Below are positions 1-64,000 of a stretch of DNA of 64,000 nt, in pieces. The translations under genes and the position numbers were made by a program. The stretch lies in assembly GCA_943788755.1 (NCBI GenBank), contig CALSRM010000003.1, positions 682,001-746,000 on the forward strand. The letters run 5' to 3'. The notes beneath the pieces were generated by a model. The model was not told the origin of the DNA. It searched no databases and saw only the letters and a program-made list of their open reading frames with translations. How positions within the stretch are numbered: the first letter of the stretch is position 1; each line of letters starts with the position of its first letter. The stretch comes from an uncultured Flavobacteriales bacterium. GTDB taxonomy: Bacteria; Bacteroidota; Bacteroidia; Flavobacteriales_D; Parvicellaceae.

Positions 1-2176
1 CCAAGCAAAAGTAGATTCATTGAATCAGGCGATCAAAACTGCAAAGCATGATTCTACATTAGTTGCGTCTTGGATCGCGTGGGACAACATAATCTATCTA
101 ACAGACCCTGAGCTCGATTTCATCTTGAATCAAAAAATAGACAGTCTTTGTGAATTAAACCTTGACAATAACCTCAGTAAACAGGAAAAAACGTTTTTCC
201 TCAAGTCTAAAAGTGTTGCTCTTAATAACATTGGTATTATCTATAAACACCAAGGTGACTTTGCAAAAGCCATCGAGTACTATTCTGAAAGCCAAAAAAT
301 ACGAGAGGAAATAGAAGATAAACCTGGCATCGCTGCAACTTTAAATAACATTGGACTTATTTATCGAGACCAAGGCGACTTTGCTAAAGCCATTGAATAC
401 TATTCTAAAAGTCTAAAAATACGAGAGGAAATAGGAGACAAACTAGGCGTTGCTATGTCCTTAAACAATATTGGGATTATCTATAAAGACCAAGGCGATT
501 TTACGAAAGCCATTGATTACTATTTTAAAAGCTTAAAAATAAAAGAGGAGCTTGGTGACAAAAAAGGAATCTCTGCCTCTTTCAACAACATTGGGGGCAC
601 CTATGCTAACCAAGGGGATTATACTAAAGCCATTGATTACCACTCTAAAAGTCTAAAAATAGATGAGGAGCTTGGTGACAAAAAAGGAATCGCTATCTCT
701 TTAAATAACATTGGGTTTATCTATGCTAACCAAGAGGAATTTGCTAAAGCCATTGAGTACTATTCTAAAAGCCTTAAAATAGACGAGAAAATCGGAAACA
801 AATTAGGTATCGCTAGCTCTTTAAATGACATTGGGGGTGTCTATGCTAGCTGCGGGGATTATGCTAAAGCATTAGGCTATTGTTTGCGTTCATTGTCCAT
901 TGCCCAAGAAGTAAATGCAGTTGCTCAAACAAGGCGATCTGCTAAATCCCTTTGGACAATAAATAAAAAACTAAATCGCCATAAAGAAGCGCTTGAGATG
1001 CATGAGCTCTATATTACAATGCGTGATAGCATTAATTCTGAAGAAAATCGAAAAGAAGTTATTCGTCAAGAACTGAAATATAATTATGAAAAACAAGCAG
1101 ACTCAATTGCAATAGAGCTAAGTAAAAAAGAGGAGCTCTCTAAAGCCGAACAAAAGCGAAAAGAAGACCTCGCTACTAAGGAAAATGAAAAGAAAAATCT
1201 GATTATAGCTGCTGGTGCTGGGCTCCTAGTGCTGACCCTCATCTTTACCCTTTTTGTGATTAATCGCCTAAGGATAACTCGAAAACAGAAAAGCACCATA
1301 GAAGATCAAAAAAAAATAGTAGAAAAAGCCCACAAAGAAACTGAACGACAAAAGCACCTGATAGTAGAAGTACACACCGAAATAACAGATAGTATTAAAT
1401 ACGCTAAGCGCTTGCAAGATGCTATCCTCCCCTCTTTTGAAGAAGTCAACAAGTATCTGCCAAATAACTTTATTCTGTTTAAGCCCAAAGACCTGGTAAG
1501 CGGAGACTTCTATTGGTTTGAACAGTCAAGTGGCACGGCTTATTTAGCTGCTGCCGATTGCACTGGTCATGGCGTGCCTGGAGCTATGGTAAGCGTAGTG
1601 TGCTCTAATGCTCTCAATAGGTGTGTAAAAGAATTTGGAATTACGGAACCCTCTAAAATACTGGACAAAACAAGAGAACTAGTCATAGAAACCTTTGCTA
1701 ATAGCAGTGATGAAGTAAAAGACGGAATGGACATTGCTCTATGTGCTTTTAAGGACAACAAGGTTATCTATTCAGGAGCCAATAATCCCCTATGGATTGT
1801 GCGAAAAACAGATTTAATTACCGAAGCACAAAAACAAGAACGAAGCACCGTTATTGAAAATGAGCTGTCTTTAATTGAATACAAAGCAAATAAACAGCCC
1901 ATTGGACTCTATAATGGCATGAAGAAGTTTCGCCAAGAAATAATAGAATTACAGCCTGGAGATAGCATCTACTTTTTTACAGATGGATTTGCGGATCAGT
2001 TTGGAGGAGAAAAAGGGAAGAAATTCAAGTACAAGCCTTTTAAACGTTTCTTAATTGAACTACAAACAAAACCCATGAAAGTTCAAGAACAACTTATTTC
2101 TACCACCTTCGAAAACTGGAGAGGACAGCTAGAGCAGATAGATGATGTTTGCATAATAGGTGTGAAATTTGAGTAA
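1..2176 (+). CDS. TPR-repeat membrane sensor with C-terminal SpoIIE/PP2C phosphatase domain (5' end outside window)
   Basis: The reading frame is open from base 2, so the gene starts before the window; the TTG at 20 is only the first start-like codon. Seen: six tetratricopeptide repeats of 40 residues between about 200 and 940 bp (each with NNIG, GDFAKAI and YYSKSLKI-like blocks), a charged coiled-coil stretch, one transmembrane segment near 1195-1262 (LIIAAGAGLLVLTLIFTLFV), a second coiled coil, then a SpoIIE-type PP2C phosphatase domain from about 1395 to the end. The phosphatase shows VSGDFYW, DCTGHGVPGAM, DGMDIALC and FTDGFADQ, which carry the metal-binding aspartates. Known of the family: such proteins dephosphorylate serine/threonine on anti-sigma-factor antagonists or other partners; the TPRs bind peptide partners, probably outside the inner membrane. 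The target is unknown, and no anti-sigma gene is adjacent. Confidence 0.9.
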   Translation, partial: QAKVDSLNQAIKTAKHDSTLVASWIAWDNIIYLTDPELDFILNQKIDSLCELNLDNNLSKQEKTFFLKSKSVALNNIGIIYKHQGDFAKAIEYYSESQKIREEIEDKPGIAATLNNIGLIYRDQGDFAKAIEYYSKSLKIREEIGDKLGVAMSLNNIGIIYKDQGDFTKAIDYYFKSLKIKEELGDKKGISASFNNIGGTYANQGDYTKAIDYHSKSLKIDEELGDKKGIAISLNNIGFIYANQEEFAKAIEYYSKSLKIDEKIGNKLGIASSLNDIGGVYASCGDYAKALGYCLRSLSIAQEVNAVAQTRRSAKSLWTINKKLNRHKEALEMHELYITMRDSINSEENRKEVIRQELKYNYEKQADSIAIELSKKEELSKAEQKRKEDLATKENEKKNLIIAAGAGLLVLTLIFTLFVINRLRITRKQKSTIEDQKKIVEKAHKETERQKHLIVEVHTEITDSIKYAKRLQDAILPSFEEVNKYLPNNFILFKPKDLVSGDFYWFEQSSGTAYLAAADCTGHGVPGAMVSVVCSNALNRCVKEFGITEPSKILDKTRELVIETFANSSDEVKDGMDIALCAFKDNKVIYSGANNPLWIVRKTDLITEAQKQERSTVIENELSLIEYKANKQPIGLYNGMKKFRQEIIELQPGDSIYFFTDGFADQFGGEKGKKFKYKPFKRFLIELQTKPMKVQEQLISTTFENWRGQLEQIDDVCIIGVKFE

Positions 2177-2267
2177 CATTGGAAGCAAAGCAATAAGAGC
2201 TAGATTTAATAATATAATTTAAATACTTACTAACATTTTTAACTACCGACTATCAAGTTTGAAAAAA

Positions 2268-2870
2268 ATGGACCTATTTAATGATACTCCAAGTTCTAAC
2301 ATTTTACCTTTTGATGGTGAAGTAAAATATTATGGAAGGATTATTAACAATGAAAACTCTAAACACTATTTCGAACGATTATTAAATAATATTCAATGGG
2401 AAAATGACAAAGCAATCATTTTTGGAAAATTGATTATTACAAAACGAAAAGTAGCTTGGTATGGAGACAAACCATTTGATTACACATATTCAAAAACCAC
2501 TAAATTGGCTCTGCCCTGGACCAAAGAGCTTTTGGAGCTAAAAAACATTATAGAAAACAAAACAGGAGAAAAATTTAACTCTTGTTTACTTAATTTATAT
2601 CACAACGGAGGAGAGGGAATGACATGGCATAGTGATGATGAACAAAATTTAAAAAAAAATGGAGCAATTGGTTCATTGAGCTTTGGAGCAGAACGTAAGT
2701 TTTCATTTAAACATAAAGAAACAAAACAAACTGTTTGTGTTTATTTAGAAAGAGGCAGCCTGCTAATTATGAAAGGAAAGACACAAACAAATTGGCTCCA
2801 CTGCATGCCACCGACTAAAAAAATAAAAATACCTAGAATAAATTTAACATTTAGAACTATTGAAATTTAG
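2268..2870 (+). CDS. alkB: AlkB-like 2-oxoglutarate/Fe(II) dioxygenase (DNA/RNA alkylation repair)
   Basis: About 200 residues, the usual size for bacterial AlkB-like proteins. The jelly-roll core carries the iron-binding H-x-D in MTWHSDDEQN (about residues 121-123), the distal His in WLHCMPP, and the 2-oxoglutarate-binding Arg in PRINLTFR near the C-terminus. LNLYHNGGEGM before the HxD is the usual nucleotide-recognition region. The family removes methyl groups from N1-methyladenine and N3-methylcytosine by oxidation. I chose ATG 2268; an in-frame TTG at 2259 would add three residues. It stands alone, between a phosphatase gene and tRNA-Phe. A role in RNA rather than DNA repair cannot be excluded. 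Confidence 0.88.
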   Translation: MDLFNDTPSSNILPFDGEVKYYGRIINNENSKHYFERLLNNIQWENDKAIIFGKLIITKRKVAWYGDKPFDYTYSKTTKLALPWTKELLELKNIIENKTGEKFNSCLLNLYHNGGEGMTWHSDDEQNLKKNGAIGSLSFGAERKFSFKHKETKQTVCVYLERGSLLIMKGKTQTNWLHCMPPTKKIKIPRINLTFRTIEI

Positions 2871-2950
2871 TTTTGCAAATGAGCGCAAAAACACGAATGC
2901 TGCAACCTTAGCCCAATTCAGTAAGAAATTAACTTTAGTATATTTCATAA

Positions 2951-2982
2951 AAAAAGGAACTACATTTCTGTAATTCCTTTTT
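2951..2982. terminator. Rho-independent terminator downstream of tRNA-Phe and alkB-like gene
   Basis: An inverted repeat (AAAAAGGAA, one mismatch, TACA / TGTA, TTCCTTTTT) with a 4-base loop has A/T tracts on both sides. It lies 8 bp past the 3' end of the minus-strand tRNA and 80 bp after the plus-strand alkB-like stop, so it could serve both. Confidence 0.7.
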
Positions 2983-2990
2983 ATTTCTTG

Positions 2991-3063
2991 TGTCACCTCC
3001 AGGGATCGAACCAGGGACACATGGATTTTCAGTCCATTGCTCTACCAACTGAGCTAAGGTGAC
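2991..3063 (-). tRNA. tRNA-Phe (anticodon GAA)
   Basis: On the minus strand the 73-nt cloverleaf is complete. The acceptor stem is GTCACCT / AGGTGAC with discriminator A, the D arm has TAGCTCAGTTGGTAGAGC, the anticodon stem ATGGA / TCCAT encloses loop CTGAAAA with anticodon GAA, and the T arm has GGTTCGATCC. CCA is not encoded, as is common in Bacteroidota. Confidence 0.96.
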
Positions 3064-3132
3064 TACCTTAATCGGCAGCAAAGATAGAAATAAATTCAAA
3101 TTCACAAACTTGGAGGATAAAAGATTCTTTAT

Positions 3133-3867
3133 TTAGTCATTAAACAACTTAATCACAGCCGATTTGTCGCTTTCTACAGCATGTAAGAGGTACGCTCCAG
3201 ACTTCGGTAAGGTTATAATTATTTCGCTATTTGTTTTTTTGTCTTCCTGAATTAGCGAACCTTTAGCATCGTATAATTGAAAGTGCCTTTGTGCTGCCTT
3301 ATTAAACAGTAGCTTATAATTATTTTGAACCTTATGAATTTCAAACGCTAATTTATTTTCGTTGATTCCAGTTGTGTTAATTGTCACTTGCTGTGTTACG
3401 GTGTCAGAATCACAGCCATTTGTTGCTATAAGTTCTACGTTGTATACGCCATCGTTTGCGTAGGTGTAAGAAAATGAAGCTGCTGTTTCTGTACTTCCGT
3501 CATCTAAATCCCAACTATAAGTAGTTCCGTTTGTTCCGTTTTCAGAAAATACAGTACTGCCACTAACGGTATTAAAGGTAAAGCTAGCAACAACATCGTT
3601 ATCTCCAATACGCCATGTGCTTAAGCTGTCTAAAACCACCAATTCTGCTGCTTCCTGTAAAATGGCTGCATCAATTGCAGTAACAGTAGAAATGAAAGAA
3701 GCTCCAACAGGAGATTCTCGGAACATTGAAGCATAGTGCACACAAGCCGCTAAATAACTTCCGTTTATGCTTGGATGACTTTCATCTGCACTATACAATT
3801 CTATAGTTGGATAATTATCTCTAATGTATTTCCATGCTAGCCCCAACGGGAGAAACCGAACAGTCAT
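3133..3867 (-). CDS. SGNH hydrolase, C-terminal part (catalytic Asp/His, PKD domain, T9SS sorting domain); frameshifted from the upstream part
   Basis: Continuation of the hydrolase that begins at 4375, in a different frame; matching protein resumes at about 3844 (LAWKYIRDNYP), so the ATG at 3867 is not a real start. It holds the block-V residues (SADESHPSINGSYL, catalytic Asp and His), a PKD-like domain (TTYSWDLDDGSTE and SYTYANDGVYNVELIAT), and a C-terminal domain ending KSGAYLLHAVESDKSAVIKL, typical of T9SS type A sorting signals. The domains predict a secreted, cell-surface or released esterase. The break lies at the run of four C (four G on the coding strand) at 3841-3844; removing one base restores one protein of about 415 residues. 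Confidence 0.8.
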   Translation of the reverse strand: MTVRFLPLGLAWKYIRDNYPTIELYSADESHPSINGSYLAACVHYASMFRESPVGASFISTVTAIDAAILQEAAELVVLDSLSTWRIGDNDVVASFTFNTVSGSTVFSENGTNGTTYSWDLDDGSTETAASFSYTYANDGVYNVELIATNGCDSDTVTQQVTINTTGINENKLAFEIHKVQNNYKLLFNKAAQRHFQLYDAKGSLIQEDKKTNSEIIITLPKSGAYLLHAVESDKSAVIKLFND

Positions 3868-4375
3868 TATCAGCGGACATTTCCATATAGCTCTCTCTCA
3901 ATCGCCCTTGCATTCCATCATATGTGCAAAGAGGAGGATAGGAGGCACAATTACCTGCATCTCCATTTTTTCTCCCCCAGGTCATGTAAAACAATGGTTC
4001 GGCGCAAGCGTTAGCGGATTTAATCGAGTCAACTAAAATTTGCGCATATGGATAAACTTCTGTGGCAACTTGCGAAGGAGGAAAAGAAGGCTTTTGCGAT
4101 TGTTCTTGCAAGACCACGAAATCCCAATCCCCTTGAGCAACTTTAGCCAAAGAAGTTGCATTTGTGGCATGACCTTGATACGTATAACCACCAGGCGTAT
4201 TTGAGTCATAATTAATAGTATCGCCCAAAGACAGTGCTAAATTGTAAGTTAGCAATGGAAGGTTGTTTACTCCCGTGTAGCTATTTCCAAGGAATAACAC
4301 ATTTTTTGTTTGTGCAAATGAGGTGCTGATAAAGATTGTGAAAGTTGCAATTAAAATGCGTTTTAAATTTTTCAT
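3821..4375 (-). CDS. SGNH/GDSL-type hydrolase, N-terminal part (signal peptide and catalytic Ser)
   Basis: Begins with a signal peptide (MKNLKRILIATFTIFISTSF, then AQ), followed by VLFLGNSYTGVNNLP, a block-I SGNH motif with the nucleophile Ser in the GNSYT form, then GDWDFVVLQEQSQ and FYMTWGRKNGD, as in secreted DUF4886-like SGNH enzymes. This part reads correctly to about 3844 and then runs into a stop in the wrong frame. Together with the next frame it makes one secreted hydrolase. The substrate cannot be told from the sequence; relatives act on esters in polysaccharides or lipids. Frameshift by assembly error or a recent mutation are both possible. Confidence 0.78.
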   Translation of the reverse strand: MKNLKRILIATFTIFISTSFAQTKNVLFLGNSYTGVNNLPLLTYNLALSLGDTINYDSNTPGGYTYQGHATNATSLAKVAQGDWDFVVLQEQSQKPSFPPSQVATEVYPYAQILVDSIKSANACAEPLFYMTWGRKNGDAGNCASYPPLCTYDGMQGRLRESYMEMSADNDCSVSPVGASMEIH

Positions 4376-4532
4376 GGATTAATTATATGCTATTGAAACG
4401 GAAAGAAGTTTCAATGGTTGCTAAACTTGTTTTATAGAATGTGTCTATCTAGCAAGAGGGTAACATCATTATATGGGGTTTTACTATTTATAAAAAGAAA
4501 AGGAGAATCCCGCTCTCCTTAATAAAATCCTT

Positions 4533-4540
4533 TAATTTTG
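4533..4540 (+). promoter_or_regulatory. Candidate -7 element (TAATTTTG) for the histidine kinase gene
   Basis: Matches the Bacteroidota consensus TAnnTTTG and ends 10 bp before the ATG at 4551, leaving at most a very short leader. No clear -33 TTTG is seen at the usual distance. Confidence 0.4.
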
Positions 4541-4550
4541 TAGTAATTCA

Positions 4551-5453
4551 ATGACTACAAATAAAGCACATAACAGGTCCTTACTCATTTTCTATTTATT
4601 AGTAGGTTATGTCGTGTTGCAGTTTAGCTGGTGGGCATACCATATTTATACATTAGCCCAAGAAGTAGCTAAAGAAGAGAGTTTTGTTCAGCGCAAAATC
4701 ATGATGATTACTGGAGAAGCTTTGGTCTTCTTTTTGATTCTGGCGGTTGGCGTGTATTTTGTTCGTAAGACCTTTAATAAGGAATTGGAGTTAGCCAAAG
4801 AAAAGAAGAACTTTATCTTATCTGTAACACACGAATTAAAAACTCCTATCGCTTCCTCTAAGTTATTTGCTGAAACCATTTTGAGCAGGGACATTTCAAA
4901 GGAGAAAAGAGATGACATTCTCGATAAAATTATAAAAGACCAAATAAGGTTGGAGAAACTGGTTGAAAATATTTTACTCATTTCAAAAGTGGAAGAACAT
5001 AAACAGCATTTAGAACGAGAAAAAGTCAACTGCCGTGAATTTATCGAATCTGTAATAAAGGGGCTGGGCCTATCTGAGACTGCAAAGTTTGATATTGATT
5101 CGGAGATGGAGATAAAGATAGATCGTTTTTACTTTACATCGGTTATTCAAAACCTACATGAGAATGCGATAAAGTATTCTACAGATAAAGAAGAAATTGT
5201 TTGGTCAGCTCATCAGCTAGGGAATTCGATTTTTATCCAAATAAAAGACCAAGGAGTAGGAGTTCCTACCAATCAACGAGAGAAGATTTTTGATTTGTTT
5301 CATCGCATTGGTGATGAGAACACAAGAGACACAAAAGGTACAGGCGTAGGACTATATATCGTTCAGAAAATAGTGGCCCTGCATAACGGAGATATAAAAG
5401 TAAAAGACAATCAACCGCAAGGGAGTATTTTTGAAATAGAATTACCGCAATGA
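4551..5453 (+). CDS. Two-component sensor histidine kinase
   Basis: 300 residues. Two transmembrane segments (about residues 10-35 and 50-70) enclose a very short external loop, so a large ligand domain is absent. The HisKA H-box is FILSVTHELKTPIASS with His near residue 93. The ATPase domain shows the N-box NLHENAIKYSTD, G1 IKDQGVGVP and G2 GTGVGLYIVQKI. Such kinases autophosphorylate the H-box His and pass phosphate to a response regulator; none is encoded here, so it is an orphan in this window. The stop overlaps the gpmI start by 4 bp (ATGA), so the two are probably co-translated. The signal sensed is unknown, perhaps membrane state. Confidence 0.92.
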   Translation: MTTNKAHNRSLLIFYLLVGYVVLQFSWWAYHIYTLAQEVAKEESFVQRKIMMITGEALVFFLILAVGVYFVRKTFNKELELAKEKKNFILSVTHELKTPIASSKLFAETILSRDISKEKRDDILDKIIKDQIRLEKLVENILLISKVEEHKQHLEREKVNCREFIESVIKGLGLSETAKFDIDSEMEIKIDRFYFTSVIQNLHENAIKYSTDKEEIVWSAHQLGNSIFIQIKDQGVGVPTNQREKIFDLFHRIGDENTRDTKGTGVGLYIVQKIVALHNGDIKVKDNQPQGSIFEIELPQ

Positions 5454-5971
5454 AAAAAACAGTTTTGTTAATCCTAGATGGCTGGGGGAAAGGAAGAGGT
5501 GATGAAACCGATGGGATTCATTTAGCGAATACCCCTTTTATGGACGGTTTATATAACAGCTATCCAAATTCTACTTTGGTAACTTACGGAGAAGCTGTTG
5601 GTTTGCCAGAAGGCCAAATGGGTAACTCTGAAGTTGGGCATTTAAACATTGGAGCGGGAAGAGTTGTTTATCAAGATCTGGTTAAAATAAACAACGCAAT
5701 TAAGGATAAATCCTTTTTTGAAAACGAGACTTTACTTAAAGCGATAAAAGCGGCTAAAGAGGGAAACAAAAAAGTTCATTTAATGGGTTTGGTTTCCAAA
5801 GGCGGTGTGCATTCTTCTCAAGAACATTTATATGCTTTATGTGATTTGCTTGCGCAAAATGATGTAGAGAATTCTTATGTCCATGCGTTTACAGACGGAA
5901 GAGATTGCGACCCTAAATCTGGCTTGGGATATATTTCTGAATTAGAAAATTACCATCTAGAAGGTAAGTAA
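5450..5971 (+). CDS. gpmI: 2,3-bisphosphoglycerate-independent phosphoglycerate mutase, N-terminal part (frameshifted gpmI)
   Basis: GpmI converts 3-phosphoglycerate to 2-phosphoglycerate in glycolysis using two Mn ions and a phosphoserine. This part has the metal-binding LILDGWGKG at the N-terminus, the phosphorylated Ser in GQMGNSEVGHLNIGAGR (about residue 59), and HAFTDGRDCDPKSG. It ends prematurely at TAA 5969-5971 just where homologs continue with a TKIATVIGRYYAMDRD-like block; that block is present in the next frame. Removing one A of the pair at 5966-5967 gives EGSNTKIATVIGRYY and restores the gene. Because the enzyme is normally essential here, I suspect an assembly indel. Overlaps the kinase stop by 4 bp. 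Confidence 0.88.
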   Translation: MKKTVLLILDGWGKGRGDETDGIHLANTPFMDGLYNSYPNSTLVTYGEAVGLPEGQMGNSEVGHLNIGAGRVVYQDLVKINNAIKDKSFFENETLLKAIKAAKEGNKKVHLMGLVSKGGVHSSQEHLYALCDLLAQNDVENSYVHAFTDGRDCDPKSGLGYISELENYHLEGK

Positions 5972-6008
5972 CACAAAAATAGCTACTGTTATCGGTCGAT
6001 ATTATGCA

Positions 6009-6950
6009 ATGGATAGAGACAAGCGTTGGGAAAGAATTAAAAAGGCGCATAGCCTTTTAACCAAAGGAGAGGGGCGTAAATTTTCTTCAGCTGTTGAAGC
6101 CATTGAATCTAGTTACAGCATCAATATTACAGACGAATTTATTGAGCCAAGCGTTATTGAAAATGCGCAAATTGAAGAAGGGGATATTGTTATTTGTTTC
6201 AATTTTAGAACAGATCGCTGCCGTGAAATTACTATGGCTTTAACGCAACAAAATTATCCAGATCAAGAAATGAATGCTGTGGATTTGCATTATGTTACGA
6301 TGACGAATTATGACAATACATTTAAGGGTGTACATGTAATTTACGATAAAGAAAACCTTAAAATGACAATGGGAGAGGTGCTGTCAAAACAAGGATTGAA
6401 GCAAATTCGAATGGCAGAAACCGAGAAATACCCGCACGTTACTTTCTTTTTTAGCGGTGGTCGTGAAGCAGCGTTTGAAGGAGAAAACCGCATTATGGCA
6501 AACTCCCCAAAAGTTGCGACCTACGATTTACAACCAGAAATGAGCGCTCCAGAATTGACAGATAAAATTTGCGCTGAATTGCAGGCTGGAGATGCAGATT
6601 ACATTTGTTTAAACTATGCCAATTGTGATATGGTTGGCCATACGGGTGTTCCTAAAGCAATTATTAAAGCTTGCGAAACTGTAGATTCTTGTGTTGAACG
6701 AGTTGTTAAAACAGGATTAGATAATGATTACGCATTTGTAATTATCGCAGATCATGGAAATTCAGATAATATGCTCAACTTAGACAGAAGTCCGAATACG
6801 GCACACTCAATGAATCCTGTGCCATGTATTGTGATAGATGATAGATTTACACACATCGAAAATGGAAGTTTAGCAGATGTTTCTCCAACCCTATTAAAAA
6901 TGATGGGCGTTGAGCAACCAAAAGAGATGACAGGGAAGGCTTTGGTGTAA
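6009..6950 (+). CDS. gpmI: 2,3-bisphosphoglycerate-independent phosphoglycerate mutase, C-terminal part (frameshifted gpmI)
   Basis: Continuation of gpmI after the frameshift; homologous sequence resumes at about 5967, upstream of the in-frame ATG at 6009, so that ATG is internal to the true protein. It shows FNFRTDRCREIT, TEKYPHVTFFFSGG, the metal-binding NCDMVGHTG and IIADHGNSDNM, and the C-terminal NTAHSMNPVPCIV, all hallmarks of GpmI of the alkaline phosphatase superfamily. Joined with the first part it makes about 500 residues, the normal length. Converges on the minus-strand adhesin gene with no gap. Confidence 0.88.
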   Translation: MDRDKRWERIKKAHSLLTKGEGRKFSSAVEAIESSYSINITDEFIEPSVIENAQIEEGDIVICFNFRTDRCREITMALTQQNYPDQEMNAVDLHYVTMTNYDNTFKGVHVIYDKENLKMTMGEVLSKQGLKQIRMAETEKYPHVTFFFSGGREAAFEGENRIMANSPKVATYDLQPEMSAPELTDKICAELQAGDADYICLNYANCDMVGHTGVPKAIIKACETVDSCVERVVKTGLDNDYAFVIIADHGNSDNMLNLDRSPNTAHSMNPVPCIVIDDRFTHIENGSLADVSPTLLKMMGVEQPKEMTGKALV

Positions 6951-8648
6951 TTACCGGATTAATTGCAGATAACCAGAGAGAGTTTTTTGTATAACCGTGT
7001 CCTTATGTTCTGTATATTGATATTTAGGAGAGTTAGGTGAAACAACAATATAATAAACTCCTTCTTTTAAATCGTTTCCAGATTTATAATGTGTGCCATC
7101 CCAATCGTTTTGATAGTCCTCCATGTAATAAACAATTTTCCCCCATCGATTGTAAATTGTAATTGTCGGATTAGGATAATCATCTAAGTTTACGGCACTG
7201 TATAAATCATTCATTCCGTCTCCATTTGGCGTAAACACATTTGCTATTGCAACAGGACACTGAACCCAAACTTCAGAGGTTTCTAATATCCGAAGACTTC
7301 CGCAAGCATCTGTAACATTAGCATTGTAAAAAGTAGTGATATCGGGTGAGACTAAAACCGTATCTCCAATTCCTCCATTGTTGTTCCAAGAGACATAATA
7401 GGGCTGCCATCCTCCAGCTATTTCTGCAACTAATTGACCTGTTTCGGGCGGGCAAATATTAATACTATCCACGGTTAGGGCAGCATTTAATTGATCAATA
7501 CTCTGAATGTATAATGTTGCCGTATTACACCCTAAATTACCCAAAAGGGTTATTTCCAAAGTATCCATGTCTTCAAATAAAAAGTCTTGGAGAATCGTTA
7601 CCCAAATAGTGTCGCTTGCCACACCAACCGGTAAAATAATACTATCAGGAAATGATAAATAATCATCATACATTTCTGCATTTCCATCAATTGTAAAACG
7701 AATGGTGTCAGCCTCGTTTACATTTGAAGAAGAAAAAACAAAACCGGCTTGCCCACAAGCTTCTCCGATTATATTACCTCCTTGGACTCCAGCAAAATTA
7801 GCAAAACTAGAAACCCCTATTCCATCAGAACCAAGGCTTCCTGCTTTCAAAAAAACAGCAGAAGCTAATGTGCCATCTCCACAATCAGCAATAGCAAACC
7901 TAAAGTGGTAGTTTTCACCACATTCAACGGGGTACTTAACTTTAACTACCGTGGTAAAACCATTTAAACTAACAGTAGTATTGGCTGGGTTATCAATATA
8001 ATATTGGCTGTTTAATCCAGGGTGTACAGAGCTAATCGTAATTGGGTCTGTTGTATTTGGTATTAAAGCTACATTAACAGCGCCATTGGGGAAGCCAGCT
8101 GGGCTAGAATAAGGGCCTGAAATTCCAGGCCCACTCAAAAAGAATGAAAAGACGTCATTATATTGCGTGTTTACGTAAGTCAGATATTCATCGGAAGCGA
8201 AAACAAATTCAAATTCAACCGTATCTCCCACAACTTGGAAATCAAAGTTTAAATCTGCCAAATCGTGTGTTACTGTAATTTGATTCGCACTGGGATTGCT
8301 TGTTACCGATTGAGCAACTGTAATTAAATCACTGTCGGTTTGGCTTACTGGAGTAGAAAAGTTATCCGTTCCTGTTCCTCCAGGAACTATTGTAGCGATA
8401 TCGGCAGTATACATTACAACTCCCGAATCCAGTCCAATATTGGAATTAACTCCATTAAAAAACCCAATTTGCGTTGGGTCTCCCGAAAAAGTGATATTAG
8501 AAGCAGAGACCCCGTTTCCTAAAAGGATGTCTTCTACAAGGTATTGTTCACTGTCGTAGGGAGCAGAATTTGATACGTTAATCTGACTTATTCCCGCAAT
8601 AGGCAGAGCAATAGGCAGCAGTAAAAAGAGCGCAATAAATAATTTCAT
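6951..8648 (-). CDS. Secreted choice-of-anchor L protein with gliding-motility-type C-terminal domain
   Basis: About 565 residues from ATG 8648, which gives a clean signal peptide (MKLFIALFLLLPIALPIAGI, then SQ); the frame is open further up to 8777 but that extension is implausible. After the signal comes a choice-of-anchor L domain (YLVEDILLGNGVSASNITF, GVVMYTADI, FVFASDEYLTY), then a Calx-beta-like stretch, and from about residue 470 the CHU_C/gliding-motility C-terminal domain (VFTPNGDGMNDLY, IYNRWGKIVYY, DWDGTHYKSG, LKEGVYYIV). The family is exported by the type IX system to the cell surface and serves in adhesion or motility. No enzyme domain is visible. Convergent with gpmI. Confidence 0.88.
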   Translation of the reverse strand: MKLFIALFLLLPIALPIAGISQINVSNSAPYDSEQYLVEDILLGNGVSASNITFSGDPTQIGFFNGVNSNIGLDSGVVMYTADIATIVPGGTGTDNFSTPVSQTDSDLITVAQSVTSNPSANQITVTHDLADLNFDFQVVGDTVEFEFVFASDEYLTYVNTQYNDVFSFFLSGPGISGPYSSPAGFPNGAVNVALIPNTTDPITISSVHPGLNSQYYIDNPANTTVSLNGFTTVVKVKYPVECGENYHFRFAIADCGDGTLASAVFLKAGSLGSDGIGVSSFANFAGVQGGNIIGEACGQAGFVFSSSNVNEADTIRFTIDGNAEMYDDYLSFPDSIILPVGVASDTIWVTILQDFLFEDMDTLEITLLGNLGCNTATLYIQSIDQLNAALTVDSINICPPETGQLVAEIAGGWQPYYVSWNNNGGIGDTVLVSPDITTFYNANVTDACGSLRILETSEVWVQCPVAIANVFTPNGDGMNDLYSAVNLDDYPNPTITIYNRWGKIVYYMEDYQNDWDGTHYKSGNDLKEGVYYIVVSPNSPKYQYTEHKDTVIQKTLSGYLQLIR

Positions 8649-8725
8649 CAAGAATTGTTTAATTGCACAAAGGACGCATAATAAAAACAAATAGTTGCTT
8701 GATTCAAATAAAGAATACAAGGTTA

Positions 8726-8755
8726 TTTTTGTACTCCTATATTCTCTTATATTTG
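8726..8755 (+). promoter_or_regulatory. Candidate promoter of the M20 peptidase gene
   Basis: TTTTTG at 8726-8731 and TATATTTG at 8748-8755 match the Bacteroidota -33 (TTTG) and -7 (TAnnTTTG) elements; the 16-bp spacing is a little short. The ATG follows 27 bp downstream. Confidence 0.5.
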
Positions 8756-8782
8756 TGTTAATCAATTTAAGTAACATTTTTT

Positions 8783-10171
8783 ATGGATAATTTGAATAAT
8801 CACATCGATCAAAACAAAGAACAATACCTATCCGAATTATTCGACTTATTACGGATACCATCTGTTAGCGCAGATCCTGCTTATAAAAAAGATGTTGAGA
8901 AAACGGCAGAGTTTGTAAAGGGAAAACTTATCTCTGCAGGAGCGGAAAACGTAAAGATTTGTGAAACAGCTGGACATTCTATTGTTTATGGGGATAAGAT
9001 TCTTGATGCCTCACTGCCAACGATATTGGTTTATGGGCATTACGATGTGCAACCAGCAGAACCCTTCGAATTATGGGACACCCTCCCTTTTGAACCAGAA
9101 ATTCGTATAACCGAAAAACATCCGGAAGGAGCAATATTTGCCCGTGGAGCTTGTGATGACAAAGGCCAAATGTATATGCACATAAAAGCTTTTGAAGTTA
9201 TGATGGAGACCGATTCCTTGCCGTGTAACGTCAAGTTTATCATTGAAGGAGAAGAGGAGGTTGGCTCAAAAAATTTAGAAGATTTTGTTCAAGGAAATAA
9301 AGAATTACTAAAATCAGATATTGTTTTAGTTTCAGACACGGGGATTATCGCGAATGATACCCCTTCCATTACAGTGGGACTTAGAGGGATGAGCTATGTT
9401 GAAGTTAAAGTTACGGGCCCAAATAGAGATTTGCATTCTGGAATATATGGTGGTGCGGTAGCTAATCCTATAAATGTACTGTGCGATATGATTGCTTCTT
9501 TACATGATAAAGAACAACACATTACAATCGATGGATTTTACGATGATGTAGCAGATGTGAGCGACGAAGATAGAAAGGAAATGGCGAAGGCTCCATTTAA
9601 CGAAGAAATTTACAAATCAGATTTAAAGATAAGCGCTACTTGTGGCGAAACGGGGTATTCAACGACAGAAAGAGCGTCTATTCGTCCAACCCTAGATGTG
9701 AATGGAATGTGGGGAGGATATATTGGAGAAGGAGCAAAAACAGTTCTTCCCTCGCAAGCTTTTGCTAAAATTTCAATGCGTTTAGTTCCTAATCAAAGTT
9801 CTGAAAAGATTGCGAAACTTTTTCAAAAACATTTTGAAGCGATAGCTCCTGAATCCGTTGTGGTTGAGGTTACGCCGCATCATGGTGGAGAGGCTGCAGT
9901 AGTTCCTACAAATTTCACAGGATATCAGGCAGCAAGCATGGCAATGGAAAAAGGTTTTGGAAAGAAACCAATCCCTGTTCGGTCAGGAGGGAGTATTCCA
10001 ATTGTTGCTCTGTTTGAAAAAGAGTTAGGATTGAAAACTATTCTGTTAGGCTTTGGTTTGGATTCAGATTTGATACACTCTCCAAATGAACACTACGGAG
10101 TATTTAATTTCTTTAAGGGAATTGAAACTATTCCGTTGTTTTATAAATACTATACAGAATTAAATAAATAA
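8783..10171 (+). CDS. M20 family dipeptidase (zinc metallopeptidase)
   Basis: 462 residues, normal for M20A/C dipeptidases. Metal ligands are in LVYGHYDVQPAEP (first His), ARGACDDKGQ (bridging Asp), IIEGEEEVGS (catalytic Glu and ligand Glu), VSDTG (Asp) and HSPNEHYGV near the C-terminus (last His); the dimerisation domain shows DLHSGIYGGAVANP. No signal peptide, so it is cytoplasmic. It cleaves dipeptides or related amide bonds; the exact substrate is unknown. The next gene starts 5 bp after its stop, suggesting co-transcription. Closely similar proteins are annotated as dipeptidase or succinyl-diaminopimelate desuccinylase-like; dipeptidase is more likely given the length. Confidence 0.92.
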   Translation: MDNLNNHIDQNKEQYLSELFDLLRIPSVSADPAYKKDVEKTAEFVKGKLISAGAENVKICETAGHSIVYGDKILDASLPTILVYGHYDVQPAEPFELWDTLPFEPEIRITEKHPEGAIFARGACDDKGQMYMHIKAFEVMMETDSLPCNVKFIIEGEEEVGSKNLEDFVQGNKELLKSDIVLVSDTGIIANDTPSITVGLRGMSYVEVKVTGPNRDLHSGIYGGAVANPINVLCDMIASLHDKEQHITIDGFYDDVADVSDEDRKEMAKAPFNEEIYKSDLKISATCGETGYSTTERASIRPTLDVNGMWGGYIGEGAKTVLPSQAFAKISMRLVPNQSSEKIAKLFQKHFEAIAPESVVVEVTPHHGGEAAVVPTNFTGYQAASMAMEKGFGKKPIPVRSGGSIPIVALFEKELGLKTILLGFGLDSDLIHSPNEHYGVFNFFKGIETIPLFYKYYTELNK

Positions 10172-10176
10172 ACTTT

Positions 10177-10644
10177 ATGGCTCTTTTAAAAATAGGGTTA
10201 ATCACATTATTTTCAATCTTTTTTTTAACGTCTTGTTTCGATTATGAGGATGTTGAATTTAAAGGAGTCCAAAATTTTGGGCTCGAGGGTCGTTTAGGGG
10301 GAAATATTACAGTACGGATTGACTTGAATGTGAACAACCCAAATAGTTACAATATCAAAATTAAGAAATCCTCTTTAGATGTTTTTGTTAATGGGTCAAA
10401 AGTTGGGAAAACTAAAATGAAAAATAATATTGTTCTGAAGAAAAACCAACAGGATGTATACCCTCTATATTTAACTTTTAGCGAAAAAGAATTGAAAAGT
10501 TCTGCATTAGCTTCTATAGGAAGCCTTTTGACCGGCAGGATGAAAGTGCGTATTAAAGGAAATATAAAAGCGAAAGTTTATGGTATTGGAAAGAAGTTTC
10601 CAATTGATGTAGAAGAGCCGGTTAATTTAGGTTCGCTATTTTAA
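10177..10644 (+). CDS. LEA type 2 family lipoprotein
   Basis: 155 residues beginning with a lipoprotein signal (FFLTSCFDYEDVEF, lipobox LTSC with Cys near residue 20), then a single beta-sandwich domain of the LEA14/water-stress type: FGLEGRLGGNITVRIDLNVN, NPNSYNIKIKKSSLDVFVNG, IKGNIKAKVYG. The NPN motif and alternating beta pattern are typical of LEA type 2 proteins in Bacteroidota. It is probably anchored in the outer membrane facing the periplasm. Function is unknown. It follows the dipeptidase by 5 bp and converges on the polyprenyl synthase gene with 2 bp between. Confidence 0.8.
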   Translation: MALLKIGLITLFSIFFLTSCFDYEDVEFKGVQNFGLEGRLGGNITVRIDLNVNNPNSYNIKIKKSSLDVFVNGSKVGKTKMKNNIVLKKNQQDVYPLYLTFSEKELKSSALASIGSLLTGRMKVRIKGNIKAKVYGIGKKFPIDVEEPVNLGSLF

Positions 10645-10646
10645 AA

Positions 10647-11624
10647 CTATTTATCCCTTTCAATAGAGTAATTAACCAATAATTCTAAAGATGCCTTTGC
10701 ATCACTTTCAGGAAATTCGTTAAGAATACTTAATGCCTTGTCTTTGTAAAAGTGCATCTGTTCTTCAGCATATTTGATGCCGCCAGTTGAAATTACTAAT
10801 TCAATTACTTCTTGCACCCGTATTTTATCTGTATTGTGATTTCTAACGGTGTTTATTATCCTTTTTTTCACCTTCTTCTTTACATTGTTTAATGTGTAAA
10901 TAAGAGGCAGGGTCATTTTCTTTTCCTTGATATCGATCCCTGTGGGCTTACCAATTTTTTCACTAGTGCCATAATCGAAAATATCATCTTTTATTTGAAA
11001 AGCGATACCAACGTTATCCCCAAATTGCCGCATTTGTTCTACATCCTCATCATTTGAATTAACAGAATGGCACCCACTTGCGCAGCAAGCGGCAATGAGT
11101 GATGCTGTTTTTTTACGAATAACGTCAAAGTAAACTTCTTCTGTTATGTCGAGTCTTCTTGCTTTTTCCATTTGAAGTAATTCCCCTTCACTCATGTCTC
11201 GGACTGCTTGAGAGACAATTTTTAGCATTTGAAACTGGTTGTTCTCTACGGATAAAAGGAGTCCTTGTGAGAGTAGATAGTCCCCAACAAGAACAGCAAT
11301 TTTATTTTTCCATAAAGCATTAATAGAGAACGCGCCTCTTCTTTCATTGGCATCATCAACTACATCATCATGCACTAGGGTTGCTGTGTGTAACAACTCA
11401 ATTAATGAAGCGGCGGTGTATGTATTATCATTTACTTCTCCGAATGTTTTAGCACTAAGAAAAACAAACATAGGGCGCATTTGTTTACCCTTTCGTTTGA
11501 TAATGTAGTACATGATTTTATCAAGTAAAGCAACATCTGTTTTAACAGAAGCTTTAAACTTCTCTTCAAAAAGTTTAAGTTCCGTTTCAATTGGAGCTTT
11601 AATTTTATTTACTATTGCCGACAT
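10647..11624 (-). CDS. Polyprenyl diphosphate synthase (trans-isoprenyl chain elongation)
   Basis: 325 residues. The first Asp-rich motif is LVHDDVVDDANERRG (about residue 90) and the second is FQIKDDIFDYG (about residue 215), with KGKQMRPMFVF upstream binding isopentenyl diphosphate. These define long-chain trans-prenyl synthases, which in Bacteroidota make the octaprenyl/heptaprenyl side chain of menaquinone; the residue five before the first motif is small, fitting a long product, but chain length cannot be fixed by eye. Cytoplasmic, single gene, convergent with the LEA lipoprotein. Confidence 0.9.
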   Translation of the reverse strand: MSAIVNKIKAPIETELKLFEEKFKASVKTDVALLDKIMYYIIKRKGKQMRPMFVFLSAKTFGEVNDNTYTAASLIELLHTATLVHDDVVDDANERRGAFSINALWKNKIAVLVGDYLLSQGLLLSVENNQFQMLKIVSQAVRDMSEGELLQMEKARRLDITEEVYFDVIRKKTASLIAACCASGCHSVNSNDEDVEQMRQFGDNVGIAFQIKDDIFDYGTSEKIGKPTGIDIKEKKMTLPLIYTLNNVKKKVKKRIINTVRNHNTDKIRVQEVIELVISTGGIKYAEEQMHFYKDKALSILNEFPESDAKASLELLVNYSIERDK

Positions 11625-11692
11625 CTATGCGTAAATATAATGACTTAAAACCTTGAAATGCTAAATGAGAAGTGTCTATTCATTACAATTAG

Positions 11693-12784
11693 CTATTCAG
11701 CCATTAATTCATGATAAAATTCTTTCATTTCCACAATCGAACGATCAGTATTTAAAAAGGAGCCGATTCTTGCTTTTGCATTTTTAGCCAATTTTTTGCA
11801 AAGGGACCTATCGTTATAAAGGCGCAAAACAGCATCGCTTAATTCTTTCGGATTTTTCATTTTTACCACTAGTCCACTGTCTTCATGGTCACAAAGTTCC
11901 ACGTTACCCGGGATGTCAGTAATTATTGGTGCAACTTCTAAAGACATTGCTTCAATAATTGACTTAGTAATTGATTCTCCTTTAATGGAGGCAGATGCGA
12001 AAACATCACTCGCAGCGACAATGTTCAACACATCATCTCTAAACCCAACAAAATGAACATTACTTTTATATCCACCTGAACTGATAAGAGATAAGTTTGC
12101 TTTAGTGTCCATGTTTCCACCAACCAATAAAAGATGTATTGGCAGTCCTGCAGGAAGCATGTTCATCGCTTTCATTAAGTAAGGAATACCCTTCATTCGT
12201 CGGTTATTCGCGACATTAATTATTACAAAAGCATCTTCAGGCAAGTTAAATTCCTTTTTAACATCTAATGGTAAAACGTCTTTATACCACTCCAAGCGAT
12301 GTCCTTTGTTAACAACATATGTTTTGCTCTTGTTGACAAAAGGCTGATCATTGATAACGTCTGCAACACCTTGAGAGTTACAAAGTATCTTGTCTACACG
12401 CCGATGCAAAAACTTAGTATATGCAGTAGGATCATACCAATGAATATTTCCAGCATATCCTCTATATAAAACTACTTTAACGGGTAATCCTTTAGCTGCT
12501 TGAATACCGTTGACAGCAGCCGGGTTGTTGTATAGTTTTAGTATATCATGCTTCCCTTCAATCAAATGTTTTCTAATAAAGGCTATTTCACCTTTATCCA
12601 TCTTTTTTTCAGGGTGGAAGTCAATTACTTTAACTCCAGCTTCTTTAAATTTATTGAAATACGCAGCATCGCCATAAGTCATGATGTCTATTTCAACACC
12701 AAGCTTTGATAAGCCAATAAATATTTCAGCTTCAGGCCTTGCTGTATGATAAGGCCTATAATTACTAATTACTAGTATTTTCAT
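11693..12784 (-). CDS. Glycosyltransferase family 4 protein (GT-B fold)
   Basis: About 363 residues from ATG 12784 (MKILVISNYRPY); a GTG two codons upstream is less likely. The N-terminal Rossmann domain starts immediately, and the C-terminal half has the group-1 signature VFASASIKGESITKSIIEAM with the E-x7-E type donor-site acidic residues, followed by APIITDIPGNVELC and NAKARIGSF. This is typical of GT4 enzymes that transfer sugars to lipid-linked or surface glycans. A TAAATTTG element lies 15 bp upstream (12800-12807). No other polysaccharide genes are adjacent, so the acceptor is unknown. Confidence 0.85.
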   Translation of the reverse strand: MKILVISNYRPYHTARPEAEIFIGLSKLGVEIDIMTYGDAAYFNKFKEAGVKVIDFHPEKKMDKGEIAFIRKHLIEGKHDILKLYNNPAAVNGIQAAKGLPVKVVLYRGYAGNIHWYDPTAYTKFLHRRVDKILCNSQGVADVINDQPFVNKSKTYVVNKGHRLEWYKDVLPLDVKKEFNLPEDAFVIINVANNRRMKGIPYLMKAMNMLPAGLPIHLLLVGGNMDTKANLSLISSGGYKSNVHFVGFRDDVLNIVAASDVFASASIKGESITKSIIEAMSLEVAPIITDIPGNVELCDHEDSGLVVKMKNPKELSDAVLRLYNDRSLCKKLAKNAKARIGSFLNTDRSIVEMKEFYHELMAE

Positions 12785-12809
12785 TCCCACTTATTGTGGC
12801 AAATTTAAA

Positions 12810-14105
12810 TTATCTTTTTACAACAATCATCTTTTTTGTTAATGATCTTTGGCCATTGCATTCGATATTGTAATAGTAGACACCTTGTGATAATTGAGAT
12901 GTGGAAACTTGAACGTTTTGAGATGTGTTATTCAATAAAACTCTATCGATTATTTGTCCCATACCATTGGTAATATTCAAATATGCGTTACCTTTTGTTT
13001 GCGGTAAAACATAATTAATAGAAGTTGTTTCATTTGTTGGGTTTGGAATATTTTGAGAAATGTACAATCCATTTTCAGTAAATTCTTCAATTCCAGTTGG
13101 CCCATAAATAACATTGATTTCAAAATCATCATAATAGAATCCATCCTCTCTGACACCACCATCCGCAATAATAGTAAATCGAGCCATAATGTTTTGCCCA
13201 AGATAATCACTCAAGTTGATTTCTTCTTTTACCCAATTAGACTGAAATCCATCATATAAAGGCTCTCCAGTTGCTTGATTAGAAGAGCCGGTTTTAGTAT
13301 ATTTTCCACATTGTGGAATCCAAGAAGATCCCCCGTTCGTCGATATTTCAAGTTGAACATAATCATATCCTGCTTCAATTTCCCACTTTCCATAGAAAGA
13401 AAGTGTTGCAGCTACGGCATTGTTTAAATCAATACCAGAAGACATGGTAATTGATTTGTTTGCGCCATTCGCATAGTTTCCATTAGGAGAGTCAGTTATG
13501 GAGCTAGGAGCAGAATAGAAAGTGCTCGTTGTTGTATTCCAGGTTGCGGAAACTGTCCAGTTATTTAAACTATTTGCTGCGTCTGAAAATACCGTTTGTG
13601 ATTGACCATAGGTTTTAGTAACTGTATCGTTAGACAGAAACTGCCCATTGTCAATAGAAATAACATAAGTTAATAAATCACCAGCGGCGATGGTTGGATC
13701 TAAAGTATAGCTGATAGAGTCATTATCTTGTTGCAACAATGCCATTGCATTGTGCGAATTTGCTGATCCAACAGTAAGGATGTTGCTAGTAATCGGGATA
13801 ATCGAAACCGTAAAATTTGCAGGATTCTCTAAGCCTAAGCGCTGAATGTCATAATAAAAATTTCCGCTTAAATCGGGGATAATTTCATCTGTTAGATCGT
13901 TTGATACAGCATAGTTAGTCACCAGGTGAGCTGCAGTTAAGTTTAAATAAACCATTCCTTCCGCAATAGGGTCAATTTCATTTACTGCTGGCCAAAAGCC
14001 GGTACCCCCCAATTTCAGGAGTGAAAGCAAATATTTTATCATGTGTGCTGGTCTCACCATACATAAAGTCATCAGAATCACCTGCCGCCGGATACAAACC
14101 TGCAC
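12810..14105 (-). CDS. M14 zinc carboxypeptidase, C-terminal part (MAM/jelly-roll domain and T9SS sorting domain); frameshifted
   Basis: Continues the peptidase starting at 15264, in a second frame; matching sequence resumes at about 14010 (GGTGFWPAVNEIDPIAEGM, the end of the M14 domain), so the start at 14105 is artificial. Next come a beta-sandwich linker, a MAM/immune-inhibitor-like jelly-roll (SAPSSITDSPNGNY, YDYVQLEISTNGGSSW, NIMARFTIIADGG) and a T9SS type A domain (ISQNIPNPTNETTSINYVLP, LSQGVYYYNIECNG). The break is at the C6 run 14005-14010; five bases instead of six give an uninterrupted protein of about 820 residues. Confidence 0.82.
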   Translation of the reverse strand: MQVCIRRQVILMTLCMVRPAHMIKYLLSLLKLGGTGFWPAVNEIDPIAEGMVYLNLTAAHLVTNYAVSNDLTDEIIPDLSGNFYYDIQRLGLENPANFTVSIIPITSNILTVGSANSHNAMALLQQDNDSISYTLDPTIAAGDLLTYVISIDNGQFLSNDTVTKTYGQSQTVFSDAANSLNNWTVSATWNTTTSTFYSAPSSITDSPNGNYANGANKSITMSSGIDLNNAVAATLSFYGKWEIEAGYDYVQLEISTNGGSSWIPQCGKYTKTGSSNQATGEPLYDGFQSNWVKEEINLSDYLGQNIMARFTIIADGGVREDGFYYDDFEINVIYGPTGIEEFTENGLYISQNIPNPTNETTSINYVLPQTKGNAYLNITNGMGQIIDRVLLNNTSQNVQVSTSQLSQGVYYYNIECNGQRSLTKKMIVVKR

Positions 14106-15264
14106 TTATCATATTGTTGTATCCATTTTCGGCAACCATCATTCCTGATATTGCAACGTAGGTGCTGTTGTCTGGAGTTAGTTGATTATTGTCATAGCCG
14201 TAAGGGTATAAAAGCAAATCTCCTGAGGTGTGATTGTTCAGCGCTAACTTAATGTTGTGATTTTCTACAAACCATTTTATCGCTTGGTTTTCTGGTTCAG
14301 TAAATGGCCCAGTACCAGGATAAACATCGCTATTTGGGTCAGAAGAAACTCCAGAAGTACCCCAGATACTATTTCCTGAACCATCAATATAATCGTAATT
14401 TCTGTTGTTGTCTACCCCTGGATTAGAAGATCCAACATTTCTTTTGTTTTTACGATGCATCCCTCCACCATTTGGGTCATTGTCAACATTGTGTTGGTAG
14501 CCATCAGGGTTAATCATGGGAATAAAATAAAGCTCTGTGTTATCTAATATCCCTTGAACTTCTGCGCTCGTTGCATAGTTTTCCAGCATGTACCACATGT
14601 AATATACCAATTGCTGCATTGCCTCAGGCTCTCTAGCATGGTGTATCGCCGTATATAATACTTCAGGTTCCGCTTCATCTGAATTTGGATTATCAGACAT
14701 TCGCATCCAATATAATGGCCTATTCTCGTGTGTTAAAAATGTGCTTACAGGAGCTTTTACTGAAATTAAGTTTGGATATAATGCTGCCATGTCATCCAAT
14801 TCTTGATACAATTCAGTAAGGGTTAAAAAACCACCCATAGAACCGTGGTTGTAGTTTGCTGGAACAGGATAACTAACAGACGAAGATCCCGAACAACTTG
14901 CATTTTTTTCAGAAGGAGTAGATTTATCTATCCCTTTATTTTGCTCAACATAAAACTGCTTAACATCCTCAATCTGGATTTCAACTTTCATTCCAAGCAT
15001 TTTTGCTTTCTGGATATCATTTTCCGAAAAATCAGATTCAATATAGACGCCAAATTTATGTTTACCATGATCGACAGCAAGCCCTTGATTTGCTAATAGC
15101 AAGATCCCTTTTGGACCATCATAGTAAATTCTAGCACGATGATACATTATGGGTGTTTCTTTTACAGAAGTTATTGTTTCTGCAGAAGTAACGGTTTGTG
15201 GAGTCTGACAGAAAAAGTTCCCGCTAAATAACATAGCGAAAGATAAAATAGTGATTTGTTTCAT
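13978..15264 (-). CDS. M14 family zinc carboxypeptidase, N-terminal part (signal peptide and catalytic domain)
   Basis: Signal peptide MKQITILSFAMLFSGNFFC, a short propeptide-like region, then the M14 domain: AIHHAREPEAMQ (zinc ligands His and Glu, about residue 208), FIPMINPDGYQHN, KNKRN, NNRNYDY (substrate Arg), NNHTSGDLLLYPYG (third zinc His) and FAFTPEIGG (near the catalytic Glu). Secreted M14 enzymes of this type in Bacteroidota trim C-terminal residues from proteins outside the cell. Reads correctly to the C6 run at 14005-14010, then leaves frame. Together with the next frame it is a T9SS-exported multidomain peptidase. Confidence 0.85.
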   Translation of the reverse strand: MKQITILSFAMLFSGNFFCQTPQTVTSAETITSVKETPIMYHRARIYYDGPKGILLLANQGLAVDHGKHKFGVYIESDFSENDIQKAKMLGMKVEIQIEDVKQFYVEQNKGIDKSTPSEKNASCSGSSSVSYPVPANYNHGSMGGFLTLTELYQELDDMAALYPNLISVKAPVSTFLTHENRPLYWMRMSDNPNSDEAEPEVLYTAIHHAREPEAMQQLVYYMWYMLENYATSAEVQGILDNTELYFIPMINPDGYQHNVDNDPNGGGMHRKNKRNVGSSNPGVDNNRNYDYIDGSGNSIWGTSGVSSDPNSDVYPGTGPFTEPENQAIKWFVENHNIKLALNNHTSGDLLLYPYGYDNNQLTPDNSTYVAISGMMVAENGYNNMISAGLYPAAGDSDDFMYGETSTHDKIFAFTPEIGGYRLLASSK

Positions 15265-15416
15265 GGGTTAAATAGGTTTATAGGCAATGAAGATAGTAAA
15301 ATAAAATGTTCAAATTACGAAATCTACGTTTAGTCATCGTTTATTGGTTGTTAAACAATAACGCATGAATAATAAATAAGGTTGTCTATAAAAAGATAAT
15401 AGAGATAAATTATGAC

Positions 15417-15815
15417 TTACTCGTAATAAATATCGTCAAAATCTAAAGCATCGTCCCCAAATGACTCAATATTGTCTTGTGCAACTAGGTAGGTACTTTG
15501 GTTGCCAGCTATTTTTGAAAAGTATAAGTCATATTCGATATTATCTTCTATTCCAACCATCCATATCATAGCATGATCTTTTCGGTTGGAAGATGTTAAG
15601 TCCGTTTGGCAAATTGGACATGCAAATTCAACCATTTCGGATTCTTCCAAATTGAACTTGTCATGGCGTTTGTATTTGTATTCACCAACAGTTGGGGCTA
15701 ACATTAATAATCCTTTGTGGTTTCTTCGTGTTTTTGTTGCAAACAGAATGAATCCACCTACATTTAGATACCCTTTACATTTAGGACATAAATAATCGTT
15801 GTCTTTCATGCTCAT
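15417..15815 (-). CDS. Small zinc-ribbon protein of unknown function
   Basis: 132 residues. Two Cys pairs, YLCPKCKGYL near the N-terminus and FACPICQTDL near residue 68, would form one split zinc ribbon. The C-terminus is acidic (DDALDFDDIYYE). In between lies a basic stretch (TKTRRNHKG). The protein is soluble, with no signal peptide. I do not recognise a named family; similar short proteins occur as uncharacterised genes in Bacteroidota. Start ATG 15815, or ATG 15809 two codons on. It stands between the carboxypeptidase and the TetR gene, divergent from the latter. Confidence 0.7.
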   Translation of the reverse strand: MSMKDNDYLCPKCKGYLNVGGFILFATKTRRNHKGLLMLAPTVGEYKYKRHDKFNLEESEMVEFACPICQTDLTSSNRKDHAMIWMVGIEDNIEYDLYFSKIAGNQSTYLVAQDNIESFGDDALDFDDIYYE

Positions 15816-16032
15816 AATTCAATGTTTTTAAATTAATACTATTAATAGCTCGTGGTGAGAATAAGTTCTGTACTAAAAGTAAATAATTTTAATGGATAAC
15901 GCAAAAATAAAATTGATTTTAACGAAACGCATTTAGCCATAAGTTTCGTTAAATAAGGTTAAATAATATTGCAGAGGCAATAAAGCGGATAAAACCTAGT
16001 ATATTAAGAAGGTGCAAAGTAAATTTGCCTTG

Positions 16033-16689
16033 ATGAACGATGAAAAAGAAAATATCGACTGGAAAGAGAATTTCAAAAATGAATTCGTTCTGTATTTGAT
16101 TCGAAATGGAGAAAGACCAGTTACCGTTTTTAAATTTTGTGAAGAACTAGGAGTTGATGAATCTCTATTTTATAAACATTATAATTCCTTCCGCTCAGTT
16201 GAAACGGCGGTTTGGTTAACGTTTTTTCAAGAGGTGAAAAAAGCATTAGACCAAGATTCAGAATATTCTTCTTATTCTGCTTACGAAAAGTACCTTTCCT
16301 TTTTATATACAGTTGTAGAAGTTTATAAGCAGAATAGAAGTTATGTAGTTTTGCGATATGCTGAAGTTGATAGAAAGTCATTTAGGCCATGGTTTATGGA
16401 CGCGTTTAGAGAGGAGTTTGCTCTTTGGACAAAAGAAATTCTTGACGAAGGTTTTGAATCGAATGAAATTATTTCAAGACCTCTTATTTCATCTAAATAT
16501 CACGAATCATTGTGGGTTCAGCTATTGTATATTACAAGAGTTTGGGCAAATGATGAAAGTGAAGATTTTCAGGTAACAGATGCTGCAATAGAGAAGTCGA
16601 GTGTTCTTCTTTTTGAATTGATGAAAAGCGGACCGGTAGATTTGCTGATTGACTTTTTAAAATTTGCTTATCAAAACAAAGCTTATTAA
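16033..16689 (+). CDS. TetR/AcrR family transcriptional regulator
   Basis: About 218 residues from ATG 16033 (a GTG at 16012 is possible but less likely). The N-terminal helix-turn-helix is recognisable in VTVFKFCEELGVDESLFYKH followed by YNSFRSVETAVW; the C-terminal all-helical ligand/dimer domain matches the Bacteroidota type seen next to ABC1 kinases. The kinase gene starts 6 bp after its stop, so the two form an operon, and the regulator probably controls that operon or responds to the kinase pathway. The ligand is unknown. Confidence 0.85.
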   Translation: MNDEKENIDWKENFKNEFVLYLIRNGERPVTVFKFCEELGVDESLFYKHYNSFRSVETAVWLTFFQEVKKALDQDSEYSSYSAYEKYLSFLYTVVEVYKQNRSYVVLRYAEVDRKSFRPWFMDAFREEFALWTKEILDEGFESNEIISRPLISSKYHESLWVQLLYITRVWANDESEDFQVTDAAIEKSSVLLFELMKSGPVDLLIDFLKFAYQNKAY

Positions 16690-16695
16690 CCTTTA

Positions 16696-18003
16696 ATGAA
16701 AGAGCAAAGTAAAATACCTACGAGTAAAGTTAGACGGGCATCTAAGCTAATTGGAACAGGGGCTAAAGTTGGGGGTAATTACGTGAAGTATTTTGCTAAT
16801 AAAGCAATTGGAGATAAAAAGGCAAAAGAGAAATTAGATCAGGAAAATGCTGCAGATATTTATCAATCTTTAAGCGAGTTAAAGGGCAGTGCCCTTAAAA
16901 TGGCCCAAGTAATAAGTATGGATAAAAATATGTTGCCTAAAGCTATGACGGATAAGTTTGCTCAGGCACAATATAGTGCTCCTCCATTGTCTTATCCTCT
17001 TGTCGTAAAAACGTTTAGGCAAATGTTTGGTAAAACCCCAACAGAATTATTTGATTTTTTTGAAAAAGAAGCAAAAAATGCTGCCTCTATTGGGCAAGTT
17101 CATTTTGCTACACAGGGTGATTTAAAATTAGCAGTTAAAGTTCAGTACCCAGGAGTTGCAGACAGCGTTAAATCAGACTTGAATTTAGTTAAGCCAATTG
17201 CTATGCGAATGCTGCACATGAAAGAAAAAGAGATTAAGCAGTACATTCAGGAGATTGAAGGAAAACTGCTAGAAGAAACGGATTATATTTTGGAGTTGAA
17301 ACAATCTATGGAGATTGTAGAAGCTTGTTCGAGTTTGGATGGCATTTATTTTCCAAAATATTATCCGGAGTTCTCTAATAAGCGAATTATTACAATGGAT
17401 TGGATCGAAGGGATGCACTTAAAAGATTTTTTGGCAACAAATCCTTCCCAGGAAATTCGAAATAGGGCTGGACAGCGGATGTGGGATTTTTATGATTATC
17501 AGGTGAATGAACTTAATCTTATTCACGCGGATCCACATCCAGGGAATTTTCTTTTTCAAGCAGATGGTAATTTAGGAGTAATAGATTTTGGATGTGTAAA
17601 AAGGATTCCCAAGGAGTTTTATTCTGTTTATTTCCAATTGCTTAACCCATTTTATCATGCGGAAGATGAGAGATTAAGAGCTCTTTATTATAAATTGGAA
17701 TTTTTGTTAGAATCAGACGACAAGGAAACGGAGGAATTATTTTTCAATCTTTTTAAAGATTCCATGGAACTTTTAGTACATCCGTTTACTAACGAGACTT
17801 TTGATTTTGCAGATGAAGCGTATTTTGATCGTATCTATAAAAAAGGTGAAGAACTCACAAAAAATAAAGAAATTAGAAAAGGAGGCAAGGCAAGGGGTTC
17901 TCGTCACATACTTTTTATAAACAGAACATATTTTGGGCTTTTTTCCATTTTACATGAATTAAAAGCAGAAATTAAAACGACAACCTCCTTTAAGCTTGAT
18001 TAG
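16696..18003 (+). CDS. ABC1/AarF (UbiB-like) atypical kinase
   Basis: 435 residues. Seen: the family's KxGQ-like signature as KGSALKMAQV, the A-rich loop region AASIGQVHFA, LAVKVQYPG (VAVK-like Lys), the catalytic HADPHPGNF and the metal-binding VIDFGCVKR. ABC1 kinases such as UbiB and COQ8 are ATPases that help isoprenoid-quinone synthesis at the membrane. Here there are no clear C-terminal transmembrane helices, so it is a soluble or peripheral form. A menaquinone or lipid-related role is inference. Translated just after the TetR gene with a 6-bp gap. Confidence 0.88.
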   Translation: MKEQSKIPTSKVRRASKLIGTGAKVGGNYVKYFANKAIGDKKAKEKLDQENAADIYQSLSELKGSALKMAQVISMDKNMLPKAMTDKFAQAQYSAPPLSYPLVVKTFRQMFGKTPTELFDFFEKEAKNAASIGQVHFATQGDLKLAVKVQYPGVADSVKSDLNLVKPIAMRMLHMKEKEIKQYIQEIEGKLLEETDYILELKQSMEIVEACSSLDGIYFPKYYPEFSNKRIITMDWIEGMHLKDFLATNPSQEIRNRAGQRMWDFYDYQVNELNLIHADPHPGNFLFQADGNLGVIDFGCVKRIPKEFYSVYFQLLNPFYHAEDERLRALYYKLEFLLESDDKETEELFFNLFKDSMELLVHPFTNETFDFADEAYFDRIYKKGEELTKNKEIRKGGKARGSRHILFINRTYFGLFSILHELKAEIKTTTSFKLD

Positions 18004-18362
18004 CTATACGAGCCATAAATAAATTGGAATATCCCTAAATAATAATAGGCTCTTATTACGAATCGATCAATCAGTTTGTACATAAAAGCCCCAACCTGTA
18101 AGAATAAGAAAACCTATCAATACCTTGCTTACTTGGAGGTGTTGGTGGTGTTTAGTCTTGTAGAGAAAAACAACCCACCCCCGGTGGTTCAAGAGAAACT
18201 AATAAAACTAAAACCTCATTAATTTCTGAGCTATGTAAAGCGCAATTACTTATGTTTATATTTCCATCAGTAATTAATGTCTATTCTATATTAGAAAGAT
18301 AAGGTTATATTAATAGTAGCGGATTTTAAGTACTACTTTTTCGGTTAGATAATACCTATGTT
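18004..18362. other. 359-bp intergenic region at the edge of the accessory patch
   Basis: No convincing gene, RNA or strong terminator. At 18344-18350 there is GTTAGAT (minus strand ATCTAAC), 13 bases past the stop of the GT2 gene, followed on the minus strand by a weak AGTAG / CTACT inverted repeat. It resembles half of an attC-like site, but the second core is missing. A purine-poor block near 18130-18190 looks like a repetitive intergenic sequence. Confidence 0.4.
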
Positions 18363-19265
18363 TTATACATTTTTGTTTCGCATATTTCTTATGTTTTCTA
18401 TTAATATTCCTAGTTTATAATAATCGAATAGAAATAGACTAACGTATCCTCTTGTTAAAAGAAAAACGATTAATGGTTTGGATATACAAAATGATAGATG
18501 AACTATTTTCTCTACTTTTCTGATTCTATGATAGAAACTCAATATGGTAACAGCATCTATTAGGTCTTTATCATATTTGGTAAAATTCAAAATCTGAATC
18601 AGGCTTATTAGCCCTTCTCCAGTTTTATTAAGGTACTCCCGATTCAGCTCTAAACCCCCATTAATCACTGGATTATCTATATGGGTAATTATAATATTCT
18701 TTTTTTTTAAAGAAAACCCCAATAGTGTGTCTTCATGTCCATATTTTACAATTCGTTCATCAAACTTATTATCCTCTAATACTTTTTTACTGATTAAAAA
18801 ATTGTTTGTCATAAATGATTTATTTGGAAATTCTTGTCTAGAAGAATATGATTGACTTTCTCTTAAAGTTCCGTATTTCCAACTTAACCTTCTTTCTCTT
18901 CCAGGGCGAGATGCTTCATAGACCCTTCCACCGCAGACAACACTTGTTTTTTTCTCAATTAGTTCAACATAATTTGATAAAAATGAGTTTGTTTTTATCA
19001 GAGAATCACAATCTAGGAAAATTAGGTATTCATATTTTGTATATTGTAAAAATAAATTTCTAATTCGTGCTCGTCCAATATTCTCAGGTAATTCTATATA
19101 GGTATGTTTTTCACATGCGATTTCATTTATTTTCTTAAAATTCTCTGAGCAATCGTCAATTACTATAATTTCACACAGAACATTCAATGAATCTAATTGA
19201 TTGGACAATTCATTTATCAATGAACTGATGTTGAAATTATATGCTGGAATACATATTGATATCAT
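18363..19265 (-). CDS. Glycosyltransferase family 2 protein (GT-A fold)
   Basis: About 300 residues from ATG 19265 (MISICIPAYNF); the open frame above it is not coding. GT2 features: SICIPAYN at the start, EIIVIDDCSEN, NIGRARIRN, the metal-binding YLIFLDCDS (DxD type), and YGHEDTLLGFSLKK, an ED motif after the FMTNNFLIS acceptor region. Such enzymes transfer a sugar from a nucleotide donor to surface glycans. It is noticeably more AT-rich than its flanks, stands alone, and lies beside cassette-like genes, so acquisition by transfer is likely (inference). Confidence 0.85.
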   Translation of the reverse strand: MISICIPAYNFNISSLINELSNQLDSLNVLCEIIVIDDCSENFKKINEIACEKHTYIELPENIGRARIRNLFLQYTKYEYLIFLDCDSLIKTNSFLSNYVELIEKKTSVVCGGRVYEASRPGRERRLSWKYGTLRESQSYSSRQEFPNKSFMTNNFLISKKVLEDNKFDERIVKYGHEDTLLGFSLKKKNIIITHIDNPVINGGLELNREYLNKTGEGLISLIQILNFTKYDKDLIDAVTILSFYHRIRKVEKIVHLSFCISKPLIVFLLTRGYVSLFLFDYYKLGILIENIRNMRNKNV

Positions 19266-19471
19266 AATAAAATCTGCTTTATGTAGTTGCAATTGGTTTG
19301 CATGTATAACTTTCTGGCTATAATTAGTTCACAGATTGAACGAAGCCTAGTGTTTGCTTTTGTTTTTAAATTTAGTAAATAAAACCAATTCAAAGAATTG
19401 GCGTTGTTGGAAACTTGCACTAACTGTTTTTTTTTGCAACCAAATCCGCACATTAATTATAACTCTTGTTT
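19266..19471. other. Non-coding segment between two minus-strand accessory genes
   Basis: No gene supported; a 63-codon frame across it (19262-19453, minus) has no recognisable protein character. On the minus strand it contains a T-rich/A9 block, CAAGTTTCCAACAACGCC and TAGGCTTCGTTCAATCTGTG. I have the impression that this arrangement recurs next to accessory genes in flavobacterial genomes, but cannot verify that here. Confidence 0.35.
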
Positions 19472-19996
19472 TTAAAAGCTGTGTCCTATAGAAATACCTC
19501 CCCAAATTCCGAATTCTGGATAGACAATTGGAATGGCTCCCGCACGAAAAATGAATTTTCCTTTCGGTTTTTGATATCGATAGCCAATTCTAGTAAAAAT
19601 AAATTGATCCCAAATTTCTCCAAAATCATTAGATATTACAAAATTCGGTGATCCACCAATTCCGAGTTCAATATGATGTTCTTTGAATGATAATAATTGA
19701 TTTATCGATATTGGAATTATAAAACCTCTCCATGATTTTGTGCCCATATAAGAAAATCCAATGCTTGCTAAAGTTTTTAATTTATTACCGTTAACTATTA
19801 CTCTTTCATAATTGATAGAGTATAGGCCAGCTGCACCAAGAAGCTCTAAATGGAAATCATTTTTTTGATGAAATATCCATTTTGATATTTGGTTGGAATC
19901 AGCATTAGTTTTGACAGAGCCTAAGGAGTCATTTTCTGTTTGAGATATAGCTGAAATGGAACAGTAAAAAAGTGTAATTAAGACCAATGATTTCAT
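19472..19996 (-). CDS. Secreted beta-barrel-like protein of unknown function
   Basis: About 174 residues from ATG 19996, which starts a signal peptide (MKSLVLITLFYCSISAISQ); the frame is open to 20029 but without signal character. The mature part has alternating hydrophobic beta strands (HLELLGAAGLYSINYERVI, LASIGFSYMG, HIELGIGGSPNFVI, FIFTRIGYRYQ, FIFRAGAIPIV) and ends in an aromatic-type C-terminus (GGISIGHSF), as outer-membrane barrels do. Probably a small 8-strand barrel in the outer membrane. It lies directly downstream of the attC-like site and may be the next cassette. Function not recognised. Confidence 0.65.
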   Translation of the reverse strand: MKSLVLITLFYCSISAISQTENDSLGSVKTNADSNQISKWIFHQKNDFHLELLGAAGLYSINYERVIVNGNKLKTLASIGFSYMGTKSWRGFIIPISINQLLSFKEHHIELGIGGSPNFVISNDFGEIWDQFIFTRIGYRYQKPKGKFIFRAGAIPIVYPEFGIWGGISIGHSF

Positions 19997-20067
19997 AAGC
20001 ATATTTTTATGAGCGTATAAAAATACCATAAGTTGTTTTTTTGGGGGGGTAAATACTATTTAATTGT

Positions 20068-20120
20068 AGCTAACGGTTAGTATAAGCGGCTGTTTTAATG
20101 CAGCTTATACATTGTTAGGT
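20068..20120 (-). other. attC-like integron recombination site
   Basis: Read on the minus strand: core ACCTAAC (20114-20120, fits RYYYAAC), 3-nt spacer, GTATAAGC, a 15-nt centre, GCTTATAC, 5-nt spacer, core GTTAGCT (20068-20074, one mismatch to GTTRRRY). The two inner arms are perfectly complementary and the unequal spacers are as in real attC sites. The stop codon of the upstream gene (TAA, 20115-20117) lies inside the first core, the classic position in integron cassettes. Confidence 0.65.
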
Positions 20121-20733
20121 AATGTTTTTTATTAATTTATTAATTTCTCTGAAGCCCTTATCGAACTTTGACTTATCATAATGTTCAAAGAGAAGAATAT
20201 ATTGCTTTGACTCTTTATTAACCGCATATGCTCTATTCCACCTGATAACCATAACCGGAGAATAATTTGTGCTACCTTTTATAGATTGAGATCTCGGTTT
20301 ATCTCTTTTTTTGCGGAGGTACGATATATCATCAATGTTTAATTTAGATACCTTTTTTAAAGAACCATTCCAGTAAGAAATAATTTCTCTAGTTGACTTA
20401 TTGTAATGTACTTGAGATATTTTTCCAATTATTAACCATTTCCAACCATAGTATAATAAAACAACCCCTAAAATAAATACTATAATAGTACCAACATATT
20501 CGACTATTTCTCCCTTAAATGGAAAATTTTCCGTTGAAAATGGCATCCATGACAAATCTTGATCAGCGTAACCAAGTATTTTCAGAATAAAAATTATGCT
20601 AATATAAAGTGCGATAAACCCAAATGATGCAAGAAAAACACCACTAAACCACTTGAAGGCATTTTGATCCTTTGAATAGTCTAAAATCAGCATTTTATCT
20701 TTTGTTTGTTGCACCATAATTTATTTTACCTAA
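20074..20733 (-). mobile_element. Putative integron gene cassette (660 bp) carrying one unknown membrane protein gene
   Basis: On the minus strand the unit starts with TTAGGT of a GTTAGGT core (20728-20734), has its ATG 11 bp after that core, contains one gene and almost no other sequence, and ends at the G of the GTTAGCT core of the attC-like site. This is the layout of integron gene cassettes cut at G^TTRRRY. No integrase gene is in the window, so it would be an integrase-less cluster or a single inserted cassette. Inference from layout; not confirmed by search. Confidence 0.55.
20115..20717 (-). CDS. Two-transmembrane protein of unknown function (cassette cargo)
   Basis: 200 residues. Two hydrophobic segments (about residues 22-45, GVFLASFGFIALYISIIF, and 70-90, IIVFILGVVLLYYGWKW), then a cytoplasmic or periplasmic beta-rich domain with HYNKSTREIISYWNG and VMVIRWNRAYAV, and a helical end (KGFREINKLIKNIT). 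The layout resembles small PH-like membrane proteins, but I do not recognise a family. The start codon lies inside an inverted repeat with sequence 60 bp upstream (see 20709-20777) and the stop codon lies inside an attC-like core. Probably horizontally acquired. Confidence 0.7.
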   Translation of the reverse strand: MVQQTKDKMLILDYSKDQNAFKWFSGVFLASFGFIALYISIIFILKILGYADQDLSWMPFSTENFPFKGEIVEYVGTIIVFILGVVLLYYGWKWLIIGKISQVHYNKSTREIISYWNGSLKKVSKLNIDDISYLRKKRDKPRSQSIKGSTNYSPVMVIRWNRAYAVNKESKQYILLFEHYDKSKFDKGFREINKLIKNIT

Positions 20734-20777
20734 CGTAGTGCTAAAACACATATGTGTTTTATCCTACTATGGTGCAA
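20709..20777 (-). repeat. Inverted repeat that would enclose the start codon of the cassette gene in a hairpin
   Basis: On the minus strand, TTGCACCATA (20768-20777) is perfectly complementary to TATGGTGCAA (20709-20718), which contains the ATG of the cassette gene. Between them lie GTAG / CTAC and the perfect 18-bp palindrome AAAACACATATGTGTTTT (20743-20760), then the GTTAGGT core. An mRNA starting upstream could fold so that the start codon is paired. Confidence 0.7.
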
Positions 20778-20913
20778 TCTAATTAAAAACCTTCAAAAAC
20801 ACTATCATTCCTGCCTTTTCTGTTTGTTAATGTTGTCAAACGGACTTTTTATTTTGGCAAAATCTAATTTGGGCCCTAAACATGGTTAGTGATGTATTAA
20901 ATAAAATAGGGGT

Positions 20914-23547
20914 TTAATTAAATTTACTTGCAACTACGCATGTTTTTTTCACACCGCTTACATTTCCATCTAAATCAAAGACCTCAAAATAAACAATGTA
21001 CATGCCTATTCTTGCTTTCTCTCTTTTGTTGTTAAGTCCGTCCCATGAAATCGTTCCGGAAGCGGCTAATAATTCATTTTGTACTAAACTCCTTATTAGT
21101 CGTCCATTTGCATCAAATATGGTAATGCTTCCCACAAAACCAGCATTAGCCATGGTGTAGTTAATGTTCAATATGTCATCAAAACCATCATTGTCTGGCG
21201 AAAATATTTCGGGTTCAATCGATACCACATCACTTGTAAGTTGACCTGGATAATACTGTGAGTTTTCAAGACCAGGAGTCGCCCAACCAACACTTTCAGC
21301 TGCACTGTGCCAATTCGTTGATTCGTTTGTTGGTCGGTCAAAGTCAATTCTTTCCAAGGAAATTCCGTCGGGGTTGTTTATTAACCCAAATTGTAAATCT
21401 TCATCGTAACTGAAGTAGTCACAGACAGTACTATCTAAATCAGGAAGAACCAAAAAGACCGTTCCAGAATCATTACTATAAGTTGGCAGTGATGCCAATT
21501 GAACAAAGTTGCCAAAAATAGCGTTTAAGTAATTGGATTGTATATCAGAAGAATCTTTTGTTAAAACGATGTAATCACCAGGACGCATTAATTGATGCAC
21601 TGTAATTGCTTTAAAGTTATCTATAATTCCATCATCCCAATTTGCCAGCTTCCAATTATATAAATCGAGATATTTTTCAGAGTTATTATATATTTCTACA
21701 AAATCATCTCCTCCTGTAAAAGGGTTAAACAAAACTTCGTTAATTATCAGGTCCCCAATGTCACCTGTATGCGGCAAAATAATTTGAGTTGTGCTATTTG
21801 AGACAAGGTTTCCTGAACAATCTCCCATTCCATTTAAGGTTAGTGTATAAATAATTCCAGTGTCAATAGCAGGCGATAATGTTAAGGAGATACAGTTTGC
21901 ACTTGGATAAATAATAAGGTTTGTTAAAGTAATTCCTCCAGAACAGGAGAATTGACTAATTACAATATTTGACGTGTCTATTGTTTCATCAAAACAAAGA
22001 TCTACCGTTGTTGCTGAAAGAACATCAGTAGTTATTATAGAAGGAGTTGTTGCGTCTGGTGCTCCATCATACACCGAGTTTATGGTTCCAGGGGTTCCGT
22101 AAGCAGTTAAGTTTGCTCCAATCCAGTTAGACGAATTAACACAAGGGATGGTTGGATTGATTTGCTCTAAGGAATATCCTCCGTCATCTTTTATGGGGTC
22201 CTGATACCAAGAGTTAGAGTAAGATACTTGATCTATAGTGTTTGATAAATTATCTTGAAGTGTTAAATCATCACCAGAGATATTTAATGCAGGAAATGAC
22301 GCAACAAATAGAACGTTGGGATAAACAGAAAAATCGAAAGTATAATTGTCATCCGCTATAACTACATATTCTCCCGGAAGTAATATATAAGTTCCTAAGG
22401 CTTCTGAAGCTGCTGCATCAGAAAACACCCATCCATTTAAATCAAAGATAGAATCTGAAGCATTATATAATTCTATAAAGTCTGCAGCTGGAAGCCCAAG
22501 TTGAGGAGTCGGGTCTGCAAATATTTCATTGATTACCACATCTCGATATGAAGGAATTGCAGGAATAAAATACATAAACGTTTGTGTTTCGGTAATCATA
22601 GTATTGGCAGACGCATCCTGAATGTTTTGAACAGTCAACGTATCCATTTGTCCATTAGTAAATGGTGTTGGAAATGTGAGGTGTATTAGAGCTGGATTAG
22701 TACCATCTTGCAAAGCAGTAGTTGGACTTCCTAAACCACTAGAAGCAGAATAGTTTGCAGTGTTTTCGGCAGTAGTTTGCTCAATAGGCTCGTTAAAAAG
22801 GACGTCTAATTGTGTAGTAGAGGCAGCAGAAAGGGAGCTAATAGCTGGAGCAACAGTATCGCCAACAAGTTGTCCAATTGATATATTGTCAAAATAATAC
22901 ATATCGAATCTACTCACGGTGGAATACTTACAATACAGCCCAAAAAATTGTGTGGTGGTGTATGTGTTATCAAAAACACTTCCTTCATTTGAAAAACTTG
23001 ATCCGGCAGTTGGGTCAGAGAACAAAGTCCAATTACCTAGCGGGTCACGAGTTACTTTTACATTTGCATCAAAAGTAGATCCGTAAGGAATGTTACCTGT
23101 TAGGATACGCGTACTAGTGGTCCCATCTTGTCTCCAAAGTTCCAGTGTGTCACTAGCTCCAGTTTCCCCAATTCTAACATAGTATCCATTTAGAGAACCC
23201 GTTAAATCTGCTTGGTCTGAAATCAAATAAACTTTAACATAGTTCGTAGAAGCAGTAGGATTAAAGTCTAGGTGCATATAGAACTGCCATTCAACACTAT
23301 CAATTTGAGTTGAAGGACTTGTTAAATAAAGTGTGTCAGCAACAGTTTGACTCCCGTTACTTTGTAGTTGATTTGAGTCATTTATAAAAAAAGAGCTAGC
23401 TGTTCCACTCCAAATGGGAGAATTTGTAAAATCCCCATCAGTAAAATCATCCGTGAATTGTCCGAAGCCAGCTAAAAGTCCAACAAAAAATAAACAAGTT
23501 GTAGCTAAAAAGCTCATTCTATATTTTCTTTTATAATTACCCATCAT
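20914..23547 (-). CDS. Large secreted lamin-tail-domain protein with T9SS-type C-terminal domain
   Basis: 877 residues. A signal peptide follows a short basic start (FLATTCLFFVGLLAGFGQ; the start could be any of three Met at residues 1, 2 or 11). Then a jelly-roll (LamG-like) N-terminal region, a Big_5/SbsA-like Ig domain (DTVAPAISSLSAAS, PFTNGQMDTLTVQNI), two lamin-tail domains (VVINEIFADPTPQLG ... DFIELYN; LIINEVLFNPFTGGDDFVEI), and a C-terminal gliding-type domain (EIFSPDNDGFDDILN, TIFDANGRLIRSL, ISWDGLNNKREKARIGMY). Proteins of this build are common T9SS cargo on flavobacterial surfaces; the function is unknown. Divergent from asd. Confidence 0.85.
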   Translation of the reverse strand: MMGNYKRKYRMSFLATTCLFFVGLLAGFGQFTDDFTDGDFTNSPIWSGTASSFFINDSNQLQSNGSQTVADTLYLTSPSTQIDSVEWQFYMHLDFNPTASTNYVKVYLISDQADLTGSLNGYYVRIGETGASDTLELWRQDGTTSTRILTGNIPYGSTFDANVKVTRDPLGNWTLFSDPTAGSSFSNEGSVFDNTYTTTQFFGLYCKYSTVSRFDMYYFDNISIGQLVGDTVAPAISSLSAASTTQLDVLFNEPIEQTTAENTANYSASSGLGSPTTALQDGTNPALIHLTFPTPFTNGQMDTLTVQNIQDASANTMITETQTFMYFIPAIPSYRDVVINEIFADPTPQLGLPAADFIELYNASDSIFDLNGWVFSDAAASEALGTYILLPGEYVVIADDNYTFDFSVYPNVLFVASFPALNISGDDLTLQDNLSNTIDQVSYSNSWYQDPIKDDGGYSLEQINPTIPCVNSSNWIGANLTAYGTPGTINSVYDGAPDATTPSIITTDVLSATTVDLCFDETIDTSNIVISQFSCSGGITLTNLIIYPSANCISLTLSPAIDTGIIYTLTLNGMGDCSGNLVSNSTTQIILPHTGDIGDLIINEVLFNPFTGGDDFVEIYNNSEKYLDLYNWKLANWDDGIIDNFKAITVHQLMRPGDYIVLTKDSSDIQSNYLNAIFGNFVQLASLPTYSNDSGTVFLVLPDLDSTVCDYFSYDEDLQFGLINNPDGISLERIDFDRPTNESTNWHSAAESVGWATPGLENSQYYPGQLTSDVVSIEPEIFSPDNDGFDDILNINYTMANAGFVGSITIFDANGRLIRSLVQNELLAASGTISWDGLNNKREKARIGMYIVYFEVFDLDGNVSGVKKTCVVASKFN

Positions 23548-23566
23548 CTTTGCATTGGAAATATAC

Positions 23567-23574
23567 TACTTTTG
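23567..23574 (+). promoter_or_regulatory. Candidate -7 element (TACTTTTG) for asd
   Basis: Fits TAnnTTTG, 30 bp before the asd ATG, with a TTTG at 23549-23552 upstream at shorter than usual spacing. Confidence 0.4.
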
Positions 23575-23604
23575 AAAAAGAAAACGTAACCAAAATAGAA
23601 AAGA

Positions 23605-24594
23605 ATGAAAATAGCTGTTGTTGGAGCTACAGGAATGGTTGGAAGTGTGCTGTTGAAAGTGCTGGCTGAAAGAAAACTTCCCATAACAGAATTATTGCTA
23701 GTTGCCTCTTCCAGAAACAAAGGAAAAGAGGTAGAGTGGGAGGGGAAAAAGTATGTTGTTAAAGATTTAGCAGAGGCGCTAGAATGCCGCCCTGATATTG
23801 CAATTTTTTCGGCAGGAGGTTCAATTTCTAAAGAATGGGCTCCAAAATTTGCAGCAATTGGTACAACAGTAATTGATAATTCTTCTGCTTGGAGAATGGA
23901 TTTAGATAAAAAATTAATTGTCCCTGAAATAAATGCTTCGGATTTAACGAAAGAAGATAAAATAATAGCAAATCCAAATTGTTCTACGATTCAAATGGTT
24001 TTGGCATTATTGCCAATCCATCGAAATTATGGAATTGATAGGCTGGTAATTTCCACGTATCAGTCTGTATCGGGAACAGGAGTTAAGGCTATGGAACAAA
24101 TGAATAATGAAAGAGCAGGTTTAAAAACCGAAATGGCTTATCCCTATCCGATTGACATGAATTGTTTGCCGCACGGAGGAGAATTTGAAGAGAGTGGCTA
24201 TACCACTGAAGAAACTAAATTAGTGAATGAAACACGAAAAATTTTAGGAGATAATGAGATTAGAATAACAGCAACGGTTGTTCGAATTCCTGTTTTTGGT
24301 GGTCATTCAGAAGCAGTTAATGTGGCGACAAAAAAGGAGTTTGACATCAATAATATTAGAAAGGAATTAGCAGCTACAGATGGGGTAACAGTGCAAGACA
24401 ATCCAGATGTCAATTTATATCCTATGCCATTATATGCACGAGGTAAAGATGATGTGTTTGTTGGGCGAATAAGAAGAGATGAGTCAAATCCAAATACCCT
24501 TGACATGTGGATTGTTGCAGATAATTTACGTAAAGGAGCAGCTACAAATGCTGTTCAGATTGCGGCGTATTTAATTGATAAAGAGCTTGTTTAG
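23605..24594 (+). CDS. asd: Aspartate-semialdehyde dehydrogenase
   Basis: 329 residues, normal length. NADP-binding AVVGATGMVGSVLLKVL at the N-terminus, catalytic Cys in ANPNCSTIQMV (about residue 128), SVSGTGVKAMEQM, and the acid/base His in RIPVFGGHSEAVN. It reduces aspartyl phosphate to aspartate semialdehyde, the branch point to lysine/diaminopimelate, threonine and methionine. Cytoplasmic. No other genes of the pathway are adjacent. A strong terminator follows. Confidence 0.96.
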   Translation: MKIAVVGATGMVGSVLLKVLAERKLPITELLLVASSRNKGKEVEWEGKKYVVKDLAEALECRPDIAIFSAGGSISKEWAPKFAAIGTTVIDNSSAWRMDLDKKLIVPEINASDLTKEDKIIANPNCSTIQMVLALLPIHRNYGIDRLVISTYQSVSGTGVKAMEQMNNERAGLKTEMAYPYPIDMNCLPHGGEFEESGYTTEETKLVNETRKILGDNEIRITATVVRIPVFGGHSEAVNVATKKEFDINNIRKELAATDGVTVQDNPDVNLYPMPLYARGKDDVFVGRIRRDESNPNTLDMWIVADNLRKGAATNAVQIAAYLIDKELV

Positions 24595-24630
24595 TATAAT
24601 GCTATTTCAGGGCTAGACAGCATAGATAAT

Positions 24631-24663
24631 AAAAAAGCTTGTCTCAATGGACAAGCTTTTTTT
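24631..24663. terminator. Bidirectional Rho-independent terminator
   Basis: AAAAAAGCTTGTC, 6-nt loop, GACAAGCTTTTTTT: a perfect 13-bp stem with an A tract on one side and a T tract on the other, between the convergent asd and Calx-beta genes. Confidence 0.9.
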
Positions 24664-24680
24664 AGACATAATTCCGTTAT

Positions 24681-25059
24681 TTATTCAATAATAAGCTTTT
24701 TAGAAATTCTATCAGCGTCATTGAATAACGTAACAATATAAGTTCCTTTGCTTACATCCGTTAGGTTTATCACACCGTTTGTGGGTACCGTATTTTTGTA
24801 CACCGTCTGCCCAATAATATTAGCAATTTCAATTATTACATTTTGATGCTTTATTCCTTTTAATGTAATGCTCCCATTTGATGTTGGGTTAGGGTACATA
24901 ACAATTGATTCCAAACTATTTTCAACGAAACTGTTAGATTCATTGTCTGTAATATTAATTGTGGTTGTGGCATTTGAGCCAATTGTGGCTCCATTTGTTG
25001 GGTTTTGTAAGTTCAAAACGATATTTTCTGATGTTTCTACAATTGCATCATCAATAATT
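24681..25059. repeat. Near-identical 3' segment shared with 28228-28606
   Basis: About 380 bp encoding the last Calx-beta end and the T9SS sorting domain differ at about three positions from the segment 3547 bp away. This is direct-repeat DNA inside two neighbouring genes. Confidence 0.85.
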
Positions 25060-28000
25060 CCCAAAAACACGGTTTGTGTTGTGGAAGATCCTGCAGGAAA
25101 TGTCACTGTAGTGGTTGTATAAGTAAAGTCTATACCAATTGTTGCTGTAGAAACTCCCAAAGAAACATCCACACTTGTAGCATTGGCATTGGCATTTGCT
25201 AAAGTTATATTTAGTAATACCGTTCCAGCGCTTTCATTTACGGTTAGAGCTGCTGCCTCGAAAGATACAGTAACGGCATCATTATCCGCAATCGTTATTG
25301 TTTGTGTTCCAATGGAACCAATTGTGGCTCCATTTGTTGGATTTTGTAAGCTCAACAGTATGTCTTCATTCCCTTCTATGATAGCATCATCAATAATGGT
25401 TAGCATAATAGTTTGTGAAGCATTAGAACCAGCCGGGAAGGTTACCATAGTTGGATTGAAACTAAAGTCAGAGCCATTTATTGCAGTAGAAGCACCCAAA
25501 GAAACATCCACACTTATAGTATTGGCATTTGGATTTGCTATGTCAACTTGCACGGAAATTGTTCCAGCACTTTCATTCACCGTAGTCGCTGAAGTATTAA
25601 AAGAAATTAACGGATCAGCAACATCATTGTCCACAATTGTAATGGTCTGAGTGTCATTCGAGCCAATAGATGCACTGTTTGTTGAGTTCTGTAAGTTCAA
25701 TACGATGTTTTCATCTCCTTCTATATCTATATCATCAATAATGGTTAGAGTTACGGTTTGTGTTGTGGCAGATCCTGCGGGAAAAGTAACCGTAGTTGGA
25801 GTTGTATAATTAAAATCAACTCCATTTGTTGCGGTGGAAGCACCTAAAACAACATCAACCGAAGTAGCATTGCCATTTTCACTTAATATAGCAATGTTCA
25901 CCGTAACTGTTCCAACGTCTTCATTTACCGTAACTGTTGCGAGATCGAAAGTAACAACAGGGTTAGAAGCTACATCATTGTCTGTAATGATAATAGCATG
26001 TTGCGAAACAGCTCCAATAGTAGCATTGTTTGTTGTGTTTTCGAGATTCAACACCACGTTCTCAGATAGTTCTACAACTACATCATCGATGATTGTAAGC
26101 ATAACAGTTTGTGAAGCACTAGAACCAGCCGGGAAGGTTACCGTAGTTGGAGTTGTATAATTAAAATCGGAACCATTAGTTGCAGTAGAAGCTCCTAAAG
26201 CAACATTTACTGTTGTAGAGTTTGCATTTGGATTAGCTATATCAACTTGCACAGTAACTGTTCCAACGTCTTCATTTACCGTAACAGATGCAAGATCAAA
26301 AGTAACTACTGGATCAAGAGCTACATCATTATCTGTGATGGTAATAGCATGTTGCGAAACAGCTCCAATAGTAGCATTGTTTGTTGGATTTTCGAGATTC
26401 AACACCACGTTCTCAGATAGTTCTACAACTACATCATCGATGATTGTAAGCATAACAGTTTGTGAAGCACTAGAACCAGCCGGAAAAGTAACCGTAGTTG
26501 GAGTTGTATAATTAAAATCGTCTCCATTTGTTGCGGTGGAAGCACCTAAAGCAACATCTACTGTTGTAGAATTTGCATTTGGATTAACTATATCAACTTG
26601 CATGGAGATTGTTCCAGCACTTTCATTAACTATTACCGAGGCATTATTAAAAGAAACTGACGGTACTAATTCATCTACATCAATCATTGGGATCTGCATT
26701 CTTGGCATATCACCATTGCCAAACCCAAGACCATACCAAGTTGCAGCACCATCGGCATCGGTACCATAAGTAACAGAGATAGGTTCATCATATAAACTAT
26801 CCTGGTTTAATTGATAATCTTGAGTTGTATTGTAAGGCATTTGAAATTCTGGACTAAAAGCAGTTATGCAGAATAGGTAGCGTTGGTTATCCACTAATGC
26901 AATATTTTCTTCAAAGTTTAAAAATACATTTTGATTTTGTAAGTCAGAGTCATAAACGTATGAGCCATAAGCTATTTCTGTTAACGCTGACAGGGCAAAA
27001 TTTGGGTCGCTAATGCCTGTAAAGGAATCATCCCAGCTATAAGCTCGCCCCTCTATGTATTCATTGTCTAATGGAACTTCACTTACAGGAGATGTTGCTC
27101 CTGCAAATTCAATTCCGGTAACACCAACTCTGCTTGCGTTCGGATTAGAGAAAGCAATACAAAACCTTTGTTCATCAGCTGCATCTAAAGCCACAGATCT
27201 TCTAGCCGTGCCTCCTGTCATTTCCATTGTTAAAGAATCATAACCGCAATAAGAGAAACCTTCACCCGTGATAGAAAAATCAGCTGACCTATTGTTATCA
27301 CTCATATATTCGTCAGCATTGTCACTGGTAATTTCATAGATTGTATGGTAATAACCTACATTATAAGTTGTTTGTGAGAAGGTTGGTAAAACAAAATAAG
27401 CACTATCTCCAACTGGAATATCTATCGGGGTTGAAGTTTCACTGTAAAGAGAGGCTCCGCCTAATTTTATTTCAGCGGATAGTGAAACATTTGTTTGATC
27501 CAATAAACCATAATTAAAAACCCAAGTTCCAACTTCAACACTAAATTCAGAAGCATTTTGTGCTAAAATTTGCGGAGTTACTGCGCTAGGAGCTCGTAGC
27601 ATATGCTCTTGGTTAAAACCAATATCATAATCAAAAAGGCCATTTTTAGTTCCGTAAAATATTTCTACATCAGTTCCAGCATCCACTTGAGCTCTGATAG
27701 CAGCACCAGTAACGGAAGAAATCATTAAAACAGGCACACTTACACTTGGACCATCTGTACCAGGTCCCATTCCAACAACTCCCGGAGCTATATTAATAAT
27801 GATTACGCCAATAGCGCCTGCGTTTTCTGCATTTAATGCTTTTGTTCCAAATTCACATGAGCCTCTATATAATACGGCAATTTTCCCAGTTAAGTCAGCA
27901 CTTAATGGACTACAAGCCAAGGTGTCTCCTCCAGGTTCAGCTACCAATTGCAGTGTTCCTTGGATATAATTTAATGGAATGGTCATGTCTGGGGTTAGAG

Positions 28001-28136
28001 GCCATGTTGCAATGTCAACCCCATCAAAAGGGTGTTCACCAGCAATTGCTGCAGGCGATTCCACATTAAAAATAACTTGAGCATTAGCCGAACCGATTCC
28101 AGCTAATACTAATAGGGGAAGTAATAATTTTTTCAT
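24681..28136 (-). CDS. Secreted PA-domain and Calx-beta repeat protein with T9SS sorting domain
   Basis: 1151 residues. Signal peptide (MKKLLLPLLVLAGIGSANA), a PA (protease-associated) domain near residues 40-165 (KIAVLYRGSCEFGTKALNAE, GAIGVIIIN), a beta-rich region of about 300 residues, then five Calx-beta domains of about 110 residues, each with VTVNE, TVTFPAGS, QTVMLTIIDD and ATIG, and a C-terminal T9SS type A domain (IVMYPNPTSNGSITLKG, VSKGTYIVTLFNDADRIS). The TDND / DDxxxE residues are calcium ligands in the family. It is probably a surface-bound or released calcium-dependent adhesin. PA domains often accompany peptidases, but no catalytic domain is visible. The last 380 bp are nearly identical to those of the next gene. 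Confidence 0.88.
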   Translation of the reverse strand: MKKLLLPLLVLAGIGSANAQVIFNVESPAAIAGEHPFDGVDIATWPLTPDMTIPLNYIQGTLQLVAEPGGDTLACSPLSADLTGKIAVLYRGSCEFGTKALNAENAGAIGVIIINIAPGVVGMGPGTDGPSVSVPVLMISSVTGAAIRAQVDAGTDVEIFYGTKNGLFDYDIGFNQEHMLRAPSAVTPQILAQNASEFSVEVGTWVFNYGLLDQTNVSLSAEIKLGGASLYSETSTPIDIPVGDSAYFVLPTFSQTTYNVGYYHTIYEITSDNADEYMSDNNRSADFSITGEGFSYCGYDSLTMEMTGGTARRSVALDAADEQRFCIAFSNPNASRVGVTGIEFAGATSPVSEVPLDNEYIEGRAYSWDDSFTGISDPNFALSALTEIAYGSYVYDSDLQNQNVFLNFEENIALVDNQRYLFCITAFSPEFQMPYNTTQDYQLNQDSLYDEPISVTYGTDADGAATWYGLGFGNGDMPRMQIPMIDVDELVPSVSFNNASVIVNESAGTISMQVDIVNPNANSTTVDVALGASTATNGDDFNYTTPTTVTFPAGSSASQTVMLTIIDDVVVELSENVVLNLENPTNNATIGAVSQHAITITDNDVALDPVVTFDLASVTVNEDVGTVTVQVDIANPNANSTTVNVALGASTATNGSDFNYTTPTTVTFPAGSSASQTVMLTIIDDVVVELSENVVLNLENTTNNATIGAVSQHAIIITDNDVASNPVVTFDLATVTVNEDVGTVTVNIAILSENGNATSVDVVLGASTATNGVDFNYTTPTTVTFPAGSATTQTVTLTIIDDIDIEGDENIVLNLQNSTNSASIGSNDTQTITIVDNDVADPLISFNTSATTVNESAGTISVQVDIANPNANTISVDVSLGASTAINGSDFSFNPTMVTFPAGSNASQTIMLTIIDDAIIEGNEDILLSLQNPTNGATIGSIGTQTITIADNDAVTVSFEAAALTVNESAGTVLLNITLANANANATSVDVSLGVSTATIGIDFTYTTTTVTFPAGSSTTQTVFLGIIDDAIVETSENIVLNLQNPTNGATIGSNATTTINITDNESNSFVENSLESIVMYPNPTSNGSITLKGIKHQNVIIEIANIIGQTVYKNTVPTNGVINLTDVSKGTYIVTLFNDADRISKKLIIE

Positions 28137-28227
28137 AAAATTTTAATTTAAAATATTGTTCGAACGTAGTATAAAGATATTGAAATTAAAAATTAGCATA
28201 TTTTTTTTGATGCAGTTAAAAAGTTAT

Positions 28228-31029
28228 TTATTCAATAATAAGCTTTTTAGAAATTCTATCAGCGTCATTGAATAACGTAACAATATAAGTTCCTTTGCTT
28301 ACATCCGTTAGGTTTATCACACCGTTTGTGGATACCGTATTTTTGTACACCTTCTGCCCAATAATATTAGCAATTTCAATTATTACATTTTGATGCTTTA
28401 TTCCTTTTAATGTAATGCTCCCATTTGATGTTGGGTTAGGGTACATAACAATTGATTCCAAACTATTTTCAACGAAACTGTTAGGTTCATTGTCTGTAAT
28501 ATTAATTGTGGTTGTGGCATTTGAGCCAATTGTGGCTCCATTTGTTGGGTTTTGTAAGTTCAAAACGATATTTTCTGATGTTTCTACAATTGCATCATCA
28601 ATAATAGTTAAAGTAACTGTTTGTGTTGTATTAGAGTTAGCTGGAAACGTTACCGTAGTTGGAGAAGTATAGTTAAAATCGTCTCCATTTGTTGCTGTTG
28701 ATGTACCTAAGGCAATATCAACCGAAGTTGCATTAGTATTGGGGCTTAGTATTTCAACGTTTACAGTAACCGTTCCAACACTTTCATTTACCGTTACGGT
28801 AGCAGCGTCAAAAGAAATAACCGCAGCATCATTGTCCGTAATTGTAATTGTTTGGGTGCCGTTAGAGCCTATTGTTGCAGTGTTTGTAGGGTTTTGTAAG
28901 CTTAATACGATGTTTTCATTTGGTTCAAAAATTGCATCATCAATAATAGTTAAAGTAACTGTTTGTGTTGTATTAGAGTTAGCTGGAAACGTTACCGTAG
29001 TTGGAGAAGTATAGTTAAAATCTAAAACATCTGTTGCTGTTGATATACCTAAGGCAACATCAACCGAAGTTGCATTAGTATTGGGGCTTAGTATTTCAAC
29101 GTTTACAGTAACCGTTCCAACGTTTTCATTTACCGTTACGGTAGCAGCGTCAAAAGAAATAACCGCAGCATCATTGTCCGTAATTGTAATTGTCTGAGTG
29201 CCGTTAGAGCCTATTGTTGCGCTGTTTGTAGGGTTTTGTAAGCTTAATACGATGTTTTCATTTGGTTCAAAAATTGCATCATCAATAATAGTTAAAGTAA
29301 CTGTTTGTGTTGTATTAGAGTTAGCTGGAAACGTTACCGTAGTTGGAGAAGTATAGTTAAAATCTAAAACATCTGTTGCTGTTGATATACCTAAGGCAAC
29401 ATCAACCGAAGTTGCATTAGTATTGGGGCTTAGTATTTCAACGTTTACAGTAACCGTTCCAACGTTTTCATTTACCGTTACGGTAGCAGCGTCAAAAGAA
29501 ATAACCGCAGCATCATTGTCCGTAATTGTAATTGTCTGAGTGCCGTTAGAGCCTATTGTTGCGCTGTTTGTAGGGTTTTGTAAGCTTAATACGATGTTTT
29601 CATTTGGTTCAAAAATTGCATCATCAATAATAGTTAAAGTAACTGTTTGTGTTGTATTAGAGTTAGCTGGAAACGTTACCGTAGTTGGAGAAGTATAATT
29701 AAAATCGTCTCCATTTGTTGCTGTTGATGTACCTAAGGCAATATCAACCGAAGTTGCATTAGTACTGGGGCTTAGTATTTCAACGTTTACAGTAACCGTT
29801 CCAACACTTTCATTTACCGTTAAAGCTGCAAGATCAAAGGTAATTAAAGGATTAGCTGATACATCATTATCTGTTATCGTAACAGTATAAGAGTCGTTTG
29901 TTCCAAGTAGAGCTCCATTTGTTGGGTTTTGTAAGCTTAATACTATGTCCTCCGATAGTTCTACAATTGCATCATCAATAATAGTTAAAGTAACTGTTTG
30001 TGCTGTATTAGAGTTAGCTGGAAACGTTACTGTAGTTGGAGAAGTATAGTTAAAATCTAAAACATCTGTTGCAGTGGAAGTTCCCAAAACAACATCAACG
30101 GTTGTTGGGCTCGTATTTTGATCAATAATGTTTACATCTATCGTGACTGTTCCGGCGCTTTCATTTACTGTAATAGAAGAAGCATTAAAAGAAACTACTG
30201 GATTGATATCATTGTCTGTAATAGTAATTGTGGTTGTGGCATTTGAGCCAATTGTTGCTCCATTTGTTGGGTTTTGCAAATTCAAAACGATGTCCTCCGA
30301 GGTTTCTACAATTGCATCATCAACAATAGTTAAAGTAACTGTTTGTGTTGTATTAGAGTTAGCTGGAAACGTTACTATAGTTGGAGAAGTATAGTTAAAA
30401 TCTAAAACATCTGTTGCAGTGGAAGTGCCTAATATAACATCAACGGTTGTTGGATTCGAATTTTGATCAATAATGTTTATGTCCACTGTAACTGTCCCTG
30501 CGCTTTCATCAACCGCAACAGAAGAAGTGTTAAAAGAAACGGTAGGAATAACAGAATCCTTTATTTCAATGAAATAATAATCGATAGTTTGAGGTTGAGG
30601 AGTTGCAACACCCAGAACATCAACTGTTGCAGTAACATAAACGACTAATGGATAAATGCCAATGTCAGCGGAAGTCGGATTTGCTGTACTGTATAGATTT
30701 ATGCACCCCGAGGAATTTCCAGGAAAAACACAATTTGAAGGTGAACAATTATATTCAAAATTTGGTGGTAATCCAGTAACATTATCTAATGTAATGTCAA
30801 CAAAAGGAACAGCAGTAGGTCCAAAAATAGGAATATCGACTATCGTATCTAAAGGAACAACAACAGTAATAACTTCATCATAAGCATAACCAACATAAGC
30901 GGCAGGCAAGCCTGTCGCGCTATCGGGATAAATACCACCTATGGTAAACTGAGGGTCAGGAGTACACTGGGAATAACCTGAAAAAGTGAACGCTACAAGA
31001 GCTGCAATTGAAAGTATAAGTTTTTTCAT
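28228..31029 (-). CDS. Secreted six-Calx-beta repeat protein with T9SS sorting domain
   Basis: 933 residues. Signal peptide (MKKLILSIAALVAFTFSGYS), a unique N-terminal domain of about 150 residues with four Cys (CTPDPQFTIGG, YNCSPSNCVFPGNSSGC), then six Calx-beta repeats of 112-117 residues and the same C-terminal sorting domain as the neighbour at 24681. Repeats 3-6 are almost identical to each other at DNA level with a 342-bp period. Probably a calcium-binding surface adhesin exported by the type IX system. A TATATTTG element (31034-31041) ends 4 bp before the ATG, so the mRNA may be leaderless. The two paralogs differ mainly in their N-terminal domains, which probably set the binding target (inference). 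Confidence 0.88.
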   Translation of the reverse strand: MKKLILSIAALVAFTFSGYSQCTPDPQFTIGGIYPDSATGLPAAYVGYAYDEVITVVVPLDTIVDIPIFGPTAVPFVDITLDNVTGLPPNFEYNCSPSNCVFPGNSSGCINLYSTANPTSADIGIYPLVVYVTATVDVLGVATPQPQTIDYYFIEIKDSVIPTVSFNTSSVAVDESAGTVTVDINIIDQNSNPTTVDVILGTSTATDVLDFNYTSPTIVTFPANSNTTQTVTLTIVDDAIVETSEDIVLNLQNPTNGATIGSNATTTITITDNDINPVVSFNASSITVNESAGTVTIDVNIIDQNTSPTTVDVVLGTSTATDVLDFNYTSPTTVTFPANSNTAQTVTLTIIDDAIVELSEDIVLSLQNPTNGALLGTNDSYTVTITDNDVSANPLITFDLAALTVNESVGTVTVNVEILSPSTNATSVDIALGTSTATNGDDFNYTSPTTVTFPANSNTTQTVTLTIIDDAIFEPNENIVLSLQNPTNSATIGSNGTQTITITDNDAAVISFDAATVTVNENVGTVTVNVEILSPNTNATSVDVALGISTATDVLDFNYTSPTTVTFPANSNTTQTVTLTIIDDAIFEPNENIVLSLQNPTNSATIGSNGTQTITITDNDAAVISFDAATVTVNENVGTVTVNVEILSPNTNATSVDVALGISTATDVLDFNYTSPTTVTFPANSNTTQTVTLTIIDDAIFEPNENIVLSLQNPTNTATIGSNGTQTITITDNDAAVISFDAATVTVNESVGTVTVNVEILSPNTNATSVDIALGTSTATNGDDFNYTSPTTVTFPANSNTTQTVTLTIIDDAIVETSENIVLNLQNPTNGATIGSNATTTINITDNEPNSFVENSLESIVMYPNPTSNGSITLKGIKHQNVIIEIANIIGQKVYKNTVSTNGVINLTDVSKGTYIVTLFNDADRISKKLIIE
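28595..30400. repeat. Tandem 342-bp coding repeats (Calx-beta units)
   Basis: The block AATAATAGTTAAAGTAACTG recurs near 28604, 28946, 29288, 29630, 29972 and 30322, and a second marker (TGATATAC or TGATGTAC) at 28699, 29041, 29383 and 29725, exactly 342 bp apart. The units at 28700-29725 are nearly identical; the two at the upper end have diverged. Confidence 0.9.
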
Positions 31030-31084
31030 GCCGCAAATATATATAAAAACATAAACTATGTGATTAGTAGTAGTTTAGATTTTT

Positions 31085-32182
31085 TTAATAGGAATATGTC
31101 TTCCCTTTGTAATATGTTTTGTTTGTATCTGTTCCCACAGCATACTGTAATGTGTTTCCAATAAGTTCGTATGAACTAACTCTCTCATTACTCACTTTCT
31201 TTTTTTCACCAGCTCTAAACATCCATAATTTTCCTTGTTGATCAGTAAAGGCTACTGAGCCTCTGTCAATTTGGTAGTTATTTGGCAAAAAATTAGCTAA
31301 CTCATAGCTTTGTCCTTCATAAAATGCGTACAATCGCCCAAGCATTTCATAAATCAGCATGTTATCTGTAACAGCGAAATTATCAGGAGCAAAAGAACTT
31401 ACTTCCATTTTATTTCCTTTATAATATTGAAAGAATTCCCCCTCCATTGTGACGTAAGCTACCATGTTGTCTCCACATTTAAATGATAACGGAGGGTATT
31501 CCTCTAGCTCTTTTTCATCTCCGTAATATACCACATGGAAGGACTCAACAACAGGATTAATATATGCAATTGTATTTAACCCAACTTCAAATTTTATAGG
31601 GTCGTCCGTGTACATTAACTGAATTATTTCTCCCTGGTAAAAAGCCATAAAATAGTTTTGCGGATTGATATAAGCGACTAAATTTTCTCCGACTTTATAA
31701 TCCCCAATTCCATTAAGTAAGTCTGTTTCAAGTTGATGAACTTTTCGGTTATAGTAAACTTCAAATGAGTTGTTCTGACGATCATAAAAAGCGACTAAAC
31801 TATCCCCAACAGCATAAGAAATAGATTGGGGACACAGTAATCTAGCCTTACCGTTATCATAAACATTCAAAAAACCATTGTCTCCAAAAGTCATTAAATT
31901 ATCCGTGATTGTATAGTTCTTGACCCAATCAATTATTTTTGATTGTTTGCCATTTTGGTATACCCATAGCTCATTTTGGAGATTTATATAGGCAACCAGG
32001 TTGTTCCCAGCTTTATAACTTTCAACTTTACGATGATCTAATTGAATTTTGACACCGTCATCAAAAACGTTGAATGCATTTTTATAATCTATATAAGCCG
32101 TAAGGTTTTGACTTTTTACACTTGGAAAGAATGTGATAAAGCAGATTACAAGCAAGAAGGTTAGAGTTGTTTTTTGTTGCAT
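31085..32182 (-). CDS. Secreted protein built of about ten 35-residue beta repeats, unknown function
   Basis: 365 residues. Signal peptide (FLLVICFITFFPSVKS) then about ten repeats of roughly 35 residues with the pattern DNLVAYINPQNxFxVYYxGK followed by a short helix-free linker, for example NNLVAYINLQNELWVYQNG, ENLVAYINPQNYFMAFYQG and DNMLIYEMLGRLYAFYEG. The repeat spacing and the aromatic/Gly endings suggest a beta-propeller or solenoid. There is no T9SS C-terminal domain; the chain ends in the last repeat (YYKGKTYSY). It would be periplasmic or exported by Sec only. I do not recognise a named family; WG/KWG-type repeats are the nearest in style. Confidence 0.65.
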   Translation of the reverse strand: MQQKTTLTFLLVICFITFFPSVKSQNLTAYIDYKNAFNVFDDGVKIQLDHRKVESYKAGNNLVAYINLQNELWVYQNGKQSKIIDWVKNYTITDNLMTFGDNGFLNVYDNGKARLLCPQSISYAVGDSLVAFYDRQNNSFEVYYNRKVHQLETDLLNGIGDYKVGENLVAYINPQNYFMAFYQGEIIQLMYTDDPIKFEVGLNTIAYINPVVESFHVVYYGDEKELEEYPPLSFKCGDNMVAYVTMEGEFFQYYKGNKMEVSSFAPDNFAVTDNMLIYEMLGRLYAFYEGQSYELANFLPNNYQIDRGSVAFTDQQGKLWMFRAGEKKKVSNERVSSYELIGNTLQYAVGTDTNKTYYKGKTYSY

Positions 32183-32278
32183 GAATTAATTTTAATCCAA
32201 TATATAATGTAAATCTAGCACAAATATTATTCCTTATCCAAGTTACTACTTTGGATTAGGGAATGGGAAACACTTGTG

Positions 32279-33175
32279 TTACTCAGCTATTTCATTCTTA
32301 TTCGCTAATTGCCCACAAGCGGCATCAATGTCTTTACCGCGACTTCTTCTTACATTTACAATAAGGTTTTTTCGTTCTAAGAACTCAGCAAATGCATCTA
32401 CTTTTTCGGGGTCTGCTTGCTGAAATTCTCCGCCATCAATTGAGTTGTATTCAATAATGTTGATTTTACACGGCGTTATCTTACAAAATTCAGCTAATTC
32501 TCGAGCATCGTTAATGGTGTCGTTGAAGCCTTTAAAAATGATGTACTCATACGTAATTCGAGTACCCGTCTTTTCATGAAAATAAATTAATGCTTCCGCC
32601 AAAACAGCTAATGTGTTTGACTCATTGATGGGCATAATCTTATTACGCTTTTCGTCATTGGCGGCGTGTAAAGAGAGTGCCAGGTTGAACCTTACTTCAT
32701 CATCTCCTAATTGTTTAATCATTTTTGCAATTCCTGCGGTGGAAACAGTAATTCTTTTTGGAGACATAGCCAAGCCATCTTCGCTCGTAATTTTATCGAT
32801 GGATGCAAGTACATTTTTATAATTTAGTAGGGGTTCTCCCATTCCCATGTAAACGATATTGGAAAGAGGGGTATTGTAATTTTCTATGGATTGTTTGTTT
32901 ATCAGTACAACTTGATCGAAAATTTCGTCAGGGTTAAGGTTTCTTACTCTTTTTAACTTTCCTGTGGCACAAAAAGCGCAGGTTAAACTGCATCCCACTT
33001 GAATCGAGATACATGCAGTCATTCTTTTTTTTGCGGGAATTAACACCCCTTCTACTACAGCTCCATCTGCTAACTTAAAAGCGTTTTTTATTGTCTTGTC
33101 TTCGCTTTTTTGCGCTTCTGCAATTTGTAAGAATCGAATTTCAAATTTCTCGTTTAAATTTTCTCTCGTAGTCAA
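32279..33175 (-). CDS. rlmN: 23S rRNA/tRNA (adenine-C2)-methyltransferase RlmN, main part (frameshifted)
   Basis: Radical SAM domain with CSLTCAFCATGK (three Fe-S Cys), IVYMGMGEPLLNY, RITVSTAGI, LALSLHAAND, and the C-terminal methyl-carrying Cys in DIDAACGQL. RlmN methylates C2 of A2503 in 23S rRNA and A37 of some tRNAs. Homologous sequence resumes at about 33165 (RENLNEKFEIRFLQI), so the first codons of this frame are not a true start. The first 60 residues lie in the other frame (33141-33329). An extra base in the GAGAGA stretch near 33165-33172 explains the split. Confidence 0.9.
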   Translation of the reverse strand: MTTRENLNEKFEIRFLQIAEAQKSEDKTIKNAFKLADGAVVEGVLIPAKKRMTACISIQVGCSLTCAFCATGKLKRVRNLNPDEIFDQVVLINKQSIENYNTPLSNIVYMGMGEPLLNYKNVLASIDKITSEDGLAMSPKRITVSTAGIAKMIKQLGDDEVRFNLALSLHAANDEKRNKIMPINESNTLAVLAEALIYFHEKTGTRITYEYIIFKGFNDTINDARELAEFCKITPCKINIIEYNSIDGGEFQQADPEKVDAFAEFLERKNLIVNVRRSRGKDIDAACGQLANKNEIAE

Positions 33176-33329
33176 GCGAAAGATTAGTCATTTCTTCGAA
33201 ACTTATAGCGCCTTTTTTCCAAAGCCACTCATAAACTTGTTTTGCACGAAAAGCTTTCTCTCCAATTTCGGTAAAGTAGCTAGTTAGTTCTTCTAGCGAA
33301 AGTTGTCTGATGTCTATTTTCTTTTCCAC
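33141..33329 (-). CDS. rlmN: RlmN, N-terminal part (frameshifted)
   Basis: 62 residues matching the RlmN N-terminal accessory domain: IRQLSLEELTSYFTEIGEKA, FRAKQVYEWLWKKGAISFEE and MTNLSLDY, after which the frame leaves the family consensus and stops. It starts with GTG at 33329, and TATCTTTG (33334-33341) ends 4 bp before that codon, so the message may be leaderless. Joined with the main part the enzyme is about 348 residues, the usual length. Confidence 0.85.
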   Translation of the reverse strand: MEKKIDIRQLSLEELTSYFTEIGEKAFRAKQVYEWLWKKGAISFEEMTNLSLDYERKFKREI

Positions 33330-33372
33330 GCAGCAAAGATATTGGAATAAATGGAGATAATAAGATAAAAAA

Positions 33373-33397
33373 AAACCCCGCCTTTAGGCGAGGTTTT
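33373..33397 (-). terminator. Rho-independent terminator after queA
   Basis: On the minus strand GCC TAAA GGC with flanking CCTC / GGGG and a following run of nine or more T. It lies 18 bp after the queA stop and upstream of rlmN. Confidence 0.88.
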
Positions 33398-33414
33398 GGT
33401 ACAGTAAAATTTAT

Positions 33415-34464
33415 TTAGATAATTAACATAGCGTCACCGTAAGAGTAGAAATTATATTTTTCTTTTACGGCTTGCTTATACGCTTCCATCATTAAATCAT
33501 AACCAGCAAAGGCACTAACCATCATTAATAAAGTAGATTTTGGTGTGTGAAAGTTTGTAATCATTGCATCAGCAAGATTAAATTCGTAAGGAGGAAATAT
33601 AAATTTATTCGTCCATCCTTCGAATGGCTTAAGGTGTTTGTCAACTGACACTGATGTCTCTATTGCTCGCATTGCAGTGGTTCCTACAGAAACGATACGT
33701 TTTTTTGTGTCTTTTGCTTTATTGATTAAATCAGCAGCCTCCTGATCGATTCTTAGTTGCTCTGAATCCATTTTATGCTTGGTAAGATCTTCAACTTCCA
33801 CAGGTCTAAATGTTCCTAAACCAACGTGCAAGGTTAATCTTGCAAATTCAATACCTTTAATTTCCAGTCGCTTCATTAATTGCTTGCTAAAATGCAATCC
33901 GGCAGTTGGAGCGGCAACAGCTCCTTCTTCGGTAGCAAAAATCGTTTGGTAACGCTCAGCATCCGATTTCTCAGCTTCTCTTTTAATATATTTTGGAAGT
34001 GGTGTGTTTCCTAGTTTTGTAATGGTAGCTTTAAACTCTTCGTAAGGACCATCAAAAAGAAAACGCAGTGTTCTTCCTCTTGATGTTGTGTTGTCAATTA
34101 CTTCCGCCACTAATTCATCGTCTTCTCCAAAATATAACTTGTTTCCTATTCTAATTTTTCTTGCAGGATCAACGAGAACATCCCACAGCAAGCTTTCTTT
34201 ATTTAATTCTCTTAGTAAGAAAACTTCTATTTTAGCACCGGTTTTTTCTTTGTTTCCATACATTCTAGCAGGGAAAACTTTTGTATTGTTCAAAACAAAA
34301 ACATCTCCATCGTCAAAATAATCAAGGATATCCTTAAACATTTTGTGCTCTATTTCTCCAGTATCTTTGTGTACAACCATTAATCGAGATTCATCTCTTT
34401 CTTCTGACGGATACTCTGCCACTAGCTTTTCTGGTAACTCAAATTCGAATTGTGATAACTTCAT
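33415..34464 (-). CDS. queA: S-adenosylmethionine:tRNA ribosyltransferase-isomerase
   Basis: 349 residues, full length. N-terminal [28 protein letters not shown], then [38 protein letters not shown] and [16 protein letters not shown]. QueA transfers and isomerises ribose from SAM onto 7-aminomethyl-7-deazaguanine in tRNA to make epoxyqueuosine. The gene lies downstream of truB in the same direction, 91 bp apart, with a candidate TACTTTTG element between, and is followed by a strong terminator. Confidence 0.96.
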
Positions 34465-34496
34465 ATTTAATTTTTAATAACACGTTTTAGGGCCGC

Positions 34497-34504
34497 CAAA
34501 AGTA
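34497..34504 (-). promoter_or_regulatory. Candidate -7 element (TACTTTTG) for queA
   Basis: Fits TAnnTTTG on the minus strand, 32 bp before the queA ATG, in the truB-queA gap. It suggests queA can be transcribed apart from the ftsX-truB operon. Confidence 0.4.
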
Positions 34505-34555
34505 ACAAATAAAATGAGAAAAGTAAAATGCTTTTTCAGTTGACTGAAATCTAGC

Positions 34556-35278
34556 TTAAATCATATCTTCCAATACCACGGTATCGTTGATGATTTTCAC
34601 CCATTGCTCAACACTTTTAGCATCGCTAGTAGTAAAGCGACCGGATCTGGTCCTCCGCAATTCTATAAGGTGCCCCCCGGAATTTAAAGCTTTTCCAATA
34701 TCGTTTGCCAAAGAGCGGATATAGGTTCCTTTTCCGCAATTCACTTTAAAGGTAATTTGATGATTATCTGTAAGGTTTAACTCTAAGTCGATAATGGTAA
34801 TTTCATTTTCTTTCAATTCCACTTCAATACCTTTCCGAGCCAGGTCATAAGCTCTTTTCCCATCTACTTTTTTTGCAGAGTAAATAGGAGGGACCTGTTT
34901 AATTGTTCCAGAAAACTGTGAAATAACCTGATTAACCAAATCCTGATCAATGTGGTCTGTAGGAAAAGTAGCGTCGATTTCAGTTTCTAAATCGTAACTG
35001 GGAGTGGTTGCTCCCAATTGAATAACTCCGGTATATTCTTTGCTATCTAAAACAAAAGCATTGATTTCTTTTGTCATTTTACCCGTGCAAATAACTAATA
35101 GGCCTGTTGCTAATGGATCCAGAGTTCCTGCATGACCTACTTTAAAACGTTTAATGTTATATTTCTTTTTTAATGGGTATCGAAGTTTGTTAACTACATC
35201 AAACGAAGTCCAATGCAAAGGTTTGTCAACGACAACAACTTCTCCTTTTCTAAAGTTATATTTTTTTGAACCGCTCAT
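34556..35278 (-). CDS. truB: tRNA pseudouridine(55) synthase TruB
   Basis: 240 residues. KPLHWTSFDVVNKLRYPL at the N-terminus, the catalytic Asp in KVGHAGTLDPLATGLL (about residue 51), VPPIYSAKKVDGKRAYDLAR and CGKGTYIRSLANDIG. TruB makes pseudouridine 55 in the T-loop of tRNA. The start lies 1 bp after the uppP stop, so it is part of the ftsX - DUF3098 - uppP - truB transcription unit. Confidence 0.96.
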   Translation of the reverse strand: MSGSKKYNFRKGEVVVVDKPLHWTSFDVVNKLRYPLKKKYNIKRFKVGHAGTLDPLATGLLVICTGKMTKEINAFVLDSKEYTGVIQLGATTPSYDLETEIDATFPTDHIDQDLVNQVISQFSGTIKQVPPIYSAKKVDGKRAYDLARKGIEVELKENEITIIDLELNLTDNHQITFKVNCGKGTYIRSLANDIGKALNSGGHLIELRRTRSGRFTTSDAKSVEQWVKIINDTVVLEDMI

Positions 35279-35279
35279 T

Positions 35280-35468
35280 TTAGAGAAAAGACCAAATCAC
35301 TGCTGCAGTTCCTACAATAAAACAATAAAAAGAAAAATAGACCAATTTACTTTTCTTTACTAAAGAGATCATCCAGGTGCAGGCAATTAAGCCAGTAATA
35401 AATGCAGCAAGAAAACCAATTGATAATGACGCTATGTCTATGCTTTCTAAACTAAATTTATCGCTCAA
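35280..35468 (-). CDS. uppP: Undecaprenyl-diphosphate phosphatase, C-terminal part (frameshifted)
   Basis: 62 residues with two transmembrane segments (IDIASLSIGFLAAFITGLIA and KLVYFSFYCFIVGTAAVIW) that match the last two helices of UppP/BacA, including the usual SGL/TGL-A-W pattern. It starts at a TTG inside the stop of the preceding frame, so a one-base loss (for example one T of TTT near 35466-35469) would split one 265-residue protein into these two. No independent function is likely. Confidence 0.82.
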   Translation of the reverse strand: MSDKFSLESIDIASLSIGFLAAFITGLIACTWMISLVKKSKLVYFSFYCFIVGTAAVIWSFL

Positions 35469-36073
35469 TACAGGTCTTTTGCAATTTTACCAAAAATTAA
35501 AGGTACTACCATTAAAAAAGAAAATCGGGCAGCTTTTTCTCGATCTATTCCAAGTAGAACGGAGGTGCCAATTGTTGCTCCAGATCTTGAAATACCTGGA
35601 AGAATGGCTATTGCTTGTGATATGCCGATTATAATCGAATGGAAAAGACTAACTTCTTTCGTTGTGTTTTTTGTTTTGTCAGCCAGGAACAATAATCCAC
35701 CAGTAACAAGCAACATTGACCCAACCAATAGAACTGCGCCATTAAAAAAAGATTCTATTATATCGTCAAAAAACACACCTACTAGTGCCGCTGGGATCAT
35801 TGAGATAATAATTTTTACAGAGAATTTTGTTGCTTCATTCCATTGAAATTGGAAAATCCCTTTGATAATTTGCATTAAATCTTTTCTGAAAATAACTACA
35901 GTGCTTAAAGCAGTTGCAAAGTGCAAAACAACTGTCATCAGCATGCTCGATTCGCCAGTATACTGACTAGGAAGAATTAATTTCGCTAACTCTAAATGAC
36001 CACTGCTACTAACAGGTAAAAATTCTGTAAGCCCTTGAATTACCCCAAGAATAAAAGCTTCTATCCAGTCCAT
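35465..36073 (-). CDS. uppP: Undecaprenyl-diphosphate phosphatase, N-terminal part (frameshifted)
   Basis: 202 residues carrying both UppP signature motifs: LGVIQGLTEFLPVSSSGHLE (first catalytic motif with Glu and His) and LPGISRSGATIGTSVLLG (second motif with the essential Arg and Ser). Multiple transmembrane helices. UppP recycles the lipid carrier for peptidoglycan and other wall polymers by removing a phosphate from C55-PP. The protein normally continues for about 60 more residues; these are in the other frame at 35280-35468. It lies 2 bp after DUF3098 and is co-transcribed with ftsX and truB. Confidence 0.9.
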   Translation of the reverse strand: MDWIEAFILGVIQGLTEFLPVSSSGHLELAKLILPSQYTGESSMLMTVVLHFATALSTVVIFRKDLMQIIKGIFQFQWNEATKFSVKIIISMIPAALVGVFFDDIIESFFNGAVLLVGSMLLVTGGLLFLADKTKNTTKEVSLFHSIIIGISQAIAILPGISRSGATIGTSVLLGIDREKAARFSFLMVVPLIFGKIAKDLY

Positions 36074-36075
36074 TT

Positions 36076-36387
36076 TTAATTGTTGGGCATGTCGTCACGG
36101 ATATCCTCATTTTCGGCAACCGATTCTTCAATGATCTCAGAGTTTTCGATAGTTGTGCCTTTTTTTGGTCGTTTTAATATTCCAAAAAGGACGACACCAT
36201 ATCCAAGCATAACCAAAAATGGTGCTAGGGTAATTCTTCTAAAACTAAATAATTCCTCCTCATTAAATTGAGTAGGATCTTCTGTTCCTCCTCCAGACAT
36301 CAGTATAAACCCTACAATAACAATAACACAGCCAACAATGATGTATTTGAAATTTTCCCTTGAAAGGGCCATTACTGAATTTTCCAT
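36076..36387 (-). CDS. DUF3098 family membrane protein
   Basis: 103 residues, two transmembrane segments (FKYIIVGCVIVIVGFILMSG and LAPFLVMLGYGVVLFGI) joined by the family's conserved EELFSFRRITLAP loop, and a charged C-terminal tail. Its place between ftsX and uppP is conserved in Bacteroidota. Function unknown; a link to FtsEX-controlled wall synthesis is suggested only by the neighbourhood. The ATG directly follows the ftsX stop. Confidence 0.85.
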   Translation of the reverse strand: MENSVMALSRENFKYIIVGCVIVIVGFILMSGGGTEDPTQFNEEELFSFRRITLAPFLVMLGYGVVLFGILKRPKKGTTIENSEIIEESVAENEDIRDDMPNN

Positions 36388-37284
36388 TTAGTATAGTTTT
36401 TCTGTTTTGATCCAGATATATTTACTTAGCGCGAAGTATGTAGATATCCAACTTACAAAAATACCCAAAAGGATAATTCCACCAAAAAGTTGGGCGAATA
36501 TCTGAAATTCTTTTTGGAGCTGAGCTTCGCTCGTGGTAATTCTTTCTATTTGTCCGGGACTAATTTGTCCAAAGAAATATCCAAAAGCTACTAAAAGCCC
36601 AACTGCAATAATGCCAGAAAGCAAACCTTGGCCTAGAGCATTTAGCAAGAAAGGGCGCCTTATAAAGCTTGGCTTTGCACCAACTAATTGCATGGTTTTT
36701 ATTGTAAATCTTTTTGAATAAACGGAAAGGCGAATTGTATTGTTAATTAATGCCATTGCAATAAATAGTAGAATTCCTCCAATAGTCAATATAATAAAAC
36801 GAAGCCATGAAAAAGTATTGGTTAGTTCTATGAACTGAGTGCTATCATATGAAACGTCTTCAATTACATGTTCATTTCCGCTCAGCACCTTGTTCTGAAA
36901 ACTAATGGCGCTATCCGCATTAACATAATCGGAAGCTAGATTAACTGCTATGGAAGGTCTTAAGGGATTAGCGCCATCTAAAATGTCAAAAGAATCATGT
37001 CCTAGCCTTTCCATCATCAAAGCTTTTGCAGAGTCCTTAGACACATATTGTGCGGTGAGGACATGCGGCATTGCAGCAAGTTCTTTTTCCATTTTCAAAA
37101 TATCAACTTCGCGTGCTTCTTCTCTAAAAAGAATATCGACAACTAACTGTTCCTTCATTGCATCGGCACTTGCAGTAAGTGTTGTAAGGATATATGCAAA
37201 AACCCCAAGAAGAAAAAGGAGTAGAGATATTCCGACAACTGTCGATAATCCTGTTCTTCCTAGTTTACTCTTTGATTTTGCCAT
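36388..37284 (-). CDS. ftsX: Cell division protein FtsX (ABC permease)
   Basis: 298 residues. A first transmembrane segment (VVGISLLLFLLGVFAYIL), an extracytoplasmic domain of about 120 residues containing KMEKELAAMPHV and the FtsX-typical SKDSAKALMMERLG, then three more helices (FIILTIGGILLFIAMALINN, LLSGIIAVGLLVAFGY, LFGGIILLGIFVSW) with the coupling region TIKTMQLVGAKPSFIRRPF. With the ATPase FtsE (not in the window) it activates peptidoglycan hydrolases at the septum. First gene of the tight cluster ftsX - DUF3098 - uppP - truB. Confidence 0.93.
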   Translation of the reverse strand: MAKSKSKLGRTGLSTVVGISLLLFLLGVFAYILTTLTASADAMKEQLVVDILFREEAREVDILKMEKELAAMPHVLTAQYVSKDSAKALMMERLGHDSFDILDGANPLRPSIAVNLASDYVNADSAISFQNKVLSGNEHVIEDVSYDSTQFIELTNTFSWLRFIILTIGGILLFIAMALINNTIRLSVYSKRFTIKTMQLVGAKPSFIRRPFLLNALGQGLLSGIIAVGLLVAFGYFFGQISPGQIERITTSEAQLQKEFQIFAQLFGGIILLGIFVSWISTYFALSKYIWIKTEKLY

Positions 37285-37418
37285 ATAACGAAAGTAGTTT
37301 AAATTTTTAGTGAGTTCTAATGTGCTGTCCTAAATAATGTTAACGGTGGAATGTGAAAATAAAATAGATGTTGCAACAAATAAAGTTAAAAAACGCTAGG
37401 AATTGCAAAAATTGCAAG

Positions 37419-37426
37419 TACTTTTG
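37419..37426 (+). promoter_or_regulatory. Candidate -7 element (TACTTTTG) for the YceI gene
   Basis: Fits TAnnTTTG, 17 bp before the ATG at 37444; no clear -33 element at the usual distance. Confidence 0.4.
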
Positions 37427-37443
37427 TCAAAAAAATAATCAAA

Positions 37444-38088
37444 ATGAAAAAAATAATATTATCAATGTTGACATTGTCAACTATCGCTTTTTCTTCTTGT
37501 GGAGAAAAAGATACGGAAACGGAAGTTACAGCAACAGAAAATATTGAGGTTGCTAAATTAAGCGGGACATATCATGTAGCTGAATCTTCAGTTGTTACTT
37601 GGAGTGCCCAATCATATAAAGATACGGTTCCTGCTCACATTGGAACAGTAGCTATTAGTGCTGGATCTATTGTTGTTGAGGACGAAGTTGTTTTAGGAGG
37701 GGAGTTTAGTTTTGATATGGCTTCTATACTTGAATCTGGAGAGCCAAATGAGTATACAGTAATGTTGCAAAATCATTTAATGGATACCTCATTTTTCTTT
37801 GTGGCTGATTTCGCAACATCTTCGTTTACAATTACAAACGTCATTGATGGAGTATTGACAGGTTCCCTAAACGTACTTGGAATAAGTAAGGAGGTTTCAT
37901 TTCCTGTTGAAATGAATATGTCTTCTGAATCGATTGCTGCCACAGCAAATTTCGATTTAAACATGTTGCAGTTTAACCTACCCTATTTATTGGAGCAAGA
38001 TACTCTTCCAGAAGCAGAAAAATTGGAAGCAACTAATCCAACCGTTACTTTTCAGTTAGATATTTCGGCGAGCAAAGCCGCTCACTAG
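37444..38088 (+). CDS. YceI family lipoprotein
   Basis: 214 residues with a lipoprotein signal (IAFSSCGEKD, Cys near residue 19) and a YceI-type lipocalin-like barrel: ESSVVTWSAQSYKD, HIGTVAISAGSIVVED, FSFDMASI, TITNVIDGVLTGSLNVLGI and EVSFPVEM. YceI proteins bind isoprenoid or other hydrophobic molecules; here it is membrane-anchored, as is common in Bacteroidota. Monocistronic with its own terminator. The ligand is unknown. Confidence 0.88.
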   Translation: MKKIILSMLTLSTIAFSSCGEKDTETEVTATENIEVAKLSGTYHVAESSVVTWSAQSYKDTVPAHIGTVAISAGSIVVEDEVVLGGEFSFDMASILESGEPNEYTVMLQNHLMDTSFFFVADFATSSFTITNVIDGVLTGSLNVLGISKEVSFPVEMNMSSESIAATANFDLNMLQFNLPYLLEQDTLPEAEKLEATNPTVTFQLDISASKAAH

Positions 38089-38110
38089 TCCGGAAGATTT
38101 GATTTGGTTT

Positions 38111-38143
38111 AAAGAGGAGTGAGTAATCACTCCTCTTTTTTTT
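38111..38143. terminator. Rho-independent terminator after the YceI gene
   Basis: AAAGAGGAGTGA, 4-nt loop, TCACTCCTCTTTTTTTT: perfect 12-bp stem plus T tract. On the other strand it ends the DUF2339 gene, whose stop overlaps the last bases. Confidence 0.92.
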
Positions 38144-40565
38144 AAATTATATTTTTTTTACTGTCATTTTCTTCTTTCAATATATTGGGGATGTATTTAT
38201 TATATAAAAAAGAAACGATTAGTAAAACGGCGCCCAAACTAATCATTACAATTGTTTTAGAGATCGTACTTTGATGTGCAATATCGTAAAAGAATAATTT
38301 AAAAAGTGTTAATCCGAAAATGATAAATGCCATTACTCGCAGGTGTTTTAATCGTTTCCATATGCCGAAAATAATCAATCCAAACCCATATATGCTCCAT
38401 AGCAAGCTTAGTCCAAGTTTATAAATTGACTGTGTATTCATCAAGTGCATCCAGTTAAACAATTCGCTTGTTAGAACACACAAGAAAATAATATGCATTG
38501 CGATATTTATTCCAACAGTTGAATTAAGTTGAACAATTGGTTGCTTTGTATATTGACTTGTGGAAAAAAGCAAACCGCCAAAAATTGCAATAGAAGAATA
38601 TCTTAAAATATACTGTGTTCCAAAATCGCCGAATCCTTTTGAGAGGCTCAAGCTATAGAGGCCAAAAGTTAAAAAGAAGAATATAGCAAACGCATTAATA
38701 ATTAAATTAACCCCTGCGAAAGTCTGATTTTTATAAATCTTTATGTTTACCCATGAGATAACGATTAGATATAATAAAGTATAGTTTGTTAACCAGATTA
38801 CCCTAAATGTTGAAAGAGCTTGAGCTTTGGGGTTTTTCCAAAGCCATTGAGGAAGTTCATTGTTTATTCCCAACTGGGCACTCCAATATCCATTAATTTC
38901 CATGAAAAACGCAAAATATAGCATTGTAAATAGAGCCCACGTTAGAACTCCACTATAATCGTTAAAAGCAGCTTCTTTCGTTTTCCTAGAGATAATTAGC
39001 ATTAAGCCCAATATCAAGATAAACATTGCTGATATTAAAAAGTCAACATTTAAAAATAATTTGAACTCATGAAGATTACCATAGTATTCTCCCCATCCGT
39101 AAAGAAGAGAACAAATTGCAACTCCTAATAACGGATAGGAGAAGATTTCATAGAATCGAACTTTTTGCGTTCTTCCAATCCAAAAAAGAACTGCAGATTC
39201 AGCAAGCCAAAACAAAGCCAACCAGCTACCATCAAATTCTACGGGTATTGCAATGGTAACAAATGCTAGCGCAAGTCCAAACGTGAGATAATGCATATTT
39301 TTATCATATTCTTTAAACCTTTTGATAGTTAGGTTCACGATAATATGCACTACTCCATTTAAAAGCGTAAATAAGCCCAAGTAGTTTTCTGTAGAAATGC
39401 TATTAGATAAAATTGCTAATCCAAAACTGTATGCGAAAACAGCGTTTAATATGATTAGGGAGATGTCTCCACCATCAAAAACTTTTGAATGCAATAGCTT
39501 GTAGGCAAGAATGGTTGCATAGAAAATGATAAAGAACAAAGAAGCAAATATGATCGCTGTATTTAGGTCAATAGAGGGATTATATACTGATAGAAACCAC
39601 TTTGTAAATATTAACCAGGTTAGAAAGAAGGCTGAATAGAGTAGTGATTGCCAATACTTTTTAATGGCTACGGCAAGTATTCCAACATTTACTATAGCCA
39701 TAAAGGAGAACAATGCAACAACATTTTCATTGTTTCCGCGCACAAGAAACGGAACAGCATATGCTCCAACAAACCCAATGTGGGCAATAATTTGATTGTC
39801 GTATCGTAATGCTGAAATTACTGTAAACACCGTAAAAATTAGCATCATTCCGAATGCTACTTCTCTTGCGATAAGGTCGTATTGCGCGAAAGCAAAATAA
39901 GTGGTAAAGTAATAGATAGCCATCGCCCCACTTAATAACACGGCAGAAAAGTTTTCATATTTGCTTTTTAGTTTCAACGCCATTAGCAGCAGTGCGGTTC
40001 CTAGAACGTAAACTGCAATTATCCAAACTGTTGGGCTTATTAGGTTATTTTCAATGGCATATTTTGCCCCATACCCAATTCCAAGCATCATCAGTAAAAT
40101 GCCCACTATACTAATTACCTTTGTTCCAATAAAGCTTTCTGTGTCTTCAGCTCTTATTTTCTTTGGTTCTTCCTGTTTCTTGGTCTGAATGGGTTCAGTT
40201 GTCGTTTTTTGCTTTTCTGAAGAACCTTCTTTTTCCTTTTGAGGTGCAGTCGCGCTATTTTGAAAGCTATCTAATTCTTGTTTTAGAGCTTTCAATTCAA
40301 GAACAAGTTTTTTGTATTTTGTCGTGGCATTTTCATGTTCTGGTAGCAAACTGTCAAAAGTTGCAAGAGCTTCTCTAATTAGATATAGCTCTTTGGCTAC
40401 CTCTTTTAGATGTTTGTGGATGTTTTTAAAGCGAGGAGAAGATGAGTTTTTTATTAATTCTTCTGACGAGAGTTCATTCCTTACTTTCTCAATTTCATTT
40501 CTTACAGCTTTTAAATGACGCTCAGAGTATATTATATTTGAATTAACCTCTTGAAAGTTTTTCAT
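38142..40565 (-). CDS. DUF2339 family polytopic membrane protein
   Basis: About 807 residues from ATG 40565 (a TTG three codons up is less likely). The N-terminal 110 residues form a charged coiled coil (VRNEIEKVRNELSSEEL, LVLELKALKQELDSFQ), followed by a Lys/Glu/Gln linker and the DUF2339 core with more than 20 predicted hydrophobic helices, starting with FIGTKVISIVGILLMMLGIG, the family's opening motif. The function of this family is not established; it is often suspected in envelope or glycan processes. Single gene. Confidence 0.88.
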   Translation of the reverse strand: MKNFQEVNSNIIYSERHLKAVRNEIEKVRNELSSEELIKNSSSPRFKNIHKHLKEVAKELYLIREALATFDSLLPEHENATTKYKKLVLELKALKQELDSFQNSATAPQKEKEGSSEKQKTTTEPIQTKKQEEPKKIRAEDTESFIGTKVISIVGILLMMLGIGYGAKYAIENNLISPTVWIIAVYVLGTALLLMALKLKSKYENFSAVLLSGAMAIYYFTTYFAFAQYDLIAREVAFGMMLIFTVFTVISALRYDNQIIAHIGFVGAYAVPFLVRGNNENVVALFSFMAIVNVGILAVAIKKYWQSLLYSAFFLTWLIFTKWFLSVYNPSIDLNTAIIFASLFFIIFYATILAYKLLHSKVFDGGDISLIILNAVFAYSFGLAILSNSISTENYLGLFTLLNGVVHIIVNLTIKRFKEYDKNMHYLTFGLALAFVTIAIPVEFDGSWLALFWLAESAVLFWIGRTQKVRFYEIFSYPLLGVAICSLLYGWGEYYGNLHEFKLFLNVDFLISAMFILILGLMLIISRKTKEAAFNDYSGVLTWALFTMLYFAFFMEINGYWSAQLGINNELPQWLWKNPKAQALSTFRVIWLTNYTLLYLIVISWVNIKIYKNQTFAGVNLIINAFAIFFFLTFGLYSLSLSKGFGDFGTQYILRYSSIAIFGGLLFSTSQYTKQPIVQLNSTVGINIAMHIIFLCVLTSELFNWMHLMNTQSIYKLGLSLLWSIYGFGLIIFGIWKRLKHLRVMAFIIFGLTLFKLFFYDIAHQSTISKTIVMISLGAVLLIVSFLYNKYIPNILKEENDSKKNII

Positions 40566-40709
40566 AATAAACAATTTAAAAACTATTTCAACGTAAATAT
40601 AATAAAAGAGGTTGTTAAAGGATGTTAATCTTAGTTATAAATAGAGAATAGAAGAATTACAAAGGCCAGGTTAGCTTGTATGCTTTCCCAGCTCTTTGTA
40701 ATTAATTGT

Positions 40710-41846
40710 TTAATCTTTTTTTGCAATGTTAAACCCTACTGATAGTCCAGTATACCATCCCTCTTTTCCATAAGAGAAGTATGCGTTTACAGGGATGTTA
40801 AGGTATCCTGAATGGAATGTTTTACCTACTGCCCATACCCATGTTGCAGCTAGTTTTATGTCTCCTCGTTTGTCGAGCTTTGTAACGATTTCGTAAGGGT
40901 TTGGGTTTGCATTATAATCTGTATAGGTGAAACCGGCACTATCAGTTACTTGTTCACTCGCATCCCATTCCTGGCTGCGGTGCCAAATGTTATCTTCATC
41001 TCGATATCCTTGTGCCTCTCTCTTAAACTTAATGCTAGGTCCAAATGCAATCTCAATTCCCGTCTTAGAGTTTCTAAATCCATTCATAAAAGCAAAACTC
41101 GGGTTAAATAAGCCTTGCTCCAGTCCAGTCATTAAGACCATTCCTTCAGCAAGTGCTTGAAAATTACCAGAGCTTAAATAAACTTGTTCAAATTGGTAGC
41201 CAAACTGAGATAATATTGGAATTGCTTCATACCCTCCTTCTTCTTCTGAGCGTGTTAATACCTCTTGTAAGTCTCCTCCAACCATAGCCAGCCCCATTCT
41301 TGGTCCACTATTGCTGATTTGAACTGTTGGTGTTTTTGGTGGTTGATTAAAATAAACCAGTGTTTCCATTGCGGCTTTATCGTTTTCAATACTTAGCGCT
41401 TTATTTAAGGTAATTTGAACCATATTTTGAAGCTCTGTTTCAATATTGATGAACTCTTGAATTGCAATTTGATCATAGCTGTCGGTATTTATGTCAAGAA
41501 TCTTTATTGTTACGACTATTTTCTTCCCTAAGTTTTCGATGGAGCCTGTAACGATTTTGTCAACTTCGGCCAGAACACCAATATTGTGTAAGCACTTTTT
41601 GCCATAGCAATCTTTAAAGTCAATTTCATTGTCTTTAGCAATTTCAAGCATATCTAGTTTGTCAAATACTTTAAATTGTTCGGTTTTGGTTAGTTCTATT
41701 CTGAGTAAACTTTCCGCCCCATTTGGAGAAATTGTTACTCCATCTGTATAAACGTTAACTACTGCTGCTTTGTCTTGACATTGTATTTTAATACTTGCTG
41801 AGGTTAAAGCCAATATCATTAGTGTGATTCTAAATAAATTTTTCAT
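40710..41846 (-). CDS. Secreted CsgG/LpoB-like domain protein with beta-barrel-like C-terminus
   Basis: 378 residues. Signal peptide (FRITLMILALTSASIKIQC, then Q). Residues 25-150 look like the CsgG/TolB-N type fold (LLRIELTKTEQFKVFDKLDM, DCYGKKCLHNIGVLAEVDKI, VTGSIENLGKKIVVTIKILD), including the paired Cys common in LpoB-type proteins. The second half is beta-rich (GIEIAFGPSIKFKRE, LNIPVNAYFSYG, YTGLSVGFNIAKKD), perhaps a barrel. Likely periplasmic or outer-membrane; function unknown. Its upstream 209 bp are a duplicate of its own promoter and first 60 codons, which changes the promoter context. Confidence 0.75.
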   Translation of the reverse strand: MKNLFRITLMILALTSASIKIQCQDKAAVVNVYTDGVTISPNGAESLLRIELTKTEQFKVFDKLDMLEIAKDNEIDFKDCYGKKCLHNIGVLAEVDKIVTGSIENLGKKIVVTIKILDINTDSYDQIAIQEFINIETELQNMVQITLNKALSIENDKAAMETLVYFNQPPKTPTVQISNSGPRMGLAMVGGDLQEVLTRSEEEGGYEAIPILSQFGYQFEQVYLSSGNFQALAEGMVLMTGLEQGLFNPSFAFMNGFRNSKTGIEIAFGPSIKFKREAQGYRDEDNIWHRSQEWDASEQVTDSAGFTYTDYNANPNPYEIVTKLDKRGDIKLAATWVWAVGKTFHSGYLNIPVNAYFSYGKEGWYTGLSVGFNIAKKD

Positions 41847-42083
41847 GTTTTTTGTTTTTAATTACATAGCAAACATACTTTAAATTGTTCGGTTTTGGTT
41901 AGTTCTATTCTGAGTAAACTTTCCGCCCCATTTGGAGAAATTGTTACTCCATCTGTATAAACGTTAACTACTGCTGCTTTGTCTTGACATTGTATTTTAA
42001 TACTTGCTGAGGTTAAAGCCAATGTCATTAGTGTGATTCTAAATAAATTTTTCATGTTTTTTGTTTTTAATTACATAGCAAAC
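41666..42083. repeat. 209-bp tandem duplication of promoter and 5' coding region
   Basis: Unit 41666-41874 is repeated at 41875-42083 with a single A/G difference (residue 11, Ile or Thr). Each unit holds a TATGTTTG -7 element, the leader, the ATG and the first 60 codons of the gene at 40710-41846. Confidence 0.95.
41858..42055 (-). pseudogene. Truncated 5' duplicate of the CsgG-like gene (65 residues)
   Basis: The first 60 residues equal those of the downstream gene except Thr for Ile at residue 11; it then runs into CLLCN and a stop, because the next unit of the duplication begins in the promoter. It still has the signal peptide, so a short exported peptide could be made. The stop lies 11 bp before the ATG of the full gene, close enough for reinitiation. 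Created by the tandem duplication 41666-42083. Confidence 0.85.
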
Positions 42084-42443
42084 ATAGAGAAGTGTGAGCC
42101 TTCTCAAAACATGAAGTTTTAAAAATACGTAGTTTATAAATGTTATTAAATTGGCTAAAAACCACTTTAATAAGTGAATTTATTGATTAAATACGTGCTT
42201 TTAAATAGTTGTATAAATGTTGGGAAATACAATTCTCCAGGTTACTTTCCACCAATCTTCTCCTAACTCACAATTATTGTGTTTTTTTCGGAGTTAACAT
42301 AAATGAATTGGCCCAATATTCCTTGGGCCATGTAACTTGTTCTTGCGTTCTATGCTCCCTTTTCTTTGGTCCGTATTTGAATAGCTTAATGTTAAAACTA
42401 ATTCATCTATAAGCTCATAGGAAATTATTGCGGGTATTGTTTT
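42056..42443. other. 388-bp intergenic region with a palindromic hairpin
   Basis: Besides the promoter at 42079-42109 and the end of the duplication, the only structure seen is TGGCCCAA / TTGGGCCA (42309-42330), a perfect 8-bp stem with a 6-nt loop but no T tract. It may be a transcript 3' end for hflX (minus). No gene is supported; a 67-codon frame at 42209-42412 (plus) lacks protein character. Confidence 0.5.
42079..42109 (-). promoter_or_regulatory. Promoter of the CsgG-like gene (-33 TTTTG, -7 TATGTTTG)
   Basis: On the minus strand TTTTG (42105-42109), 18 bp, TATGTTTG (42079-42086): the Bacteroidota pattern. It lies 23 bp before the ATG of the truncated copy. The duplicated copy at 41870-41877 keeps the -7 but has no TTTG at the -33 position. 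Confidence 0.65.
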
Positions 42444-43640
42444 CTATTCGTATTCTTGGTACAAGAAATCATTGTAAGGAAACCGAGTGATATGAATTTT
42501 TTTCACTTCTTCGTACATTACTTTTCGCAATTCATCAATATTCGTTTTTTTCTCAGCAGAAATAAATAAGCACTGATTATTTAGATTGGCCATCCACGTT
42601 TTTTGTAATTCTTTTAAAGTGGGCCTAGAAAACTCTCCATCTTCAAAACCACCCAGAAGGTCATAGGTGTCTATTTTGTTAAACACCAATAAAATGGGCT
42701 TGTCTAAAGCTTTAATTTCAGCTAAAGTTTGATTAACAGTGTTGTAATGATCTTCAAAAGCTGGGTGCGCTATGTCTACAACATGGACTACTAGGTCAGC
42801 TTCTCGAACTTCATCTAATGTCGATTTAAAAGACTCTACTAATTGGTGGGGTAATTTCCGGATAAACCCAACAGTATCAGACATAAGAAAAGGAATATTT
42901 TGCAATACCACTTTTCGAACGGTGGTATCTAATGTTGCAAAGAGCTTATTTTCTGCAAAAACTTTAGACTTACTCAATACGTTCATTAAAGTTGACTTGC
43001 CAACATTTGTATATCCGACCAATGCTACACGAACTAACTTTCCACGATTACCTCTTTGGGTAGCCATCTGTTTATCAATTGCTTTTAATTGTTTTTTTAG
43101 ACGTGAAATTTTATCTCGAATTATTCTTCTATCTGTTTCAATTTCTTTTTCCCCAGAACCTCCTCGAGTACTTGTTCCTCCTCGCTGTCTTTCAAGGTGC
43201 GTCCACATGTTGGTTAGGCGCGGTAATAAATATTGATAACGTGCTAATTCTACTTGTGTTTTTGCATGTGATGTCTGAGCTCGTTGTTGAAATATTTCTA
43301 AAATCAATAAACTTCTATCTAATATTAAAACTTGTAATACCTTCTCGATGTTTCTTAGTTGGGAGGGTGACAGGTCGTCATCAAATATTACCGTATCTAT
43401 ATTATTAATTTTAACATATTCCCTTATTTCATCCAATCGACCTTTTCCAACAAAAGTAGCTGTGTTGGGGGTCTCTAGTCTTTGGGTAAATCTTTTTTTC
43501 GTTTTTACACCATAAGTTTTTGCAAGGAATTCTAGTTCATCTAGATACTCCGTTATTAGTTCTGGAGTTTGTTTTTGCGAAATTATTCCAACGATTACAG
43601 CATTATTTGGATCAATATTTTCTGAATTAGTACCGCCCAT
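42444..43640 (-). CDS. hflX: GTPase HflX
   Basis: 398 residues. N-terminal HflX domain (ELEFLAKTYGVKTKKRFTQR, TFVGKGRLDEIREYV, FDDDLSPSQLRNIEK, LILDRSLLILEIFQQRAQT), then RGGTSTRGGSGEKEIETDRR, and the G domain VALVGYTNVGKSTLMNVL (G1), SDTVGFIRKLPHQLVESF (G3) and LVFNKIDTYD (G4). HflX binds the 50S subunit and splits or rescues stalled ribosomes under stress. The cytochrome c gene ends directly at its start and lies upstream in the same direction. Confidence 0.96.
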   Translation of the reverse strand: MGGTNSENIDPNNAVIVGIISQKQTPELITEYLDELEFLAKTYGVKTKKRFTQRLETPNTATFVGKGRLDEIREYVKINNIDTVIFDDDLSPSQLRNIEKVLQVLILDRSLLILEIFQQRAQTSHAKTQVELARYQYLLPRLTNMWTHLERQRGGTSTRGGSGEKEIETDRRIIRDKISRLKKQLKAIDKQMATQRGNRGKLVRVALVGYTNVGKSTLMNVLSKSKVFAENKLFATLDTTVRKVVLQNIPFLMSDTVGFIRKLPHQLVESFKSTLDEVREADLVVHVVDIAHPAFEDHYNTVNQTLAEIKALDKPILLVFNKIDTYDLLGGFEDGEFSRPTLKELQKTWMANLNNQCLFISAEKKTNIDELRKVMYEEVKKIHITRFPYNDFLYQEYE

Positions 43641-43973
43641 TTATTTTATTAATGTTTCGATATGTGCAGTTACCGCAGCGATTTCTTTTTCGGTTAAGAC
43701 TCCTTTGTAAGAAGTCATTTTGCCGCTCTCACTGCCATTCGTAATTATGTATAGTTTTTCCTGAAAGGTTTTTTTCGAAGCACTCAAATCGGCGGCATCG
43801 CCAACCCCTAAGTCTCCTTTCCCTCCATGGCATACTTTACAGTTCTGCTTGTAAATAGCTCTGCCATTTGGCTCGCCACTTTCATTTATTACTGGTTCTT
43901 GTTCCGTACAAGAAGCCAAAGTAAAAACGATTCCGATTAATATAATTCTCCTCCTACTCCCCAAAATGGCCAT
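43641..43973 (-). CDS. Cytochrome c lipoprotein
   Basis: About 110 residues from ATG 43973; upstream in-frame codons overlap the previous gene and are not a signal. Lipobox FTLASCTEQE, then a class I cytochrome c domain with the heme motif YKQNCKVCHGGKGDLG and distal KMTSYKGVL (Met ligand). It is a small periplasmic electron carrier anchored in the membrane. It overlaps the 3' end of the membrane protein gene by 37 bp, so they are translated together; the membrane protein may be its redox partner (inference). Confidence 0.85.
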   Translation of the reverse strand: MAILGSRRRIILIGIVFTLASCTEQEPVINESGEPNGRAIYKQNCKVCHGGKGDLGVGDAADLSASKKTFQEKLYIITNGSESGKMTSYKGVLTEKEIAAVTAHIETLIK

Positions 43974-44374
43974 GGTATGGATATTAATACGATTAATAGA
44001 GAGATTGTAAACCAAACCGCAGTCTTTCTGAATTTCGCACTGTCTTTTGCTGCTTTTTTAGCTTTACTGTAGCCGATAGTAATCAGAATTATTGCTAGTA
44101 CCATTCCAAAAGTATGTTGGGTTAGGTAAAACCTAATTTGATCATTTTTCATAAACCCTTCAGTAAATTGAATTTTAGGGCTAATAAAGAATAAAACGAT
44201 TCCAATAATTCCCATGGTATGTGTTAAAGCAATGGTAATAATGTTTAGTAGTTTATCTTTTGCTCCAAATTTATCTCCAGATTTCCATTTTCTAATAGCA
44301 TTAACAATTGCAAAGATTATTATTAAGAGAAAAAGCCATCTCAGGCCAGAGTGTGTATGTTTTAATATTTCCAT
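43937..44374 (-). CDS. Four-helix membrane protein, cytochrome b-like
   Basis: 145 residues with four hydrophobic helices (LRWLFLLIIIFAIVNAI, ITIALTHTMGIIGIVLFF, LTQHTFGMVLAIILITIG, TAVWFTISLLIVLISIPWPF). Histidines at HTHSGLRW, ALTHTMG and LTQHTFG sit at positions that could ligate heme; related Bacteroidota genes are often labelled cytochrome B. Gene overlap with a cytochrome c lipoprotein supports an electron-transfer role. I cannot name the electron donor or acceptor. Confidence 0.7.
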   Translation of the reverse strand: MEILKHTHSGLRWLFLLIIIFAIVNAIRKWKSGDKFGAKDKLLNIITIALTHTMGIIGIVLFFISPKIQFTEGFMKNDQIRFYLTQHTFGMVLAIILITIGYSKAKKAAKDSAKFRKTAVWFTISLLIVLISIPWPFWGVGGELY

Positions 44375-44445
44375 TTTAACCGTTTATATAAAAAGTTTCT
44401 TTGCAAAGTTAAAAATAAGAGACCTTTAATTGTCATAACAATGCT

Positions 44446-44453
44446 TATTTTTG
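44446..44453 (+). promoter_or_regulatory. Candidate -7 element (TATTTTTG) for the amidohydrolase pair
   Basis: Fits TAnnTTTG, 19 bp before ATG 44473. On the opposite strand TAACTTTG (44404-44411) may serve the membrane protein gene at 44374. Confidence 0.45.
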
Positions 44454-44472
44454 TTTGCTTTAGATTTAATTT

Positions 44473-47400
44473 ATGAAAAACTACTTATTTTTATTACTTG
44501 TCTTCTTTTCAATCATCGGGGTTTCACAGGAAGACTTTCCAACAAATGGCGTGCGAGACAAGAACCATAATTCTCACGCATTTATAAATGCTACAATTCA
44601 TGTTGATGCAGAAACGATAATCAATGAGGGTTATTTGTTTATTAAGGAAGGAAGAATTACTTATGTTGGCCTAAAAACGAAACTTCCTGAAAATTGTGTA
44701 GTTCACGATGCTAAAGGGAAGCACATCTATCCATCTTTTATTGATCTCTATACTTCTTACGGAGCGGAAGAAGTGAAAAAGTCACCACGTAGTAATTACC
44801 CACAATATAATAGTTTAAAAAAGGGAGCGTATTCCTGGAACCAGGCAATAAAGCCAGAGGTTAATGGAATAGAGATTTTTACCGAAAATGATAAATCAGC
44901 TAAGGAGTATCGAAACATTGGGTTCGGAACCGTTCTTTCTCACCAACAAGATGGTGTTGCCCGAGGAACATCTGTCCTTACCAATTTAGCTAGTAACTCC
45001 CAGCACGAGAATATTGTTTTAGAAAAGGCAGCTGCACATTACTCATTTAAAAAAGGCAGCTCACGGCAAGCTTACCCAAGCTCTTTAATGGGTTGTATTG
45101 CTTTAATAAAACAAACATTTTTGGATGCTGAATGGTATCATAACTCAAGTGAAGATAAACAGAAAAATCTTTCGTTAGAAGCGTTTACTTCAACTCAGTC
45201 ATTACCTCAGATTTTTGATGTTCGCAATAAATATTCAGTTTTACGAGCGGATAAAATCGGTGATGAGTTTAGTGTTCAATACATTTTCAAAGGAGTAGGA
45301 GATGAATACCAAATGATTTCAGATATGAAAGCTACAAACGGGAAATTTATTGTTCCATTAAACTTTCCAAAAGCATACGATGTTGAGGATCCTTATGACG
45401 CAAGACACGTGTCTTTAGAAGAAATGAAACATTGGGAGTTGGCACCGTCGAATCCAAAATTTTTAGAGGAAAACCAAATCGTTTTTGCATTGACCACCGA
45501 TGGATTGAAAAAGAAGTCGGAATTCTTAACAAACCTGCGTAAAGCGGTAAAAAGGGGCCTTTCAAAAAAACAAGCCCTTAAATCATTGACACAAGTACCT
45601 GCGGAAATGATAGGTGCGTATGCAGAATTAGGGTCGCTAACTTTAGGTAAACAAGCAAACTTTCTTATTACATCCGGAGATGTTTTTGAACAAGGAGAAA
45701 GCATTCATCAAAATTGGATTAATGGGCAGAAGCATGAAGTTTCTGCAATGGATCTGGTTGATATTCGGGGGGTTTACAACTTAAATGTAAATCAGAATAT
45801 TAGAACGTTAAAAGTCACTGGTTCAAAAGAAAAACCTTCAGGAAAATTGACTTACGATATGATTGTAGACAGCATAAGTGTAAAAGGAGATTTGGTCTTA
45901 GATTCTTTAACGGGCAAGCCATATAAGGTAATTAAGAAGAAGTCCGTAAAGGTAACGACTACTTTAAATGACCATACGATAGCAATTTCCTATCAATTAA
46001 AAGGAGGCGTATATCGTTTATCAGGAAATGTAAATTTTGGTTCTGGAGTATGGGATGGGCGTGGTCAAATGCCGAATGGAGATTGGGTTAAATGGACTGC
46101 TATCCGAAGCGAAAAACATGAGAAGAAAAAGAAAGCGCTAGCTGTTGCTGATTCAATAACCCTAGGAAAGTTTAATTACCCTATGATGGCTTATGGTTGG
46201 GATTCATTACCAGTTCAAAAATCAATTTTAATTAAAAACGCAACAGTTTGGACTCTAGAAGAACAAGGAACCTTAGAGGCAGATTTGCTAATCCGAGGGG
46301 GTAAGATTGTTCATATTGGCAAAATAGCCGATATTGTAGATGGCAATTCTATAGTAATTGATGGTAAAGGGAAGCATGTTTCACCCGGAATTATTGATGA
46401 GCATTCCCACATTGCTATTGAGAGAGGTGTAAACGAAGGTTCAAATGCAGTTACCGCAGAAGTTCGGATAGGTGATGTAATTAAACCGAATGACATCAAT
46501 ATTTATCGTCAACTTTCTGGAGGTGTAACAGCTTCACAATTATTACATGGCTCAGCAAATCCAATTGGAGGACAAGCAGCACTAATAAAATTAAGGTGGG
46601 GGAATAGCCCAGAACAAATGAAGGTAATGAATGCTCCTGGATTTATAAAGTTTGCATTAGGAGAAAATGTGAAACAATCAAATTGGGGTTCATATAATAC
46701 TATTCGTTTCCCACAAACAAGAATGGGAGTTGAACAAGTGTTTTACGATGCTTTTATCAATGCCCAAGAGTATGAGAATAAGTGGTCTGTTTATAATGAA
46801 CTTCCAAAAAAGAAAAAACAAGAAGTAAGTGCTCCAAGAAGGGATTTACAAACAGAAGCTATTTTAGAAATTTTAAATGCACAACGCTTTGTAACGTGTC
46901 ATTCATATGTGCAATCAGAAATAAACATGCTAATGCATGTTGCCGATTCCATGAAGTTTAGATTGAATACGTTTACGCATATTCTGGAAGGCTATAAAGT
47001 GGCAGATAAAATGAAGGCTCATGGCGCAGGAGGCTCTACATTTAGTGATTGGTGGGCATATAAATTTGAGGTGAATGACGCTATACCACACAATGCTTCT
47101 TTATTAAATCAAATGGGAATTGTGACCGCTATAAACAGTGATGATGCTGAAATGGGGAGAAGGTTGAATCAGGAAGCCGCTAAGGGAATTAAGTATGGAG
47201 GGATGACGGAAGAAGAAGCACTTAAAATGGTGACTTTAAATCCAGCAATTTTATTACATGTTGATGAAAGAATGGGTAGTATAAAAGTGGGTAAGGACGC
47301 AGATTTAGTGATTTGGAGTGATAACCCACTTTCCATATATGCAAAAGCGGAACAAACAATTATTGATGGTATAATTTATTATGATTGGGAAAGAGATCTT

Positions 47401-47547
47401 AAAATGAGAAAAGAGATTCAGCAAGAACGTCTTCGAATTATTACAAAAATGATTGAAGAGAAGAATGGAGGAGCTGAAACACAAAAAGCATTTAAGAAGA
47501 AATCTCAAGTGCACGTTTGTGGAACTTTAAGTGATGATGGTAATTAA
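44473..47547 (+). CDS. Secreted amidohydrolase-superfamily protein with two amidohydrolase-like halves
   Basis: 1024 residues with a signal peptide (YLFLLLVFFSIIGVSQ). The first half has the amidohydrolase beta-strand start (AFINATIHVDAETIINEGYL) and end (LGSLTLGKQANFLI) but where the metal site belongs it reads YPSFIDLYTSYG, lacking the HxH. The second half is complete: GIIDEHSHIAIERG (HxH), RFVTCHSYVQSE (His), NTFTHILEGYKV (His) and INSDDAEMGRRLN (Asp), ending GSIKVGKDADLVIWSDNPLS. So only the second half looks catalytic, on a secreted cyclic amide or imide substrate that cannot be told. The next gene starts 12 bp after its stop and is a paralog. Confidence 0.85.
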   Translation: MKNYLFLLLVFFSIIGVSQEDFPTNGVRDKNHNSHAFINATIHVDAETIINEGYLFIKEGRITYVGLKTKLPENCVVHDAKGKHIYPSFIDLYTSYGAEEVKKSPRSNYPQYNSLKKGAYSWNQAIKPEVNGIEIFTENDKSAKEYRNIGFGTVLSHQQDGVARGTSVLTNLASNSQHENIVLEKAAAHYSFKKGSSRQAYPSSLMGCIALIKQTFLDAEWYHNSSEDKQKNLSLEAFTSTQSLPQIFDVRNKYSVLRADKIGDEFSVQYIFKGVGDEYQMISDMKATNGKFIVPLNFPKAYDVEDPYDARHVSLEEMKHWELAPSNPKFLEENQIVFALTTDGLKKKSEFLTNLRKAVKRGLSKKQALKSLTQVPAEMIGAYAELGSLTLGKQANFLITSGDVFEQGESIHQNWINGQKHEVSAMDLVDIRGVYNLNVNQNIRTLKVTGSKEKPSGKLTYDMIVDSISVKGDLVLDSLTGKPYKVIKKKSVKVTTTLNDHTIAISYQLKGGVYRLSGNVNFGSGVWDGRGQMPNGDWVKWTAIRSEKHEKKKKALAVADSITLGKFNYPMMAYGWDSLPVQKSILIKNATVWTLEEQGTLEADLLIRGGKIVHIGKIADIVDGNSIVIDGKGKHVSPGIIDEHSHIAIERGVNEGSNAVTAEVRIGDVIKPNDINIYRQLSGGVTASQLLHGSANPIGGQAALIKLRWGNSPEQMKVMNAPGFIKFALGENVKQSNWGSYNTIRFPQTRMGVEQVFYDAFINAQEYENKWSVYNELPKKKKQEVSAPRRDLQTEAILEILNAQRFVTCHSYVQSEINMLMHVADSMKFRLNTFTHILEGYKVADKMKAHGAGGSTFSDWWAYKFEVNDAIPHNASLLNQMGIVTAINSDDAEMGRRLNQEAAKGIKYGGMTEEEALKMVTLNPAILLHVDERMGSIKVGKDADLVIWSDNPLSIYAKAEQTIIDGIIYYDWERDLKMRKEIQQERLRIITKMIEEKNGGAETQKAFKKKSQVHVCGTLSDDGN

Positions 47548-47559
47548 AATTGGATAGAG

Positions 47560-48870
47560 ATGAAAAATGCACAATATATAATATTAATTCTTCTTGGGTT
47601 TTGCCTTTCAAATTTTCAAGGACAAGAAGCACCTGGAGCTAAGCAGGGAGGAACTGTTTTATTGTTAAACGGAACAGCCCATTTGGGAACAGGGGAGATG
47701 ATTAATCGCTCTGCTATTGTTTTGGAGAAAGGGAAAATTGTTAAAGTGATGAATGCACTTACGAACACAATTAATAATTCAGATTATGACACGGTAATTG
47801 ATATTAAAGATAAGCATGTATACCCTGGGTTTATAGCAGTAAACTCTACTCTTGGATTAATGGAAATAGGAGCGGTTAGAGCCACAGAGGATTTTAAAGA
47901 GATTGGAACCTATAACCCCAATGTTCGATCCATAATAGCCTATAATACGGATTCAAAAATAACACCAACTATAAGAACTAATGGGGTTCTAATCGCTCAG
48001 GTTACGCCCCGTGGAGGAGTGATTTCAGGGTCATCATCGGTAGTTAATTTTGATGCTTGGAACTGGGAAGATGCTCTTGTAAAAGAAGATATTGGTATTC
48101 ACCTAAATTGGCCAAGATTTATGAAATCGAGTGGATGGTGGTCAACGCCTGGGGACACAAAAAAATCAAAAAACTATGCGGAAAGAACAAAGGAGATAAG
48201 TACGTTTTTCGATGAAGCAGCAGCCTATAATAAAGCTTTGAACGAGGGAGAAAGAGATTTGAAGTTGGAAGCAATGGGAGCTTTGTTTACGGGTGAAAAA
48301 ACGCTTTATGTTAATGTTTCTTACGTGAAAGAGATTAATGATGTTATCAATTTTAAGCGAAAGTACAAATTGAAAAAAGTTGTTATTGTTGGAGGATATG
48401 ATTCTTGGATGGTTACTGATCGTTTGAAAGAAAACAATATTCCTGTAATTATTCAACATATCCATAGCTTACCAAATCAGCCAGAAGACGATATAGATTT
48501 ACCCTATAAATTGCCAAAATTACTACGTGATGCCGGTGTATCTTATTGTCTGCAGTACAATGCTGACATGGAACAAATGGGGACGAGAAATTTACCTTTC
48601 GTTGCCGGAACAACCATTGCATATGGGCTTACTTATGAAGAAGGAGTTGCATCAATAACGCTTAATGCTGCAAAAATATTGGGGGTTAACAAAGAGTTAG
48701 GGTCTATTGAAGAAGGGAAAAATGCAACATTATTTGTTTCCGATGGAGATGCATTAGATATGAGAACAAGTAACGTTTTTATTGCTTTTATAGATGGTAG
48801 AATGGTGAACTTAGATAATCATCAATCAAGAAATTATAACAAGTATAAGACGAAATACGGATTGGAGTAA
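47560..48870 (+). CDS. Secreted amidohydrolase-family protein lacking the usual metal ligands
   Basis: 436 residues with a signal peptide (YIILILLGFCLSNFQ, then GQ). Family features: VLLLNGTAHLGTGEMI, IDIKDKHVYPGFIAVN at the position of the canonical GFIDxHxH, and LGSIEEGKNATLFVSDGDAL at the end. The HxH is replaced by AVNST, and other His/Asp ligands are not evident, so it is probably not catalytic by itself. It follows the double-length paralog at a 12-bp distance; the two probably form a complex (inference). Confidence 0.82.
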   Translation: MKNAQYIILILLGFCLSNFQGQEAPGAKQGGTVLLLNGTAHLGTGEMINRSAIVLEKGKIVKVMNALTNTINNSDYDTVIDIKDKHVYPGFIAVNSTLGLMEIGAVRATEDFKEIGTYNPNVRSIIAYNTDSKITPTIRTNGVLIAQVTPRGGVISGSSSVVNFDAWNWEDALVKEDIGIHLNWPRFMKSSGWWSTPGDTKKSKNYAERTKEISTFFDEAAAYNKALNEGERDLKLEAMGALFTGEKTLYVNVSYVKEINDVINFKRKYKLKKVVIVGGYDSWMVTDRLKENNIPVIIQHIHSLPNQPEDDIDLPYKLPKLLRDAGVSYCLQYNADMEQMGTRNLPFVAGTTIAYGLTYEEGVASITLNAAKILGVNKELGSIEEGKNATLFVSDGDALDMRTSNVFIAFIDGRMVNLDNHQSRNYNKYKTKYGLE

Positions 48871-48886
48871 ATGAAGGTTATTTATG

Positions 48887-49303
48887 CTAAGGAGTGGTTA
48901 TTATTCTTTCTCCGTTTTTAAATAACACATCTTTTTCCAAAGCTCCATCTTCGCGGTAAAAAAACCAAAGATCGTCTTTTTTACCACCTATATATAGGCC
49001 CATGTATTGCACATTTCCATTAGGATAGTAAGCCGCGGTTTTTCCATTTAATAAGCCTGCCTTGTATTTGCTTTCACTGTATAGGTTACCATTAGCGTGA
49101 TATGCTGTCCAGGTTCCAGTTCTCTTTCCGTTTTTGAGTAATCCTTTCGTTTTTAAAACTCCATTGGGATGATATTCAATAAACTCGCCATCGGTAATAC
49201 TTTTTTTTTGATCAACCGCGATGTTCTTTTCAACAGGAATGTTTACCTCTTCCCGAGAACAGCTAACCACTATTAATAGGAATAGAATAGAAAGTGTTTT
49301 CAT
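48887..49303 (-). CDS. MORN-repeat lipoprotein (YwqK-like)
   Basis: 138 residues: lipoprotein signal (LFLLIVVSCSREEV, Cys near residue 15) and about four MORN-type repeats (GEFIEYHPNGVLKTKG, GTWTAYHANGNLYSES, GKTAAYYPNGNVQYMG, DLWFFYREDGALEKDV). Proteins of this type are often called YwqK-family antitoxins by automatic pipelines, but here the lipobox places it in the envelope, so that name is doubtful. Function unknown. Convergent with the amidohydrolase gene. Confidence 0.82.
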   Translation of the reverse strand: MKTLSILFLLIVVSCSREEVNIPVEKNIAVDQKKSITDGEFIEYHPNGVLKTKGLLKNGKRTGTWTAYHANGNLYSESKYKAGLLNGKTAAYYPNGNVQYMGLYIGGKKDDLWFFYREDGALEKDVLFKNGERIITTP

Positions 49304-49410
49304 AAAAAAAATTGATAAGGATTACAAAAGTAAAAAAGAGAAAGAGGTTTCCCTAAAAGTTCGCTATTTAATTAATTGACTAATTAGAGAATTGTACTGT
49401 TCAAACTATG

Positions 49411-49418
49411 TACTTTTG
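49411..49418 (+). promoter_or_regulatory. Candidate -7 element (TACTTTTG) for hemW
   Basis: Fits TAnnTTTG and ends 7 bp before the ATG 49426, which would place the transcription start at or next to the start codon. Confidence 0.45.
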
Positions 49419-49425
49419 AAAATCA

Positions 49426-50541
49426 ATGGGCATCTATATCCACATACCTTTTTGCAAACAGAAATGTCACTATTGTGATTTTCATTTTAGCACTTCTTTA
49501 AAAAATAAACAAGACTTAATAACCTGCTTACTGAAGGAAATAGAAATTCAAAAAAACTATTTGAACGAAGAAATAGTCGAAACAATTTATTTTGGAGGTG
49601 GAACACCAAGTTTTTTAGATGCTGAGGAGATTAGAAGAATTTTGGATAAAGTATATGCTGAATTTTCTATTATTTCTAACCCTGAAATAACATTAGAAGG
49701 AAACCCTGATGATTTCACTTTTCAAAAACTAGAAGATTTAAAACAAGCAGGAATAAACAGACTAAGTATCGGAATACAATCCTTTAACGATGTTGATTTA
49801 ATTTGGATGAATCGTGCACATAATTCAAGTCAAGCCACTAAATGTGTTCAAGATGCACAAAGTTTAGGCTTTGATAACATTACAATTGATCTTATTTATG
49901 GCTTACCGGAAATGACAATTGAAGCGTGGAAAATTAATTTGCAAAAAGCATTAGATCTTGATGTTCAACATATTTCGGCATATAACTTAACTGTAGAAAC
50001 CGGAACTGCTTTGCATCATCTTGTAAAAACCGGTAAATCTAAACCGCTCAGCGATGAAGCAGGGGCGGAGCAATTTGAATTGCTAATCAATACTTTGGAA
50101 AATAATAATTTCAAGCACTATGAGATTTCTTCTTTTGGTAAAGAAGGATATTTTTCAAAACACAATTCATCTTATTGGAAAAGAAAATTCTATTTAGGGA
50201 TTGGGCCTTCTGCTCATTCATTTAATGGTAATACGCGCCAATGGAATGTTGCGAGCAACGCCAAGTATATTAAAGCAATAAATGAAGGAGAAGTTCCTTT
50301 TGAATTAGAAAAACTTTCTAAAAATGATAGGTATAATGAGTATATGCTTTTAGGGTTAAGAACAATATGGGGCTGCGAATTTGAATATATCAAAAGTGAG
50401 TTTGGGGAAGCGTGGTTGCTTAGCCTTAAGAAGCAACTAGTTAATTACTCAGATCAAATGAAAATAGATGAAGAATCTTTTTCCCTTAATCAAAAAGGCA
50501 AGGCGTTTGCGGATCGTATTGCTAGTGAATTGTTTGTTTAG
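49426..50541 (+). CDS. hemW: Radical SAM heme chaperone HemW (oxygen-independent coproporphyrinogen oxidase-like)
   Basis: 371 residues, normal for HemW. GIYIHIPFCKQKCHYCDF (CxxxCxxC Fe-S motif; no fourth Cys as in HemN), YFGGGTPSFLD, GNPDDFTFQKLEDL, INRLSIGIQSFNDVDL, ITIDLIYGLPEMT and the C-terminal SLNQKGKAFADRIASEL. HemW proteins bind heme and deliver it to respiratory proteins; they lack coproporphyrinogen oxidase activity. Cytoplasmic. A short overlapping frame in the next phase follows (50507-50674). Confidence 0.93.
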   Translation: MGIYIHIPFCKQKCHYCDFHFSTSLKNKQDLITCLLKEIEIQKNYLNEEIVETIYFGGGTPSFLDAEEIRRILDKVYAEFSIISNPEITLEGNPDDFTFQKLEDLKQAGINRLSIGIQSFNDVDLIWMNRAHNSSQATKCVQDAQSLGFDNITIDLIYGLPEMTIEAWKINLQKALDLDVQHISAYNLTVETGTALHHLVKTGKSKPLSDEAGAEQFELLINTLENNNFKHYEISSFGKEGYFSKHNSSYWKRKFYLGIGPSAHSFNGNTRQWNVASNAKYIKAINEGEVPFELEKLSKNDRYNEYMLLGLRTIWGCEFEYIKSEFGEAWLLSLKKQLVNYSDQMKIDEESFSLNQKGKAFADRIASELFV

Positions 50542-50674
50542 TTGCTCTAAAGATAGGTTAACAAAAGTTGGATATTTAGCAGAATACCTAAACTCTATTT
50601 CAAAAGAATTACAGTTTAAACAACGGCATGAAATTTGGTGTGATGTAGCTGAAATAAACGCTAAATCAGGCTAA
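50507..50674 (+). CDS. Possible small lipoprotein overlapping the hemW 3' end
   Basis: About 55 residues from TTG 50507: RIVLLVNCLFSCSKDR looks like a lipoprotein signal with Cys near residue 14, then TKVGYLAEYLNSISKELQFK and HEIWCDVAEINAKSG. The first third overlaps hemW in another frame. The stop overlaps the ATG of the next gene (TAATG), which supports translation. No family recognised; a chance frame remains possible. Confidence 0.35.
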   Translation: MRIVLLVNCLFSCSKDRLTKVGYLAEYLNSISKELQFKQRHEIWCDVAEINAKSG

Positions 50675-51012
50675 TGAAATCAATCTTTATATGTTTTGCA
50701 ATTCTTTTTTTTTCGGCCTTTACGAGTTGTGAAAAAGATTCATACAAAAGAATTAAATACCGTGTTGTTTCAAAATCGAATGCTGAAATAGCTTTTAGAG
50801 TTAATGGGAATTACTTCTACGAAACACATGTAACAGGTGATTGGAATAAAAGCTTTCGCGTTAAAAAAGGAAGTAATTATTATCTTTCAGCCATCAAAAC
50901 AGGGCCGCTTCTTGACCTTTCTATCTTAATGTATGTTGAGGGAGAATTGCATGCTATGGAAGCGACTGAAGATATGGGCGGTTTTATTGAACTCAAAGGA
51001 ACTGTTCCCTAG
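50674..51012 (+). CDS. Small lipoprotein of unknown function
   Basis: 112 residues with a lipoprotein signal (FSAFTSCEKDSYKR, Cys near residue 19) and a single beta-sandwich-like domain: IKYRVVSKSNAEIAFRVNG, THVTGDWNKSFRVKKGSNYY and LSILMYVEGELHAMEA. Similar in layout to small Bacteroidota lipoproteins with an Ig/MmpS-like fold, but I do not recognise a family. The ATG overlaps the stop of the small frame before it. Confidence 0.7.
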   Translation: MKSIFICFAILFFSAFTSCEKDSYKRIKYRVVSKSNAEIAFRVNGNYFYETHVTGDWNKSFRVKKGSNYYLSAIKTGPLLDLSILMYVEGELHAMEATEDMGGFIELKGTVP

Positions 51013-51221
51013 AAACAGTTTATCTCCAATAAAAATGCAGGGAGTATCCTAAATTTTACAAGGAATATCTATGTTTCTTGAAAATCTAACGACACTAGTT
51101 ATTAATAATTCGATCAGTAATTTTAATTTCTCACAATGATTGATTTATATGGAGATGCACAATTACATACAATTCCATAATTAATAGTACTTTTATAGTG
51201 TTTCCAACGAATTAGTACATA

Positions 51222-51995
51222 ATGATGATAGCTTCTATTGAACATAAAAACCAGACCTATAAAGTGGACCTATCAAAGCCGATAGATATTTCTGTTCCGC
51301 TTCGCGGAGATAAGAAAGGTGTAAATGCCTGGTATGTAGAACCAATGAAAATAGAGCCTGTTCGTACGGAGCAATTTTTAGGCAGTGTTGCGGAAGGGGG
51401 AGATGTTAATTTTCGAAATATTTTTTTTAACCCCCATGGAAATGGGACCCATACAGAATGTGTTGGGCATATTTCTAAAGAGGTATATTCCATAAATGAC
51501 ACGTTAAAAACATTTTTCTTTTTTGGTCAAGTAATTTCGGTGGAACCAGAAGTATATGAAGGAGAAGAATCAGAGTGGCAAAAGAAAGGAGATCGAGTTA
51601 TAACCAAAGAGCAAATCCAAAACGCAATTAAAGGTAACCCTGAAGCAATTGTTATTAGATCGCTACCTAATCCCTTGGAAAAAATAGGGCGTCAATATTC
51701 TAATACAAATTGGCCTTATTTAGCTGAAGAAGCTGCTCAATATATTTCGGAGATGGGAATCAAACATTTGTTAATTGATTTGCCTTCGGTCGATAGAGAA
51801 ATTGATGGTGGAAGAATGATATCGCATAGAGCTTTTTGGAATTACCCAGCTAACACTAGATATGATTCAACGATTACTGAATTGATTTTTGTTCCGGAAG
51901 GCGTAGTTGATGGAACGTTTTTTATTAATATTCAGATAGCAAGTTTCGAAAATGACGCATCTCCTAGCAAACCACTTCTTTTTGAGATTATTTAA
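51222..51995 (+). CDS. Cyclase family protein (kynurenine formamidase-like metal hydrolase)
   Basis: 257 residues. The cyclase family metal motif appears as NPHGNGTHTECVGH, with DISVPLR near the N-terminus and LLIDLPSVDREIDGGRMISH toward the end. The family hydrolyses formylkynurenine or related amides/esters with a divalent metal. The usual Asp of HxGTHxD is a Glu here. No signal peptide. An Lrp/AsnC regulator gene follows 82 bp downstream in the same direction and may regulate it (inference). Confidence 0.87.
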   Translation: MMIASIEHKNQTYKVDLSKPIDISVPLRGDKKGVNAWYVEPMKIEPVRTEQFLGSVAEGGDVNFRNIFFNPHGNGTHTECVGHISKEVYSINDTLKTFFFFGQVISVEPEVYEGEESEWQKKGDRVITKEQIQNAIKGNPEAIVIRSLPNPLEKIGRQYSNTNWPYLAEEAAQYISEMGIKHLLIDLPSVDREIDGGRMISHRAFWNYPANTRYDSTITELIFVPEGVVDGTFFINIQIASFENDASPSKPLLFEII

Positions 51996-52077
51996 AATAT
52001 AATTCTGCTAATTAAATAATTTCAGTACATTAGTTTAGGATTGGACAGTTGTCTAATTCGATACAAAAACTTGTTGT

Positions 52078-52545
52078 ATGAAAATAGACGCGATCGACCT
52101 AAAAATACTAAAAGAACTCCAGGAGAATAGTAAAATTACGAATGTTGAGTTAAGCAAAAAGATTGGGTTGTCTCCTGCTCCTACACTAGGAAGAGTGCAA
52201 AAGCTGGAAAAAGGGGACTATATTCAGAGCTATCATGCAACAGTAAATGCCTCATTGTTAGGTTTAGGTTTTACAGCGCTAATTCAAGTTTCGTTAACAA
52301 GACAAGTGAAGAATGCTATTTCTAATTTTATTAATCAAATTAACAAAATAGATGAAATAGTTGAGTGCTATCAATTGACAGGGGATTTCGATTATCAGCT
52401 TAAAATTATCGTAAAGGACATACCGGCATTCGATTATTTAATTTCAGAAAAATTAAGTTTAATTGAAGAAATAGGTCAGATGCAAACACTAGTCGTATTG
52501 AGTCAAAAAAAGAAGTCCTTCATACTTCCTTCAGACTATAAGTAA
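52078..52545 (+). CDS. Lrp/AsnC family transcriptional regulator
   Basis: 155 residues. N-terminal winged HTH: IDAIDLKILKELQENSKI and ELSKKIGLSPAPTLGRVQKL; C-terminal RAM (ligand-binding) domain with GFTALIQVSL, VECYQLTGDFDYQLKII and IGQMQTLVVLSQKK. Lrp-type proteins form octamers and sense amino acids. The ligand cannot be told. It lies between the cyclase gene and uvrC. Confidence 0.92.
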   Translation: MKIDAIDLKILKELQENSKITNVELSKKIGLSPAPTLGRVQKLEKGDYIQSYHATVNASLLGLGFTALIQVSLTRQVKNAISNFINQINKIDEIVECYQLTGDFDYQLKIIVKDIPAFDYLISEKLSLIEEIGQMQTLVVLSQKKKSFILPSDYK

Positions 52546-52634
52546 CCATTTCCTGAATGAATTACTAGAACTCTCCTATAGCGGTTTCTAAAATGACAAC
52601 GAAAAAACAAGTTGAAATTGGTTAAATTTGTCAT

Positions 52635-54440
52635 CTGCAAAAAAGTGAACACATAACTAAAATTATTTCATCGTTACCTAGTTCTCCTGGGGTTTATCAA
52701 TATTTTGATAAAAACAATCTGATTATTTATGTCGGAAAAGCAAAAAACCTTAAAAATAGAGTCTCCTCTTATTTTAATAAGATTAAGTATGAAAATACTA
52801 AAACGAAAGTTTTAGTTGGGAAAATTGTAGACATTAAAACCATTAAGGTGAACACCGAAATGGACGCTTTACTTTTAGAAAATACGCTCATAAAAAAATA
52901 CCAACCGAAGTACAATATCATGTTAAAAGATGATAAAACGTACCCCTGGATTTGTATTCGAAAAGAGCCATTTGCAAGGATTTTTTATACACGTCAATTA
53001 AAGAAAAATGGAGATGAGTATTATGGGCCTTTTCACTCTGTTAAGATGATTAAAACTTTAATGGACCTGTTTAAGCAAAGTTTTGAAATAAGAAATTGCA
53101 CCCATAAACTAACCAAAGAGAATATTGGAGACAAACAATTTCAAACTTCAGTAGAATATTACATTGGAAATTGCAAAGGTTGTTGCCAAGGAGAGATTTC
53201 AACAAAGGAATATGATCATCGATTGAGAGATGTTCGGAAGATCCTCAAAGGAAATATTAAGTCGGTCATTGAACAGTTGCGTAATAAGATGAAAAATGCT
53301 TCTGCAAAATATGATTTTGAAAAGGCGCAAGACATAAAAGAACGTTTAGCATTGGTTGAGAAATATCAATCGAAATCCATGGTGGTTAGCGCAACCGTTA
53401 ACAATGTTGATGTTTTTGCTATTGATTCAGACATTAACACGGCCTATGTCAATTTTTTAAAAGTGATGAATGGGTCAATTATTCAGAGTCATACATTAGA
53501 GTTGAAAAAACGTTTAAACGAATCAGATAAACAATTATTAGAATTTGCAATTGTTGAAATACGTGAGCGATTTCCGAGTGTATCTAAAGAAATATTGCTT
53601 CAGCAGAAACTAGATTTAGCATTTGAAAACACCCAATTCATTGTGCCTCAAAAAGGCGATAAGAAAGGACTGCTTGATTTGTCATTTCGCAATGCGGAAC
53701 ATTCCAAAATAGAACGCCAGAAACAGATCAAAAATACGGATCCGGATAAGCACTCGAAAAGAATTATGGATACAATTCGTAAAGATTTACGCTTATTAGA
53801 ATTACCAACGCACATCGAATGTTTTGACAATTCAAATATTCAAGGAGCCTTTCCTGTTGCGGCTTGCGTAGTATTTAAAGATGCTAAGCCATCTAAAAAA
53901 GATTACCGTCATTTTAATATTAAAACTGTTGTCGGTCCTGATGATTTTGCTTCTATGGAAGAGGTAGTTTATAGGCGATATAAAAGACTCCTAGATGAAA
54001 ACGAGCCGCTTCCGCAGCTAATTGTTATCGATGGAGGAAAAGGGCAATTAAGTTCAGCCGTTAAAAGTTTAGATGTTTTAGGGTTAAGAGGAAAGGTTGC
54101 AGTTATTGGTATTGCGAAACGCTTGGAGGAAATCTATTTTCCAGGAGATTCTTTACCTATTTATTTAGATAAACGATCCGAATCGTTAAAAGTAATTCAG
54201 TATTTGAGAAACGAAGCACATCGATTTGGAATTACACATCATCGAGGAAAAAGAAGGAAAGCTACTTTAAATAAGTCAGAGTTGAATCAGATTAAGGGAA
54301 TAGGTCCAAAAACACAATTGGCGCTAATTAAACAATTCAAATCTGTTAAACGAATTAAAGCATCTTCTGTGGAAGAGATGGAAAAGGTGATTGGAAAAGC
54401 AAAAGCAGAAATTGTTTTTAAGACTTTTAAGAAAAACTAA
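52635..54440 (+). CDS. uvrC: Excinuclease ABC subunit C (non-ATG start)
   Basis: About 601 residues if started at CTG 52635; the first in-frame ATG (52860) and GTG (52848) are far inside the protein. Between TAA 52623 and 52848 the frame encodes the conserved GIY-YIG N-terminus (SSLPSSPGVYQYFDKN, IIYVGKAKNLKNRVSSYFNK), so translation must start before it; homologs start about 3-8 residues before EHITKII. Other domains: Cys-rich linker (IGNCKGCCQGEIS), UVR motif (YDFEKAQDIKERLALVEKY), RNase H-like endonuclease (ECFDNSNIQG, LIVIDGGKGQLSSA) and C-terminal HhH (LNQIKGIGPKTQLALIKQF). UvrC cuts DNA on both sides of a lesion in nucleotide excision repair. An ATG at 52593 is in frame but separated by the TAA. 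Confidence 0.9.
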   Translation: MQKSEHITKIISSLPSSPGVYQYFDKNNLIIYVGKAKNLKNRVSSYFNKIKYENTKTKVLVGKIVDIKTIKVNTEMDALLLENTLIKKYQPKYNIMLKDDKTYPWICIRKEPFARIFYTRQLKKNGDEYYGPFHSVKMIKTLMDLFKQSFEIRNCTHKLTKENIGDKQFQTSVEYYIGNCKGCCQGEISTKEYDHRLRDVRKILKGNIKSVIEQLRNKMKNASAKYDFEKAQDIKERLALVEKYQSKSMVVSATVNNVDVFAIDSDINTAYVNFLKVMNGSIIQSHTLELKKRLNESDKQLLEFAIVEIRERFPSVSKEILLQQKLDLAFENTQFIVPQKGDKKGLLDLSFRNAEHSKIERQKQIKNTDPDKHSKRIMDTIRKDLRLLELPTHIECFDNSNIQGAFPVAACVVFKDAKPSKKDYRHFNIKTVVGPDDFASMEEVVYRRYKRLLDENEPLPQLIVIDGGKGQLSSAVKSLDVLGLRGKVAVIGIAKRLEEIYFPGDSLPIYLDKRSESLKVIQYLRNEAHRFGITHHRGKRRKATLNKSELNQIKGIGPKTQLALIKQFKSVKRIKASSVEEMEKVIGKAKAEIVFKTFKKN

Positions 54441-54443
54441 ACC

Positions 54444-56219
54444 TTACCTCATTAATTGAACAGTTCCGCTCAACGCATACGGCACATCTGCAACATCTAT
54501 AGCTGTAATGACATAGAAGTAGGTCCCGGCAGGCACTAATTGTCCCGAAGGACGTGTGTATCCATCCCAATAACCATTAATTCCCTGCCATTCGTAGATT
54601 AACTCTCCCCAGCGGTTGTATATTTTTCCAATAATTTCAATCGCCCCAGCGGCAATTGGCCGAAAAACATCATTCATTCCATCATTATTTGGTGTAAACA
54701 CATTTGGCATTGATATGTCCGGTTTTCCTAGTATGGTGATAACTTGATAAGCAGTGTCTGTGCATAAAAGTTCTGATGCCACCATCATGACCGTATAAGC
54801 CCCTTCTATTGGATATTCGAATGTTTCATCCATTGCTAGGCTAGTGGAAGACGAACTCCCTAAATCCCAAAAATAAGATGTCGCACCAACGCTAGTGTTT
54901 GTAAATGTTACGGTTAACGGTGCTGGTCCGGCAGTATCACTTACTGTAAATCCAGCTAATGGAGGCGTAGGAGCGGTTAATACGAGGTTTTGAGAAGTTA
55001 AACATCCATCTGTATCGGTAATGTCAATTGTGTAATTCCCGAGGCATAAATCTATAAAATCACCAGTAACTTGAAGCGTTGCGCCACCATCTAGCGAATA
55101 ACTGATAGGAGAATTCCCAAATGCAACAATAGAAATAGTTCCATTACAATTGTTAGAACAAGCAGGATTTAAAAAACTTGAATTCGTAATGGTTGGTCCA
55201 GCTCCACTTGAAAGCACAGCCTGTCCAACAAATTGACAAGCATTATCATCCTCAATAATGTAGTCATAAGTTCCACCAACTAATCCGGTAAATAATGCCT
55301 CAGCTTGGAAACTAGCTCCATTATCAATACTATAAGCATAAGGACCTATCCCTCCGAAACTTTGCAAGTCAATTGAACCATTATTTAAGATACATGTCTC
55401 GTTAATTAAAATGGGCGCAACTGAGATTGCATCCGGTTCAGTCAAATTGATATAAGACAATGATTGACAGCCAGTTCCGTCTTGTAAAATAATTGGATAC
55501 CCATTTGGAGGTAAGTTGTTGTAAACTAGATTCGCTGAAAAAGATCCTCCGCCATCAATACTTTGCGTTATGGTTCCAGTTCCTGTTGGATTTATAATGG
55601 TTATGGTTCCATTATTTGCTCCGTTACATAGTGGGTTTACAAAACTAGTAGTGAACGTAGGCCCTCCGGTAGAGCTTACATACTCTATGAATTCTTTCGA
55701 ACATCCACAATTATCTTGTACAGTAATTGTATAAAAACCAGCAGCTAATCCAATCGAATCTGAACCTGATAGTGCCACGCCATCAATAAAATAAGTATAG
55801 GGAGCACCACAGCCCCCCCCTCCAGTAATGCTTAATTCACCAGCGAAGGTTGTACAAAGGGTATTAACCCTCGTAATAGTTGAAGTAATCACTGCCGGTT
55901 CTGATAATGTAATTATCGTATCTACAGTGCAATTATTATTGTCGGTAATAAAAACAGTATATGTTCCATCACAAAGACCGGATACCGTATCATTGTTAAT
56001 ACCTAATTCAACATTATTTGCATCAAACCACTGAAAAGAAGTGGTACCTGCCTCTCCTGAAAAAGTAACTACTAATTCACCTTCACAAGACCCATTACAA
56101 GAAATTACACTCGACTCCACTATATCTGTTACACTTAAGGTGCATTGAGCTGAAGCAGCTCCATTAATTAGCGTTATTGTTGCTGTAAAAAATATATGAA
56201 ACAACAAGCATTTTATCAT
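54444..56219 (-). CDS. SprB-repeat adhesin with PKD and gliding-motility C-terminal domain
   Basis: 591 residues with a signal peptide (HIFFTATITLINGAASA). Several SprB-type repeats follow, with CNGSCEGELVVTFSG, NPLCNGANNGTITI, NPACSNNCNGTISI and ITDTDGCLTSQNLVL as examples, then a PKD domain (GPAPLTVTFTNTSVGATSYF) and a CHU_C/gliding C-terminal domain (VFTPNNDGMNDVF, IYNRWGELIYEW, YWDGYTRPSG, LVPAGTYFYVI). Such proteins are T9SS cargo on the cell surface, in the style of the SprB adhesin. Convergent with uvrC (3 bp apart). Confidence 0.88.
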   Translation of the reverse strand: MIKCLLFHIFFTATITLINGAASAQCTLSVTDIVESSVISCNGSCEGELVVTFSGEAGTTSFQWFDANNVELGINNDTVSGLCDGTYTVFITDNNNCTVDTIITLSEPAVITSTITRVNTLCTTFAGELSITGGGGCGAPYTYFIDGVALSGSDSIGLAAGFYTITVQDNCGCSKEFIEYVSSTGGPTFTTSFVNPLCNGANNGTITIINPTGTGTITQSIDGGGSFSANLVYNNLPPNGYPIILQDGTGCQSLSYINLTEPDAISVAPILINETCILNNGSIDLQSFGGIGPYAYSIDNGASFQAEALFTGLVGGTYDYIIEDDNACQFVGQAVLSSGAGPTITNSSFLNPACSNNCNGTISIVAFGNSPISYSLDGGATLQVTGDFIDLCLGNYTIDITDTDGCLTSQNLVLTAPTPPLAGFTVSDTAGPAPLTVTFTNTSVGATSYFWDLGSSSSTSLAMDETFEYPIEGAYTVMMVASELLCTDTAYQVITILGKPDISMPNVFTPNNDGMNDVFRPIAAGAIEIIGKIYNRWGELIYEWQGINGYWDGYTRPSGQLVPAGTYFYVITAIDVADVPYALSGTVQLMR

Positions 56220-56470
56220 GTTTTTACTATATATAACGACAATGATACAAGAATTGCCTAAGTTTGTTCTTTAATAATGACGTAATTAACCGTTCATGGG
56301 TTAATTTAAAGTCGAATTTCATATAAATTAATAAGCAATTACCCCATTTTTTTAAAACTTATACACGTTTCAATGTGTAACTTTTGGTAATCAATTTCGA
56401 TTATCCAACTCAATTATTGTCGTAATTGCTACATAAACAATTAGTCTTAATTATTAGACGAAACATTCAA

Positions 56471-58609
56471 ATGCCAAAAAATAAGAACAAATCGGGATTT
56501 AGATTCAAAAAGGATTTAACCCAAAAAATACTAAATTTATTTAGCGATAATCCCGCTACATTATATAATTATAAGCAGATTTCAGCAAAATTGAATATAA
56601 AAGATTTATCACAAAGAAAGTTGATAAACGAGATCCTCTATGACTTAGAATTTGATGAAATGATAGAAGCTAAAGGGAGAGGTCAATACAAAGGAATTAA
56701 GTCCTCCTCTAGCCAAGAAATTGTTGGGAAAATTAGCTTTACACAAAGAGGAGCAGCTTACGTTATTACCGACCAATTAGAAGATGATGTTTTTATTCAT
56801 CAAAGAAATACAGGTCAGGCTTTTAATAATGATAGTGTGCAAGTTCAATTAAAAACGCATGGCGGTAAATTAGAAGGAGAAGTAGTTAGCATCGTCGAAC
56901 GCGCAAAGCATGAATTTGTTGGGACAATTGACATAAGTGCTAATGCCGTTTTTGTTCGTCCTGATGATAGTAAAATGCCCGTTGACTTTTTTATTGAAAG
57001 AGGTCATTTAAAAGGAGCGAAAAATGGAGAAAAAGTAATTGTCAAGTTTCTTACTTGGCCGCAACGCGTTAAAAGCCCATTTGGAGCAGTAGTAGAAAGA
57101 CTTGGGGCGTCAGGGAGTATGGATGTTGAGATGCATTCTATTTTAGCAGAATTTGGTTTTCCATTTAAATTCCCAAATGAAGTAACGGTAGAATCAGAAA
57201 AGATAAAAGAAGCAGATTATAAAGTTGAGGTAAAAAACAGAAGAGACTTTAGGGATGTTCTGACTTTTACTATTGACCCGCATGATGCAAAAGATTTTGA
57301 TGATGCTCTTTCCTATAAAGAATTAAAAAACGGCAATATTGAAGTCGGAATTCATATTGCAGATGTTTCCCATTATGTTCAACCAAATACCGAATTGGAC
57401 AAAGAAGCTTATAGCAGAGGTAATTCAGTTTATTTAGTAGACCGAGTAATACCAATGCTTCCAGAAATATTATCAAATAAGTTATGCTCCCTTCGTCCAG
57501 AAGAGACTAAATTGACGTTTTCTGCAGTATTCGAATTAGATAAGGAAGCGAAAGTGGTAAATGAATGGTTTGGGAAAACTATAATTTATTCAGATAAGCG
57601 ATTTGCTTACGAAGATGCACAAGCTATTATCGAAGGAAAAGTTCAAGACGAATATTTTGGAGACGTCATTCTCACCATGGATAAATATGCAAAATCCCTT
57701 CGTAAAAGGAGGATGAGCACTGGGGCTTTGGAAATAGAAAGTCAAGAGGTTCGATTTAATTTAGATGAACAAGGTAATCCGTTAGGGATTATTCTGAAAG
57801 TGTCAAAAGATGCGAATAAGTTAATTGAAGAGTTTATGCTTTTAGCAAATAGAAGAGTTGCAACTTTTATCGGCAAGCCTGAACCAAATAAGTTAGTTAT
57901 TCCTTTCTTGTATAGAACGCACGACCAGCCAAATGAAGAGAAAATAGCAGATTTAAAAATCTTCTTGGATCAATTTGGATACAAAATCCAACATGTAAAA
58001 GGTAAGCCAATTTCATTTGCTTTAAACAAAGTAATGGAAGAAGCTAAAGCAAAAGATGAATTACATATAATTGGTCCAATGGTTATTCGTTCTATGTCGA
58101 AAGCACTTTACGAAACCGATAATATTGGTCATTATGGATTGGCATTTGATTATTATTCGCACTTTACTTCTCCAATTAGAAGGTATGCAGATTTATTGGT
58201 ACATCGCGTTTTATTCGAAAAACTAAATAATAGAAACTATTATGGAAGTAAAGAACTAGACGCACAATGCAAGCATATATCAGCAACAGAAAAAGAAGCT
58301 TCGAGTGCTGAGAGAGCGTCAACGAAGTATATGCAGGTTAAATTTATGAGCGATAAAATTGGTCAATCTTTTGAAGGTAAAGTTACAGGGGTTACTGATT
58401 TTGGATTGTTTGTTGAATTAAACGAAACGAAATGTGAAGGGTTAATACATGTTTCTACCCTACAAGGCAACTTCTCTTTAAACGATAAAACAAAACGATT
58501 AGAGTCTTACCAAACCGGAGAGTCTTTTCATCTCGGGCAAGCCATTAATGTAGTTGTAAAGAATACAGATATATTTAAAAAACAAATAGACTTGGAGCTT
58601 ACTAAATAG
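56471..58609 (+). CDS. rnr: Ribonuclease R
   Basis: 712 residues from ATG 56471 (MPKNKNKSGFRFKKD); the open frame upstream to 56426 has no family match. Domains: N-terminal cold-shock/OB domains (EIVGKISFTQRGAAYVI), the RNB catalytic domain (TIDPHDAKDFDDALSY with metal-binding Asp residues, VGIHIADVSHYVQ, RGNSVYLVDRVIPMLP, HFTSPIRRYADLLVHR) and a C-terminal S1 domain (FEGKVTGVTDFGLFVELN). RNase R degrades structured RNA 3' to 5'. Single gene, divergent from the SprB-repeat gene. Confidence 0.96.
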   Translation: MPKNKNKSGFRFKKDLTQKILNLFSDNPATLYNYKQISAKLNIKDLSQRKLINEILYDLEFDEMIEAKGRGQYKGIKSSSSQEIVGKISFTQRGAAYVITDQLEDDVFIHQRNTGQAFNNDSVQVQLKTHGGKLEGEVVSIVERAKHEFVGTIDISANAVFVRPDDSKMPVDFFIERGHLKGAKNGEKVIVKFLTWPQRVKSPFGAVVERLGASGSMDVEMHSILAEFGFPFKFPNEVTVESEKIKEADYKVEVKNRRDFRDVLTFTIDPHDAKDFDDALSYKELKNGNIEVGIHIADVSHYVQPNTELDKEAYSRGNSVYLVDRVIPMLPEILSNKLCSLRPEETKLTFSAVFELDKEAKVVNEWFGKTIIYSDKRFAYEDAQAIIEGKVQDEYFGDVILTMDKYAKSLRKRRMSTGALEIESQEVRFNLDEQGNPLGIILKVSKDANKLIEEFMLLANRRVATFIGKPEPNKLVIPFLYRTHDQPNEEKIADLKIFLDQFGYKIQHVKGKPISFALNKVMEEAKAKDELHIIGPMVIRSMSKALYETDNIGHYGLAFDYYSHFTSPIRRYADLLVHRVLFEKLNNRNYYGSKELDAQCKHISATEKEASSAERASTKYMQVKFMSDKIGQSFEGKVTGVTDFGLFVELNETKCEGLIHVSTLQGNFSLNDKTKRLESYQTGESFHLGQAINVVVKNTDIFKKQIDLELTK

Positions 58610-58623
58610 TTCCCGTTGAAAGT

Positions 58624-59343
58624 TTAGGTGCTAATAATAAAATCATCGTGAATTAACTCTTCACCTCTATACCGTTGAACTAATTGAATGGTTGCAATTA
58701 CATCTTTTTCACAATAGGTGATTATGCGATCTATATCCTTTTCTTCATAGAAAACAGAAGCAACTTGGCTTCCATCAATATCATCTTTTGGCGTAGGGAT
58801 GTCAAAAATATATGTTAACAACTCAAGAGATGTGTAGTGTTTGTAGTCGCCAAACTTCCATAACTCCATGGTGTCAAGATGATTTATTTCCCAAGGTTTT
58901 TTACCCGCAATGTTTAATAGTTTAGGAAGTTTTAATCCTTTAATTAGCATTCTTCTTCCTAAAAAAGGAAAATCAAATTCTTTTCCATTATGCGCACACA
59001 AAGAGTAGGAGTCATGGTTATAATGAGCATTTAATAAATCATTAAACGCTTGTAACAGCTTTTTTTCATCCTCTCCAGCGAAAGATTTTAATCTAATTTG
59101 TGTTTCACCGTCTTTTTGAATCAGCATGCCAACACTAATACAAGCTACTTTGGCAAATTCAGAATAAATTCCTGCTTTCTCATAAATTTCATCTGGAGTT
59201 TTGTCTTCTCTTTCTTGTAAGAACCGTGTTTTTTTTGCCCAAAGTTCCTTTCCTCTTCCTGAAAGGTCTTCAAATTTATAGTACTCCGGTACTGTTTCAA
59301 TATCTAAAAATAAAACCTTTGAAAAGTCAACATTGTTTAACAT
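58624..59343 (-). CDS. PolB-type 3'-5' exonuclease-like protein
   Basis: About 239 residues from ATG 59343; the longer frame overlaps the divergent rnhA promoter region. DEDD-type motifs: KVLFLDIETVPEYY (exo I), SLCAHNGKEFDFPFLGRRML (exo II) and YCEKDVIATIQLVQRY (exo III), with KHYTSLELLTYIF between. It matches the family of predicted exonucleases related to DNA polymerase B proofreading domains (PF10108). The role is unknown, probably DNA repair or RNA processing. TACATTTG at 59365-59372 (minus) is a candidate -7 element. Confidence 0.87.
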   Translation of the reverse strand: MLNNVDFSKVLFLDIETVPEYYKFEDLSGRGKELWAKKTRFLQEREDKTPDEIYEKAGIYSEFAKVACISVGMLIQKDGETQIRLKSFAGEDEKKLLQAFNDLLNAHYNHDSYSLCAHNGKEFDFPFLGRRMLIKGLKLPKLLNIAGKKPWEINHLDTMELWKFGDYKHYTSLELLTYIFDIPTPKDDIDGSQVASVFYEEKDIDRIITYCEKDVIATIQLVQRYRGEELIHDDFIIST

Positions 59344-59418
59344 AGCGCAAGAAATTTGTTTCCTCAAATGTAAGAAATTTATATATTTACTAAGCGCTCT
59401 TCAAACTTTAAAAAAGAA

Positions 59419-59426
59419 TACATTTG
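59419..59426 (+). promoter_or_regulatory. Candidate -7 element (TACATTTG) for rnhA
   Basis: Fits TAnnTTTG and ends 5 bp before the rnhA ATG, again implying a leaderless or near-leaderless message. Confidence 0.45.
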
Positions 59427-59431
59427 TACCG

Positions 59432-59905
59432 ATGAAAATCACAATTTATACAGACGGATCAGCTAAAGGAAACCCGGGGAATGGAGGTTTTGGAACGGTT
59501 ATGATTGCTGGAAAACATTACCGTGAAGTGAGTGATGGTTTTCGTTTGACAACAAATAACCGCATGGAATTATTAGCTGTTATAGTTGGCTTGGAACTTC
59601 TGAAAAAGCCAGGGATGGATGTTACCATATACTCAGACTCTAAATATGTTGTTGATTCCGTTGAAAAAGGATGGTTAATGGGCTGGGTAAAAAAAGGGTT
59701 TAAAGGAAAAAAGAATGTTGATTTATGGAAGCGTTTTTTAAGTATATATGAGAAGCACAATGTTTCGTTCGTTTGGGTTAAGGGGCATGCTGGAAATAAA
59801 TACAATGAAGTTTGCGATCAATTAGCGGTGGATGCAGCGGATCGACCAAACTTGCCTGCTGATGAGGGGTATGAGGCATCTCAAAAAGAACAAGGGTTAT
59901 TTTAA
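59432..59905 (+). CDS. rnhA: Ribonuclease HI
   Basis: 157 residues from ATG 59432; the frame is open further up but overlaps a promoter-like sequence. Catalytic residues: Asp in ITIYTDGSAKGNPGNGG, Glu in LTTNNRMELLAVIVG, Asp in VTIYSDSKYVVDSV, and His/Asp in VKGHAGNKYNEVCDQLAVDA. RNase HI cleaves RNA in RNA-DNA hybrids. The NADP-dependent oxidoreductase gene follows 5 bp later, so they are co-transcribed. Confidence 0.95.
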   Translation: MKITIYTDGSAKGNPGNGGFGTVMIAGKHYREVSDGFRLTTNNRMELLAVIVGLELLKKPGMDVTIYSDSKYVVDSVEKGWLMGWVKKGFKGKKNVDLWKRFLSIYEKHNVSFVWVKGHAGNKYNEVCDQLAVDAADRPNLPADEGYEASQKEQGLF

Positions 59906-59910
59906 AATAT

Positions 59911-60933
59911 ATGAAAGTAGCAGCGTTAATACGAAACGGAAATGCAAACCAGGCATTCGAAATAAGAGAAAGTGAAAAACCAAAATTAGACACCTTTGAT
60001 GTTTTGATAAAAGTAGAAGCATTTGGGTTAAATTTTGCGGATATTATGGCAAGAAAAGGGATGTATGCTGCCGCACCTCCTATCCCAAGTGTTTTAGGTT
60101 ATGACGTTGTTGGCGAAGTAATTGAATCAAATTGTGAGGAAGGAAAGCTTCTAGTTGGTAAACGGGTTGTAGCGATGACGCGTTTTGGAGGGTATGCGGA
60201 ATTTACTAAAACGGATTATCGAGCATGTGCAGTTATTTCTGATAAAATGAATGCTGCAGAAGCTACTGCTTTAGCCACTCAATATTGTACGGCTTACTAT
60301 GCTGCTTATGAATGCACAACTTTATTTGAAGGAGATAAAGTTTTAATTCACGCTGCAGCGGGTGGGGTAGGGACCGCAATAACACAATTAGCAAAACTTA
60401 AAGGGTGTGAAGTTTATGGGCTAACAAGCACTGATGAAAAAATAAATTACTTAAAGAACCAAGGAGTCGATTTTCCTATTAATCATTCAAAAGAAAATTA
60501 TGTGAAGCAAGTGTTTAAACATTCAAACGGTCAAAAAATAGATGTTGCTTTTAATTCTGTTGGGGGCTCTACTTTTAAAAAAGACAATCAGTTATTACAT
60601 AAGGGAGGTAAACAAGTAATTTATGGAGCGGCTGAAATGGCTGACTCAAGAGGCAATATGTTCTCTAAGTTAAATCTTGTTAGAAAGTTTGGGTTTTTCA
60701 CCCCAATTTCTTTGTTAATGAAATCTCAGGGGATTATAGGAATTAACATGTTAGAAATTGCGGACAATAAAAAAATGGTTTTGAAGAGGTGTTTGGAGGA
60801 AGTTGTAAAGATGACAGAAACAGGAGAATTAAAGCCCGAGGTTGGCGGTGAATTTCCATTAGATAAACTAGCAGAGGCGCATGAATTCCTAGAAGGACGA
60901 AAGTCAACAGGAAAAATTGTTGTAAAATGGTAG
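59911..60933 (+). CDS. Zinc-type MDR quinone-oxidoreductase-like protein
   Basis: 340 residues, medium-chain dehydrogenase/reductase. N-terminal GroES-like part (VLIKVEAFGLNFADIMARKG, PSVLGYDVVGEV) and Rossmann part (VLIHAAAGGVGTAITQLAKL, VYGLTSTDEKINYLKNQGVD, IDVAFNSVGGSTF). The catalytic-zinc Cys/His set is absent, as in NADPH:quinone reductases of the VAT-1/QOR type. The electron acceptor is unknown. Co-transcribed with rnhA. Confidence 0.9.
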   Translation: MKVAALIRNGNANQAFEIRESEKPKLDTFDVLIKVEAFGLNFADIMARKGMYAAAPPIPSVLGYDVVGEVIESNCEEGKLLVGKRVVAMTRFGGYAEFTKTDYRACAVISDKMNAAEATALATQYCTAYYAAYECTTLFEGDKVLIHAAAGGVGTAITQLAKLKGCEVYGLTSTDEKINYLKNQGVDFPINHSKENYVKQVFKHSNGQKIDVAFNSVGGSTFKKDNQLLHKGGKQVIYGAAEMADSRGNMFSKLNLVRKFGFFTPISLLMKSQGIIGINMLEIADNKKMVLKRCLEEVVKMTETGELKPEVGGEFPLDKLAEAHEFLEGRKSTGKIVVKW

Positions 60934-60975
60934 GCGGGCTGGTTCAAAAACCCATCTCGTTGTAAAAAAGAAAAC

Positions 60976-61647
60976 ATGAAGAAAACTATTGTGTATTTAT
61001 TAGTGATAACCATTAGCATTATTGCAATAGCAACATCCATATTATATGAACAAAAACACGAAAGAAAGCTGCCAATATTAAACCCGACCGATGTAAACGG
61101 TGCCTTAGTTGATTCTTCTCTGCATAATAAAGGCGTTAACCATACCATTTTAGACTTTCAATTAACCAATCAGAATGGTGAAAATGTTACGCAAGAAATC
61201 ATCAAAGACAAGGTCGTTGTTGCTAATTTCTTTTTTGCTACATGCCCAACTATTTGCCCAATAATGAATAGTCAATTAAGTAGAGTTCATGCTGAATATT
61301 TAGAAAACAATAATGTTATAATTTTATCTCATACAGTTTGGCCTGAAGTCGACTCTGTTGAGGTGTTGAAGGAATATGGAGAAAGATATGAAGCCGACTC
61401 CAAAAGATGGCAATTCTTAACAGGAGATAAGCACCATTTGTACAATTTAGCTAGAAAAAGTTATTTGGTAGCTCCTAGTGTAAATGACACGAACTTTGAC
61501 CAAGGAGGTGAAGGAGATTTTATCCATACAGAAAACATTGTTTTGATTGACAAAAAAAGAAGAATTCGAGGGTTTTATGATGGAACGGACTCACTGGAAG
61601 TGAGCCAATTAATTGAGGATGTTCAGATATTATTAGAATATAAATAG
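60976..61647 (+). CDS. SCO1/SenC family copper chaperone-like protein
   Basis: 223 residues. An N-terminal membrane anchor (IVYLLVITISIIAIATSILY) and a thioredoxin fold outside: DFQLTNQNGENVTQEIIKD, the copper-binding NFFFATCPTICPIMN (CxxxC) and the His in GEGDFIHTENIVLID. SCO proteins deliver copper to the CuA site of cytochrome c oxidase or act as thiol reductants. No oxidase genes are adjacent. The intergenic space after it (207 bp) holds no further gene. Confidence 0.92.
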   Translation: MKKTIVYLLVITISIIAIATSILYEQKHERKLPILNPTDVNGALVDSSLHNKGVNHTILDFQLTNQNGENVTQEIIKDKVVVANFFFATCPTICPIMNSQLSRVHAEYLENNNVIILSHTVWPEVDSVEVLKEYGERYEADSKRWQFLTGDKHHLYNLARKSYLVAPSVNDTNFDQGGEGDFIHTENIVLIDKKRRIRGFYDGTDSLEVSQLIEDVQILLEYK

Positions 61648-61854
61648 CTAATTCATAATTTTCGTTGGTTTCATATTTTATGCTTTTCGTCATTTTTTAG
61701 GCTGTTTTCAACGATTCGTTCTTAGTATTTAAGCAACTTCTGTAGGTATGATTGCGTCAATTGTTATACATTCAACCTTTAATTTAGGCTTCTGATGTAA
61801 AAAAAAGCAACGATACGAAAACTTAATTACCTATCTTGCGTATTACGACGAGTT

Positions 61855-64000
61855 ATGATTGAACCAAAACCATTTGAAGAAGCAAGCAGAGGACAAGTAC
61901 TCTTCAAATACTTCCTGGTTACTTTGTTTTTATTCGCTACCAGTACAATTTTTTCAGCCGATTATTTTTGGGTTGGAAATTCTGGAAACTGGAACGATAA
62001 TTCTCACTGGTCATTTTCAAGTGGAGGAAACGGTGGTGCAGGTATTCCAACTGCAAATGATGATGTTTATTTTGATGCAAATTCTTTTACAGTTAGTTCT
62101 TTAGTTCAGATTAATAATAATGCTGTTTGTAGAGATATTAATTGGGAGGGAACTCAGGGTTTACAATCAATATCAGGAAATGCTTCGTTAGATATTTATG
62201 GTTCTTTAATTGTTCAGGACGAAATAAAAAACGAATATACAGGCGACATTTATCTTCTTGCTCAATCTGGAAACAAAACCATCAAAGCCGGTCAATTTCA
62301 GTGGCTTTCTGACTTTACAATTAATGGCGGAGCAACTTTTACATTTGAGGATGGTTTGGTTACTACAAAAACGAATTCACTTACTATAGAGCAAGGTACA
62401 TTAATTACAAATGGGAACTTATTGTATACAGGCTCTTTCAAGACCGAATCTAATTTTCAAAAAAACATTTTACTTGGAACATCAACAGTGCGGATATTTG
62501 AAGAATGGGACGTAGAGACAGGGTCAGATATCAGCTTGAATGGAAGTTCTTGTACGCTGGAAATATTGGAATCAATACCTCAAAGCAAAGTTAAAAAGGG
62601 CGACTTTCAATATGGGACAATGACAAATAAAGCTGCCTGTGGAAATGGAATTGATTTTACCGTTGCTATAACTTCAAACTACAATGGTGCAGAAATATCA
62701 TGTAATAATTCGTGTGATGGACAAGTTACTATTACAATTAACGGTGGAGCAGGTGGACCTTATGGTTATCAAATAAATAATAATATAGTTCAGGGGTCTA
62801 ATGTTTTTACGGGCTTGTGTGCAGGAACAGATAATTATACTGTGTATGATTCTTCCCAATTAATTTTTGGAACAGTTTATGAATCTTGCACAGAGTTTGG
62901 GATTGAGATTTCTGCGCCACCTTCCATAGGGATTAACGTGCAGGGGTTTATAGAGCCTACCTGTCCACTGGATTGTGATGGTAGAATTTTTACTAATGTT
63001 GGAGGTGGAACAGGAGTATTAACAATCGAATGGCCTACAATATCTCCTTTTCCTTTTCTTGGTGACGATCCCTCAGGAGCTTGTGCTGGAAATCATGAAG
63101 TTACGGTTACGGATGCTAATCTCTGTACATTTACAACTGATGTAACGCTTACTGACCTCCCTTCAATTGTTCCAACTTTGGTTATTACACCGGTGTCTTG
63201 CAATGGTGTTTGTGATGGAGAAATTTTAGCTTCTGCAACAGGAGGAAATGGAAGTCCATATTCATATGCATGGGATGGAGGAATAACTCCTGCAGATCCT
63301 TTAGCAACAGGTCTTTGTGAAGATTCTACTTATGTCGTTATTGTTACGGATGCATTGGGTTGTTTTGTTAGTGCTTCAGAGACTATGCCAGATAAGGATT
63401 CTATTACTATAGAAATATTAAGTGTTTTAAATCCGCCTTGTTTCGGTGAGTGTACCGGCGAGATATGTTTAACTATCTCAGAAGGGAGTGGGATTTATGA
63501 TCCTCCAGTTTGGGCAATAGGATCATTAGGCAGTTCTTCTACTCCATTTGCTGCCACAGGTGGGGGTAATTGTGCCACAAATTTATGCGCAGGAGTGTTG
63601 TACAAAGTTTATGTAACTGACGATAGTGGATGTACTGATAGTTTGCAATTACCGATGCTAACAGACCCATCAGAGGTAATTATATCTGTTACGGACAATG
63701 CTGACATACTTTGCGCCGGAGATGCAAATGGGTTTTATGATATTACTACCGTAGGCGGTACGACAGGTTACACTTACGAATGGACAGTTGAAACGCCACC
63801 TGGTATTGGGGGAGGAGAATTAATGACAAGTGAAGATCAGTTTGCATTAGATGGAGGTTGTTACCAAGTTGTAGCTACTGACTTTATTGGGTGTACAGAT
63901 ACAGTGGTCCTTTGTGTTACGGAACCTGATTCTATTTTTGCCAATGGCACAATTACAGATAATCTCTGTTCGGGAGTGTTTAATGGAGCTATTGATCAGA
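61855..64000 (+). CDS. Giant SprB-repeat surface adhesin, N-terminal part (runs past window end)
   Basis: Open from ATG 61855 to the window end. A signal peptide (KYFLVTLFLFATSTIFS) follows a short charged start, then a beta-helix-like domain opening YFWVGNSGNWNDNSHWSF, typical of large Bacteroidota adhesins, and from about residue 275 SprB-type repeats with Cys-rich NNSCDGQ, CPLDCDGR, CNGVCDGE, CFGECTGE and TDALGC / TDDSGC. At least seven repeats are visible and no end is seen; the protein is probably very large. Exported by the type IX system; role in adhesion or gliding inferred from the SprB family. Confidence 0.88.
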   Translation, partial: MIEPKPFEEASRGQVLFKYFLVTLFLFATSTIFSADYFWVGNSGNWNDNSHWSFSSGGNGGAGIPTANDDVYFDANSFTVSSLVQINNNAVCRDINWEGTQGLQSISGNASLDIYGSLIVQDEIKNEYTGDIYLLAQSGNKTIKAGQFQWLSDFTINGGATFTFEDGLVTTKTNSLTIEQGTLITNGNLLYTGSFKTESNFQKNILLGTSTVRIFEEWDVETGSDISLNGSSCTLEILESIPQSKVKKGDFQYGTMTNKAACGNGIDFTVAITSNYNGAEISCNNSCDGQVTITINGGAGGPYGYQINNNIVQGSNVFTGLCAGTDNYTVYDSSQLIFGTVYESCTEFGIEISAPPSIGINVQGFIEPTCPLDCDGRIFTNVGGGTGVLTIEWPTISPFPFLGDDPSGACAGNHEVTVTDANLCTFTTDVTLTDLPSIVPTLVITPVSCNGVCDGEILASATGGNGSPYSYAWDGGITPADPLATGLCEDSTYVVIVTDALGCFVSASETMPDKDSITIEILSVLNPPCFGECTGEICLTISEGSGIYDPPVWAIGSLGSSSTPFAATGGGNCATNLCAGVLYKVYVTDDSGCTDSLQLPMLTDPSEVIISVTDNADILCAGDANGFYDITTVGGTTGYTYEWTVETPPGIGGGELMTSEDQFALDGGCYQVVATDFIGCTDTVVLCVTEPDSIFANGTITDNLCSGVFNGAIDQ

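Follow-up and report, generated by a model that had tools for sequence, protein, structure and literature searches.

A gene on the minus strand of the window, by which we mean the whole 64,000-nucleotide stretch analysed from an uncultured Flavobacteriales bacterium, is very probably a mobile cassette seated at the attI-like site of an integron-like system that is specific to this Bacteroidota lineage and that works with a tyrosine recombinase devoid of the I2 domain. The evidence for the system is comparative throughout and documents its sites and arrays, the relocation of cassettes, junctions at CGTT, a signature of circles, the linkage to the recombinase and the absence of I2 from that enzyme.

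Re-reading of the sequence upheld every coordinate that the first-pass annotation had given for the gene, its cores and its hairpin. As annotated, the gene lies between two cores: GTTAGGT reads from 20734 to 20728 on the minus strand with the ATG 11 bp further on, and the TAA stop (20117-20115) falls within CCTAAC (20119-20114), inside the attC-side core. The cargo, described earlier as a two-TM protein, is indeed predicted to have two such helices; Pfam and NCBIfam searches assigned it to no family, and single-sequence structure prediction reached a mean pLDDT of 60, which is too low to support a fold search. An Rfam search of the region returned nothing meaningful. The features of the locus are listed in Table 1. 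Elsewhere in the window, a peptidase-like gene (12810-15264) is broken across two overlapping frames, probably by a frameshift, and two adjacent paralogous repeat proteins (24681-31029) have near-identical C-terminal regions.

Table 1. Features of the cassette locus, numbered by position in the window, and leads outside Bacteroidota.
Feature	Position	Strand	Description
Next gene after attC	19472..20029	-	may be a further cassette; no attC was detected after it
attC-like site	20069..20119	-	CTAAC + 3 nt + 8-bp stem + loop + stem + 5 nt + CGTTAGC
Whole cassette	20074..20733	-	attI-core TT through attC-core G; ends match over 9 nt (GTTAGGTAA)
Cassette gene	20115..20717	-	ORF call, 200 aa, ATG to TAA, two predicted TM helices
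attI-like site	20732..20801	-	palindrome AAAACACATATGTGTTTT (20743-20760), ends at CGTT; identical 69-bp copy in the window genome (G000:C3:841034-841102)
Decayed recombinase 3' end	20802..20874	-	LDFAKIKSPFDNI..., about 20 codons; compared with L006:13107-13574 and L056:17880-19061
Lead, Saccharibacillus	L140:11134-12500		
Lead, Paenibacillus	L144:11059-12000		
Lead, Spirochaetota MAG	L153:11029-12000		
Lead, deltaproteobacterial MAG	L116:754-1900		

The attC-like hairpin has the perfect inner arms and the unequal spacers that had been reported for it: the 8-bp arms GTATAAGC and GCTTATAC occupy 20110-20103 and 20087-20080, and the spacers measure 3 nt (AAT) and 5 nt (TAACC). As DNA it folds stably (-7.5 kcal/mol, z -2.57). 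When the exact inner arms were searched for strictly, the window copy alone was recovered, and a looser covariance model, built solely from this genus, was needed to recover related sites; the window attC belongs to the training sites of this model, so that its own score is not independent. The model found both the attC sites and the second copies in the genome on which the first-pass annotation had made its reading depend: related sites lie at C3:834059, 835329 and 836505 of the window genome, and matches occurred in 35 of 60 relatives and, at E <= 0.001, in 27 of 247 genomes drawn from the class. This recurrence in the genome, in congeners and in the relatives implies that the window hairpin is not a chance structure. 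A generic scan that looked for hairpins flanked by AACA and CGTT likewise revealed a family in the genus, with high-score counts well above those in shuffled sequence, and yielded some chance matches too. Across 15 aligned sites, 88.5% of the pairs were formed, and the covariation score was 0.436 compared with 0.187 after shuffling.

These sites possess the R''/R' cores and the conserved hairpin of an integron attC, and their spacers are usually 3 nt on the 5' side and 5-6 nt on the 3' side. The extrahelical bases of IntI-type attC are not a feature of their stems. Among the inner stems of 58 sites, 22 are perfect, 24 have mismatches only and 12 are bulged; the bulges have no constant place, and 46 of the 58 have none. 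Classical attC sites near true IntI in the Bacteroidota phylum have a bulge after 5-6 bp, and the genus model matched none of them.

The upstream core of the cassette is the edge of a 69-bp attI-like element, of which a 100% identical copy is present in the same genome 139 kb from the window locus. This distant copy sits directly behind the stop of a tyrosine recombinase gene (L006:13107-14276, minus strand), beside a cassette array. The recombinase gene there is full-length but frameshifted; an intact version is present in the congener G003 (L056). The earlier statement that no integrase was in sight thus holds locally, where nothing intact adjoins the cassette, but it misses the integrase tail next to the attI-like site and the full-length gene beside the identical attI. 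The copy at L006 was the only close one found in the window genome, and its split could reflect a frameshift or an assembly error. When about a dozen attI copies from the window genome and three congeners were aligned, they were conserved up to AACG, which is CGTT on the cassette strand, and carried a different sequence each beyond that point, as expected of an attI with different first cassettes. An attI beside an integrase gene, a general mark of integrons, is therefore present here. In most of the order's homologues that were read, as in named Flavobacteriaceae, tens of bases at most separate the recombinase stop from an attI-like palindrome behind it. The window genome has a second type of such palindrome at L004:1501-1540 (G000:C3:1080623); it resembles the one behind a different integrase of the congener G002, and no integrase was seen adjoining it. 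In or near the L006 array, a truncated reverse transcriptase (RVT_1; L006:4262-4903) and an Lcl_C-like protein (L006:8622-9989) are perhaps the remains of a diversity-generating retroelement.

The intact recombinase scored 237 bits against NF040815, above the cut-off of 220, and 228.7 against the IntI family TIGR02249, below the cut-off of 265. Relative to the structure of the Vibrio cholerae integron integrase (2a3v), about 43 amino acids are missing. The distance from GKGxKDR to RHSFA is 68 amino acids in 24 of 24 attI-linked recombinases, against 110 in the true IntI of the phylum, and all 24 evidently lack the additional (I2) domain of IntI. In a quick maximum-likelihood tree, IntI formed a single branch with a support of 100, and the attI-linked proteins fell elsewhere, in a group made up largely of Bacteroidota (support 96), where some of them intermix with relatives outside the set whose adjoining sites were read. 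The I2 domain is essential in IntI1 (PMC9668308, PMC7790495); its helix docks the extrahelical bases, and its deletion abolishes IntI1 (PMC7790495). At the level of sequence, both partners of this one contact, I2 and the extrahelical bases, are missing together here. A survey of tyrosine recombinases described the insertion as "not fully conserved" within its integron-like subgroup (PMC8138268), so that I2-less integron-like proteins had already been seen; in the open-licence PMC literature we found no description of their arrays.

The search of the genome for integrases, suggested by the first-pass annotation, thus had two outcomes: it gave no IntI-family match at the search threshold, and it brought up the I2-less, frameshifted tyrosine recombinase. 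True IntI was detected in 84 of 296 genomes of the Bacteroidota phylum, commonly outside the window's class and hardly within it. Older surveys reportedly found it to be rarer in the phylum. We consider it highly improbable that the window holds an ordinary integron or CALIN cassette that was mobilised by a true IntI since lost or encoded elsewhere. The overall attC/attI architecture would be the same and IntI does occur in the phylum, but this reading leaves unexplained that IntI is unmatched in the window genome and almost absent from the class, that the phylum's classical attC carry extrahelical bases and escape the genus model, and that attI is tied to an I2-less recombinase across many genera. 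Since the linked recombinase is I2-less and stands outside the IntI clade, the window cassette is not an orphan of an ordinary integron either.

We then considered the arrays. Across 17 stretches with integrases, including those of Winogradskyella ursingii, Seonamhaeicola aphaedonensis and Flavobacteriaceae S0862, 61 of 61 model matches lay on the integrase strand and downstream of the integrase stop; with a reach of 30 kb around nine integrases, this was true of 36 of 36 sites among the matches listed. Two of the 61 matches (L232:15884-15925 and L233:7483-7523) coincide with attI, which indicates that attI is itself attC-like. The array of G004 begins directly behind its integrase and extends over about 25 kb, whereas 54 kb of neighbouring sequence from the same genome gave zero attC model matches. 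Arrays contain about one gene per cassette, and 7966 of 8033 amino acids are encoded on the array strand. In the cassette region of G004, a DNA adenine methylase-like protein and a partner gene (L067:12904-14888) are, judged by the look of the protein, possibly a restriction-modification pair.

In integrons, the bases that follow the core at the start of a cassette derive from the same attC as the R'' that closes it, and the two should match. Counting at least 3 matching bases beyond GTT (often there were 6-7), we found matching cassette ends in 35 of 53 neighbouring site pairs, compared with a mean of 6.1 and a maximum of 14 after shuffling; the two halves of one site matched in just 6 of 69 cases. 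The non-matching pairs include long intervals, in which a site was probably missed. The ends of the window cassette match over GTTAGGTAA. This pattern fits the insertion of circles at the core, as in integrons, and would be hard to explain otherwise.

The arrays also bear on the possibility that the recombinase is a passenger, an ordinary XerA-like mobile-element integrase, while the host XerCD moves the arrays via their hairpins in a manner comparable to CTXphi. The recombinase is Xer-like and without I2, and the attC stems look like double-stranded DNA, both of which would suit this account; we nevertheless judge it very unlikely, given that in many genera the recombinase stop is directly followed by attI, that arrays always begin there and that the CGTT-core sites appear to lack the usual layout of a dif site.

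Comparison of loci between congeners revealed that cassettes move. The window cassette together with its attI (751 bp) recurs at a different locus of G003 (C11:211035-211785) with 746 of 751 positions identical (99%), whereas for the genes flanking the window locus the identity between the two species is 85-89%. The orthologous place in G003 carries the same attI and integrase tail, followed by another, three-gene cassette that is closed by a different attC just before an ABC1-kinase-like gene. In G002 this place likewise holds genes bounded by attC; no attI was seen in it. The gene is thus absent from the same place in relatives, contrary to the fixed position in all relatives that the first-pass annotation had named as speaking against its reading, and this exchange at one attI among congeners marks the locus as an attI with exchangeable content. 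Several blocks of high identity between species terminate at CGTT cores, and G004 carries a tandem cassette duplication with a period of 787 bp and breakpoints at the CGTT core. Beside the integrase locus, a stretch shared by G003 (L056:8780-17276) and G002 (L059:1-8496) has 98.5% identity, above that of other shared stretches, and the integrase type behind it differs between the two.

One could still ask whether the hairpins arose by chance or belong to a REP/MITE-like repeat between ordinary chromosomal genes, given that short AT-rich hairpins are common and that some matches of the generic scan are fortuitous. We rejected this explanation, whose probability we put close to nil: it is contradicted by the covariation of base pairs, by the one-sided strand and position of the matches, by the relocation of a whole cassette at near-identity and by the circle signature.

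The preferred reading, a mobile cassette of a lineage-specific integron-like system, places the locus next to several known systems. Like an integron, it has an attI adjoining a tyrosine recombinase gene, cassettes on the same strand, attC sites ending in GTTRRRY-type cores, matching cassette ends and one-sided insertion. It differs in its I2-less recombinase outside the IntI clade, in attC stems mostly without extrahelical bases, in an attI that is an attC-like palindrome, and in the orientation of the integrase gene, the 3' end of which faces attI here and the 5' end in an integron. The integron-cassette packaging claimed at first was therefore borne out for attI, attC, mobility between loci and the circle signature; the recombinase linked to it is not of the IntI kind, and an integron-like way of working with an enzyme that fails the defining test for IntI points to a new variant. 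The recombinase resembles XerA and NF040815 ('site-specific tyrosine recombinase/integron integrase'), whose profile it passes and whose catalytic motifs it conserves, but it is linked to attI and arrays and mostly carries an N-terminal extension of about 100 amino acids; NF040815 describes a protein and not a cassette system. A CALIN, an attC cluster without integron integrase, is similar in that its cassettes and attC have no intact integrase next to them. By the default of IntegronFinder 2, however, it comprises at least 2 attC and no integrase (PMC9024848), whereas the window locus has a single attC, an attI and an integrase remnant; with this single attC, the genes behind it may be ordinary. 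In CTXphi/IMEX integration by XerCD, an I2-less recombinase also uses a folded single-strand hairpin (PMC4792948), but these elements have no recombinase of their own, no arrays and dif as their target. Searches of the open-licence PMC literature on Bacteroidota integrons, XerA, integron origins, Winogradskyella and Psychroflexus brought up no account of the system, which is apparently undescribed in the papers covered.

We infer that the XerA/IntI-related recombinase, which has no I2 and whose gene faces its own attI with its 3' end, would join the CGTT core of attI to that of the attC hairpin of a circular cassette. The substrate would probably be a folded single strand, and the unequal 3/5-nt spacers, in place of extrahelical bases, would decide which strand is used. 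Recombination of attI with the attC of a circle at CGTT would let cassettes enter one after another behind attI in one orientation, and reactions between two attC sites would excise or move them. At the window locus, with its decayed integrase, an integrase encoded elsewhere in the genome presumably acted in trans on the attI that survives. As integrase and cassettes are co-directional, the cassettes may be expressed through read-through from the integrase side.

The system may reach beyond Bacteroidota. Behind the I2-less recombinases found in Saccharibacillus, Paenibacillus, a Spirochaetota MAG and a deltaproteobacterial MAG come CGTT-core sites and attC-like hairpins, with small genes lying among them, and the cassette ends of Saccharibacillus match when read by eye; these leads from Paenibacillaceae, Spirochaetota and a deltaproteobacterium are possibly the same kind of system. 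We lean slightly towards the view that there is a second kind of integron, in which an I2-less recombinase lineage by itself evolved the recombination of hairpin cassettes or retained it from an ancestor, with spacer asymmetry replacing extrahelical bases. The I2 helix is held to have turned a Xer-like recombinase into the integron integrase, and outside integrons the integration of CTXphi alone has been named as resembling cassette recombination (PMC4792948, PMC7790495). Surveys based on IntI would be expected to miss such arrays or to leave them as orphans, because they search for IntI. A widespread cassette-array system without I2 or extrahelical bases would add a large set of mobile genes and would open the origin of integrons to direct tests.
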